From: a virus
IMG/VR virus record: IMGVR_UViG_3300048102_000232
Location: 1-41,530 of that record
Strand: one strand, 5' to 3'
DNA length: 41,530 nucleotides
Under the pieces are notes generated by a model. It was not told where the DNA came from and searched no databases. It saw only the letters and a list, made by a program, of their open reading frames with translations. Below, one piece after another: positions 1-41,530 of this stretch; the first letter of the stretch is position 1, and each line of letters begins with the position of its first letter. A program made the translations under genes and the position numbers.

Positions 1-921
1 GGTGCAAGTACTGTTCCTGAAAGTGGTGAAATAGAATTATCAGATTTTTATGGCCAAAGTGCCTATACACCTATGGTTGCTACAGGTGGTACAGTATCAA
101 ATATTACAGTAGGAGCAAGTAACAGAGCCTATAAACTTCATAAATTTACAAGTAATGGAACATTCACAGTAACTACTGTTGGTACAGATGATGAAGTAGA
201 ATGGTTAATTGTCGCCGGTGGTGGTTCTGGAGGAAACACCAAACACGGTGGTGGAGGTGGTGCCGGAGGCTTGAGAACATCTAATCAACAACCAGGAAAT
301 CAAACAGGTGGTACAAGTACCAGTCCTGAATCTACAACTACAGTAAGTGCTACATCATATTCTGTTGTAGTAGGCACAGGCGGCTCAAATATGAGTAGAG
401 GTGGTAATTCATCTGCCTTTGGAATAACATCAACCGGTGGAGGTCGTGGTGCTTCTGATGGTGGAGGTGTTGCACAATCTGGAGGCTCAGGTGGTGGCGG
501 TGGTCAATTTGAATCTAATGGAGCTGCAGGTACTGCCGGACAAGGTTATGCTGGAGGTAATCCAGGTTCAACTGGTGGATGTTATCCAGCTGCAGGTGGC
601 GGTGGTGCTGGTCAAGTAGGTTTTAATGGTATTGGTTCAAGTGGTCCTGCTGGTAATGGTGGTATAGGAAAAACTAATAACATTATTGGAAATGCTGATT
701 ACTATGCTGGTGGCGGTGGAGGTGCTACAACTCCTGGTGGATGTACTGTTGGTTCTGGCGGCTTAGGTGGCGGTGGCGCAGGTTCACAAGCAAATGGTGT
801 AGATGGAACAGACGGCTTCGGAGGCGGAGGCGGAGGTGGTGAACGAAATGGTTCATCTCCACAAGGTGGCGATGGCGGAAACGGTGTTGTCTTTATTAGA
901 TATCCTGTAGAGGCTGCATAA
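1..921 (+). CDS. Glycine-rich tail fibre/adhesin, 5' end missing
   Basis: The frame is open from base 1, so the gene begins upstream; 306 residues are visible. The first 20 residues end in a SGEIELSDFYG motif, which matches the TSGALRFGQFYG motif of the adhesin at 23972. A beta segment (FTVTTVGTDDEVEWLIVAGG) then leads into about 200 residues extremely rich in Gly, with GGGGAGG, GGGGG and GGNG runs, closing with GVVFIRYP. This is the layout of the phage glycine-rich fibre-tip domain, comparable to gp38-type adhesins of T4-like phages, where Gly-rich helices carry variable receptor-binding loops. Its role is probably host-surface recognition at the fibre tip. It overlaps the next gene by one base. 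Receptor and fibre partner are unknown. Confidence 0.75.
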   Translation, partial: GASTVPESGEIELSDFYGQSAYTPMVATGGTVSNITVGASNRAYKLHKFTSNGTFTVTTVGTDDEVEWLIVAGGGSGGNTKHGGGGGAGGLRTSNQQPGNQTGGTSTSPESTTTVSATSYSVVVGTGGSNMSRGGNSSAFGITSTGGGRGASDGGGVAQSGGSGGGGGQFESNGAAGTAGQGYAGGNPGSTGGCYPAAGGGGAGQVGFNGIGSSGPAGNGGIGKTNNIIGNADYYAGGGGGATTPGGCTVGSGGLGGGGAGSQANGVDGTDGFGGGGGGGERNGSSPQGGDGGNGVVFIRYPVEAA

Positions 922-1418
922 TGAGTAAAAGTTATATAATTGCAACAGATGATATGAGAACAGGTACTTGGAACATAAGAACTGAGAACCTAAAACCATT
1001 TGAATCACAACTTAAAATAGGATTTACAGGTGAACCTCCTGTTGTAGAATTTGATAATCTTAGTTTCGGTTATGAATTAAGAGATTCATCATCATCAATG
1101 ATAAGTCAAGGTTCTTATCCACCAGAAGGAACTGAGTATGTTAATACAGAGGCTGATGAATCACAATGGATGGAATGTATAAAGTTAATTACGATTCCTG
1201 AAACTGATTATGTTTTGCATATGTGGTGTGTCAATGGGGGAAATAGATTTGAAAAAGACTTTTCATTTACAACACCTAAACCTGAACAGCTATTTGCTTC
1301 ATGGACATATGATTCAGAAACATATAAGTGGAATCCACCTGTTGAATATCCTAATGACGGTGAACTTTATCTTTGGAATGAAGATACTACATCATGGGAT
1401 GTAGATACTGGTGAATAA
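921..1418 (+). CDS. Small fibre-associated protein with C-terminal Trp/Tyr-rich motif
   Basis: The 165-aa protein starts at an ATG sharing its A with the upstream TAA stop, so it is translationally coupled to the adhesin gene. No enzymatic motif is visible. The C-terminal third has regularly spaced aromatic and Pro residues (ASWTYD..TYKWNPP, YPNDGELYLWNED, SWDVDT). This short module recurs in proteins encoded next to tail fibres in marine T4-like phages. It is probably a virion or fibre-associated protein or fibre chaperone; that rests on context only. Its stop codon abuts the stop codon of the convergent minus-strand gene with no gap. Confidence 0.6.
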   Translation: MSKSYIIATDDMRTGTWNIRTENLKPFESQLKIGFTGEPPVVEFDNLSFGYELRDSSSSMISQGSYPPEGTEYVNTEADESQWMECIKLITIPETDYVLHMWCVNGGNRFEKDFSFTTPKPEQLFASWTYDSETYKWNPPVEYPNDGELYLWNEDTTSWDVDTGE

Positions 1419-1994
1419 CTATTGAGTTATATTTAGATTAAAAGATATAGCAATTCTACTATCACTTTCATTCGTTTCTACAAAATGTGGTAAGTCTGAT
1501 TTCCATATCAATATATTACCTTTTTCAGCAGGTATTCTCCATTCATTTGAATTGTACTTATCAAATTCATAATAATCATAATTTGCTAATGGGTTACTTA
1601 AACATTCATGTCTACACAAAACGATATCAGCACTATTTGGTTCCACATAAACATAAAATGTACCACTCAATTGTGAACCAGGATGGCCGTGTTGTCCATG
1701 TGAACCGTACTTATACATTTCAGAAATCCATAAGTTTAATATATTAATCTTTAAATTATCTTTTTTCATTTTAATATGTTCACAATATCTATGAGTATTT
1801 AACAATATAAAATCATATAATGGTTTAAAACTTTTTTCATATTTTTCCATTGTCTTTTCCATATATGATGTTTTACCATATTTGTATCTATTGTCATGGG
1901 GTAATTCTGATAATATTTTTTTGCAAGGTATTAGTATACTATCAGCAAGATTTTCGTTTTTGTCTACTTGAATGTAAGTGGAGAATAAATCCAT
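1419..1994 (-). CDS. 2OG-Fe(II) oxygenase (2OG-FeII_Oxy_5-like)
   Basis: The 191-aa protein matches the putative 2OG-Fe(II) oxygenase family common in marine phages. A QHGHPGSQLSGTFYV block (about residues 101-115) supplies the N-terminal His ligands and the SG.YYV strand. LPHFVE contains the distal His (H170), and the Arg that would bind 2-oxoglutarate is in DSRIAISFN (R180). Such enzymes hydroxylate protein or small-molecule substrates using Fe(II), O2 and 2-oxoglutarate; the substrate here is unknown. Its ATG directly follows the bS21 stop codon, so the two are co-transcribed from the minus-strand late promoter at 2459. It ends back-to-back with the convergent fibre operon. Confidence 0.85.
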   Translation of the reverse strand: MDLFSTYIQVDKNENLADSILIPCKKILSELPHDNRYKYGKTSYMEKTMEKYEKSFKPLYDFILLNTHRYCEHIKMKKDNLKINILNLWISEMYKYGSHGQHGHPGSQLSGTFYVYVEPNSADIVLCRHECLSNPLANYDYYEFDKYNSNEWRIPAEKGNILIWKSDLPHFVETNESDSRIAISFNLNITQ

Positions 1995-2216
1995 TTAGAG
2001 ATATTTTCTAGAATTTCTTTTTTTAGGCAACTCGTTTTTCATTCTTAACTTTCTTAAAGTCTTTTGAGCTGACTTTTTCTTTCTTTGGCGTTTTGCAGTA
2101 GGTTTTTCATAGAATTCCTTTTCTCTAGCAATTCTAATAATACCTTCTTTTTGTGTTTTTCTTTTTAAGATTCGTAATGCTTGTTCCACATTATTATTTC
2201 TAACTTCAACTTTCAT
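1995..2216 (-). CDS. rpsU: Ribosomal protein bS21
   Basis: The 73-aa protein is recognisable as bacterial bS21. It has an N-terminal KVEVRNNNVEQALRILKRK segment, the family hallmark EFYEKPTAKRQRKK near residues 34-47, and a basic helical C-terminus. I chose ATG 2216 over an in-frame ATG at 2246, because 2216 has a good AAGAAGGTGA Shine-Dalgarno upstream and gives the normal bS21 N-terminus. bS21 binds the 30S platform near the 3' end of 16S rRNA and influences initiation. Phage-borne bS21 copies are known from pelagiphages and other marine viruses. It probably replaces or competes with host bS21 during infection. It lies between a small membrane protein and a 2OG oxygenase in a late-promoter unit. 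Confidence 0.93.
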   Translation of the reverse strand: MKVEVRNNNVEQALRILKRKTQKEGIIRIAREKEFYEKPTAKRQRKKKSAQKTLRKLRMKNELPKKRNSRKYL

Positions 2217-2217
2217 A

Positions 2218-2436
2218 TTATTTTTCACCTTCTTTAAGATTATCACATTTATCTATGGCACTATCGCAAGTGTCTTCCATATTTTCAAGGTGTTCTCTTA
2301 TATCACCAAGTTTTAATCTGATAATAGTACATTCTGATTTAGCAGAATCTAGTAATCTACCTAATTTATTTAATGTAAAAAATAAGGTAATTATACATGC
2401 CCATAATACTGCTAATAATATTTCTTCTAATAACAT
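2218..2436 (-). CDS. Small single-pass membrane protein
   Basis: The 72-aa protein starts at ATG 2436, which is preceded by a strong GGAGGAG Shine-Dalgarno; a longer in-frame start upstream lacks this. Residues about 4-24 (EEILLAVLWACIITLFFTLNKL) form one hydrophobic helix. The rest is a hydrophilic, charged helical tail with two Cys near the C-terminus (EDTCDSAIDKCDN). It is the first gene of the minus-strand late unit at 2459 and runs into the bS21 gene. The size and N-terminal membrane anchor would suit a holin- or spanin-related or superinfection function, but nothing in the sequence proves this, so I do not assign one. Confidence 0.6.
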   Translation of the reverse strand: MLLEEILLAVLWACIITLFFTLNKLGRLLDSAKSECTIIRLKLGDIREHLENMEDTCDSAIDKCDNLKEGEK

Positions 2437-2458
2437 AATTCTCCTCCGAGTGTAATTG

Positions 2459-2466
2459 TATTTATA
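2459..2466 (-). promoter_or_regulatory. T4-type late promoter (TATAAATA)
   Basis: The minus strand reads TATAAATA 22 bases before the ATG of the small membrane protein. It matches exactly the T4 late-promoter element recognised by RNA polymerase with gp55. It should drive the membrane protein, bS21 and 2OG oxygenase late in infection, independently of the CobS-like gene upstream. Confidence 0.8.
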
Positions 2467-2472
2467 TGTGGC

Positions 2473-2495
2473 GAGACCGGTATGATACCGGCCTC
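2473..2495. other. GC-rich perfect hairpin between cobS-like gene and late promoter
   Basis: A 23-base near-perfect inverted repeat has two arms of GAGRCCGGTAT type around a central base. On the minus strand it folds as a 9-bp stem (one G-U pair) with a 5-base loop. It is much richer in G+C than its surroundings and lies just after the CobS-like stop codon. It has no following T-tract, so it is at best an atypical terminator; an mRNA 3'-end stabiliser or processing site is equally possible. Confidence 0.5.
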
Positions 2496-2520
2496 TGGAC
2501 ACACTATGAAATGAGATATT

Positions 2521-3759
2521 TTAGATGATGTCTTCATCTGCCTCAACCTCATCGGCGATAGGTTCATCTGATTCTTTAGACATTAATTCTTCTGGATTAA
2601 CGCCTGAATCAATCTTAGTGTACAAGTCAATGAATGATTGTTTTGTATCATCATCAAATCTGTTAGTACATACTTCAACAGCCTTCAGTTTATTTCTGAA
2701 GATTGAATATGCCTTTGCAATGTGAACAAGTCTTCTAGTAGATATGATTTCATCAACCCCACCTTCTTGGTAAGTTTTTCTGATTATATCTGCCCAATTT
2801 ACAAGATTGGTTGCATATTCATCATCTTTAGCATTTTCAGTCTCTAACATCTTTGAGATAATTTTAGTCTCAATTTTAACTGAAGGATATTTTTGTTCAA
2901 ATGTAATTGGGAATCTTTCTAGAAACGCCTCATTGAGAACATTGGTACCGATAAACTGACCGTCTTCAGAACCTTTACCTTTGGTGTTTGCAGTAGCAAC
3001 TACTGTGAAACCAAGAGCAGGTTTAACGAACTTGTTAATCTTTTTAACAAACACGCCATTGCCTTCTAAGATAGGTTGTAAACACATAATCTTATTACTT
3101 GCAAGGTCAATCTCATCAAGAAGTAAAACAGCACCTCTTTCCATTGCCTCAATAACAGGACCATTTTGCCATACAGTCTGGCCGTCTCTTAATCTGTAAC
3201 CACCGAGTAAATCATCCTCATCAGTTTCAATCGTAATATTGACCCTAATCATTTCTCTTTTTTTCTCGGCACATGCCTGAGTTACACCCAATGTCTTACC
3301 ATTACCAGAGAGACCAGTAATGAAGATAGGATAAAACTTCTTAGAGGCGATAATAGATTTTACAGAACTGTAATCGCCGAAGTTTACAAAGTTAGGGTCT
3401 TTTTCAGGCACAATATCACCTGTCAAACTAGAAACAACATAAGCCGCCTCTTGTTTGATTTCTGAATTATCTACTTTTTCAGTAGCAGGTTGGACCGATT
3501 GAACAGGTTTTTTAGTTTCAGTCATTTCGCCATCAGTAGGCAATTTGAAAAGTGCCTTACCGATTTTATTAGCAGGATTTTTGACTAACCATTGAGGTGC
3601 ATACTTCATACCAAAGTCAGCAGCCACCTCTTTTAATTGATTGACTGTCAAAACATCTTTTCCGAACTTGTCAATACAAGCATTTACAAAAGATTGTTGT
3701 TTTGCATTTAATGATTTCATAGTTTTAGTGTCTCCGTCGTTAAATTCGTTAAATTTCAT
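2521..3759 (-). CDS. cobS: CobS-like MoxR-family AAA+ ATPase
   Basis: The 412-aa protein has a helical N-terminal region (about 1-75) and a Pro/Glu-rich linker, followed by one AAA+ module. Walker A is GLSGNGKT (149-156) and Walker B is VLLLDEID (211-218). Sensor 1 Asn is in ATANT (258), an Arg finger is in LERFP (282), and a sensor-2 region is STRRLV (about 340-345). This is the CobS/MoxR type annotated as cobS in many marine T4-like phages. Cellular CobS works with CobT and CobN in aerobic cobaltochelatase. No CobN is in this window. The partner is the adjacent CobT-like protein, making a MoxR-VWA pair. A consensus sigma70 promoter lies just upstream (leader about 8 bases). An alternative start at 3720 has a GGAG 11 bases upstream. 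Cobalamin function is unproven. Confidence 0.85.
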   Translation of the reverse strand: MKFNEFNDGDTKTMKSLNAKQQSFVNACIDKFGKDVLTVNQLKEVAADFGMKYAPQWLVKNPANKIGKALFKLPTDGEMTETKKPVQSVQPATEKVDNSEIKQEAAYVVSSLTGDIVPEKDPNFVNFGDYSSVKSIIASKKFYPIFITGLSGNGKTLGVTQACAEKKREMIRVNITIETDEDDLLGGYRLRDGQTVWQNGPVIEAMERGAVLLLDEIDLASNKIMCLQPILEGNGVFVKKINKFVKPALGFTVVATANTKGKGSEDGQFIGTNVLNEAFLERFPITFEQKYPSVKIETKIISKMLETENAKDDEYATNLVNWADIIRKTYQEGGVDEIISTRRLVHIAKAYSIFRNKLKAVEVCTNRFDDDTKQSFIDLYTKIDSGVNPEELMSKESDEPIADEVEADEDII

Positions 3760-3772
3760 AGTTTATATAAGG

Positions 3773-3801
3773 ATTATAGGACATTTTTCAAGTATTGTCA
3801 A
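3773..3801 (-). promoter_or_regulatory. Consensus sigma70 promoter for cobS-like gene
   Basis: On the minus strand TTGACA (3801-3796) and TATAAT (3778-3773) are separated by exactly 17 bases, so both hexamers are perfect. Transcription should start near 3767, only about 8 bases before the ATG at 3759. The flanks (GC before TTGACA; TCC before TATAAT) and part of the spacer match the promoters at 6216 and 6368. Confidence 0.88.
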
Positions 3802-3803
3802 GC

Positions 3804-3871
3804 TTTTTTTCGGGAAAATCCCACTTTTTTTGCATTTTTTTGCATTTTTTAGTGATTTTTTCGGGAAAATC
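3804..3871. repeat. Pair of direct repeats in the cobT-cobS gap
   Basis: The 16-base string TTTTTTCGGGAAAATC occurs at 3805-3820 and 3856-3871, 51 bases apart. Between them are two copies of TGCATTTTTT (3831 and 3841). The first copy can form a GGGA-AAA-TCCC mini-hairpin. The element lies between the CobT-like stop codon and the CobS-like promoter. It may be a protein-binding site or a weak transcription attenuator; the minus-strand RNA has no U-tract, so an intrinsic terminator is unlikely. Confidence 0.5.
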
Positions 3872-3875
3872 ATGA

Positions 3876-6209
3876 TTATGCGACCTCTTCAATGAAATTA
3901 TTGAGTAGGACTCTAGATTTCAGTCTGCCGGACATTGATTTTTTGAATAATCTCTTAATATCAGAAGTTTTAGCGTCTGAATTAAGACTAGACAAGTCAG
4001 CAGATTCAACTCTAGTGTTACCGACTGTAATAAAGTACTTGTCATAACCTGATTTCTTAGTTAAATGAACATTATTCTTAGTTAAGTCTTTCATTACTAC
4101 ATCTAAGTCATAACCAACATATCTACCTTTTGAATCATGACCATCAATTGCCCAATGTAGATGTCTTCTAGACTTGTTAGGTATTAAAAAGAAACCGATA
4201 TTATTAGTATTGTATCTTTTTCTGATAATTTCAAGTAATAATGAAGTTACTCTGTCTGAATGAAAACCTCCAATGTAAGATGTATCATAGTTTTTACCAT
4301 TAACAGTAATAACTAATTTACCTTTGTATGGATAAGAAGACAATTTATAATTGCCGTCATAATCTGTATCATCATCCGCAATACCTTCGCCACTATCTGA
4401 AGCACCATCAGTCAATGTAATGAATGATAGTTTTTCTATAGCGTACTTAGATTTGAATTTTGGAATAATGTCAATCATAGTAGCAAGTGCCTGATTCAAT
4501 GGAGTAGAACCTAATTGCATACATTGTGGCAAGTAAATAGGTCTTGCAAGAGGTGAATTAGAATCATTGTCATACCAATTGATAATTGATTTACTACCGT
4601 AACCTCTGTAATCTTCACATTCTAAAGTTATGTAAAGATTTTGCATACCTTTTTCAAAGTCTTTATTATTCATTTTGTGAGATATAAAGTTTACTAGTTT
4701 ATAGTTTTTCATAAACAAGTCACCTTTTTTCAAGTCAAACGAATTAGTTATTTTTTTCCTCCAATCATAATCTTTAGAATCATAACAGTAGTAATTACTG
4801 AAAGCATAAACTTCAAATGGAATATTAATCTTTCTACAGAACCATGCAAGGTTCATCAACTGTTGGATAACAGAAGGTAATACATCAGACATAGAACCTG
4901 ACCAGTCTACTAGAATAATCATACCGTGGTTTTTAGCGTCTGGTACAATAGATAATTTTTTGAATATATCATCTGTAAACTTGTATTTACTTAACATCAT
5001 AGGGTCAATAATACCTGTTTTAGAAGTAGTAGCCCTTCTGTATGCAGTAGCAGACTTTTTCATCTCAAATTCTTTTACTAGATAATTAACTGTTTTCATA
5101 CTATCTTTTTTGAATGACTTATATCTAGACATCATTTGAGATTTGTAATCTTTATAAGAATCTTCATCAATAGTATTACCAAAGTCTTTAAACCATTGTT
5201 TGTAACTAACGATAGTATTTTCTAGATTTGCCTTAGGCAGATTTACATAAGCTCTTTTACTATCAAGAGCAGTATCAGTCAATTGTTGAACTGATTTTTC
5301 AAATTCTCTATTAGTAATACCGAAATCATCATCTTGCATATCTTGTGGTGCCATAGATGATTTCATCATTTCTTCTTCTTGTTTTTCTTTTTCTTTTATC
5401 TCTTTTAATCTGTCTTTATATTCACTATAAGTTTCATCATCTCTTTGTTGTTTTTCATCTTTTGAATCTTGACCTGAATCACTATGAGAATCTTCATCTC
5501 TCATTTCACCATCATCATCTTTATATTCTGAATCTTGTTCGCCGTCAGCGTCTTGATTGTCACCACCTTGTTTTTTATCAGCAGAGACATCCATATTGTT
5601 AGCAAACATTTCTTCATCTTTTTGTTTTTGCCATGCAAGTAATTCTTTTGCAAGTTTCATAACATCAGCAAAAGTTTTGATATCATCAACTTGTTTTAGT
5701 AATTCTGTTTCTTCATCAGAAAAATCAATATCCATTGTATTCATAGATTTACTTCTCATATTGACTTTATCTAAAAATGATAATTCGTTTATGTCATGGT
5801 CTTGCATACCATAGAAGTTAGAATCATTAAGAACTTTAAAACCTTTTTCATAGTCATTAATGATACCTGGAAATTTAGATTGTATCATTTTATCAATTCT
5901 AGTATCTTCTAGAATGTTTACAGCCATTCTTAATTTGTCATCTTTACCTATTTCTGACCAATCATCACAAGTAGTCCATAATGCATGACCACATTCATGA
6001 CCGACTAACATGTCATAAACATTTTTATTTTTGATTTTAAATATAGGAAGTGTCAATACACGATTTGCAACATCAAATGAAGCAGTAGCAACATTATTAT
6101 GTTGAACAGTAATATTCTCAGTAGCAAGTAATTTTGCCAATTGAGATTTACTGTCTAAATTTAGTGTATCTTGAAAGTTTTGTTTTTTAGTGTGTTTTAA
6201 TTTATTCAT
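3876..6209 (-). CDS. cobT: CobT-like protein: HExxH metalloprotease motif plus VWA domain
   Basis: The gene encodes 777 aa from ATG 6209. The in-frame ATG at 6248 is rejected because it lies upstream of the promoter's -35 hexamer. The N-terminal domain carries HECGH (71-75) and NILEDTR (98-104), the zinc-site pattern that leads to 'peptidase' annotations in cyanophages. An acidic, low-complexity linker follows (about 215-285, rich in D/E/K/S). The C-terminal half is a VWA domain with an intact MIDAS, DWSGSMS (435-441), and a later TLTDGASDS. The order metal-site, acidic linker, VWA is that of CobT-type proteins. It probably forms a complex with the CobS-like ATPase. The predicted transcript begins at or next to the start codon, so translation may be leaderless. 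The target is unknown. Confidence 0.85.
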   Translation of the reverse strand: MNKLKHTKKQNFQDTLNLDSKSQLAKLLATENITVQHNNVATASFDVANRVLTLPIFKIKNKNVYDMLVGHECGHALWTTCDDWSEIGKDDKLRMAVNILEDTRIDKMIQSKFPGIINDYEKGFKVLNDSNFYGMQDHDINELSFLDKVNMRSKSMNTMDIDFSDEETELLKQVDDIKTFADVMKLAKELLAWQKQKDEEMFANNMDVSADKKQGGDNQDADGEQDSEYKDDDGEMRDEDSHSDSGQDSKDEKQQRDDETYSEYKDRLKEIKEKEKQEEEMMKSSMAPQDMQDDDFGITNREFEKSVQQLTDTALDSKRAYVNLPKANLENTIVSYKQWFKDFGNTIDEDSYKDYKSQMMSRYKSFKKDSMKTVNYLVKEFEMKKSATAYRRATTSKTGIIDPMMLSKYKFTDDIFKKLSIVPDAKNHGMIILVDWSGSMSDVLPSVIQQLMNLAWFCRKINIPFEVYAFSNYYCYDSKDYDWRKKITNSFDLKKGDLFMKNYKLVNFISHKMNNKDFEKGMQNLYITLECEDYRGYGSKSIINWYDNDSNSPLARPIYLPQCMQLGSTPLNQALATMIDIIPKFKSKYAIEKLSFITLTDGASDSGEGIADDDTDYDGNYKLSSYPYKGKLVITVNGKNYDTSYIGGFHSDRVTSLLLEIIRKRYNTNNIGFFLIPNKSRRHLHWAIDGHDSKGRYVGYDLDVVMKDLTKNNVHLTKKSGYDKYFITVGNTRVESADLSSLNSDAKTSDIKRLFKKSMSGRLKSRVLLNNFIEEVA

Positions 6210-6215
6210 GTGTAC

Positions 6216-6244
6216 ATTATAGGATACTTTTAAAGCTGTGTCAA
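6216..6244 (-). promoter_or_regulatory. Consensus sigma70 promoter, proximal, for cobT-like gene
   Basis: On the minus strand TTGACA (6244-6239), a 17-base spacer and TATAAT (6221-6216) are all perfect. With +1 expected 6-9 bases after the -10 element, transcription starts at about 6209, which is the A of the chosen ATG. This predicts a leaderless mRNA. Confidence 0.88.
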
Positions 6245-6309
6245 GCACTTTCTTCCTCTATAAGTTATTGATTTATAAGGGTTTAGTAAATTAATTGAAA
6301 ATAATTTAT

Positions 6310-6324
6310 TGAGAACGATTCTCA
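6310..6324. promoter_or_regulatory. Fur-box-like palindrome TGAGAACGATTCTCA
   Basis: This 15-base inverted repeat (7-1-7) lies between the two tandem minus-strand promoters of the cobT-like gene. It differs at one position from the classic Fur/Mur-type half-site arrangement TGAGAAT-N-ATTCTCA. It lies downstream of the distal promoter start (about 6361) and upstream of the proximal -35, so a bound repressor would block the distal transcript. Regulator identity is inferred from motif similarity only. Confidence 0.45.
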
Positions 6325-6367
6325 TTTGGTCTAAATTGTTCAATATTTGTACTTTTTTCACTCTATT

Positions 6368-6396
6368 ATTATAGGATACTTTCAATATCTTGTCAA
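6368..6396 (-). promoter_or_regulatory. Consensus sigma70 promoter, distal, for cobT-like gene
   Basis: On the minus strand TTGACA (6396-6391) is followed after 17 bases by TATAAT (6373-6368). The spacer ends in AAAGTATCC, almost identical to the proximal promoter. It would give a leader of about 150 bases containing the Fur-like palindrome and then running through the second promoter. It sits back-to-back with the plus-strand late promoter at 6411. Confidence 0.85.
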
Positions 6397-6410
6397 GCTT
6401 TATTTTTTAT

Positions 6411-6418
6411 TATAAATA
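6411..6418 (+). promoter_or_regulatory. T4-type late promoter (TATAAATA) for PAAR gene
   Basis: TATAAATA ends 5 bases before ATG 6424. With the T4 geometry (element at -13 to -6), transcription starts on the A of that ATG, giving a leaderless message. It heads the plus-strand baseplate operon. Confidence 0.85.
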
Positions 6419-6423
6419 ATAAT

Positions 6424-6726
6424 ATGGCAGGTAGACCAACAATAAGAATAGGAGATTTTCATGCAGGGCATAAATGTATACAATTTCATGCTACTCCATT
6501 TATTACTGGTTCAACTGATGTTTTTATCAATAATAGGGGTGCAGTAAGATTCGGAGATAAGACAGCATGTACTGATGTAGTTATACCTACTCAAACAAGT
6601 GTATTTGTTAATGGTAGACCTATTGCAACTATGGGTAGTCCTACTACAGGACATGCCCCATGTTTTCCACCTACAGTATGTGCAAATGGTTCTCCTAATG
6701 TTTTTGCAACACAAGAAGGTTCATAA
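6424..6726 (+). CDS. PAAR-domain tail spike tip (gp5.4-like)
   Basis: The 100-aa protein is Gly/Thr/Pro-rich with repeated short strands typical of PAAR proteins: MAGRPTIRIGD at the start, VFINNRGAVRFGD, VFVNGRPIATMGSPTTGH, and a final C-A-N-G-SPNVF. His and Cys residues (HAGHKC, GHAPC) are placed to bind the single zinc at the cone tip. The length is close to T4 gp5.4 (97 aa). PAAR proteins cap the gp5/VgrG-type spike and sharpen the membrane-piercing tip. The late promoter lies immediately upstream, and the gene overlaps the next by one base (TAATG). Confidence 0.9.
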   Translation: MAGRPTIRIGDFHAGHKCIQFHATPFITGSTDVFINNRGAVRFGDKTACTDVVIPTQTSVFVNGRPIATMGSPTTGHAPCFPPTVCANGSPNVFATQEGS

Positions 6727-7112
6727 TGCCTACACAATATGGTATAACATATACAGTTTCAGATTTAACTCCTCATACTGCCACTATAAATTCGTTGGAT
6801 GAAAATACAACAATTACATTAAATATAGATAATGTAGTTTTAAACTATAATGCAGATACAACAGGTGACCCAGATGTAATTTTTAATAATGAGACATCTA
6901 TTTTTCAATATGTTTTAGATGATTACTTAGAAGGGAATCCAGGGTTAGTAAATAACAGAATATCATCATATGTTGGACAATTTTATAGTGATACTGTTTT
7001 AAATGAATTTACTATTTTTGATACTATAGAAGACGGTGTAGGAACAAGATTTTCTAGTTCTGAATTATCTTTTGATTCTTCTAGTATGAGATTTGACCGA
7101 AGAACAACATAA
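6726..7112 (+). CDS. Unknown baseplate-region protein
   Basis: I do not recognise this 128-aa protein. It is acidic, Thr/Ser/Asp-rich and predicted mostly beta in the first half. A segment in the middle (FQYVLDDYLEGNPGLVNNRIS) looks helical. It has no signal peptide, membrane segment or catalytic motif. The ATG overlaps the PAAR stop, and the stop codon lies inside the next late promoter (7108-7115). The position between the spike tip and the collar fibres suggests a small baseplate hub or spike-associated virion protein. Confidence 0.55.
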   Translation: MPTQYGITYTVSDLTPHTATINSLDENTTITLNIDNVVLNYNADTTGDPDVIFNNETSIFQYVLDDYLEGNPGLVNNRISSYVGQFYSDTVLNEFTIFDTIEDGVGTRFSSSELSFDSSSMRFDRRTT

Positions 7113-7115
7113 ATA
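7108..7115 (+). promoter_or_regulatory. Late promoter variant (CATAAATA)
   Basis: CATAAATA contains the TAA stop of the preceding gene. By T4 geometry +1 falls on base 7121, the A of the next ATG, so a leaderless transcript is predicted. Confidence 0.75.
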
Positions 7116-7120
7116 GATAT

Positions 7121-7942
7121 ATGGCAAAACAAATAATAAATTTAGGTACAACACAAGATGACGGAACAGGTACAACTCTCCGTGATGGTGGTGATATTAT
7201 AAATGATAATTTTACCGAACTATATTTTAAATTAGGTGATGGTACAACTTTATCATCTGATACATTTACTTTAAATACAGGTTCTCAAACATTAACGAAT
7301 AAATCTATTGATAGTGATAATAATACAATTACAAATATTGTAAATGCTGATATTAAATCAGGTGCAGCTATTGACGCTTCTAAAATTGCTAATGGTACTG
7401 TTTCAAGTACAGAATTTCAATATTTAAATGGTGTTACATCAAGTATACAAAATCAAATTAATGCTATTGATGTTGGTATAATAAATGCTGAAGTTATTTA
7501 TTACAGTAATAGTAGTTTTAGTAGTGGTTCATCTTATGTAACACAGTTTCAAGATTTTAGACATCCATCAGGTGGCAGAATATCAGGAACATACACAAAA
7601 GAATCTGCTTCATCAACTATTGTCGCTAACATACACTATTGTTGTAGAGAAACAGGTGGTAATCTTCATACATTTGCTATGTGGGCTAATGGTGGCAATT
7701 CTACAAGTTTATTTCAAGCAACTCATTTAGACCCTTACTACCAATCACAAAACCAAGTCAATCATACTTTTGTTACTAGATGGACAGGACTAGGTTCTGG
7801 CAGTCATACTTTTTATGCAGCTGCCGGTAGAGGAGATAATACTAACCATACTTATGTAGTAAACTTTAACGAAAATAGTTATGATGGTTTAGGTATTAAT
7901 ACTAATGGTTACTCAATGATTTACATTATGGAGATAGAATAA
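7121..7942 (+). CDS. Short tail fibre / collar-type structural protein
   Basis: The 273-aa protein begins with the fibre N-terminus common in marine T4-like phages: INLGTTQDDGTGTTLRDGGDIINDNFTELY-type residues 5-34. This is followed by a shaft-like repeat stretch (TLNTGSQTLTNKSIDSDNNTI, DASKIANGTVSSTEFQYLNG). The last 140 residues form a compact beta-rich, aromatic-containing domain (HYCCRETGGN, FAMWANGG, HTFYAAAGRG, YSMIYIMEIE) that probably binds a receptor or contacts the baseplate. The predicted message is leaderless, and the stop codon overlaps the next ATG. It is plausibly a trimeric short fibre acting with the collar-domain protein that follows. Confidence 0.7.
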   Translation: MAKQIINLGTTQDDGTGTTLRDGGDIINDNFTELYFKLGDGTTLSSDTFTLNTGSQTLTNKSIDSDNNTITNIVNADIKSGAAIDASKIANGTVSSTEFQYLNGVTSSIQNQINAIDVGIINAEVIYYSNSSFSSGSSYVTQFQDFRHPSGGRISGTYTKESASSTIVANIHYCCRETGGNLHTFAMWANGGNSTSLFQATHLDPYYQSQNQVNHTFVTRWTGLGSGSHTFYAAAGRGDNTNHTYVVNFNENSYDGLGINTNGYSMIYIMEIE

Positions 7943-8523
7943 TGTCATTAATTAAAAGAGGAAATAAAGGAACAGCATTAACTCATGATGAATTGGATGG
8001 AAATTTTACTCACTTAGGTGGTGATGGTTCTTATGTTATGCCCACAACTGATGGCACAAGTGGTCAAGTCATGTCTACAAATGGTGATGGTGTAGTTACT
8101 TTTTCAACATTAACAGGTGTAACAGCTACAATTGCAAATGCATATCCTGTAGGTTCAATTTATATGAACGCTACCAACTCAACAAATCCAGCAACACTAT
8201 TAGGATTTGGAACATGGGTATCTTTTGGTGCAGGTCGTGTTCCAGTAGGTATTAATCCTTCAGATACAGATTTTGATACAGCAGAAGAAACAGGTGGTGC
8301 AAAGAATCATACATTAACTTTATCTCAAATACCATCTCACTCTCATACAATTTCAGGGAATATTTCAAGAAGTGGTTTCTCATTTGAACATCATCAATAT
8401 AATAGTAGATTACCTGGAGAGAACTATGATACAAATCCTACTGTGTCAAATGCAGGTGGTGGTCAAGGTCACAATAACTTACAACCATATATTGTTGTCT
8501 ATATGTGGAAAAGAACAGCATAA
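7942..8523 (+). CDS. Phage tail collar domain protein (gp12-like short tail fibre)
   Basis: The 193-aa protein has an N-terminal attachment motif shared with its neighbour (KRGNKGTALTHDELDGNF). A classic tail-collar domain (PF07484 type) follows: YPVGSIYMNAT, NPATLLGFGTWVSFGAGRVPVG, TGGAKNHTLTLSQIPSHSH, and the terminal NLQPYIVVYMWKR. The H-x-H pair in SHSH is like the metal-binding His cluster of T4 gp12 receptor domains. It probably forms short receptor-binding fibres at the baseplate. The one-base TAATG overlap with 7121-7942 indicates co-translation. Confidence 0.85.
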   Translation: MSLIKRGNKGTALTHDELDGNFTHLGGDGSYVMPTTDGTSGQVMSTNGDGVVTFSTLTGVTATIANAYPVGSIYMNATNSTNPATLLGFGTWVSFGAGRVPVGINPSDTDFDTAEETGGAKNHTLTLSQIPSHSHTISGNISRSGFSFEHHQYNSRLPGENYDTNPTVSNAGGGQGHNNLQPYIVVYMWKRTA

Positions 8524-8527
8524 TCTG

Positions 8528-8535
8528 TATAAATA
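8528..8535 (+). promoter_or_regulatory. T4-type late promoter (TATAAATA) for gp25
   Basis: TATAAATA lies just after the collar gene stop. The predicted +1 is near 8541, leaving a leader of only about 4 bases before ATG 8545, too short for a Shine-Dalgarno. Confidence 0.82.
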
Positions 8536-8544
8536 GTTAGCGTT

Positions 8545-8970
8545 ATGCCAAAATGGGACGCTACAAATACTAACAATTCAAGTAGAATCAGTAGGACTTT
8601 TAAAGACCTAGATTTAGACTTTGGTTTAAATTCAATAACTAAGGATGTAAATAGACTTACAGATGTTGAATCTATTAAGAGAAGTGTAAGAAATCTAATT
8701 AATACAAATAATTATGAGAGACCATTTCACCCAGAAATTGGTTCTGGTATAAGAGGTTTATTATTTGAACCTATGACAGAATTAACATCTCATTTCATGA
8801 GACAAAGATTATCTGACATGTTAAATGAATATGAACCTAGAATAGTAGTTAAAAATATAAAAGTAAGACCGGATGGAGATAGAAACTCATATTTTTGCAG
8901 TATTACTTTTACCATAATAGGCACATTAGAACCAGTAGTAGTAGAAACATTTTTAGAGAGAATAAGATAA
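8545..8970 (+). CDS. 25: Baseplate wedge subunit gp25
   Basis: The 141-aa protein has the gp25/lysozyme-like wedge fold signature: the SIKRSVRNLINTNNYERPFHPEIGSG region (about 43-68), LLFEPMTE, and the EPR core motif (YEPRIVV, about 96-102), ending in TLEPVVVETFLERIR. T4 gp25 is 132 aa. gp25 joins gp6 and gp53 and contacts the first sheath ring, triggering contraction. The gene is one base from gp6. Confidence 0.95.
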   Translation: MPKWDATNTNNSSRISRTFKDLDLDFGLNSITKDVNRLTDVESIKRSVRNLINTNNYERPFHPEIGSGIRGLLFEPMTELTSHFMRQRLSDMLNEYEPRIVVKNIKVRPDGDRNSYFCSITFTIIGTLEPVVVETFLERIR

Positions 8971-8971
8971 A

Positions 8972-10840
8972 ATGGCAAATGCAATTAGTAATAGATTAGA
9001 TGTATCAGAATTAGATTTTGATAATATTAAAAGTAATCTAAAAACATTCTTACAAAATCAGGCAGAATTTTCTGATTATGATTTTGAAGGTTCAGGTATG
9101 GCAGTATTATTAGACTTGTTAGCATACAATACACATTACCTTTCATTTAATGCTAACATGTTATCAAATGAATTATATCTTGATAGTGCAGATATTCGTA
9201 AAAATGTTGTTTCATTAGCAAGACAATTAGGTTATACACCTACTTCAGTCAAATCACCGGTAGCGTCAATTGATATAACTGTAAATAATGTTCCTACAAC
9301 TGTTGCTTCTATTGTAATGGAAAAAGGAACTACATTTAATACCACTATCGACCAGATAAGTTACAACTTTATAACAAATGAAGATGTAACTGCTACACCT
9401 ACAGATGGTGTATATAAATTTTCAAATGTAAATATTTATGAAGGAACATTAGTAAATTTTCAATATACTGTTGATTCAACTGATGTTGACCAACATTTTC
9501 ATATTCCTAGTAATCAAGCAGATACTTCTACACTAAAAGTTAAAATACAAAATTCAGCCAGTGATACAACAACAAATACATATACTAGAAGTCATACATT
9601 GACAGAAATAGATTCTACATCAAAAGTTTATTTCTTACAAGAATGTGATGACGGAAGATTTGAAGTTTATTTTGGTGACGGTGTTTTAGGTAAAGCATTA
9701 GAAGACGGAAATATAGTAAAATTGGAATATGTTGTAACCAATATGTCTCAATCAAATGGTGCCTCATCATTTGTTTTAGGTTCAACTGTAGGTGGTTATA
9801 CTGATGTTTCTATTCAAACTAAATCAAATGCACAAGGCGGAACTGTTGCACAATCTAATAACTCAATTAGATTTAATGCACCCCTACAATATCAATCACA
9901 AAATAGGGCAGTTACAGTTAAAGACTATGAAACTTTAACACAAACTTTTTATCCTAATGCAGAATCAATAAGTGCATACGGTGGAGAGGATGCTGAGACA
10001 CCTGTTTATGGTGCAGTTTATATTGGTATTGTTCCTAAATCAGGCTCAACTTTAACTGAAACAACAAAAAAAAGTATTGTAGATAATTTAAAAAAATATA
10101 ATGTTGCTTCTGTAACTCCTGTAATCGTAACACCAGAAACAACATCTATACTTTTAACATCTAATGTTAAATATAATGAAAATTTAACGACCAAGTCTTC
10201 TGATACTATTAGAACAAATATCATATCAACTTTAAGAAACTTTAATTCAAATAATTTAAGAAAATTTGAAGGTCTATTTAGATACTCGCAACTAGTACAA
10301 GACATAGATGATACAGATACATCTATCTTATCAAATATTACAACTATTAAAGTTAGAAAAGATTTTACACCTACATTAGATAGCTCAATAACATATCAAG
10401 TGTATTTTAGAAATGCATTATACAATCCTCATTCAGGACATAATACAAGTGCAGGTGGTATTTTAGAATCATCAGGATTTAAAATATCAGGTAATGATAA
10501 TGAAATGTTTTTAAATGATGACGGTCAAGGAAATATTAGAATGTATTATTTAGTAAGTGGTGTTAAAACTTATATAAACAATACACAAGGTACAATTAAT
10601 TATACTACAGGTCAAATTACATTAACATCTATTAATATTTCTTCAGTATCAAATATTAGAGGTAGTGCTTCAACCGTTATTGAATTAACTGTTAAACCAA
10701 ATTCAAATGATATTATACCTGTAAGAGACCAAATACTTGCTATTGATGTTGCAAATTCAAGTGTAACAGTAGAAACAGATTCTTTTGCAACTGGTACTTC
10801 AGATGGTGGAACAACTTACACAACAACATCTAGTTACTAA
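8972..10840 (+). CDS. 6: Baseplate wedge subunit gp6
   Basis: The 622-aa protein (T4 gp6 is 660 aa) starts with the conserved gp6/gpJ N-terminus: a FDNIKSNLKTFLQNQ helix, FEGSGMAVLLDLLAYNTHYLSFNANM, then LDSADIRKNVVSLARQLGYTP. The middle contains FEVYFGDGVLGKAL and the RAVTVKDYETLTQTFYP motif. gp6 dimers form the inner iris ring of the baseplate. Position directly after gp25 and before the gp7-like gene agrees. A one-base overlap (TAATG) links it to the next gene. Confidence 0.93.
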   Translation: MANAISNRLDVSELDFDNIKSNLKTFLQNQAEFSDYDFEGSGMAVLLDLLAYNTHYLSFNANMLSNELYLDSADIRKNVVSLARQLGYTPTSVKSPVASIDITVNNVPTTVASIVMEKGTTFNTTIDQISYNFITNEDVTATPTDGVYKFSNVNIYEGTLVNFQYTVDSTDVDQHFHIPSNQADTSTLKVKIQNSASDTTTNTYTRSHTLTEIDSTSKVYFLQECDDGRFEVYFGDGVLGKALEDGNIVKLEYVVTNMSQSNGASSFVLGSTVGGYTDVSIQTKSNAQGGTVAQSNNSIRFNAPLQYQSQNRAVTVKDYETLTQTFYPNAESISAYGGEDAETPVYGAVYIGIVPKSGSTLTETTKKSIVDNLKKYNVASVTPVIVTPETTSILLTSNVKYNENLTTKSSDTIRTNIISTLRNFNSNNLRKFEGLFRYSQLVQDIDDTDTSILSNITTIKVRKDFTPTLDSSITYQVYFRNALYNPHSGHNTSAGGILESSGFKISGNDNEMFLNDDGQGNIRMYYLVSGVKTYINNTQGTINYTTGQITLTSINISSVSNIRGSASTVIELTVKPNSNDIIPVRDQILAIDVANSSVTVETDSFATGTSDGGTTYTTTSSY

Positions 10841-13449
10841 TGGCAACATTTAATAAAAAAATATCAACAAGGGTAAAACATCAGGTACCTGATTTTGTTT
10901 TAGATGAACACCCACGATTTCTAGAATTTATAAAACAATATTATACATTTATGGAATCAGCAGAGATTTCTGTTACAAGTGTTCAATCAACAGACGGTAT
11001 ACAATTAGAAAGTGAAACAGATTTACATGCAAGTGTTTTATTATTAGACGCCAATAGAATTTCATCAGGAAACACACAAGAAGGTGCTGGTGATAAAGTA
11101 TTACAAGAAACATCATCTTTTGGAAAATTTGAAAATGGTGAAACTATTACAGGAGTTACATCAGGTGCTACATCAATCGTTCTTGTAGAAGATTTGGGTG
11201 ATGGAAAACTTTTTATTAAAGCACAAGATAAATTTAAAGATGGAGAACTTATCACAGGTAATACTTCAGGCGCTCAAGCAGTTTTAGATAATTATAGACC
11301 TAACCCTGTTCAAAACATTCAACAACTCACAAACTTTAGAGACCCAGATAAAGTTTTATCTAACTTTTTAACAAAATTTAGAAGTGAATTTATGGCAACA
11401 TTGCCAGAAAAATTAGATGATAATATTAATAAAAGAAATTTAATAAAAAATATTCGTTCATTATATCTTGCAAAAGGTACAGCAAAAGCAAATGCAGTAT
11501 TTTTTAAAATGTTGTTTAATGAAAATTCAGAAACAATTTATCCTAGAGAAAACATGCTTAGAGTATCAGACGGAAAGTTTGATAGTAAGAAAATATTAAG
11601 AGCAATTCCTTCAGTAGGAACTCCAACAGACTTAATTGGTAGAACAATTACAGGTGTTACTTCAGAATCAACTGCTATTGTAGAAACTATAAACACATTC
11701 AATATTGCAGGTGTTAATGTTGTTGAATTTATTTTAAATGAAGATTCTATAACAGGTGATTTTGTTGCAGATGAAGTCATACAAGGTACTGAAACAGATA
11801 TATCAGACAACTTTATAAAATTAACTATAACATCCATACCTTCAGTTTTAACATTATCAAATGATGGAGCTAACTACAGTACTACTGATACTGTTACTAT
11901 TTCAAATACAGGTGGAACAGGTGCAACTATTCAAATAGATGAATTGGGACTAGGTCCAATAACAGATATATTTGTAGGAAATGGTGGAACTAATTATGAA
12001 ATAGGAGATACTGTAAACTTTACTTTTGATACAGGAGGTTCTGCTTCAGCTAAAATTTCTGTTGTAAATGGTGGTATTGCACCTGAAACTGGAGATGTAT
12101 CATCATATGGTATGGAAACTTTTGACCATATTGTTTTAGAGGATGCTACTCAAATAGGCGACCATTATACAGGTGATAAATTTGTACAAGAATCTGGAAC
12201 AGGAAATAATGATATAACTGATGTAAGAATCATAAATGGTGGGTATGGTATGAGTACTTTGCCTACAACTACAATTACAAGCACTAGTGGTAGTGGTGCA
12301 ACATTACATCCTTACGGTTCAGAAATAGGCAGAATAATAAAATTAAAAATTGTAGAATATGGAAAAAATTATGAAGATAGTCCATCTCCACCTACATTAA
12401 CTTTTCCAACTCAATTAATTGTAACAGGCGCTTCAGGAAACTTTACTGTAGGTGAAACTGTTAGTGGTTTAGGAACTGATGGTTCAACAACTGTATCAGC
12501 AACTGTTGTTTCATGGAACTCATCAACAGGACATATGGAAGTTTCAAGTCCAACAGGTGTCTTTGATACAAGAGTTACACTAACAGGTACTACATCAACT
12601 CAAACAGGAATAATTAGAGTGGTAGATACTGCTACAGCTTCTACAACTGTTGATACTGTTGTTGATACAGATGGCGTATTCTTAAATGAAGATGGTCATG
12701 TATCAGAATCAACTATGAAAGTACAAGACAGTTTATACTATCAAGATTTTTCATATGTAATAAAAGTAGGTCGTGCAATTGTTGATTGGCGTAAGTCATT
12801 TAAAGATACAATTCACCCAACAGGTTTTTATGTAACAGGTCAAGTAAATGTTGAAACATCACTAGACGCTTCAATGTCAAGTCCTGTTGAAGGTGTTGTA
12901 TCAGGCGTATCACATGCTGGACTTGCATTAATTATTAATACTCTATTCTCTACAATACTTGGTCGTAGATTAGGTACAGTAGATGATGGTACAACACTAA
13001 GAAGTAATTCACATATTGGTGTGGGTGTTGATTTAGATGATAGTACAAGTGAACACTTTACAACAAACACTAGAGATGTTACTTTGACAAGAGATTTCAC
13101 ATTAAAATATCAACTAAAAGAAAGATATGACTTATCGCATAGAGGAATTGTAAGTCAAATTAATGGTTCTGCTTTAGGAAATAGATTTAGAAATATTAAT
13201 AGACATTGGTATATGTTTAGTGGTGGTTCTAATCCACAAACAGGTGCTATCGGTGGTGATAGTACAGAAGCCACATATATTCAAGAAATGACTATAGGAG
13301 AAATGAGTGAAATGTTCCGTACTCATGCTATACAAGGAACAAAAAATACAAGTTTAGATGGTGAAGAAATTATAATAGGAGATTATGAACACCCTAAATT
13401 AAGAACTAATATCACTTTTCCTACAGAAATCAGGATAAACTATAATTAA
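10840..13449 (+). CDS. Baseplate wedge protein, gp7-like (position and N-terminal family)
   Basis: The 869-aa virion protein opens with a PDFVLDEHPRFLEFIKQYYTFME segment (18-40) and, after a beta insertion, FLTKFRSEFMATLPE and the SLYLAKGTAKANAVFFKMLFNE helix pair. This N-terminal architecture is shared by large baseplate proteins of marine T4-like phages encoded between gp6 and gp8. The insertion contains two GExITGxTSGA beta units. The rest is beta-rich with SGSGATL-type loops, and a conserved C-terminal domain starts near FYVTGQVNVETSLDAS. T4 gp7 is 1032 aa; I assign gp7-like from position rather than clear sequence similarity. Confidence 0.72.
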   Translation: MATFNKKISTRVKHQVPDFVLDEHPRFLEFIKQYYTFMESAEISVTSVQSTDGIQLESETDLHASVLLLDANRISSGNTQEGAGDKVLQETSSFGKFENGETITGVTSGATSIVLVEDLGDGKLFIKAQDKFKDGELITGNTSGAQAVLDNYRPNPVQNIQQLTNFRDPDKVLSNFLTKFRSEFMATLPEKLDDNINKRNLIKNIRSLYLAKGTAKANAVFFKMLFNENSETIYPRENMLRVSDGKFDSKKILRAIPSVGTPTDLIGRTITGVTSESTAIVETINTFNIAGVNVVEFILNEDSITGDFVADEVIQGTETDISDNFIKLTITSIPSVLTLSNDGANYSTTDTVTISNTGGTGATIQIDELGLGPITDIFVGNGGTNYEIGDTVNFTFDTGGSASAKISVVNGGIAPETGDVSSYGMETFDHIVLEDATQIGDHYTGDKFVQESGTGNNDITDVRIINGGYGMSTLPTTTITSTSGSGATLHPYGSEIGRIIKLKIVEYGKNYEDSPSPPTLTFPTQLIVTGASGNFTVGETVSGLGTDGSTTVSATVVSWNSSTGHMEVSSPTGVFDTRVTLTGTTSTQTGIIRVVDTATASTTVDTVVDTDGVFLNEDGHVSESTMKVQDSLYYQDFSYVIKVGRAIVDWRKSFKDTIHPTGFYVTGQVNVETSLDASMSSPVEGVVSGVSHAGLALIINTLFSTILGRRLGTVDDGTTLRSNSHIGVGVDLDDSTSEHFTTNTRDVTLTRDFTLKYQLKERYDLSHRGIVSQINGSALGNRFRNINRHWYMFSGGSNPQTGAIGGDSTEATYIQEMTIGEMSEMFRTHAIQGTKNTSLDGEEIIIGDYEHPKLRTNITFPTEIRINYN

Positions 13450-13454
13450 TTTTG

Positions 13455-13462
13455 TATAAATA
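13455..13462 (+). promoter_or_regulatory. T4-type late promoter (TATAAATA) for gp8
   Basis: TATAAATA follows the gp7-like stop. The predicted +1 near 13468 gives a 26-base leader with a TGAGGATAA Shine-Dalgarno-like stretch before ATG 13494. Confidence 0.82.
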
Positions 13463-13493
13463 ATAGTAACATTTAGAGTTTGAGGATAAAAAC

Positions 13494-14954
13494 ATGCCGG
13501 CAATTATAACAAACAAATTTCGATTACACAATGCTAGTAACTTTGTGGAATCATTTTCAGAATCAAGTCCAAATATTTACTATTTGGCAATAGGTCGTCC
13601 ACAAGCCTTCGGAACTTCAACAGCAGGCGACAGTAGAACACAATACGAAGGCACCGATTCATCACCATTAACACCAACTGATTCAGTATCAGATGAATTT
13701 TACTTTTTTGATGATGTAATCGCAGCTAAAAGAATTACAACTTCAGATATTTCTAGAGTAATACCTAGAAGAAACTGGACAACAGGTACGACATATGATA
13801 TATACAGACATGATTATGGTCAATATATTAAAGGTTCTTCAACAACTACTATAACGGCAAATAGTGGTGCAAGTAATCTTAATGATTCTACTTTTTATGT
13901 TTTATCTTCTGCTAACAATGTATATAAATGTTTAGATAATAATGGAAATTCTGCTTCAACTGTAGAACCTACAGGAACATCAACATCAATACTAACAACT
14001 GGTGATTCTTATAAGTGGAAATATATGTATACACTAACTGCTTCAGAACAAACAAACTTTTTATCAACAGACTTTATGCATGTATCAACAGATTCAACTG
14101 TATCAGCAGCTGCTGTAGACGGTGCAATAGATACAATATTAATTAAAACTGCTGGTTCTGGTGGTACAAATGGCACACATACAGGCGTTGCAATAAGAGG
14201 AGATGGTTCTTCAGGTGTATGTACTGTTGTTGTTGCTGGTGGTGCTGTATCTTCAGTAACAGTTACAACTCCAGGAACAGGATATACTTATGGATATGTT
14301 AGAAATGCAGACATAGTAGCTGCTGGTGCAACAAGTTTATCAGGCGCAGAATTAGATGTAATTATTCCACCAAAAGGTGGTCATGGGGCAAATGCAGTAG
14401 AAGAATTAGGTGGACATTATGTAATGATGAACACAAACTTTACAGGAGATGAATCTTCTAACTCAGGAGACTTTACAACTGCTAACGATTTTAGAAGGGT
14501 AGGATTATTATTAGACCCAACAACAGGTGGTTCAGCTGCTAGTGCAACAACATTAAGAGGCACTAAGGCAATTAAACTATCAGGTACACCTGGTTCATTT
14601 CAAGTAGATGAAGAAATCAATCAGGCAAGTACAGGTGCTGTTGGTAAAGTAGTAGAATATGATTCTACAAACAAAATACTTTACTATATGCAAACTAGAT
14701 TTAATGATGAAGGCGTAGATAGTAATGGTAATCAAACTGCTTTTAGTGGTGCAAATACTATTACAGGTCAAACATCAAGTGCGGCTGGTACACCAGATAC
14801 ATCAACACAAACTGTTGATAATATTGTATTTACTAGTGGATATAATTCTGGTGAAATAGATTCGGATACTGATGTTCTTTATCAAGAAAATAGGTCGCCA
14901 ATAACAAGGGCGTCTGACCAGACAGAGAATATAAAATTAATTGTTGAATTTTAG
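13494..14954 (+). CDS. 8: Baseplate wedge subunit gp8
   Basis: The 486-aa protein keeps the diagnostic T4 gp8 blocks: an ITNKFRLHNASNF N-terminus, IYYLAIGRPQ, a VIPRRNW motif (about 90-96; T4 has VIPRRDW), GDSYKWKYMYTLT, and the C-terminal ENRSPITRASDQTENIKLI, which parallels the end of T4 gp8. It is about 150 residues longer than T4 gp8 (334 aa). The extra length is beta-rich, Gly/Thr-rich insertions such as TGAVGKVVEYDSTNKI. gp8 dimers bridge wedge arms in the baseplate. Confidence 0.93.
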   Translation: MPAIITNKFRLHNASNFVESFSESSPNIYYLAIGRPQAFGTSTAGDSRTQYEGTDSSPLTPTDSVSDEFYFFDDVIAAKRITTSDISRVIPRRNWTTGTTYDIYRHDYGQYIKGSSTTTITANSGASNLNDSTFYVLSSANNVYKCLDNNGNSASTVEPTGTSTSILTTGDSYKWKYMYTLTASEQTNFLSTDFMHVSTDSTVSAAAVDGAIDTILIKTAGSGGTNGTHTGVAIRGDGSSGVCTVVVAGGAVSSVTVTTPGTGYTYGYVRNADIVAAGATSLSGAELDVIIPPKGGHGANAVEELGGHYVMMNTNFTGDESSNSGDFTTANDFRRVGLLLDPTTGGSAASATTLRGTKAIKLSGTPGSFQVDEEINQASTGAVGKVVEYDSTNKILYYMQTRFNDEGVDSNGNQTAFSGANTITGQTSSAAGTPDTSTQTVDNIVFTSGYNSGEIDSDTDVLYQENRSPITRASDQTENIKLIVEF

Positions 14955-14967
14955 AGAGAGATAATTT

Positions 14968-17900
14968 ATGCCAAGTCCAACAGACTTTAATCTCTCGCCT
15001 TACTATGATGATTTTAGTAAATCTAAAAATTTTCATAGAATACTTTTTAGACCAGCATTTGCTGTTCAGGCGAGAGAATTAACACAATCACAAACGATTC
15101 TACAGAATCAAATTGAACAACTTTCTGACCATATTTTTGAACATGGTGCAATGGTTATACCTGGTGAAATCAGTTATGACTTAAATTATTACTCAGTAAA
15201 ATTGACTTCATTTACAGGTACATCAAGTTTATCAACTTTTGAAGGTGTAACTTTAACAGGTGGTACTTCAGGTGTTCAGGCAATTGTAGTAGGTTCAGAT
15301 GTTACTGATGGTACTGACCCAAATACTCTTTATGTAAAATATCTAAAAACAGGAACAGATAATGCGGCTGTTACATTTACAAACAGCGAAACAATATCTG
15401 GCATTGATTCAACTTCAACTGCTATATCAGCAGTAGTAACAAGTACACATACAGGTTCGGCTGCTGAAATACAAGCAGGAACATATTACATAAATGGTTT
15501 TCATGTTGATGTAACTAATCAAACAGTAGTATTAGACAAATATACAAATACACCTTCTTATAGAGTAGGTTTAACTTTTACAGAAAGTTATATTACTGCT
15601 AATGATGATTCATCACTAAATGATAATGCAACAGGTTCATCAAATGTCAATGCACCTGGTGCTCATAGATTTAAAATTGCATTAACACTTGCTAAGAAAA
15701 CACTTACAAGTACTGATGACCAAAACTTTGTAGAATTATTAAGATTAGAGGGTGGTAAAATTCAAAACCAAGTTAGAACTACCCCTTATAATATTATAGA
15801 AGATAATCTTGCTAGAAGAACTTATGACGAATCTGGAGATTATGTTGTAAGAGGATTAGATATTGATATTAGAGAATCGGTATTGGTAAGTAATAACAGA
15901 GGAATTTATTCTGATGGTGCTACAACATCACAAGGAGGAACTGCTTCAACTTCAAAACTTGCAATAGGTATCGGACCTGGTAAAGCATATGTTAAAGGTT
16001 ATGAATTAGAAAATATAGGAACAACATTTCTAGATGTTGATAAGGCAAGAGACTTTGATACTAATAACGCATTCCCAACTAGATTTGATGTTGATAATCA
16101 TGTTGTAGTAAATAATGTTCATGGTTCACCAGATGTTGGTTTAGTATCTTCAGGTACTACAACAGAGGCATTTAAACAAGTATTATTACATAAGGCAGAC
16201 ACAGGTTCAAGAGGTACAATATTAACGGCAGGCAATTCATCTGTTAAACAAATTGGTCGTGCAAAATCTAGAGGGTTTGAATATTCATCAGGTACAGATA
16301 CATCTGATATTATGTCAAGTGGTTCATTGACAAGTGCAACTTATAAACACTTCTTAATGGATACTGTAATGCTAACACATTTACATGTTGCAGAAAATGT
16401 ATCTTATACAACTGGTGAAACTGTAACAGGTGGAACTTCAGGTGCAACTGCTGTCGTAGAAAGTGTAAGTGTAAATCATTCGGCAACTATTTCAAGTGCA
16501 ACTAATGCCGGTGTTGTTACAACATCAGCTGCACACGGATTAGAAGATGGTATGCAAGTATTATTTGCAGGTACATTAATTGCTTCTGATTCATCAACTG
16601 TATCATCAAAAGTATTTACAGTTAGAGATACAACATCTACAACTTTTCAATTGTATGATGGTACATCAACTTATGCATTAGGTAGTACAACTATTTCTGG
16701 TAATGTTCAACACACAGTATGTGTTGTATCAGATGTTCAAGGTGTATTCTCTGCTGGCGAAACATTAACTGGTGGTACTTCTAGTAATTCAGGTAGTATT
16801 CAATCAGACGCTTTTGGTTTTAAAGGTGTTGAAGTATTTGACTTTTCTGCTGTTAAACAAATTTCTATGGCAGGTTCACCAACTTATACTGCTGATACAG
16901 TTAGAACTGTTGCAGATGGTGATGTATTAACACTAACAGGAACAATTACTGTTGCAAACTCTAGTAATTCAGTACAAGGTTTCGGAACTAAATTTACAAA
17001 CGAATTAAAAATAGGTGATAGTATATCATTTATAGATGACGCTGGTACTGATACAACTGCTATTGTTGATTTAATTATATCAGATACACAATTAGAACTT
17101 TCTGCTAATGTCGGTGGTTCAGATGTTACAACAAAAGGTATTGTAACTAGAACAAGGGCAAAACTTCAAGGTGCAAATAAAAATACTGCAATAATGAAAT
17201 TGCCTCATGCAACTATAAAAACATTAAAAACAACTGCTAATTCTGGTGTTGTAGATACATCATTAAAAGTAAGAAGACAATTTACAGGTACTTTGTCAGC
17301 TGATGGTGATATTACAATTACATGTTCATCTAATGAAACATTTAGTGGTGTTGCAGAAAACGATTTTATTGTTTCAATCATATCCTTAGGTTCTGGTGGT
17401 TCAGGTGCAGCTGGTGATGTATTAAGTATCACAGGAAATAACCACGAAGGTTCAGTTATATTTTCAGCACCGTCTACCACAACTTTAAAACTTGACTTTG
17501 GGGCAAACTTTGCTTCTCATGTTGTAAAAATACTTGCAACTATAACAAGAAGTACAGTATCATCTAAATCTAAAACTTTAAATACAGGTCAAACATTACA
17601 AGTTTCTACTGAGGCACTTGCAACTGCTAGAGGTGGTATAAATCTAGGTAAGGCAGATGTTTATCAAGTAGCAAGTGTTCATATGGCTGCTAACTTTAGT
17701 ACAAATGCAACTACAGGTGATACAGAAGTAACCGATAGATACGAATTAGATACAGGTCAAAGAGATAATTTCTATGATGTAGGAAGAATAAAACTAAAAT
17801 CTGGCAAATCACAACCAACAGGAAGATTATTAATTACATTTAGTTACTTCTCACATGGTGCAGGTGATTTCTTTGATGTAGATTCTTACTCTGGTGTTGT

Positions 17901-20900
17901 AGATTATGAAAATATACCTAGTTACACATCAGATACAACTGGCGAAACTTTTGAACTTAGAGATAGTTTAGACTTTAGACCAAGAGTAGATGACGCTTCA
18001 ACTATCAATGCAGGTGATGGACAAGATAGGCAATTTAGTGGTTCAGGTGCAAGTGTTACAGATGTTGCAAAATTTGGTGGCGATGTTACAACTGACCATG
18101 AATTTTACTTAAACAGAATTGATAAAATTTTCTTAGATAAAGAAGGTTCATTTAAAGTAGTACAAGGTACATCTGATTTAGTCCCACAAAACCCAGAAGT
18201 TTTAGAACATGCAACTCATCTATACACATTGTTTATACCTTCTTATACACTAACTCCAGAAGAAGTAGATATTACACGAATTGATAATAGAAGATTTACC
18301 ATGAGAGATATTGGTAAACTAGAAAAAAGAATTGAAAATGTTGAGTACTATACTCAATTAAGTTTATTAGAACAATCAGCACAATCATTACAAATACAAG
18401 ACGCTGAAGGATTTGATAGATTCAAAAATGGATTTGTCGTAGATAATTTTGCAGGACATACAATAGGTAATGTAGGTGATGTTGATTATAAATGTTCTAT
18501 GGACTTTGCAAATGGAGAATTAAGACCAACTCATCACACAAATGCAATTTCACTTATAGAAAGAGATGATGATGACACAGCAATTGTAGACGCTGACAGA
18601 GCAGATACAAATTATGCGAAGACAGGTGATTTATTAACATTACCATATTCTGAAACATCTGTAATTAATCAACCTTTTGCAACTAAATTAATACCTGTAA
18701 ATCCATTTGACATATTTACATGGACAGGATTTGTGAAATTGGATCCTCAAGGTGATGAATGGTTTGAAACAGAAAGATTGCCTGAAATAATCAGTAACCA
18801 AACAGGACAGTTTGACACATTGGCTGCAAACATATCTGGTTCTAATGTTTTAGATAATCCTTTTGGAACAGTTTGGAACCAATGGCAAGACTTCTGGTCT
18901 GGTAGCCCTAGAGATGTAAGACAAACGGCAACAGGAAGAAGGGAAAATGTAGGTAGAAGACAATTTAGTGTTGATACAATAACATCACAGACACAAACTT
19001 TACAGAACAGAACTGGTGTAAGAACTAGACTTGTTAGTGCAGAAATGAGAGAAGAACTTGGCGATAGAGTGGTGAGTATGAATATATTACCATTTATCAG
19101 AAACAGAAGTATTTCATTTAGTGCAACAAGATTAAAACCTAATACACAAGTTTATCCATTCTTTGATAATGTATCTATTGCAAGTTACATTACACCAACA
19201 GGTGGTAGTTTAGGTGGAAACTTAGTAACAGATTCAAATGGTGCTGTATCAGGAACATTTACATTACCTGACCCAACAGTAAATTCAAATCCAAGATGGA
19301 CAGCAGGTCGTAGAGTATTTAGATTAACTTCATCATCAACTGATAGTAGAGTACTAGATGATGTAGAAACAGCTGCTGAAGGAGATTACACAGCAAGAGG
19401 TATCTTAGATAGTGAAGGCTCAACAAGAGAATTTATGATTGTTAGAGAAAGTGTTGCTGATGATAGAAGAATTACCAGAACATCAACTAGAGAAACTAGA
19501 AGATTTATTGGTTGGATTGACCCACTTGCACAGTCATTCTTATTAGATGAACCTGGTGGCGTATTCTTAACATCAATAGATTTATTCTTTGGACTAAAAG
19601 ATAGTGCAATACCTGTTACAATACAAATTCAAGAAATGGTAAATGGATATCCAGCACCTAGAATTGTTCCATTTAGTATTAAAACATTGAATCCATCTTC
19701 AGTCAATACAAGTACTGATGGTACAACTGCTACAACATTTACTTTTGATTCTCCGGTTTATATAGAACAAAATAAAGAATACTGTATTGTCGTTATGGCA
19801 ATGTGTAATACTTATCAAGTTTATGGAAGTAGAATGGGTCAAGAAACAATAGACGGAACAAGAACTGTATCAAGACAACCATATGCTGGTGTATTGTTTA
19901 AATCACAAAATGGTTCAACATATACTGCTGACCAAAATGAAGACTTGAAGTTTACTGTTAAGAAGGCTGCATTTACAACAGGTTCAACTTCAACAGTTAC
20001 ACTTGCAAATGATAGTGTATCTTCAAGAACATTAGGTTCAAACCCAATTAGAACAACAAGTGGTTCACAAACATTTAGAGTGTTCCATAAAAATCACGGT
20101 ATGCATGCCGGAACAAACAATGTAACAATTAGTGGTTCAGCTGCATGTAATGGTATACCGGCTTCAACTATAAATGCAACTCATACATCAATTTCAAATA
20201 TAACTTTAGATAGTTATGATATTACTACAACAGACAGTACAACTGCTACAACAACAGGAGACGCTGGTGGTGCAAGTGTTGTCGCAACTCAAAACAAAGC
20301 TTATGAGGCAATTAATGTTGCATTGCAAACAATGACTGTTCCTGGTACAGGCATTACATATAATATAAGACCTACATCAGGTACTTCTATAAATGGTTCA
20401 GAAACATCATTTAGTAGAACATCAGCAACAGACGCTATATCATTTATTGCAAATGATAATGTTTACTTTACATCACCTAAAGTTATTGCAAGTGATATAA
20501 ATGAAACAAACGAAATGTCTGGTGCAAAATCATTGTTAATTAAATGTACTTTATCATCTGATAATGCAAACTTATCACCTGTTATTGATACACAAAGAAT
20601 GAGTGCAATATGTATTAGTAATAGATTTAATGAACACACATCAGTTAATCATCCAGATTATGTTGCAGATACAACAAATGAAGGTACAACTTCGGATGCT
20701 GTTTATGTAACAAGACCTGTTGTATTAGATAATACATCAACTGCTTTAGACATTAGATTATCAGCAAATGTTAGGTCTACTTCTTCAGTAGAAGTTTATT
20801 TTAGAACAACAACATCTGCTGAAGTTAGAAATGTGAGAGATATATCTTGGACACCTTTTAATACAGCAGGTGAAGAAGATATAACTGTAACTCCTGCTTC

Positions 20901-21048
20901 AAATGATTCACAATTTAGTGAATATAAATATACAGCAAGTGGACTATCAGGATTTGACGCTTTTCAAATTAAGATAGTTATGAAAGGAAGTAATCAGGCA
21001 TATCCACCAAGAATAAAAGATATGAGAGGTATTGCATTAGCATTGTAA
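14968..21048 (+). CDS. Very large DUF4815-type baseplate/fibre structural protein
   Basis: At 2026 aa this is the largest gene in the window. The N-terminus (SPYYDDFSKSKNFHRILF, VQARELTQSQTILQNQIEQ) is the DUF4815 signature found in marine T4-like phages just after gp8. Within the first 700 residues are GGTSG beta units and an alpha/beta Ser/Thr-rich stretch. Near 1030-1180 are VDYENIPSY, SLDFRPR, and a helical segment IGKLEKRIENVEYYTQLSLLEQ. Around 1510-1640 a conserved block begins GWIDPLAQSFLLDEPGGVFL. It is probably a trimeric baseplate-to-fibre connector in place of gp9-gp11. TATAAATA at 20923 inside the gene may be chance. The stop overlaps the next ATG. Confidence 0.75.
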   Translation: MPSPTDFNLSPYYDDFSKSKNFHRILFRPAFAVQARELTQSQTILQNQIEQLSDHIFEHGAMVIPGEISYDLNYYSVKLTSFTGTSSLSTFEGVTLTGGTSGVQAIVVGSDVTDGTDPNTLYVKYLKTGTDNAAVTFTNSETISGIDSTSTAISAVVTSTHTGSAAEIQAGTYYINGFHVDVTNQTVVLDKYTNTPSYRVGLTFTESYITANDDSSLNDNATGSSNVNAPGAHRFKIALTLAKKTLTSTDDQNFVELLRLEGGKIQNQVRTTPYNIIEDNLARRTYDESGDYVVRGLDIDIRESVLVSNNRGIYSDGATTSQGGTASTSKLAIGIGPGKAYVKGYELENIGTTFLDVDKARDFDTNNAFPTRFDVDNHVVVNNVHGSPDVGLVSSGTTTEAFKQVLLHKADTGSRGTILTAGNSSVKQIGRAKSRGFEYSSGTDTSDIMSSGSLTSATYKHFLMDTVMLTHLHVAENVSYTTGETVTGGTSGATAVVESVSVNHSATISSATNAGVVTTSAAHGLEDGMQVLFAGTLIASDSSTVSSKVFTVRDTTSTTFQLYDGTSTYALGSTTISGNVQHTVCVVSDVQGVFSAGETLTGGTSSNSGSIQSDAFGFKGVEVFDFSAVKQISMAGSPTYTADTVRTVADGDVLTLTGTITVANSSNSVQGFGTKFTNELKIGDSISFIDDAGTDTTAIVDLIISDTQLELSANVGGSDVTTKGIVTRTRAKLQGANKNTAIMKLPHATIKTLKTTANSGVVDTSLKVRRQFTGTLSADGDITITCSSNETFSGVAENDFIVSIISLGSGGSGAAGDVLSITGNNHEGSVIFSAPSTTTLKLDFGANFASHVVKILATITRSTVSSKSKTLNTGQTLQVSTEALATARGGINLGKADVYQVASVHMAANFSTNATTGDTEVTDRYELDTGQRDNFYDVGRIKLKSGKSQPTGRLLITFSYFSHGAGDFFDVDSYSGVVDYENIPSYTSDTTGETFELRDSLDFRPRVDDASTINAGDGQDRQFSGSGASVTDVAKFGGDVTTDHEFYLNRIDKIFLDKEGSFKVVQGTSDLVPQNPEVLEHATHLYTLFIPSYTLTPEEVDITRIDNRRFTMRDIGKLEKRIENVEYYTQLSLLEQSAQSLQIQDAEGFDRFKNGFVVDNFAGHTIGNVGDVDYKCSMDFANGELRPTHHTNAISLIERDDDDTAIVDADRADTNYAKTGDLLTLPYSETSVINQPFATKLIPVNPFDIFTWTGFVKLDPQGDEWFETERLPEIISNQTGQFDTLAANISGSNVLDNPFGTVWNQWQDFWSGSPRDVRQTATGRRENVGRRQFSVDTITSQTQTLQNRTGVRTRLVSAEMREELGDRVVSMNILPFIRNRSISFSATRLKPNTQVYPFFDNVSIASYITPTGGSLGGNLVTDSNGAVSGTFTLPDPTVNSNPRWTAGRRVFRLTSSSTDSRVLDDVETAAEGDYTARGILDSEGSTREFMIVRESVADDRRITRTSTRETRRFIGWIDPLAQSFLLDEPGGVFLTSIDLFFGLKDSAIPVTIQIQEMVNGYPAPRIVPFSIKTLNPSSVNTSTDGTTATTFTFDSPVYIEQNKEYCIVVMAMCNTYQVYGSRMGQETIDGTRTVSRQPYAGVLFKSQNGSTYTADQNEDLKFTVKKAAFTTGSTSTVTLANDSVSSRTLGSNPIRTTSGSQTFRVFHKNHGMHAGTNNVTISGSAACNGIPASTINATHTSISNITLDSYDITTTDSTTATTTGDAGGASVVATQNKAYEAINVALQTMTVPGTGITYNIRPTSGTSINGSETSFSRTSATDAISFIANDNVYFTSPKVIASDINETNEMSGAKSLLIKCTLSSDNANLSPVIDTQRMSAICISNRFNEHTSVNHPDYVADTTNEGTTSDAVYVTRPVVLDNTSTALDIRLSANVRSTSSVEVYFRTTTSAEVRNVRDISWTPFNTAGEEDITVTPASNDSQFSEYKYTASGLSGFDAFQIKIVMKGSNQAYPPRIKDMRGIALAL

Positions 21049-21263
21049 TGGCAAGATTAAAAGTACAAGGACATATGGGTTTAGTTAGAGATAGTATTTC
21101 TAAGGCTGTTATAAATACTAATAAAGAAGATTACCAAGAATATATGCGAAGAGCAAAATCAAGAGAAATGCAAAGAGATTCACTAACTGACGCTATAAAA
21201 GAGATAAATAGTCTTAAGCAAGAATTATTTGAAATTAAAAAATTAATTAGAGAGAAAGAATAA
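21048..21263 (+). CDS. Small coiled-coil protein
   Basis: The 71-aa protein is basic at the N-terminus (MARLKVQGHMGLVRDS) and strongly helical with heptad-like Leu/Ile spacing in the second half (DAIKEINSLKQELFEIKKLI). It overlaps both neighbours by one base, placing it between the DUF4815 protein and a long S74 fibre. It is probably a virion oligomerisation or fibre-attachment protein; the function is not known. A GATAAATA string at 21203 within it could be an internal late promoter for the following fibre. Confidence 0.6.
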   Translation: MARLKVQGHMGLVRDSISKAVINTNKEDYQEYMRRAKSREMQRDSLTDAIKEINSLKQELFEIKKLIREKE

Positions 21264-23134
21264 TGGCATTTACACCAGTCGCAACGACAGATACTTTAGA
21301 AACTTTTAGAACGAGGTATAATGCAACACCTCTTACTATTGTAGATGATTCTTCAACAACAGTAGATATAACACTTGCAACTGATAGTCTTAAATTATCA
21401 GGTGGCACAGGAATCGCTTCTGCTATATCTGGAGATGTTGTAACATTCAATTTATCAAACACAGGCGTTAGTGCAGCCTCATATGGTTCATCAACGGCAA
21501 TTCCAGTATTAGCAATAAATGCTCAAGGTCAAGTTACTTCTGCTTCAACAGCAAGTATTTCAACAGATTTAACATTAGTAGATGACGCTTCAACAGCTGC
21601 AACAATTTCACTTGCAACAGATACATTAAAAATATCAGGTGGAACAGGAACAACATCAGCAATATCTGGTGATACAGTAACTATTAATCTAGACAATACG
21701 GCAGTTAGTGCCGGCTCTTATGGGTCATCAACTGCTATTCCTGTATTAACAGTAGACGCTCAAGGTCGTTTAACAAGTGCTTCAACAGCAAGTGTATCAA
21801 CAGATTTAACTATCATAGATGATTCATCAACTAGTGCAACAATTTCATTAGGAAGTGATACACTTAAATTTGCAGGTGGCGCTGGTGTTACAACAAGTAT
21901 TTCTGGTGATGTAGTTACATTTGCTTCATCAGCAACAGCTGCTTATATAGATTTTATTTATACTGCTACATCAGGACAAACAACATTTACTGGTGCTGAT
22001 GGTAATGGTAATACACTTGCATATACAACTTCTAATTTAGATGTATTCTTAAATGGTGTATTATTAGATGATTCAGATTATACTGCTTCAAACGGAACAA
22101 GTATTGTACTATCAAGTGCGGCTGCAGCTAGTGATATACTAACTGCTAAGGCATGGCAAGTAAATAATGTTTCATCTTTTGATGTTAATGGTGCAGAATT
22201 TGTATTAGACTTAGATGGTGATACAAGTATTACTGCTGACACAGATGACCAAATAGATTTCAAAACAGGTGGCTCTGATAGAATGACAATAGATTCTAGT
22301 GGTAACGTAGGTATAGGTACAAGTAGTCCACAAAGTGAATTACATATATCAGGTGCATCAACTCCTGAAATACGATTAACAGACACAACAAATACTGTAG
22401 AAGCTAACTTCTTTACAAACGACACAGTTGGCACAATAGGGTGTAAATCAAATCATGCCTTTGTGTTTAACACCAACAACACAGAACGAATGAGAATTGC
22501 TTCAACAGGTGAAGTTACAGTAACACATACTGTTAGCTCAGGTGGATTGGATGTCGTATGTACAGACGCCGGAACAAATGGTTCAGAATTAGAACTTTAT
22601 CATAATTCATCTTCACCTGCCGATAATGACAATGTTGGGTTTTTATCTTCTAGAGGGAATAATAGTGCAGCCGAAAAAATAACCATGTCTCAAATAAGAA
22701 CTACAGCAGTTGATATTACAGATGGTACAGAGGATTCTCGCATAAGTATCTTCACAATGAAAGCTGGAACATTAACAGAACAACTTAGAGTAGAAGAAGA
22801 TGGTGATTTACACGCTGATGGTAATGTCATTGCATATTCAACAACTGTATCTGATGTTGCATTAAAGTCTGACATTGAAGTAATACCAAATGCACTAGAT
22901 AAACTTGATGAAATTAGAGGTGTTACATTTACCAGACATAATGGTAAACAATCAGCCGGCATTATTGCACAAGAATTAGAAAAAGTTTTACCAGAGGCAA
23001 TTAACGAAACTGAATTGCCTTTACAAAAAAATGATGGTAAAAAATATAAGACTGTAGAGTATGACGCTATACATGGTCTATTAATACAGGCAATTAAAGA
23101 ATTAAAAGATGAACTTAGAGAGTTAAAATCATGA
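21263..23134 (+). CDS. Long tail fibre with three beta repeats and C-terminal peptidase S74 chaperone
   Basis: The 623-aa fibre protein has, from about residue 25, two full 79-residue repeats and one partial (DDSST..ISLATDTLKISGG / SYGSSTAIPVLTVDAQGRLTSAST). A second fibre module follows (ATSGQTTFTGADGNG, DVFLNGVLLDDSDYTASNGT), then SGNVGIGTSSPQSELHISG, typical of fibre distal regions. The last 94 residues are an intramolecular chaperone, peptidase S74. The catalytic Ser-Lys dyad is S530 and K535 in SDVALK, with GIIAQELEKVLPEA and a C-terminal coiled coil. The chaperone trimerises the fibre and then cleaves itself off before the Ser. It overlaps the next gene by 4 bases (ATGA). Confidence 0.88.
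   Translation: MAFTPVATTDTLETFRTRYNATPLTIVDDSSTTVDITLATDSLKLSGGTGIASAISGDVVTFNLSNTGVSAASYGSSTAIPVLAINAQGQVTSASTASISTDLTLVDDASTAATISLATDTLKISGGTGTTSAISGDTVTINLDNTAVSAGSYGSSTAIPVLTVDAQGRLTSASTASVSTDLTIIDDSSTSATISLGSDTLKFAGGAGVTTSISGDVVTFASSATAAYIDFIYTATSGQTTFTGADGNGNTLAYTTSNLDVFLNGVLLDDSDYTASNGTSIVLSSAAAASDILTAKAWQVNNVSSFDVNGAEFVLDLDGDTSITADTDDQIDFKTGGSDRMTIDSSGNVGIGTSSPQSELHISGASTPEIRLTDTTNTVEANFFTNDTVGTIGCKSNHAFVFNTNNTERMRIASTGEVTVTHTVSSGGLDVVCTDAGTNGSELELYHNSSSPADNDNVGFLSSRGNNSAAEKITMSQIRTTAVDITDGTEDSRISIFTMKAGTLTEQLRVEEDGDLHADGNVIAYSTTVSDVALKSDIEVIPNALDKLDEIRGVTFTRHNGKQSAGIIAQELEKVLPEAINETELPLQKNDGKKYKTVEYDAIHGLLIQAIKELKDELRELKS
21335..21925 (+). repeat. In-gene tandem repeat, 237-base period
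   Basis: Copies start at 21335, 21572 and 21809, exactly 237 bases (79 codons) apart; the third is incomplete. They encode the VDDSST...LTSAST fibre-shaft repeat. Synonymous differences are frequent, so the duplication is not recent and the protein repeat is under selection. Confidence 0.85.
23051..23129 (+). repeat. Copy 1 of near-identical S74 3' end
   Basis: This 79-base block encodes the last part of the S74 domain (TVEYDAIHGLLIQAIKELKD and the tail ELRELK). It matches 32092-32170 with a single synonymous difference, far more similar than the rest of the two genes. This points to recent recombination or gene conversion. Confidence 0.9.
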
Positions 23135-24003
23135 GTAGAAGTAGAGATTTATCACAAGGAACAACTAGAACAGAATTTGTTTTTACAGCAACTGATGGTC
23201 AAACAACATTCAGTACTGATGATACAAGTACAGCATTAGCATATTCAGTAGGCAAAATAGATGTATTTCTAAACGGTGTTAGATTGGCACCTGCTGACTT
23301 TACTGCTACTAACGGAACATCTGTTGTACTAGCAAGTGGTGCTAATACAAGTGATGTAATGCTCGTTGTTACATATGGAACATTTCAGGTTGCAGATTTA
23401 GGTGCAGCTTTAACATCTGATTTAAATATTACAGACCAAAAAATTGTAGGTTCAGCACTTGAATTAGACTGTTCAGGAAATATTATTCTTGACGCCGATG
23501 GTGGTCAAGTTCAATATAATGACGCTGGTACAAATATTGGATTGATTCAAATGGATGCAAGTCAAAACTTCGTAATAAGAAGTATGGTATCTGATAAAGA
23601 CTTCGTAATTAAAGGTAATGATGGTGGTTCAACAATTACTGCTTGTACTTTTGACATGTCAGCTGCTGGTGCGGCCACATTCAATGATGATGTAACTGCT
23701 TTCTCTGATGTGTGTTTGAAAAAAGATATTGATACTATTGACAATGCTTTAGAAAAAGTAAAAAGTTTACGAGGAGTTTTCTTTAATAGAAAAGATAATA
23801 ATGTTGATAGACAAACTGGTGTTATTGCTCAAGAGGTAGAAAAAGTTCTTCCTGAAGTAGTTAGAGAAACTAAGGACGAAAAGAAAATCAAATCAGTCGC
23901 ATATGGCAATATGGTTGGAGTACTTATTGAGGCAATAAAAGAATTAAATGCTAAGGTAGAGGAACTTCAAAATGCCGATAAAGAACGCAGGAACATTTCT
24001 TAA
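23131..24003 (+). CDS. Second tail fibre with peptidase S74 chaperone
   Basis: The 290-aa fibre protein has an N-terminal TEFVFTATDGQTTFSTDD / DVFLNGVRLAPADFTATNGT module that repeats a module in the middle of the preceding fibre. A short linker follows, then an S74 domain with the Ser-Lys dyad S192/K197 (SDVCLKKD), GVIAQEVEKVLPEVV, and an IEAIKELNAKVEEL coiled coil. It looks like a shortened fibre paralogue; its S74 domain is clearly diverged from the other two copies. Its 3' end overlaps the next gene by 32 bases. Confidence 0.87.
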   Translation: MSRSRDLSQGTTRTEFVFTATDGQTTFSTDDTSTALAYSVGKIDVFLNGVRLAPADFTATNGTSVVLASGANTSDVMLVVTYGTFQVADLGAALTSDLNITDQKIVGSALELDCSGNIILDADGGQVQYNDAGTNIGLIQMDASQNFVIRSMVSDKDFVIKGNDGGSTITACTFDMSAAGAATFNDDVTAFSDVCLKKDIDTIDNALEKVKSLRGVFFNRKDNNVDRQTGVIAQEVEKVLPEVVRETKDEKKIKSVAYGNMVGVLIEAIKELNAKVEELQNADKERRNIS

Positions 24004-25075
24004 ACTAACTGAGATTGCAGCTGAGTTTAACGACCCTGCCCCACATCAAATGTCCGAGTTCCATCGTGGAGCTGGCAGAGTAGTTGATTTACCTACAAAT
24101 GCAGCTATTCCGACATCTGGTGCTCTAAGATTTGGACAATTTTACGGTACAGGTAATATTGTAACAGCAGTTGCCATTTCAGGCACAAATGTTGATGTTG
24201 CACCTTTATTTCCAGGCACATTCACAAATACAGACGCTAAAGTTTTAACAATAGCAGCCCCTATTCAAATTACAGGTAATAATGTTGCACTAACTGTTCC
24301 TTCAAACATGGGTGGAACACTCGATATTCAAAATGCAGGAAACATTATCGGTTCAAGAGGTAATGGTGGTAATGGTGGCACAAGTGGTAATGGTGGTAAC
24401 GCTGGTGCTGGTGGAGCTGCAATTTCTGTTCAAGCAAATGGTGTTACATTAAACAACTCAGGAACAGTCTCCGGAGGCGGAGGCGGAGGTGGCGGAGGAG
24501 CAAAAGGAGCTCCGGTTTCCAGCAATAGTCAAGTAAACTTTGGTGCAGCCAATTATGGTAATAATAATTTGTGGTATCAAAGATGGAACGGCCAAACTTT
24601 TCAAAATAATATTGGTAAAAAAGTTACACCTGTGGGAACTTTTAACTTTTCTGGTGGTGGTTCTGGTACTACTGTACTTAATACTGGTAGTGGTGCAAAC
24701 GCAGCCCGAATCAACAGAGGAAATCCATTAGGTGACCCGGTAAATGCGACCGCCCACAATAAAAGATTTAATCTTGCTGGAGGATTTTATACAACTAGTT
24801 CTACTGCTCCTGGTGGTAATGGTGGTGGAGGTGGTAATGGATATGGATGGAATGGTTCATCTATTGTAAATCCTGAATCAGGCTCATCAGGTTCTAGTCC
24901 AGGCGGTGCAGCTGGTGGTGCTGGAGGGGCCGCAGGTGCAGCTGGTGCTGGTGGTTCAAACAGTCCAGCGTTTAGTGGAGGTTCAGCGGGTGCAGGTGGC
25001 AATTCTTTAACTTCACCAGGTTCAGTAAACTACTCAATAACTAATTCAGGTACAATTAACGGAACACAAGGATAA
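23972..25075 (+). CDS. Glycine-rich tail adhesin
   Basis: The 367-aa protein starts at ATG 23972 inside the preceding S74 gene, with GAGG upstream. The N-terminus (KNAGTFLKLTEIAAEFN, PHQMSEFHRGAG, TSGALRFGQFYGTG) is the conserved attachment segment of marine adhesins. It is followed by an NNVALTVPSNMGGTLDIQNAG beta segment. From about residue 130 most of the protein is Gly-rich: GNGGNGGTSGNGGNAGAGGA, GGGGGGGGG, GGNGGGGGNG, GGAAGGAGGAAGAAGAGG. The variable pieces between Gly runs are likely receptor-contacting loops. It is a paralogue in layout of the gene cut by base 1, and DNA G+C in the Gly runs is locally much higher. Confidence 0.8.
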   Translation: MPIKNAGTFLKLTEIAAEFNDPAPHQMSEFHRGAGRVVDLPTNAAIPTSGALRFGQFYGTGNIVTAVAISGTNVDVAPLFPGTFTNTDAKVLTIAAPIQITGNNVALTVPSNMGGTLDIQNAGNIIGSRGNGGNGGTSGNGGNAGAGGAAISVQANGVTLNNSGTVSGGGGGGGGGAKGAPVSSNSQVNFGAANYGNNNLWYQRWNGQTFQNNIGKKVTPVGTFNFSGGGSGTTVLNTGSGANAARINRGNPLGDPVNATAHNKRFNLAGGFYTTSSTAPGGNGGGGGNGYGWNGSSIVNPESGSSGSSPGGAAGGAGGAAGAAGAGGSNSPAFSGGSAGAGGNSLTSPGSVNYSITNSGTINGTQG

Positions 25076-25079
25076 TATT

Positions 25080-25586
25080 ATGCCAGTAGGAACATTGAAA
25101 AACACAGGAACAATCACAGGTTCAAAAGAACATGTTTATGTAGACTTCATTCTTGTAGGTGGAGGTAATTCTTTTTATGGTGGACAAGTCGTAAGAAACT
25201 ATGCAAGAATTAAATCTAAAACTATTGTAAAAATTTCAATAGGTGCAGGTAATATAAAAGGATGCCCTTCATCAATTACATGGAGTGCAAGTGATAACAC
25301 AAAAGCCCAAATTACATCTGATTATGGTTTTGAATATTTAAAAGATAATAATTGGCACAATGATAAAATTGTTGCAAAAGGTGGTGAAGAATCACTTGTT
25401 ATTGATAATCTAACAGGTACAGAAACTAGATATGGTGACAATAAAAATAGACCAGGCACATGTGCAATAAAAATGTTAGCAACAGAATATGAAAATGCAA
25501 TAGTAACAGGAAATCCAGAAGTAGAAACTGATGGTGATTATAAAATATTAATCTGGTCTCAACCAGGAACATTACAGGTATCTTAA
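25080..25586 (+). CDS. Adhesin-like protein lacking the glycine-rich insertion
   Basis: The 168-aa protein resembles the beta frame of the glycine-rich adhesin domain without its Gly-rich loops. VDFILVGGGNS parallels VEWLIVAGGGS in the left-end adhesin; VKISIGAGN parallels YSVVVGTGG; the closing DGDYKILIWSQPG parallels NGVVFIRYP. It follows the adhesin stop after 4 bases. It may be a stripped-down adhesin, an accessory tip subunit, or an adhesin in the process of loop gain or loss. The homology is by pattern, not proven. Confidence 0.55.
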   Translation: MPVGTLKNTGTITGSKEHVYVDFILVGGGNSFYGGQVVRNYARIKSKTIVKISIGAGNIKGCPSSITWSASDNTKAQITSDYGFEYLKDNNWHNDKIVAKGGEESLVIDNLTGTETRYGDNKNRPGTCAIKMLATEYENAIVTGNPEVETDGDYKILIWSQPGTLQVS

Positions 25587-25587
25587 T

Positions 25588-25989
25588 ATGGCACATTTTG
25601 CAAAACTAGACCCAAATAATTTAGTAGAAGATATTGTCTTTGTAGACAATAATACTACTCATAAAACTTTTACAGAAAATGATGAAGAAGTATCTAGAGA
25701 AGAAGAACAAAGAGGTATAGATTATTTACAAAGTATTTTTGGAAATGATACTGTATGGAAACAATGTTCATTTAACACATGGTCTAATAAACATAAATTA
25801 GATGGCACACCTTTTAGAGGTAATATGCCTGAAATTGGATATCAATGGGATGTATTAAGAAGTGCTTTTATACCACCTAAACCTGGCAATGAATACATAT
25901 TAATAGAAAAGAAATTACAATGGACATCAATGGCAGATTGGACAAGTCAATATAAAGAACAAGTAAAACTTTTTAGGGGTGATGTCTAA
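25588..25989 (+). CDS. Conserved marine-phage protein of unknown function (MAHFAKLD type)
   Basis: The 133-aa protein begins MAHFAKLDPNNLVEDIVFVDN and contains G-IDYLQSIFGNDTVWKQCSFNT, then IGYQWDVLRSAFIPPKPG and a Trp-rich end (LQWTSMADWTSQY). This pattern recurs in small proteins encoded among tail fibres of marine T4-like phages. Its role is unknown, probably virion- or fibre-associated. It is packed into the fibre cassette and overlaps the next gene by one base. Confidence 0.6.
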   Translation: MAHFAKLDPNNLVEDIVFVDNNTTHKTFTENDEEVSREEEQRGIDYLQSIFGNDTVWKQCSFNTWSNKHKLDGTPFRGNMPEIGYQWDVLRSAFIPPKPGNEYILIEKKLQWTSMADWTSQYKEQVKLFRGDV

Positions 25990-26339
25990 TGGCAGTTACA
26001 CAAAAAACAGCAGAAAACTTTGGCATGGACCAAGGGGCAACATTTAGTAAAAACTTTACAATTACTACTGATGGTTCAACTGCTTATGATATTTCAGGTT
26101 TAACACTACAAGCACAAATGAGAAAGTCTTTTGATTCATCTTCTGTTGCAGCTACATTTACAGCAAGTGTGGTTACAGGTGCAAGTGGTATTTATAAATT
26201 AGTATTAACAGAACCTATAACACAAGGAATAACTGCTGGAAGATATGTATATGATGTAGAATTAATATTATCAGATTCAACAATAGAAAAAGTACATTAT
26301 GGTGTTGTTACTGTACATCCAGAGGTAACAAAGATATAA
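25989..26339 (+). CDS. Small beta-sandwich fibre-cassette protein
   Basis: The 116-aa protein (AENFGMDQGATFSKNFTITTDGS, DISGLTLQAQMRKS, SGIYKLVLTEPITQGITAGRYVYDVEL, YGVVTVHPEVT) has the spacing of an Ig-like or BppU-N-type baseplate beta domain that modifies polar side-chain-rich strands. There is no catalytic motif. It overlaps both neighbours by one base. It is likely a virion attachment domain supplied as a separate subunit; the assignment is tentative. Confidence 0.55.
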   Translation: MAVTQKTAENFGMDQGATFSKNFTITTDGSTAYDISGLTLQAQMRKSFDSSSVAATFTASVVTGASGIYKLVLTEPITQGITAGRYVYDVELILSDSTIEKVHYGVVTVHPEVTKI

Positions 26340-27085
26340 TGAATGAATTACAAGAGTTTTTCCAATCTGTTGCAATAGAAAAAAAGAAAGTGGCTGAAGA
26401 ACAGGCACGAATACAAGAAAGAGAAGAAAGACTAAAGCCACAAGTTAAAATAGAACTAAATGACTTATCAGAGTTTTTTGGTACTGTTGCAACATCAAAA
26501 AGAAATCTTAGTCCCAAAACTATACAGGATGTTGTAACACCTGTAAAACCAGAACAAACTAAAATGCATTTAGAATTAGAGAGTTTCTTTGATAGACTTT
26601 CTAGTTTTGAAAATGCATTAGAAGAACAAATTACAAAACCTAAATCAGAAGAAGTAATAGAAGAAGTACAAGAAGAAAAATCAAGTACTGAATTACTTGC
26701 AGACGCTATGAGTAAATATACTAAAGGGGCACCTGAAACTATTACAGAAGAACCTACTGAATTAGATAAAATCAAAGAAGAATTTAGACACTTTAAAGAA
26801 ACTGTTATTGCTCAGATGGCGTCTATTGGTGGCGGTGGTGAAGTCAATCTATTAAAATTAGATGATGTAGATACTGGTGCTATAGGTAACGGAAAAGTAT
26901 TATCATATAATGCTTCAACAGGTAAACTACAATTTATTACATCAAGTGGTGCAGGTGGTGCTTCTAACTTGTCAGATTTATCAGATGTAGATACAACTAA
27001 CTTGGCAGATGATTCTATTATGCAATACAATTCATCTACAGGAAAATTTGAATTTACAAATGAATTAGACGGAGGTTCTGTATAA
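26339..27085 (+). CDS. Coiled-coil structural protein with fibre-type C-terminus
   Basis: The 248-aa protein has an N-terminal half that is highly charged and helical, with three related short motifs (ELQEFFQSVA at 3, DLSEFFGTVA at about 42, ELESFFDRLSS at about 80). They probably bind one partner three times. The C-terminal third switches to a fibre-like beta repeat: LLKLDDVDT..NGKVLSYNASTGKLQF and LSDLSDVDT..DDSIMQYNSSTGKFEF. It looks like an adaptor linking a helical tether to a fibre shaft. One-base overlaps occur on both sides. I do not recognise a named family. Confidence 0.6.
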   Translation: MNELQEFFQSVAIEKKKVAEEQARIQEREERLKPQVKIELNDLSEFFGTVATSKRNLSPKTIQDVVTPVKPEQTKMHLELESFFDRLSSFENALEEQITKPKSEEVIEEVQEEKSSTELLADAMSKYTKGAPETITEEPTELDKIKEEFRHFKETVIAQMASIGGGGEVNLLKLDDVDTGAIGNGKVLSYNASTGKLQFITSSGAGGASNLSDLSDVDTTNLADDSIMQYNSSTGKFEFTNELDGGSV

Positions 27086-27669
27086 TGCCTGTTGCAATTA
27101 AAATAAAAAGATTTACAACTGCTAGTGATGTACCAACAACATCTGAATTAAATGATGGTGAAATTGCAGTTAATATTGTTGATAAGAAAATTTATGTAAG
27201 AGATGGCTCATCTATAATAGAGGTTGCAAATACATCTGGTGGTGGTAGTATTGATTTAAGCTCAGTATCACAGGATATAATACCTGATGGTAATGGTACA
27301 AGAAATTTAGGTAGTGCAACAAAAAGATGGTCAGAGTTATTTCTTGCTGGAGAAACAATTAATTTAGGTGGTGCAACAATATCATCTGATGGTACTGGTA
27401 CTGTATCAGTATCAGCAACAGGCGTAACATTGCCTGCTGAATCAAAAGATGAAGACGGAAATAAACTTGCTGTACAAGGTACAGGTGGTAGACAAGTAAT
27501 TAGAAAAGTGCCATTTTTTACAGCAGCTGGTGGATTAAACACAGTTAATAAAAATTTTGAATTTAATGCTACAATTGATAATAGAACGGCGTTTGGCGAG
27601 GCTCATACATTTACACTATCAGATGGTAGTAATTTGACTGATACTGACCCTACCCTATTTCAATTTTAG
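27085..27669 (+). CDS. Tail fibre protein, short
   Basis: The 194-aa protein has an N-terminus (KIKRFTTASDVPTTSELNDGEIAVNIVDKKIYVRDGS) of the common phage-fibre attachment module that recurs at the start of many marine fibres. GTRNLGSATKRWSELFLAGETINLGG, typical of fibre shaft/head junctions, comes next, followed by a beta-rich tip ending DTDPTLFQF. Its TAG stop touches the late promoter of the next gene. It is probably part of a multi-gene fibre. Confidence 0.7.
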   Translation: MPVAIKIKRFTTASDVPTTSELNDGEIAVNIVDKKIYVRDGSSIIEVANTSGGGSIDLSSVSQDIIPDGNGTRNLGSATKRWSELFLAGETINLGGATISSDGTGTVSVSATGVTLPAESKDEDGNKLAVQGTGGRQVIRKVPFFTAAGGLNTVNKNFEFNATIDNRTAFGEAHTFTLSDGSNLTDTDPTLFQF

Positions 27670-27676
27670 ATAAATA
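27669..27676 (+). promoter_or_regulatory. Late promoter variant (GATAAATA)
   Basis: GATAAATA begins on the last base of the preceding stop. The predicted +1 near 27682 gives a 17-base leader containing GAGAGAG ahead of ATG 27699. Confidence 0.7.
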
Positions 27677-27698
27677 GTAAGAACGAGAGAGAATAAAT

Positions 27699-29234
27699 AT
27701 GGCAGTTAAAACACCTATACGAGGCGTCTTTAGTGGCAGTACGGCCACAGGACTTGCCGAGTTTCAATCAGGCGATTTTATAGGACTAACACATGGTGGT
27801 TTGGGTGCTTCGTTATCTATTGGTTCTGCCGGTCAAGTATTAAAAGTAAATTCTGGTGCTTCAGCATTAGAGTTTGGTTCTGTTGAGGCAATCGTAAATA
27901 TAGATGGTGCAACTGATTTAGAAAGTGCCACACTAGCTGTAGGTGATAAACTATTAGTATCAGATGGTGGTACAGAAGGTAGAGTATTATTATCACAATT
28001 AGATACTTTATATTCAGGTACAACAAAAACACTTACAAACAAAACAATAAGTGGTAGTGCAAATACTTTATCAAATATTGGTAATAGCTCATTAAGTAAT
28101 TCATCTGTAAACTTTGGTGGAGTTACAGTAGCACTTGGTGCTTCTGATACAACTCCTGCTTTTGATTTATCAGACGCTACTAATTATCCAACATCATCAT
28201 TAACAGGTACTATTACAAATGCTCAATTAGCAGGTTCTATCGCAAACGATAAATTATCAAATTCAACAGTATCTTATGGCGGAGTATCATTAGCATTAGG
28301 TGCTTCAGATTCTACACCCGCTTTTGACTTATCGGATGCTACTAATTATCCGACTTCTTCATTAACAGGTACTATTACAAATGCTCAATTAGCAGGTTCA
28401 ATTGCAAATGCTAAATTATCAAATTCAACAATAACAGTTTCAGATGGTTCAAACTCAACTGCTACTGCTTTAGGTGGAACGGTAACTTTTGCAGGAACAA
28501 ATAACGAAGTTACTGTTGCCGAATCTTCTGGCACAATTACAATAGGTTTACCAGATAATGTTACTATCGCAGGTAATTTAACTGTAAGTGGTACAACAAC
28601 TGAAGTATCATCAACAACAATTAATGTTGCAGACCCACTATTGAGTATGGCAACAAATAACAATTCTGCTGACGCTGTTGATATAGGATTTTATGGATTA
28701 TATGATACATCAGGTTCACAAGATTTGTATGCTGGGTTATTTAGAGACGCTAGTGATTCAGGTAAATTTAAATTATTTAAAGATAACCAGGCTGAACCTA
28801 CAACAACTGTAAATACAAGTGGTACAGGATACGCTGTAGGAACACTTGTTGCAAACTTAGAAGGAAATGTTACAGGTAATGTAACAGGAAATGCAGATAC
28901 ATCAACTGCTTTAGCAACAGCAAGAAACATTGGTGGTGTATCTTTTGATGGTTCTGCTAGTATAAATTTACCAGGTGTTAATACATCAGGTAATCAAGAT
29001 ACATCTGGAAATGCAGCTACGGCTACAGTATTAGAAACTGCTAGAACAATAAATAATGTATCATTTGATGGTTCAGCAAATATAGATGTAGGTACTGTTA
29101 CATCAGGTTCAACATCAATAACATCTAATTTAGGTTCTATGGCACTAAACTCAGAAAGACTAGACACGCCTGTAGGGTTTATTACTATAAACATAGGGGG
29201 AACTAACTATAAATTGCCTTATTATAGTGCATAA
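27699..29234 (+). CDS. Tail fibre protein with internal 54-residue tandem repeat
   Basis: The 511-aa protein has an N-terminal region (GVFSGSTATGLAEFQSGDF, GGLGASLSIGSAGQVLKVNS) that is a marine fibre head module. It is followed by the shaft motif LYSGTTKTLTNKTISGSAN. Residues about 136-243 are two copies of a 54-residue unit (GGVSLALGASDSTPAFDLSD, TSSLTGTITNAQLAGSIAN). Distal segments NVTIAGNLTVSGTTTEVSSTTI and ADPLLSMATNNNSADAVDIGFYG resemble conserved fibre collars. The C-terminus (INIGGTNYKLPYYSA) has no S74 domain. It is the last gene before the neck module, near the place of T4 wac. Its stop lies within the next late promoter. Confidence 0.75.
   Translation: MAVKTPIRGVFSGSTATGLAEFQSGDFIGLTHGGLGASLSIGSAGQVLKVNSGASALEFGSVEAIVNIDGATDLESATLAVGDKLLVSDGGTEGRVLLSQLDTLYSGTTKTLTNKTISGSANTLSNIGNSSLSNSSVNFGGVTVALGASDTTPAFDLSDATNYPTSSLTGTITNAQLAGSIANDKLSNSTVSYGGVSLALGASDSTPAFDLSDATNYPTSSLTGTITNAQLAGSIANAKLSNSTITVSDGSNSTATALGGTVTFAGTNNEVTVAESSGTITIGLPDNVTIAGNLTVSGTTTEVSSTTINVADPLLSMATNNNSADAVDIGFYGLYDTSGSQDLYAGLFRDASDSGKFKLFKDNQAEPTTTVNTSGTGYAVGTLVANLEGNVTGNVTGNADTSTALATARNIGGVSFDGSASINLPGVNTSGNQDTSGNAATATVLETARTINNVSFDGSANIDVGTVTSGSTSITSNLGSMALNSERLDTPVGFITINIGGTNYKLPYYSA
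28104..28427 (+). repeat. In-gene tandem repeat, 162-base period
   Basis: Copies at 28104-28265 and 28266-28427 encode the 54-residue fibre unit. Identical long strings such as ACAGGTACTATTACAAATGC lie 162 bases apart, so this duplication is younger than the 237-base repeat at 21335. It is a natural site for copy-number change. Confidence 0.85.
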
Positions 29235-29237
29235 ATA
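29230..29237 (+). promoter_or_regulatory. Late promoter variant (CATAAATA) for gp13
   Basis: The element contains the fibre gene's TAA stop. The predicted +1 near 29243 leaves a 13-base leader with AGAGGAATTA before ATG 29256. Confidence 0.75.
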
Positions 29238-29255
29238 GTATAGAGGAATTAAGAT

Positions 29256-30077
29256 ATGGCAAACCCAAATACAAGAGAAACACTAAAACAGTATGCTTTA
29301 AGAGCATTAGGTAAACCTGTCATAGAGATAAATGTTGATGATGACCAATTAGAAGATAGACTAGATGAGAGTTTGCAATATTTTGCACAATATCACACAG
29401 ATGGTATTCGTAGAACATATTTAAAATACAAACTTACTGAAGCTGATAAAACAAGACTATCCAATAAAACAAGAGGAACTGAATCTGCTACTGATTTGGA
29501 AGAAGGTGATGTATCAACTACACATTATGAACAAGACAATTATCTTGTTATACCTGATAGTGTTATATCAGTAACTAACATATTTCCTTTTTCAGATAAA
29601 GGTAACTTAAACTTATTTGATGTTAGATATCAATTAAGATTAAATGACTTATACGATTTTTCATCAACATCAGTAGTAAATTATGATGTTGTATTAAGAC
29701 ACTTAGATTTCTTAGACCATATACTAGTAGGTGAAAAACCAATTAGATATAATCAAAACGATAATAGATTATACATTGATATGGATTGGACAAACGATTT
29801 AACAGTAGATGAATATTTAATCATAGATTGTTATAGAAAATTAGACCCTGCTACATTTACAGATGTTTATAATGACATATGGGTAAAACGATATGTTACT
29901 CAAAAATTTAAATTACAATGGGGTCAAAACTTATCTAAATTTGCTGGTGTTACTATGATAGGTGGTGTATCACTTAATGGTAACGAAATCATGCAACAAG
30001 CAGAATCAGAAATATTAAAACTAGAACAAGAAGTCAGAAGTAATTACGAGGAACCACCTCATTTGATACTAGGATAA
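29256..30077 (+). CDS. 13: Neck protein gp13
   Basis: The 273-aa protein (T4 gp13 is 309 aa) has the recognisable N-terminus TLKQYALRALGKPVIEINV, then DDQLEDRLDESLQYFAQYHTDG with YLKYKLTEAD. Further conserved parts are NIFPFSDKGNLNLFDVRYQLRLND and a central YRKLDPATFTDVYNDIWVKRYVTQKFKLQWG helix. gp13 and gp14 form the head-proximal neck that closes the filled head and docks the tail. The order gp13-14-15 supports the call. Confidence 0.93.
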   Translation: MANPNTRETLKQYALRALGKPVIEINVDDDQLEDRLDESLQYFAQYHTDGIRRTYLKYKLTEADKTRLSNKTRGTESATDLEEGDVSTTHYEQDNYLVIPDSVISVTNIFPFSDKGNLNLFDVRYQLRLNDLYDFSSTSVVNYDVVLRHLDFLDHILVGEKPIRYNQNDNRLYIDMDWTNDLTVDEYLIIDCYRKLDPATFTDVYNDIWVKRYVTQKFKLQWGQNLSKFAGVTMIGGVSLNGNEIMQQAESEILKLEQEVRSNYEEPPHLILG

Positions 30078-30081
30078 CGCC

Positions 30082-30867
30082 ATGCCAACAAATCATTATT
30101 TTCAAGGTGGCAACGGCATAGGTTCATCAGAAGAAAAAAAACTTTTTGAAAACTTAATTATTGAAGGTTTAAAAATCTATGGACATGATGTCTATTACCT
30201 ACCTAGAACTTTAGTCAATAAAGACCTTATACTTGGCGAAGATGTTGCAAGTAAATTTAATGCAGCTTATCTTTGTGAAATGTATATGGATACAACTGAA
30301 GGATTTGCTGGCGAACAAGAATTAATATCTAAATTCGGATTAGAAATTAGAGAAGATACAACATTTACTGTATCTAAGAGAAGGTGGGAAGATATTGTTG
30401 GAGACCCTGCTACACAAATAGTCTCTGATAGACCAAACGAAGGCGATATTATTTATATGCCTTTAATGAATAGTTTCTTTGAGATTCAATTTATTGAAGA
30501 CCAAGAACCTTTCTTTCAACTAGGTAACTTACCTGTTTACAAACTAAGAGTAACTAGATTCGAGTACTCATCTGAAAGACTTGATACAGGCGTATCAGAT
30601 ATTGATAGTGCAGAAGATAAATTCTCACTTGATATGTTAGCACATCAAATGACTTTAGAGGCAGAAGAAGGTTCTTTATTACTTGAAAACGATAGAGCAA
30701 GTGGTGACCCTAACTACTTCTTAATGGAAACTTATGCAATACAAACACAATCACCTTATGCAAATAATATTGATTTAGATAGTGAGGCAGGTTTTGATAC
30801 AGCAAGTGTGGGTGATGATATACTAGACTTTACAGAAAGAAACCCTTTTGGAGAAATTAACTTCTAA
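30082..30867 (+). CDS. 14: Neck protein gp14
   Basis: The 261-aa protein (T4 gp14 is 256 aa) has the family N-terminus: a PTNHYFQGGNGIGSSEEKKL segment, then ENLIIEGLKIYGHDVYYLPR. IREDTTFTVSKRRWEDIVG, MNSFFEIQFIEDQEPFFQLG and the C-terminal ENPFGEI-like end (ERNPFGEINF) follow. It acts with gp13 in the neck. A strong Shine-Dalgarno is lacking and the start is 4 bases after gp13, consistent with coupling. The gene ends in a one-base overlap with gp15. Confidence 0.93.
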   Translation: MPTNHYFQGGNGIGSSEEKKLFENLIIEGLKIYGHDVYYLPRTLVNKDLILGEDVASKFNAAYLCEMYMDTTEGFAGEQELISKFGLEIREDTTFTVSKRRWEDIVGDPATQIVSDRPNEGDIIYMPLMNSFFEIQFIEDQEPFFQLGNLPVYKLRVTRFEYSSERLDTGVSDIDSAEDKFSLDMLAHQMTLEAEEGSLLLENDRASGDPNYFLMETYAIQTQSPYANNIDLDSEAGFDTASVGDDILDFTERNPFGEINF

Positions 30868-31673
30868 TGTTTGGAGATTATTTTTACAATCAGACAATGA
30901 GAAGAATGACTATTGCGTTTGGTCAAATCTTTAATAATATACAAATTAAAAGAAGGGATTCAAATGGTAGTGTAGTGCAATCTATTCGTGTGCCGTTGGC
31001 ATATGCACCTAAAGAAAAGTTTCTAACAAGACTAGAACAACAACCTAATTTAAATGATAGACAATTTGCAGTTACTTTACCTAAGTTATCTTTTGAGATA
31101 ACAGGCCTATCATATGATGGTTCAAGAAAACTTACAAGAGTACAAAAATATAAAACTGTTAAATCTGAAGTAGATGGTAAAGTGATGAATTTTAATTATA
31201 CACCTGTTCCGTATAATTTAAATTTTTCTTTATATTCATTTACAGCAAGTGCTGAAGCTGGTCTTCAGATAGTAGAACAAATAATACCATTCTTTCAACC
31301 AGACTATACAGTAACAGTAAATGCAGTACCAGAATTAAACATTAAAAGAGATGTGCCTATAGTTTTAAATAGTATTAATTATGAAGATACTTATGATGGT
31401 AGTTACACAACAAGAAGAGCAGTTATTTATACTTTAAACTTTACTGCTAAAACTTATCTATTTGGTCCTGATAATACAAGTAAAACTATTAAAGAAGTTA
31501 AGATTGACTTGTATGATGATACAGATACAACAAATAAAGCAAGAACAGAAAGAGTTACAACAACCCCTAATCCTACAAACGCAGACGCTGATGATGATTT
31601 TGGGTTTACAACAGATATAGAATTTTTTGAAGATTCTAAGAAATATAACCCAGATACAGATACAGATGTATAA
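30867..31673 (+). CDS. 15: Tail sheath stabiliser/terminator gp15
   Basis: The 268-aa protein (T4 gp15 is 272 aa) contains the conserved N-terminus MFGDYFYNQTMRRMTIAFGQ, then FNNIQIKRRD, VPLAYAPKEKFLTRLEQQP, and LPKLSFEITGLSYDGSRK. The later block is YDGSYTTRRAVIYTLNFTAKTYLFGP. gp15 hexamers cap the tail and connect it to the neck. The tail end is acidic (DTDTDV), and the TAA stop lies within the next TATAAATA promoter. Confidence 0.95.
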   Translation: MFGDYFYNQTMRRMTIAFGQIFNNIQIKRRDSNGSVVQSIRVPLAYAPKEKFLTRLEQQPNLNDRQFAVTLPKLSFEITGLSYDGSRKLTRVQKYKTVKSEVDGKVMNFNYTPVPYNLNFSLYSFTASAEAGLQIVEQIIPFFQPDYTVTVNAVPELNIKRDVPIVLNSINYEDTYDGSYTTRRAVIYTLNFTAKTYLFGPDNTSKTIKEVKIDLYDDTDTTNKARTERVTTTPNPTNADADDDFGFTTDIEFFEDSKKYNPDTDTDV

Positions 31674-31676
31674 ATA
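31669..31676 (+). promoter_or_regulatory. T4-type late promoter (TATAAATA) for stand-alone S74 gene
   Basis: The element includes the gp15 stop codon. The predicted +1 near 31682 gives a leader of about 14 bases with AGAGGAACTAAG before ATG 31696. Confidence 0.8.
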
Positions 31677-31695
31677 TTGTAGAGGAACTAAGTAA

Positions 31696-32184
31696 ATGAC
31701 AAGAGCAAGAGATAAATCAAGATTTCAAGACCTAAATGGCACAGAATTAATTCTAGACGCTGACGCTGATACCAGTATAACGGCAGACACCGATGACCAA
31801 GTAGATATTAAAATAGGTGGTACAGATAAAGTTAGAATTGAATCAGATGGAGATTTACATGTAGATGGTGATGTTATAGGTTTCTCAACAACTGTATCAG
31901 ATGTTGCATTGAAATCAGACATTGAAGTTATACCTAATGCACTAGATAAGATTGATGAAGTCAGAGGTGTTACATTTACAAGACACAATGGACAGAAGTC
32001 TGCTGGTATTATTGCACAAGAATTAGAAAAAATTTTACCAGAGGCAGTAAAAGAGAAAAAACTTTCATTAATAGACGGAGAACAATATAAAACTGTAGAG
32101 TATGACGCTATACACGGTCTATTAATACAGGCAATTAAAGAATTAAAAGATGAACTTAGAGAGTTAAAATATCCTAAAAAATAA
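31696..32184 (+). CDS. Minimal fibre stub fused to peptidase S74 chaperone
   Basis: The 162-aa protein has only about 67 residues ahead of the cleavage site (LNGTELILDADADTSITADTDD, then KIGGTDKVRIESDGDLHVDG). It then has a complete S74 domain with the dyad S68/K73 (SDVALK), GIIAQELEKILPEA and the helical tail. It is a close paralogue of the end of the fibre at 21263, including a 79-base block with one mismatch. After self-cleavage, a 67-residue beta peptide trimer would remain. It may be a neck whisker-like short fibre, a spare trans-acting chaperone, or a remnant of a recombined fibre. It has its own late promoter and sits between gp15 and two oxygenases. Confidence 0.85.
   Translation: MTRARDKSRFQDLNGTELILDADADTSITADTDDQVDIKIGGTDKVRIESDGDLHVDGDVIGFSTTVSDVALKSDIEVIPNALDKIDEVRGVTFTRHNGQKSAGIIAQELEKILPEAVKEKKLSLIDGEQYKTVEYDAIHGLLIQAIKELKDELRELKYPKK
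32092..32170 (+). repeat. Copy 2 of near-identical S74 3' end
   Basis: This block matches 23051-23129 over 79 bases with one synonymous C/T difference. Homology continues upstream through the S74 domain (from about 31860) but with many more differences, so the 3' block has been homogenised most recently. Confidence 0.9.
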
Positions 32185-32188
32185 AGTA

Positions 32189-32196
32189 TATAAATA
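32189..32196 (+). promoter_or_regulatory. T4-type late promoter (TATAAATA) for the oxygenase pair
   Basis: TATAAATA has its predicted +1 near 32202 and a leader of about 24 bases to ATG 32226. The leader contains no good Shine-Dalgarno (GGTGATT only). Confidence 0.78.
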
Positions 32197-32225
32197 ATTC
32201 TATATAATTAACCGGTGATTTTATT

Positions 32226-32834
32226 ATGTTATTAGACCAATGGTTTTTCTTCCAAGAGGGTGGAATACAATCTCACACATGTGAAGAAATTATAAAATAT
32301 GGAAACTCATTAAATCCTAGTGAAGGTGTTACAGGTTCAACTTATTCACTTCTAGATGATGATGAAAAAAGATATCATTCAGATAATATAAGAAATAGTA
32401 AAACATCTTGGATTAAAACTCCTTGGATATATACACTATTAAAACCAATTGTATCACATGCAAATAACTCATCTGAAGGATGGAATTTTAATATTAGCGA
32501 TTATGAGGCTGTTCAATTTACAAAATATCTTCCTAATGGACATTACAATTGGCACAATGATGTTGTAGTAGATAACCGAACAAATTTAATGAGAAAATTG
32601 TCTATGATAGTACAACTATCAAATCCAAAAGACTATGAAGGTGGAAAATTTAGATTTAATCTAAGAGGTCTTGATTCAATGAAAGAAGATACAATTATTG
32701 AATCACCTAAAGAATTTAGAACACAAGGGTCAATAATAATATTTCCAAGTTATCTTTGGCATAAAGTAGAAACAATAACAAAGGGAACAAGATATTCTTT
32801 AGTTATGTGGTCATTAGGAGAATCGTTTAAATGA
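32226..32834 (+). CDS. 2OG-Fe(II) oxygenase, PKHD/P4H type
   Basis: The 202-aa protein has the iron facial triad of the prolyl 4-hydroxylase-like superfamily: H110-x-D112 in YNWHND and the distal H179 in LWHKVE. The 2-oxoglutarate Arg is R189 in KGTRYSLVMWSLG. MIVQLSNPKDYEGGKFRF and TQGSIIIFPSYLWH are typical of PKHD-type hydroxylases. The substrate is unknown; candidates are virion proteins, host proteins or nucleic acid. It overlaps the next oxygenase by 4 bases (ATGA), so the two are translated together. Confidence 0.88.
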   Translation: MLLDQWFFFQEGGIQSHTCEEIIKYGNSLNPSEGVTGSTYSLLDDDEKRYHSDNIRNSKTSWIKTPWIYTLLKPIVSHANNSSEGWNFNISDYEAVQFTKYLPNGHYNWHNDVVVDNRTNLMRKLSMIVQLSNPKDYEGGKFRFNLRGLDSMKEDTIIESPKEFRTQGSIIIFPSYLWHKVETITKGTRYSLVMWSLGESFK

Positions 32835-33505
32835 GTAATTTATTAGAAAAAAAATATGTAGTAATTAAAAATATATTATCAAAAGAATTAACAGAAGTTT
32901 ATTATAATTATGTTTATAGAAGGCGTGATGTTTATGCTACCTTAAAAAGACATGGTTTTATTAATCCTTTTACTGATGACTATGGTTGGGAAGGTGACCG
33001 TCAAACACGAAATACCTTTAACATGTATGGTGATGTTTTGTTTGATAATATGATGTTGGATTTAAAATCAAGAATAGAAAAAGAAACAGATTTGGAACTA
33101 TCTGAAATGTATACTTATTGGAGAATATATTCAGAAACATCTGAATTGAAAAGACATAAAGATAGAGGTTCTTGTGAAATTTCAGGAACAATAAATTTAG
33201 GTGGAACTCCTTGGCCGATTTACATAGACCCTAATCCTAAAAATGGTTACTATGAAACAACAAAAAAAGGTAATGAAAAATATATTGCTGGAGGTGAAAA
33301 TGGTGTAGAAGTTTTATTGGAACCAGGTGATTGTATGATATACACAGGAAAAGATTGTGAACATTGGAGAGAGCCATTGATGGAAGGTGAGTGTGCTCAA
33401 GTCTTTACTCATTATAGACAAACAAAAGATGTAAATGAAGAAGATAAATTTGATAGAAGATTAGGTCTTGGCATGCCTAGTTATACTAAAAAGATAAATA
33501 GTTAA
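32831..33505 (+). CDS. 2OG-Fe(II) oxygenase, second of pair
   Basis: The 224-aa protein carries H109-x-D111 in LKRHKDRGSCEISGT as the first two iron ligands and a distal His in CEHWREPL (H178). LEPGDCMIYTGKDCEHWRE is the strand preceding that His. The co-substrate Arg is not obvious in the usual position; R180 or R196 could serve. It is clearly different from its neighbour and from the minus-strand oxygenase at 1419, so the three have distinct substrates or origins. The late promoter for gp16 lies within its last codons. Confidence 0.83.
   Translation: MSNLLEKKYVVIKNILSKELTEVYYNYVYRRRDVYATLKRHGFINPFTDDYGWEGDRQTRNTFNMYGDVLFDNMMLDLKSRIEKETDLELSEMYTYWRIYSETSELKRHKDRGSCEISGTINLGGTPWPIYIDPNPKNGYYETTKKGNEKYIAGGENGVEVLLEPGDCMIYTGKDCEHWREPLMEGECAQVFTHYRQTKDVNEEDKFDRRLGLGMPSYTKKINS
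33493..33500 (+). promoter_or_regulatory. Late promoter variant (GATAAATA) for gp16
   Basis: The element is embedded in the last codons of the oxygenase gene. By T4 geometry +1 is base 33506, exactly the A of the gp16 ATG: a third predicted leaderless late transcript. Confidence 0.72.
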
Positions 33506-33958
33506 ATGGCAACAGATGATATAATAAATAAATATCTAGGAGTAGAAACTGAAGATTCTAAACCAGAATCTAAGCCACCTGCTGTCATTAGAAAAGAAGA
33601 CAAAGAAACAGATGTAGATAATGACCATGATTATTCTAGAGAGGCGTATTACGATTTAATACAAAAAGGTCAAGAGGCAATAGATGGTATACTTTCTGTT
33701 GCAAAAGAAGGAGAACATCCAAGAGCATATGAAGTAGCAGGTCAGTTAATAAAAAGTGTAGGTGATACTGTTGATAAATTACAAGATTTAAATAAAAAAT
33801 TAAAAGATTTAAAAGAATTACCTAAAAGTGCTGATACTAAAATTCAAAATGCTTTGTTTGTAGGTTCAACTGCTGAATTACAGAAGATGTTAAAGAAAGA
33901 TGAAAATACTAAGAGCAAAGTCATCAATACCAAACATAGAGATATTTCAGATAAGTGA
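33506..33958 (+). CDS. 16: Terminase small subunit gp16
   Basis: The 150-aa protein (T4 gp16 is 164 aa) has an acidic, flexible N-terminus. The conserved central helical hairpin is SREAYYDLIQKGQEAIDGIL, then EGEHPRAYEVAGQLIKSVGD with DKLQDLNKKLKDL, and a basic C-terminus follows. gp16 forms rings that bind DNA and stimulate the gp17 motor. Position next to gp17 is as in T4. It overlaps the next ORF by 59 bases. Confidence 0.9.
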   Translation: MATDDIINKYLGVETEDSKPESKPPAVIRKEDKETDVDNDHDYSREAYYDLIQKGQEAIDGILSVAKEGEHPRAYEVAGQLIKSVGDTVDKLQDLNKKLKDLKELPKSADTKIQNALFVGSTAELQKMLKKDENTKSKVINTKHRDISDK

Positions 33959-34175
33959 TTTAGCATTTGTTAAACACGGATTTGTTTTAGAAGATATATT
34001 AAATGGTAAAGAAATGATAAACCCAATTGAAGTACATCAATGTACAAATCAAGGAACATTTGGTGCATTGGGTAAAGAATACAAAAAAAATTTATTAAAA
34101 GTAATAAAAGGTAGTCAAAGAGTTACTACTGCTTTACAACTAGGTTACACACACATAGAGGGTATATATGTCTGA
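33900..34175 (+). CDS. Small ParB/sulfiredoxin-like domain protein between gp16 and gp17
   Basis: The 91-aa ORF starts within gp16 in another frame (59-base overlap) and runs 8 bases into gp17. ISDLAFVKHGFVLEDILNG is followed by NPIEVHQ and ends with IKGSQRVTTALQLGYTHIEGIYV. The spacing of I-P-IEV and G-x-RV-x-AL-x-LGY resembles the core of ParB-like nuclease/NTPase folds, in shortened form. The catalytic GExR motif of ParB is not clear. It may help terminase recognise DNA ends, but that is inference from position. Confidence 0.6.
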   Translation: MKILRAKSSIPNIEIFQISDLAFVKHGFVLEDILNGKEMINPIEVHQCTNQGTFGALGKEYKKNLLKVIKGSQRVTTALQLGYTHIEGIYV

Positions 34176-35799
34176 CGCTTATTTAGGAAATCCTAATTTA
34201 AAAAAAGTAAATACATCTGTAGAGTTTACTAAAGACCAGGTTCTAGAATTTCGTAAATGCGAAGAAGACCCTCTATACTTTATTAAAAATTATGTACAAA
34301 TTGTATCATTAGATGAAGGTCTTGTACCATTTAAAATGTATGGATTTCAGGAAGAAATGGTACAGACTATGCATGATGAAAGATTTACAATATGTAAGTT
34401 ACCTAGACAGTCTGGTAAATCAACTACCATTGTATCTTATTTACTCCATTATGCACTTTTTAACCCAAACTGTAACATTGCTATACTAGCAAACAAATCA
34501 TCTACAGCGAGAGATATACTTGGTCGTTTACAACTTGCATATGAAAATTTGCCTAAATGGTTACAACAAGGTGTTATAAATTGGAATAAAGGTTCTATAG
34601 AATTAGAAAATAAATCTAGTATTGTGGCTGCCTCAACATCATCAAGTGCAATTCGTGGTGGTTCATACAACATCATATTCTTAGATGAGTTTGCGTTTGT
34701 ACCGGCAAATATTGCTGAACAGTTTTTCTCATCTGTATATCCTACAATATCTTCTGGACAAAAAACTAAGATGATAATTGTATCTACACCTCATGGTATG
34801 AATATGTTTTATAAACTGTGGGTAGACGCTCAAAACAAAACTAATAATTATATTCCAATAGAAGTACATTGGTCTGAAGTGCCAGGTCGTGATGAAAAAT
34901 GGAAAGAAGAAACAATACGAAACACTTCTGCTGAACAGTTTCAACAAGAGTTTGAATGTGATTTCTTAGGTTCTGTTGATACTTTAATATCCCCAACAAA
35001 AATTAAAACTATGCCTCATCAAACACCATTAGAATCAAAAGGTGGTTTAGATATGTATGAAAAACCATCAAAAGATAAAACATATGTATGTACTGTTGAT
35101 GTTGCAAGGGGTACGACTAATGACTATTCAGCATTTGTTATATTTGATTGTTCACAAGTTCCTTATCGTGTTGTGGCAAAATATAGAAACAATGAAGTTA
35201 AACCATTTGTTTTTCCGAATATCATACAACAAGTATGTAATGGGTATAACAAGGCACATGTATTAGTAGAAGTAAATGATTTAGGACAACAGATATCAGA
35301 TACATTACAATATGAATGTGAATATGAAAACTTATTAATGACAACTCAAAGAGGTCGTGCAGGACAAATATTGGGTTCTGGTTTTTCAGGAAGAGGGTCA
35401 TCTCTCGGTGTAAGAATGACAAAATCTATTAAGAAACTAGGATGTTCTAATATTAAGACATTGATAGAATCAGATAAAATTATTGTAAACGATTTTAATA
35501 TCATAGAAGAAATGTCCACATTCTCAAAAAGAGGAACATCATGGCAGGCAGAAGACGGAAGTAATGATGACTTAATGATGTGTTTAGTCATATTTGGTTG
35601 GCTATCTAATCAAGACTATTTTAAAGAATTAACAGATTCAAATATCAGAAATCAACTATATGTTGAACAACAAAATCTCATAGAACAAGACATGGCACCC
35701 TTTGGTTTTGTAGATGATGGCATAACAAAACCAGGTGAAGAAACTGAAGTAGACATGTATGGCACAGTATGGCATCCTGTGGTTCGTAAGGGTGAATAA
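34168..35799 (+). CDS. 17: Terminase large subunit gp17
   Basis: The 543-aa protein (T4 gp17 is 610 aa) has an N-terminal ATPase with Walker A LPRQSGKST (78-86) and Walker B IIFLDEFAF (169-177), and the coupling motif VSTPHG (205-210). The C-terminal RNase H-fold nuclease has acidic residues in TVDVARGTTNDYSAF (D311), VEVND (E368) and SNDDLM (467-468). It pumps and cuts concatemeric DNA for headful packaging. No intein or frameshift is seen; the frame is intact. Confidence 0.97.
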   Translation: MSDAYLGNPNLKKVNTSVEFTKDQVLEFRKCEEDPLYFIKNYVQIVSLDEGLVPFKMYGFQEEMVQTMHDERFTICKLPRQSGKSTTIVSYLLHYALFNPNCNIAILANKSSTARDILGRLQLAYENLPKWLQQGVINWNKGSIELENKSSIVAASTSSSAIRGGSYNIIFLDEFAFVPANIAEQFFSSVYPTISSGQKTKMIIVSTPHGMNMFYKLWVDAQNKTNNYIPIEVHWSEVPGRDEKWKEETIRNTSAEQFQQEFECDFLGSVDTLISPTKIKTMPHQTPLESKGGLDMYEKPSKDKTYVCTVDVARGTTNDYSAFVIFDCSQVPYRVVAKYRNNEVKPFVFPNIIQQVCNGYNKAHVLVEVNDLGQQISDTLQYECEYENLLMTTQRGRAGQILGSGFSGRGSSLGVRMTKSIKKLGCSNIKTLIESDKIIVNDFNIIEEMSTFSKRGTSWQAEDGSNDDLMMCLVIFGWLSNQDYFKELTDSNIRNQLYVEQQNLIEQDMAPFGFVDDGITKPGEETEVDMYGTVWHPVVRKGE

Positions 35800-35819
35800 G
35801 GTTTAGACTTTACTAGTAT

Positions 35820-35827
35820 TATAAATA
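35820..35827 (+). promoter_or_regulatory. T4-type late promoter (TATAAATA) for tail sheath
   Basis: TATAAATA with predicted +1 near 35833 gives an 80-base leader, by far the longest late leader here. The leader ends in a palindrome and a strong Shine-Dalgarno before gp18. Confidence 0.8.
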
Positions 35828-35879
35828 GAAGCAGTGAAAATTTTTATATATGGGGTATGAATAATACAACTATGGTCAC

Positions 35880-35897
35880 TAATTTAATATTAAATTA
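35880..35897. repeat. 18-base perfect AT palindrome in gp18 leader
   Basis: TAATTTAATATTAAATTA is self-complementary over all 18 bases and ends 3 bases before the GGAGA Shine-Dalgarno at 35900 of the sheath gene. In mRNA it could form a weak hairpin that presents or shields the ribosome site, or it may bind a protein in DNA. Confidence 0.6.
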
Positions 35898-35912
35898 ACG
35901 GAGAATAACCTT

Positions 35913-37838
35913 ATGGCATTTCAAGTATCACCTGGTGTTCTCGTACAAGAAAGAGATTTAACTAGGATTATTCCTGCTGTTTCTACCTCTATTGGTGCTA
36001 TTGCTGGCGAATTTCGTCAAGGCCCATTAGATGAAATAGTAAGTATATCTAGTGAAAACGATTTAGTAGAAACATTTGGAAAACCTGATTCAAGTAACTT
36101 TGAAGACTTTTTTTCAGCTGCTAACTTTTTACAATACTCTAACTCATTAAGAGTAGTACGAGCTTCACAGACTAATCTTGTAAACGCTTCTACATCAGGA
36201 AGTGGTATACAGATTAAGAATACTACACACTATCAGGATAACTATGCTGATGGTTCTGGCGTTGTCGGAACTTTTGCGGCTAGAACTGCTGGTGCGTGGG
36301 GAAATAATTTACTTGTGTCCACATGTCCTAGTGCAACTGCTTATGAAGCTGAAGGTGCAACAACAGTTAATGACGCTTCAACATCTGTTGGAGATACAAC
36401 TGTTACTGTAACATCTGGAGCTGCTTTAAATGTAGGAGATATTATATCTTTTTCAACAACAGCTGCAACTAATGACTATGATGACGGACATCAATATAGA
36501 ATAACCGGCATTTCTACAAACGATATTACTATCGTGCAAAAAGAAAGTGGAAGTGGTGGTTTACAAACAACTTTAACCGATGGCGGAAATATTAGAAGAA
36601 GATGGAGATACTATGATTCAGTAGGAACTGCTCCTGGTACTTCACCTTATGTTTCTGACCGTTCAGGTTCCGGCGATGAAATTCATGTTGTCGTTGTGGA
36701 TGAAGATGGTGGAGTTACAGGAGTTCCTGGCTCAGTTTTAGAAACTTATGAAAAGTTATCTAAAGCTTCTGACGCTAAATCACCACAAGGCGATACTAAT
36801 TATTATTCAGATGTAATTTATGCAAAATCACAATATGTTTATTGGATGGACCATAATACTTCAGGAAGTAATTGGGGCTCAACTTCTGCTGGTACTACAT
36901 TTACAGCTGTTAATACACCAACATTAGAATCACTATCTGGTGGTGCTGATGGTTCAAGTGTAACAACAGGACAAAAGAAAACTGCTTATGAAAAATTCCA
37001 AGATTCAGATACAGTTGATGTTGGATTAATCATTGCTGGTTCAGGTGATGGCACACATGCTGAAAACCTAATAACAATTGCTGAAAATAGAAAAGACGCT
37101 GTTGTTTTTATTTCACCAGAAAGAGCAGATGTAGTAAATATATCAAACTCTGAAACACAAAAAGATAATGTTCTAGATTTTTATTCTTCTAGAAGTTCAT
37201 CATCTTATGCTGTGTTTGATAGTGGTTACAAATATATGTATGACAAATATAGTGATGTATATAGATTCGTTCCTTTGAATGGAGATATGGCTGGTTTATC
37301 AGCAAGAACTGACTTAGTAGCAGATTCTTGGTTCTCACCTGCTGGTTACAACAGAGGTGTTGTAAGAGGTGTAGTTAAACTTGCTTTCAATCCCAATAAA
37401 TCTCAAAGAGATGAGTTATACATGAAACGAGTTAATCCTGTTTGTACTTTCCCAGGACAAGGAACTGTTCTGTTTGGAGATAAAACAGCATTATCATCAC
37501 CAAGTGCTTTTGATAGAATTAATGTAAGAAGATTATTTATTACATTAGAAAAAGCGATTTCAACTGCTTCTAAATTCCAACTCTTTGAGTTTAATGATGA
37601 ATTTACAAGAGCTAACTTTAGAGCAATCGTTGAACCGTTTCTAAGAGAAGTACAAGGGCGTAGGGGTATTACAGACTTCTTAGTAGTTTGTGATAATACA
37701 AATAACACAGGCGATGTAGTAGATAGAAACGAATTTGTGGCAGAAATATTTGTCAAACCTAATCGTTCAATCAACTTCATTAAACTTCAATTTGTTGCAA
37801 CTAGAACAGGTGTAGCATTTGAAGAAGTCGCAGGATAA
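35913..37838 (+). CDS. 18: Tail sheath protein gp18
   Basis: The 641-aa protein (T4 gp18 is 659 aa) has the N-terminus SPGVLVQERDLTRIIPAVST and FVPLNGDMAGLSARTDLVAD. The conserved C-terminal domain starts RINVRRLFITLEKAISTASK, continues RGITDFLVVCDNTNNTGDVVDRNEF, and ends with NFIKLQFVATRTG. Sheath rings contract to drive the tube through the envelope. ACGGAGAATAACCTT before ATG 35913 is a strong Shine-Dalgarno, in keeping with a very abundant protein. Confidence 0.97.
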   Translation: MAFQVSPGVLVQERDLTRIIPAVSTSIGAIAGEFRQGPLDEIVSISSENDLVETFGKPDSSNFEDFFSAANFLQYSNSLRVVRASQTNLVNASTSGSGIQIKNTTHYQDNYADGSGVVGTFAARTAGAWGNNLLVSTCPSATAYEAEGATTVNDASTSVGDTTVTVTSGAALNVGDIISFSTTAATNDYDDGHQYRITGISTNDITIVQKESGSGGLQTTLTDGGNIRRRWRYYDSVGTAPGTSPYVSDRSGSGDEIHVVVVDEDGGVTGVPGSVLETYEKLSKASDAKSPQGDTNYYSDVIYAKSQYVYWMDHNTSGSNWGSTSAGTTFTAVNTPTLESLSGGADGSSVTTGQKKTAYEKFQDSDTVDVGLIIAGSGDGTHAENLITIAENRKDAVVFISPERADVVNISNSETQKDNVLDFYSSRSSSSYAVFDSGYKYMYDKYSDVYRFVPLNGDMAGLSARTDLVADSWFSPAGYNRGVVRGVVKLAFNPNKSQRDELYMKRVNPVCTFPGQGTVLFGDKTALSSPSAFDRINVRRLFITLEKAISTASKFQLFEFNDEFTRANFRAIVEPFLREVQGRRGITDFLVVCDNTNNTGDVVDRNEFVAEIFVKPNRSINFIKLQFVATRTGVAFEEVAG

Positions 37839-37852
37839 GGGAGATTTAAAAA

Positions 37853-38380
37853 ATGGCAAGTATAACAGATTTTAAAGCAAAACTATCAGGCGGTGGCGCT
37901 CGTGCCAATCAGTTTAAGGTAGTAATGCCTTTTCCTGGTTACGCTCAAGTAGGTGGTGAAATAGAAGAACTAGCGTTTTTATGCCAAGCAACAAGTTTAC
38001 CAGAAATGACAATTGGTAATGTAACTATACCATTTCGTGGTAGAGAAATAAAAATTGCTGGTGATAGAACAATAGCTGATTGGTCAATTACTGTAATGAA
38101 TGACACAGACTTTAAATTGAGAAATGCATTTGAAAGATGGCAAAATGGTATCAACAACATGTCTGATAACGAAGGATTAACAAATCCTGCTGATTATCAA
38201 GTGGACGCTTTTGTTGACCAACTTGACAGAAACGGTGCAACAATTAAAAGTTATACATTAAGAGGTGCTCATCCTATTAGTATAAGTGCTATTGCATTAG
38301 CATATGATACTAATAATGCAATTGAGACTTTTGATGTAACATTTAGTTATCAGTACTTTGATACAAATACAACTACTTAA
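37853..38380 (+). CDS. 19: Tail tube protein gp19
   Basis: The 175-aa protein (T4 gp19 is 163 aa) has the family motifs: ITDFKAKLSGGGARANQFKV, CQATSLPEMTIGNVTIPFRGR, IKIAGDRTIADWSITVMND, and LRNAFERWQNGIN, ending in DVTFSYQYF. It forms the inner tail tube. It lies 14 bases after gp18 with a GGGAG Shine-Dalgarno, so it is co-transcribed with the sheath gene. Confidence 0.97.
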   Translation: MASITDFKAKLSGGGARANQFKVVMPFPGYAQVGGEIEELAFLCQATSLPEMTIGNVTIPFRGREIKIAGDRTIADWSITVMNDTDFKLRNAFERWQNGINNMSDNEGLTNPADYQVDAFVDQLDRNGATIKSYTLRGAHPISISAIALAYDTNNAIETFDVTFSYQYFDTNTTT

Positions 38381-38386
38381 TATTGG

Positions 38387-38394
38387 TATAAATA
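38387..38394 (+). promoter_or_regulatory. T4-type late promoter (TATAAATA) for portal
   Basis: TATAAATA after the gp19 stop has its predicted +1 near 38400. The 22-base leader contains AGAGGAAAA before ATG 38422. Confidence 0.82.
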
Positions 38395-38421
38395 TTATTA
38401 ATATTAATAGAGGAAAATATT

Positions 38422-39939
38422 ATGGCTGAACTATTTGGTTTTCAGATAACGAGAGTTAAAAAAACTGAAGACCCTAAACAATCGTTCACAACAGCCCAGG
38501 CGGATGACGGCACACAAACCGTCGCCGCCGGTGGTTACTTTGGTCAGTACCTTGACATGGAAGGTACTGCCAAATCTGAAGCAGACCTGATTCGTAGATA
38601 TAGAGAAATTTCTTTACATCCTGAATGTGATATGGCTGTTGAAGATATAGTAAATGAAGCTGTTGTTGCAAATGAACTAAAAGAATCTGTAAGAGTAAAT
38701 ACAGAGAATTTACCTTATGGTAAAGATATTAGAAGAAGAATTGAAGGTGAATTTTCTAATATCTTGAAACTCATGAATTTCAATACAAAAGGACATGACA
38801 TCTTTAGAAGATGGTATGTTGATGGTCGTATATACTATCAAAAAATTATTGATAGAGAATCACCTACATTAGGTATTACAGAACTTAAATATATCGACCC
38901 TAGAAAAATTAAAAAGATTAGAGAAGTAAGAAAAACAAGACCTGAAGGTGCTAAAAACTTAGAAGTAATAGATGAGTTTGTAGAGTATTACTTATTTAAC
39001 GAAAAGGGCGTATCGGGTACAACATCTGGCGGTGGTATAAAAATCGCACCTGATACAATTTCTTTTTGCCCTAGTGGTCTAGTAGACCAACAAAAAAATA
39101 TTGTTATGTCTTATTTACATAAGGCAATCAAACCTGTCAATCAGCTCAGAATGATAGAGGACGCTGTTGTAATATACAGAATTGCAAGGGCGCCAGAAAG
39201 AAGAATATTTAAAATAGATGTAGGTAACCTACCAAAAGTAAAAGCAGAAGCATATCTAAGAGATGTTATGGCAAGATATCGTAACAAATTGGTATATGAC
39301 GCTTCAACTGGTGAAGTTAGAGATGATAGAAACTATATGTCTATGCTCGAAGATTTCTGGTTACCGTCAAGAGAAGGTGGTAGAGGAACTGATATCTCAA
39401 CATTACCTGGTGGTCAAAACCTAGGTGAAATTGCTGATATCGAATACTTTCAAAAGAAATTGTATCGTTCATTAAATGTTCCTGTAAGTAGATTAGAATC
39501 TTCACAAGGGTTTAACTTAGGCCGTTCATCTGAAATTACAAGAGATGAATTAAAATTTACTAAGTTTGTACAAAGATTAAGAAAGAAATTTACAGAGTTA
39601 TTTAATGACTTGTTAAAGACACAGTTAATTTTGAAAAAAGTTATTTCAGAAGAAGATTGGCATGGTATTTCTCATAACTTACAATATGACTTCTTGCAAG
39701 ATGGTCATTTTGCTGAACTAAAACAAAGTGAAATGATGAGAGAAAGAATACAATTAGTTAATGAGATGAGAGATATGGTAGGTAAATACTTCTCAGTAGA
39801 ATACATGAGAAAGAATGTACTTAAACAGTCTGAATCAGAAATTGCTGAAATGGATAAACAAATTAAACAAGAAATTGATGATGGTATTATTTCATCTCCG
39901 TTTGCACAAGCAGACCAAGATGATGATACCCCAATGTAA
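38422..39939 (+). CDS. 20: Portal vertex protein gp20
   Basis: The 505-aa protein (T4 gp20 is 524 aa) contains portal hallmarks: SLHPECDMAVEDIVNEAVV, FRRWYVDGRIYYQKII, YIDPRKIKKIREV, and MSMLEDFWLPSREGGRGT, then TLPGGQNLGEIADIEYFQKK and NVPVSRLES. The dodecameric portal is the packaging channel and the initiator of prohead assembly. The C-terminus is acidic. It is followed after 12 bases by a small prohead gene. Confidence 0.97.
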   Translation: MAELFGFQITRVKKTEDPKQSFTTAQADDGTQTVAAGGYFGQYLDMEGTAKSEADLIRRYREISLHPECDMAVEDIVNEAVVANELKESVRVNTENLPYGKDIRRRIEGEFSNILKLMNFNTKGHDIFRRWYVDGRIYYQKIIDRESPTLGITELKYIDPRKIKKIREVRKTRPEGAKNLEVIDEFVEYYLFNEKGVSGTTSGGGIKIAPDTISFCPSGLVDQQKNIVMSYLHKAIKPVNQLRMIEDAVVIYRIARAPERRIFKIDVGNLPKVKAEAYLRDVMARYRNKLVYDASTGEVRDDRNYMSMLEDFWLPSREGGRGTDISTLPGGQNLGEIADIEYFQKKLYRSLNVPVSRLESSQGFNLGRSSEITRDELKFTKFVQRLRKKFTELFNDLLKTQLILKKVISEEDWHGISHNLQYDFLQDGHFAELKQSEMMRERIQLVNEMRDMVGKYFSVEYMRKNVLKQSESEIAEMDKQIKQEIDDGIISSPFAQADQDDDTPM

Positions 39940-39951
39940 TAGGAGGATATT

Positions 39952-40248
39952 ATGACAGAAGAAGTAAAAACTTTTATTGACCAACTTGCAACAGGTGATA
40001 ATGCAAATGCTGGTGAGGCATTTAAAACTGCATTAAGAGCTAAGGTTGCTGATGGATTAGACGCTAAAAGAAAAGAGATGGCAGGACAAATGTTTAATAC
40101 TGCTCAATCTATTCCTACAGAGGCAGAAACTTTTAGTGACCCTAAACCAGAAATTGCTGAACCAGGTTCTTTTGACAAAGAAGGTAATGTTATCGGCCAA
40201 AATGATGGTTCAGTAGATATGGATTTAACAACAGATGAAACTAAGTAA
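39952..40248 (+). CDS. Small prohead core protein (gp67/gp68 position)
   Basis: The 98-aa protein has a helical N-terminal half with the pattern IDQLATGDNANAGEAFKTAL and KVADGLDAKRKEMAGQMFN, seen in small prohead-core proteins of T4-like phages. The C-terminal half is acidic and Pro-rich. It starts 12 bases after the portal with a textbook AGGAGG Shine-Dalgarno, implying high expression, as expected for a scaffold component. T4 has gp67 (80 aa) and gp68 (141 aa) here; which it replaces is unclear. Confidence 0.7.
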   Translation: MTEEVKTFIDQLATGDNANAGEAFKTALRAKVADGLDAKRKEMAGQMFNTAQSIPTEAETFSDPKPEIAEPGSFDKEGNVIGQNDGSVDMDLTTDETK

Positions 40249-40504
40249 TATTTTTGAAGATTACGATTTAGTAAATTCATCTGCTTATAAGTCATTGTCG
40301 CCAAAATTAAAAGAGGCAGTTAATGAGTTTTATAAAATGTTAGACAATAGACATGATAATGGAAGTTATCAAGATGATAACTTTGTTGATAATATAGAGG
40401 AGTGTGTAGAGACAATTGTTTCTTCACACGATATAACAAAAGAGCAATTGTTAGATTACATAGAATTGGAAGTAAGAGAACAATTAAAACAAACAGAGGT
40501 GTAA
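40235..40504 (+). CDS. Small acidic helical protein in prohead region
   Basis: The 89-aa protein starts inside the preceding gene (14-base overlap). It begins MKLSNIFEDYDLVNSSAYKSL, is acidic, and is predicted all-helical (NIEECVETIVSSHDI, LLDYIELEVREQLKQTE). It has no known motif. By position between the gp67-like gene and the protease it may be a core protein (gp68 analogue) that gp21 digests during maturation. It is followed after 3 bases by the next gene. Confidence 0.6.
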   Translation: MKLSNIFEDYDLVNSSAYKSLSPKLKEAVNEFYKMLDNRHDNGSYQDDNFVDNIEECVETIVSSHDITKEQLLDYIELEVREQLKQTEV

Positions 40505-40507
40505 CAA

Positions 40508-40759
40508 ATGGCTACATTCATATTAAAAGGGGCTCTAGTTTCAGGTACATTATCTGATAATAATATTGGCCGTGCTCAATTTGTGAGAATTGTTGCACAG
40601 GCTCAAGCAGTTATTACAGTTAAAGATAGTGGTGGTTCTACTTTAGGTACTACTCAATTATATGCAGCTGGAGATGAAATCACAATAGAAAAAGCACCAG
40701 GAGATACAATATCTTCAAGTGCTAATGTTAGTGCTACTGCTGTGGCACCAAGAGATTAA
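40508..40759 (+). CDS. Small beta-rich virion protein
   Basis: The 83-aa protein (FILKGALVSGTLSDNNIGRA, VRIVAQAQAVITVKDSGG, LYAAGDEITIEKAPGDTI) has alternating strands typical of a compact beta-barrel virion decoration or fibre protein. Similar short proteins are encoded next to the protease gene in marine T4-like phages. No catalytic residues are evident. It belongs to the tightly packed portal-protease unit. Confidence 0.55.
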   Translation: MATFILKGALVSGTLSDNNIGRAQFVRIVAQAQAVITVKDSGGSTLGTTQLYAAGDEITIEKAPGDTISSSANVSATAVAPRD

Positions 40760-40775
40760 TAGTAGGAGATAAATT

Positions 40776-41168
40776 ATGGCAGATATAGTATCAGTACAAA
40801 CAATTGCTGATGTGGCAGGTGTGAAACATGTTAGTAAAATGACTAACATATCTGATGGAACAGGCGAATCTGTAATTACTAAGATTGACGCTTCTAATAC
40901 TAATGCAATGACTGAAGACGCTACTAAAGTACTTGCAAGGATATGGTATTCTATTAATACAACAAACAGCAATGCTGGTGTTGAATTATTATGGGGAGGA
41001 ACAACCAATTCTACTATGGTTGTACTTAACGGACAAGGACATTGGGATTTAAGAACCTTTGGTGATGGTATTGTAAACAATGCTACTAATCCAACAGGTG
41101 ATGTCTTATTAACAACCAGAAACTTTGTTTCTGGTGACAATTATACTATTTTAGTAGAATTTAGATAA
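40776..41168 (+). CDS. Small virion protein of unknown function
   Basis: The 130-aa beta-rich protein (SVQTIADVAGVKHVSKMTNI, ARIWYSINTTNSNAGVELLWGG, STMVVLNGQGHWDLRTFGDG, GDVLLTTRNFVSGDNYTILVEF) has the look of a capsid-decorating or packaged structural protein. It has a strong TAGGAGATAA Shine-Dalgarno. It follows the 83-aa protein by 16 bases and ends before the late promoter of gp21. I do not recognise a family with confidence. Confidence 0.55.
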   Translation: MADIVSVQTIADVAGVKHVSKMTNISDGTGESVITKIDASNTNAMTEDATKVLARIWYSINTTNSNAGVELLWGGTTNSTMVVLNGQGHWDLRTFGDGIVNNATNPTGDVLLTTRNFVSGDNYTILVEFR

Positions 41169-41195
41169 AATTTGTGCATTTAAAGTACAATAATG

Positions 41196-41203
41196 TATAA
41201 ATA
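41196..41203 (+). promoter_or_regulatory. T4-type late promoter (TATAAATA) for gp21
   Basis: TATAAATA has its predicted +1 near 41209, with AAGAGAGAGAG as leader and Shine-Dalgarno-like stretch before ATG 41233. Confidence 0.82.
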
Positions 41204-41232
41204 GTATATAACAAAAGAGAGAGAGTACACTT

Positions 41233-41530
41233 ATGAAATTAATTTCAGAAGAAGTATCAAATGCCGAGTATCTTGTAGAAGAAGATAAGAACGGCAAGAA
41301 AGAATACAAGATTAAAGGTGTTTTTTTACAGTCTAACATCAAGAATCGTAATGGGCGAGTATACCCTAAAGATATCTTAATGAAAGAAGTAACAAGATAC
41401 AATAAAGAATTTATCAATAAAAATCGTGCATTTGGCGAGTTAGGACATCCTGACGGACCTACTGTTAATCTAGAAAGAGTTTCTCATATGATTAAGAAAC
41501 TTTATCCAGATGGTGATAACTTTATTGGTG
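41233..41530 (+). CDS. 21: Prohead core protease gp21, 3' end missing
   Basis: The first 99 residues are visible; the gene runs off the window. The pattern KGVFLQSNIKNRNGRVYPKD (29-48) and RAFGELGHPDGPTVNL (65-80) is the N-terminal part of the gp21 serine protease family. H72 in GELGHP is the expected catalytic His; the catalytic Ser would be downstream. gp21 cleaves scaffold and capsid proteins during head maturation. Its location after portal and core genes agrees with T4. Confidence 0.93.
   Translation, partial: MKLISEEVSNAEYLVEEDKNGKKEYKIKGVFLQSNIKNRNGRVYPKDILMKEVTRYNKEFINKNRAFGELGHPDGPTVNLERVSHMIKKLYPDGDNFIG

Follow-up and report, generated by a model that had tools for sequence, protein, structure and literature searches.

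A conserved late-promoter layout predicted to give leaderless messages, and a probably separate phage bS21, in a pelagimyophage-type T4-like phage

Does a phage-encoded ribosomal protein bS21 explain why some late genes of the same phage have promoters that abut their start codons? The question is raised by the stretch of DNA analysed here, the window (IMG/VR record IMGVR_UViG_3300048102_000232, positions 1 to 41,530), a 41.5-kb virus record that contains T4-like late genes and whose portal shows 80% identity to its counterpart in Pelagibacter phage Mosig EXVC030M, versus about 57-60% to the portals of Melnitz, HTVC008M and cyanophages. In the model of a first-pass annotation, phage bS21 would take the place of the host protein and bias ribosomes toward leaderless or Shine-Dalgarno (SD)-poor phage messages. 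The explanation that we consider probable is a different one as a whole: the window is part of a pelagimyophage-type T4-like genome, the late genes follow a conserved clade-specific promoter layout and are translated by start-codon recognition, and bS21 is a separate, already described trait. The bS21 gene and its neighbours on the same strand are arranged as follows:

1995..2216 (-): phage bS21 gene, 73 aa, a conserved pelagimyophage gene (PMC7029224)
2218..2436 (-): 72-aa hydrophobic ORF ahead of bS21, SD GGAGGAG, leader 17
2459..2466 (-): late promoter box TATAAATA of the SD-led class, for the bS21 operon
2464..2504 (-): strong hairpin (-22 kcal/mol, z -4.9) separating CobS from the late promoter of bS21
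2521..3759 (-): CobS-like gene, sigma70 promoter, leader about 7 to ATG 3759; alternative ATG 3720 with conserved GGAG
3876..6209 (-): CobT-like / peptidase gene, leader 0 predicted for transcription from the proximal sigma70 promoter
6216..6244 (-): proximal sigma70 promoter of CobT, TTGACA-17-TATAAT, 12/12, +1 on the ATG
6368..6396 (-): distal sigma70 promoter of CobT, 12/12

The bS21 assignment is genuine, with a PF01165 match over the gene length (63.7 bits against a cut-off of 27, profile positions 1-54 of 55). Profile searches also recovered bS21 in HTVC008M, Mosig and Melnitz and gave no match in T4, KVP40 and eight cyanophages, in agreement with a published survey that sets pelagimyophages apart from cyanomyophages in this respect (PMC7029224). 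Other cultured phages with a match are Pelagibacter siphophages and jumbo phages, e.g. Atu_ph07 and the PA5oct group. The choice of query affected recovery: the window bS21 used as a tblastn query against cultured phages gave no match, though HTVC008M, Mosig and Melnitz carry the gene, and a query from HTVC008M worked; in bacterial genomes, a first scan with the window bS21 found no relative, and an alignment query recovered alphaproteobacterial bS21, SAR11 included. Three IMG/VR contigs (G005, G007 and G009) lacking a match are of uncertain completeness and were excluded as negatives. In the window, the late box at 2466 is followed by the 72-aa ORF (with its GGAGG site) and then by bS21. Phage bS21 is probably a separate, late-expressed ribosomal protein typical of the pelagimyophage clade. 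Read-through from the CobS promoter into bS21 is possible but probably reduced, because the strong hairpin separates the two. This hairpin is very stable, adjoins the late promoter of the operon and has no clear T-run. By eye, a tRNA-like sequence stands directly before bS21 in Melnitz, and the corresponding stretch in HTVC008M has a tRNA-like look (loci L243 and L230).

The late genes were assigned predicted transcription starts from their promoter boxes, with +1 placed 13 nt downstream of the first base of NATAAATA; the T4 late box sits at -13..-6 (PMC2988020). The boxes and genes concerned, together with three boxes of a contrast class, are:

6411..6418 (+): late promoter box TATAAATA of PAAR, leader 0
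6424..6726 (+): PAAR gene, message predicted to be leaderless
7108..7115 (+): late promoter box CATAAATA ahead of the fibre/connector gene, leader 0
7121..7942 (+): gene resembling a baseplate wedge-tail fibre connector, message predicted to be leaderless
8528..8535 (+): late promoter box ahead of gp25, leader 4
8545..8970 (+): gp25 baseplate wedge gene, leader 4 (3-4 in 38/38 relatives; 0 in HTVC008M)
33493..33500 (+): late promoter box GATAAATA of gp16, leader 0
33506..33958 (+): gp16 terminase small subunit, message predicted to be leaderless
13455..13462 (+): late box of gp8, contrast class, leader 26
29230..29237 (+): late box of gp13, contrast class, leader 13 with GAGG
38387..38394 (+): late box of gp20 portal, contrast class, leader 22 with GAGG

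Where the 8-bp box lies exactly 5 bp before an ATG, predicted transcription therefore begins at the A of that ATG, and the message would be leaderless. Late-box spacing thus bears out the annotated starts on the ATGs of PAAR (6424), the fibre gene (7121) and gp16 (33506), as well as the 4-base leader of gp25 (8545); seven other window genes have leaders of 13-26. Both distances exceed chance in the window, with three boxes at leader 0 (control 0.00; no leader-0 site with twenty permuted motifs) and seven at 9-30 (control 1.45). The placement of +1 is independently supported, because the predicted +1 of SD-led late promoters in the pelagimyophage group is A in 75% and C in 0% of cases; it is a purine in 89%, as in T4-type late promoters. 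The gp55/gp33/gp45-dependent late promoters of T4 have the same box (TATAAATA at -13..-6), the same preference for a purine at +1 and the same association with late structural genes. Late sigma factors of the gp55 type are annotated in Mosig, HTVC008M and Melnitz; the 41.5-kb fragment yielded none. Such a clear box and spacing should help annotation, since the survey of pelagimyophages could not satisfactorily predict their late promoters (PMC7029224).

Scans of whole genomes, run in 20-kb pieces that miss a few genes where pieces meet and, in some records, the final 0.2-12 kb, found exact leader 0 at five genes in Mosig, six in HTVC008M, three in Melnitz and three in the window, against 0-0.2 with permuted motifs. 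Cyanophages P-SSM4, P-HM1 and P-SSM2 have two, one and one, respectively; T4, Syn9, S-PM2, S-H38 and KVP40 have no leader-0 late gene in the same scan, in contrast to the whole class of them found here. For gp16, 75 IMG/VR loci yielded 45 distinct 40-nt upstream regions (two more loci had no start), of which 37 have leader 0 (one also with a second box), three leader 1, two leader 6 or 7, and three no box; information content is concentrated in the box, not in the stretch upstream. No such late promoter lies upstream of gp16 in Mosig, HTVC008M or Melnitz. Two counts were made for gp2. With the ATG nearest the expected start, 79 readable IMG/VR loci gave 55 at leader 0, nine at 1, three at 2, six at 3 and six at 24; all 79 can be read as leader 0-3, because by eye the six rows at 24 have an outer in-frame ATG at leader 0. 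With deduplication and the longest in-frame ATG, 53 distinct upstream regions gave 39 at 0, six at 1, three at 2 and three at 3, plus a single region at 25 and another with no box. The last two, most likely L381 and L403, are read as start-choice artefacts, since both of these loci have leader 0 under the nearest-ATG count; their longest ATGs lie 6 and 324 nt upstream of the nearest-expected one. PAAR has leader 0 in the five relatives with a readable start, the other seven having no start at the aligned position, and the fibre gene homologues of Mosig and Melnitz have an SD-length leader instead. The conservation of gp25 adds little, because its leader is nearly identical in sequence among the 38 relatives. 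As a feature of the sequence, the predicted promoter-to-ATG spacing is conserved across dozens of lineages of marine T4-like phages with kinship to phages of SAR11 and methylotrophs, and the original observation is confirmed more strongly than the first-pass annotation could know.

The messages might still not be leaderless in practice, if they start elsewhere or arise by read-through with coupling to the upstream gene. Long late operons favour this reading, as does the ATG of gp16, which immediately follows the upstream stop (TAA then ATG), but the exact 5-nt spacing is conserved while its flanks vary, and PAAR and CobT are transcribed divergently, the + strand upstream of PAAR having just one weak (9/12) promoter match. 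Many gp2 promoters, moreover, have a terminator-like hairpin with a T-rich stretch just upstream (18/53 distinct regions, against 3% of random positions), mostly with a 12-bp stem and a 4-nt loop, one of the 18 (L375) being weak; gp2 and gp3 of Mosig have the same hairpin-then-promoter arrangement. From this arrangement, genes behind such a hairpin probably do not rely on read-through messages that carry a leader, and the reading is improbable overall, with the caveat that at gp16 and the fibre gene upstream read-through could supply a leader and translational coupling. At gp2 loci L376-L390 and similar ones, the 12-bp stem and a GAAA-type loop are kept and the stem sequence varies.

The two groups of late genes also separate by SD use. 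Among six pelagimyophage-type records, an SD 4-mer precedes 2/32 late genes with leader 0-5, in keeping with the lack of SD sites in leaderless mRNAs, versus 38/53 with leader 9-30; for cyanophage late genes with leader 9-30 the figure is 27/105. The earlier claim that structural genes needed in bulk keep strong SD sites holds for gp18, gp19 and gp20, which have SD-like sequences, but gp21 (prohead protease) has only a weak one. We propose that gp55-type late promoters come in two layouts, with the box abutting the ATG or with a 9-30 nt leader carrying an SD site. The leaderless or 1-5 nt layout would comprise PAAR, the fibre connector, gp16 and gp25 here and gp2, gp3 and others in relatives; ordinary host ribosomes probably translate these genes by recognizing the 5'-terminal AUG, and the layout may serve as a compact expression module, perhaps of low output, for parts of which few copies are required. 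This dosage idea draws on copy numbers from T4 and fits imperfectly, since gp13 and gp8 are low-copy too but SD-led. We infer the 5' ends, the translation mode and the dosage role; box spacing, its conservation, the absence of SD sites and the upstream hairpins are observed.

The layout could instead reflect the host: if SAR11 and OM43 ribosomes initiate well without SD sites, ATG-abutting promoters are affordable and bS21 is uninvolved. SAR11 genes are indeed SD-poor, with SD sites at 12% and 10% of unambiguous starts (two partial single-cell genomes, simple gene calls), versus 39-41%, about four times more, in the window, Mosig and HTVC008M. The layout is largely missing from cyanophages and coliphages, whose hosts are different, and CobT is near-leaderless from a sigma70-type promoter. 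However, cyanophage SD use is also low, yet leader-0 late genes are rare there, and TATAAT shows no peak at leaderless distance in the SAR11 sample, for which reason SAR11 was set aside as a leaderless host. Host adaptation is thus conceivable as the whole account, although we do not think it likely.

Having preferred a clade-specific promoter layout, we turn to bS21. Leader-0 and leader 9-30 late genes stand at 17:42 in four pelagimyophage-type genomes with bS21 versus 4:143 in eight genomes without it (Fisher p 2e-7), the cyanophages having neither bS21 nor more than a few leader-0 genes, a contrast in which the genes are non-independent and which represents a single clade contrast rather than many independent events. 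The two traits thus occur together in the T4-like phages tested, as had been annotated, but the association is confounded with clade. Jumbo phage Atu_ph07 carries bS21 and T4-type late promoters, with 30 late genes at 9-30 (permuted-motif control 9.6), and has no leader-0 late gene across 400 kb; P-SSM4 lacks bS21 and has its two leader-0 genes, so the leaderless layout does not accompany bS21 in independent lineages. The near-leaderless CobT gene has a promoter of the sigma70 type, and the nearest bS21 promoter is late and stands behind the strong hairpin. A homologue of bS21 from HTVC008M enters E. coli ribosomes, the only ribosomes for which incorporation is known, and these then translate poorly in a standard assay (PMC6375957), which speaks for the first-pass proposal; phage late genes are nevertheless SD-rich, and the phage is richer in SD sites than SAR11. 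From these comparisons the link between the leaderless layout and bS21 is unproven, with the evidence leaning against it, and the part of the first-pass proposal in which bS21 shifts ribosomes to leaderless or SD-poor messages appears very improbable.

Given where bS21 is known to sit and act, near the anti-SD, any effect would be expected on the SD-led class. Phage bS21 might strengthen SD-dependent initiation, favouring SD-led phage late messages over mostly SD-poor host messages. The fourfold difference in SD use, the SD-rich late genes with leader 9-30, the canonical 3' end of SAR11 16S rRNA (CCTCC retained) and the late, SD-led bS21 operon of the window all speak for this, as does the need for bS21 if E. 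coli is to initiate normally (cited in PMC9723584). Late genes of T4 and KVP40, however, are SD-rich without bS21, and the host side of the comparison comes from only the two partial genomes with simple gene calls; we regard the proposal as unlikely, if less so than its converse. Still more doubtful is a combination in which leaderless messages supply scarce parts and strong-SD messages bulk ones in a mostly SD-poor host, with bS21 retuning the ribosome so that both classes outcompete host messages.

Leaderless mRNAs are known from lambda cI and from many actinobacteria and archaea. The messages predicted here likewise have the start codon at the 5' end and no SD site, but they belong to lytic late genes of a T4-like clade, in a layout that is conserved, and are known by prediction only. 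Conserved, predicted leaderless late genes in an abundant ocean phage clade would be an unusual promoter layout for lytic T4-like phages, and some of them are apparently shielded from read-through by a terminator-like hairpin. Two formerly joined ideas, leaderless late genes and phage bS21, are thereby separated, and the contrast between SD-rich phage and SD-poor SAR11 bears on why these phages carry bS21. Selection of phage transcripts by phage bS21 is an already published hypothesis (PMC6375957, PMC9723584), concerning pelagimyophage (HTVC008M) and Bacteroidetes phage proteins of the same family and in the same late setting; in the portions of text covered here, neither paper draws a link to leaderless messages, and a word search of the available text of the Bacteroidetes phage paper (PMC9723584) did not return 'leaderless'. 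Flavobacterium, with bS21-dependent anti-SD sequestration (PMC9976891), resembles SAR11 as an SD-poor host with an intact anti-SD, but such sequestration is not evident in SAR11, and the likeness concerns SD use and the 16S 3' end.

The CobS- and CobT-like genes had also been annotated as nearly leaderless. For CobT, a start on the ATG (6209) agrees with the proximal 12/12 promoter, whose spacing to the ATG is kept within 0-1 nt in about 20 relatives and which is presumably early, but transcripts from the distal promoter (6396-6368) could have a leader of some 150 nt. For CobS, the annotated leader of about 8 has the right promoter and comes to about 7, but the in-frame ATG at 3720 is possibly the real start, and on account of this second ATG, with its conserved GGAG, CobS was removed from the leaderless examples. 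The three sigma70-type promoters of these genes (3759-3810, 6216-6244 and 6368-6396) have in common an extended TCCTATAAT at the -10 box, of which relatives have CCATATAAT variants. Upstream of CobS and CobT, HTVC008M and Mosig have early-type promoters with a TAGGAT-like -10, and the ATG lies a few nt past the predicted start. The intergenic region between CobT and PAAR contains a palindrome, GAGAACGATTCTC, at 6310-6325, which is possibly an operator.
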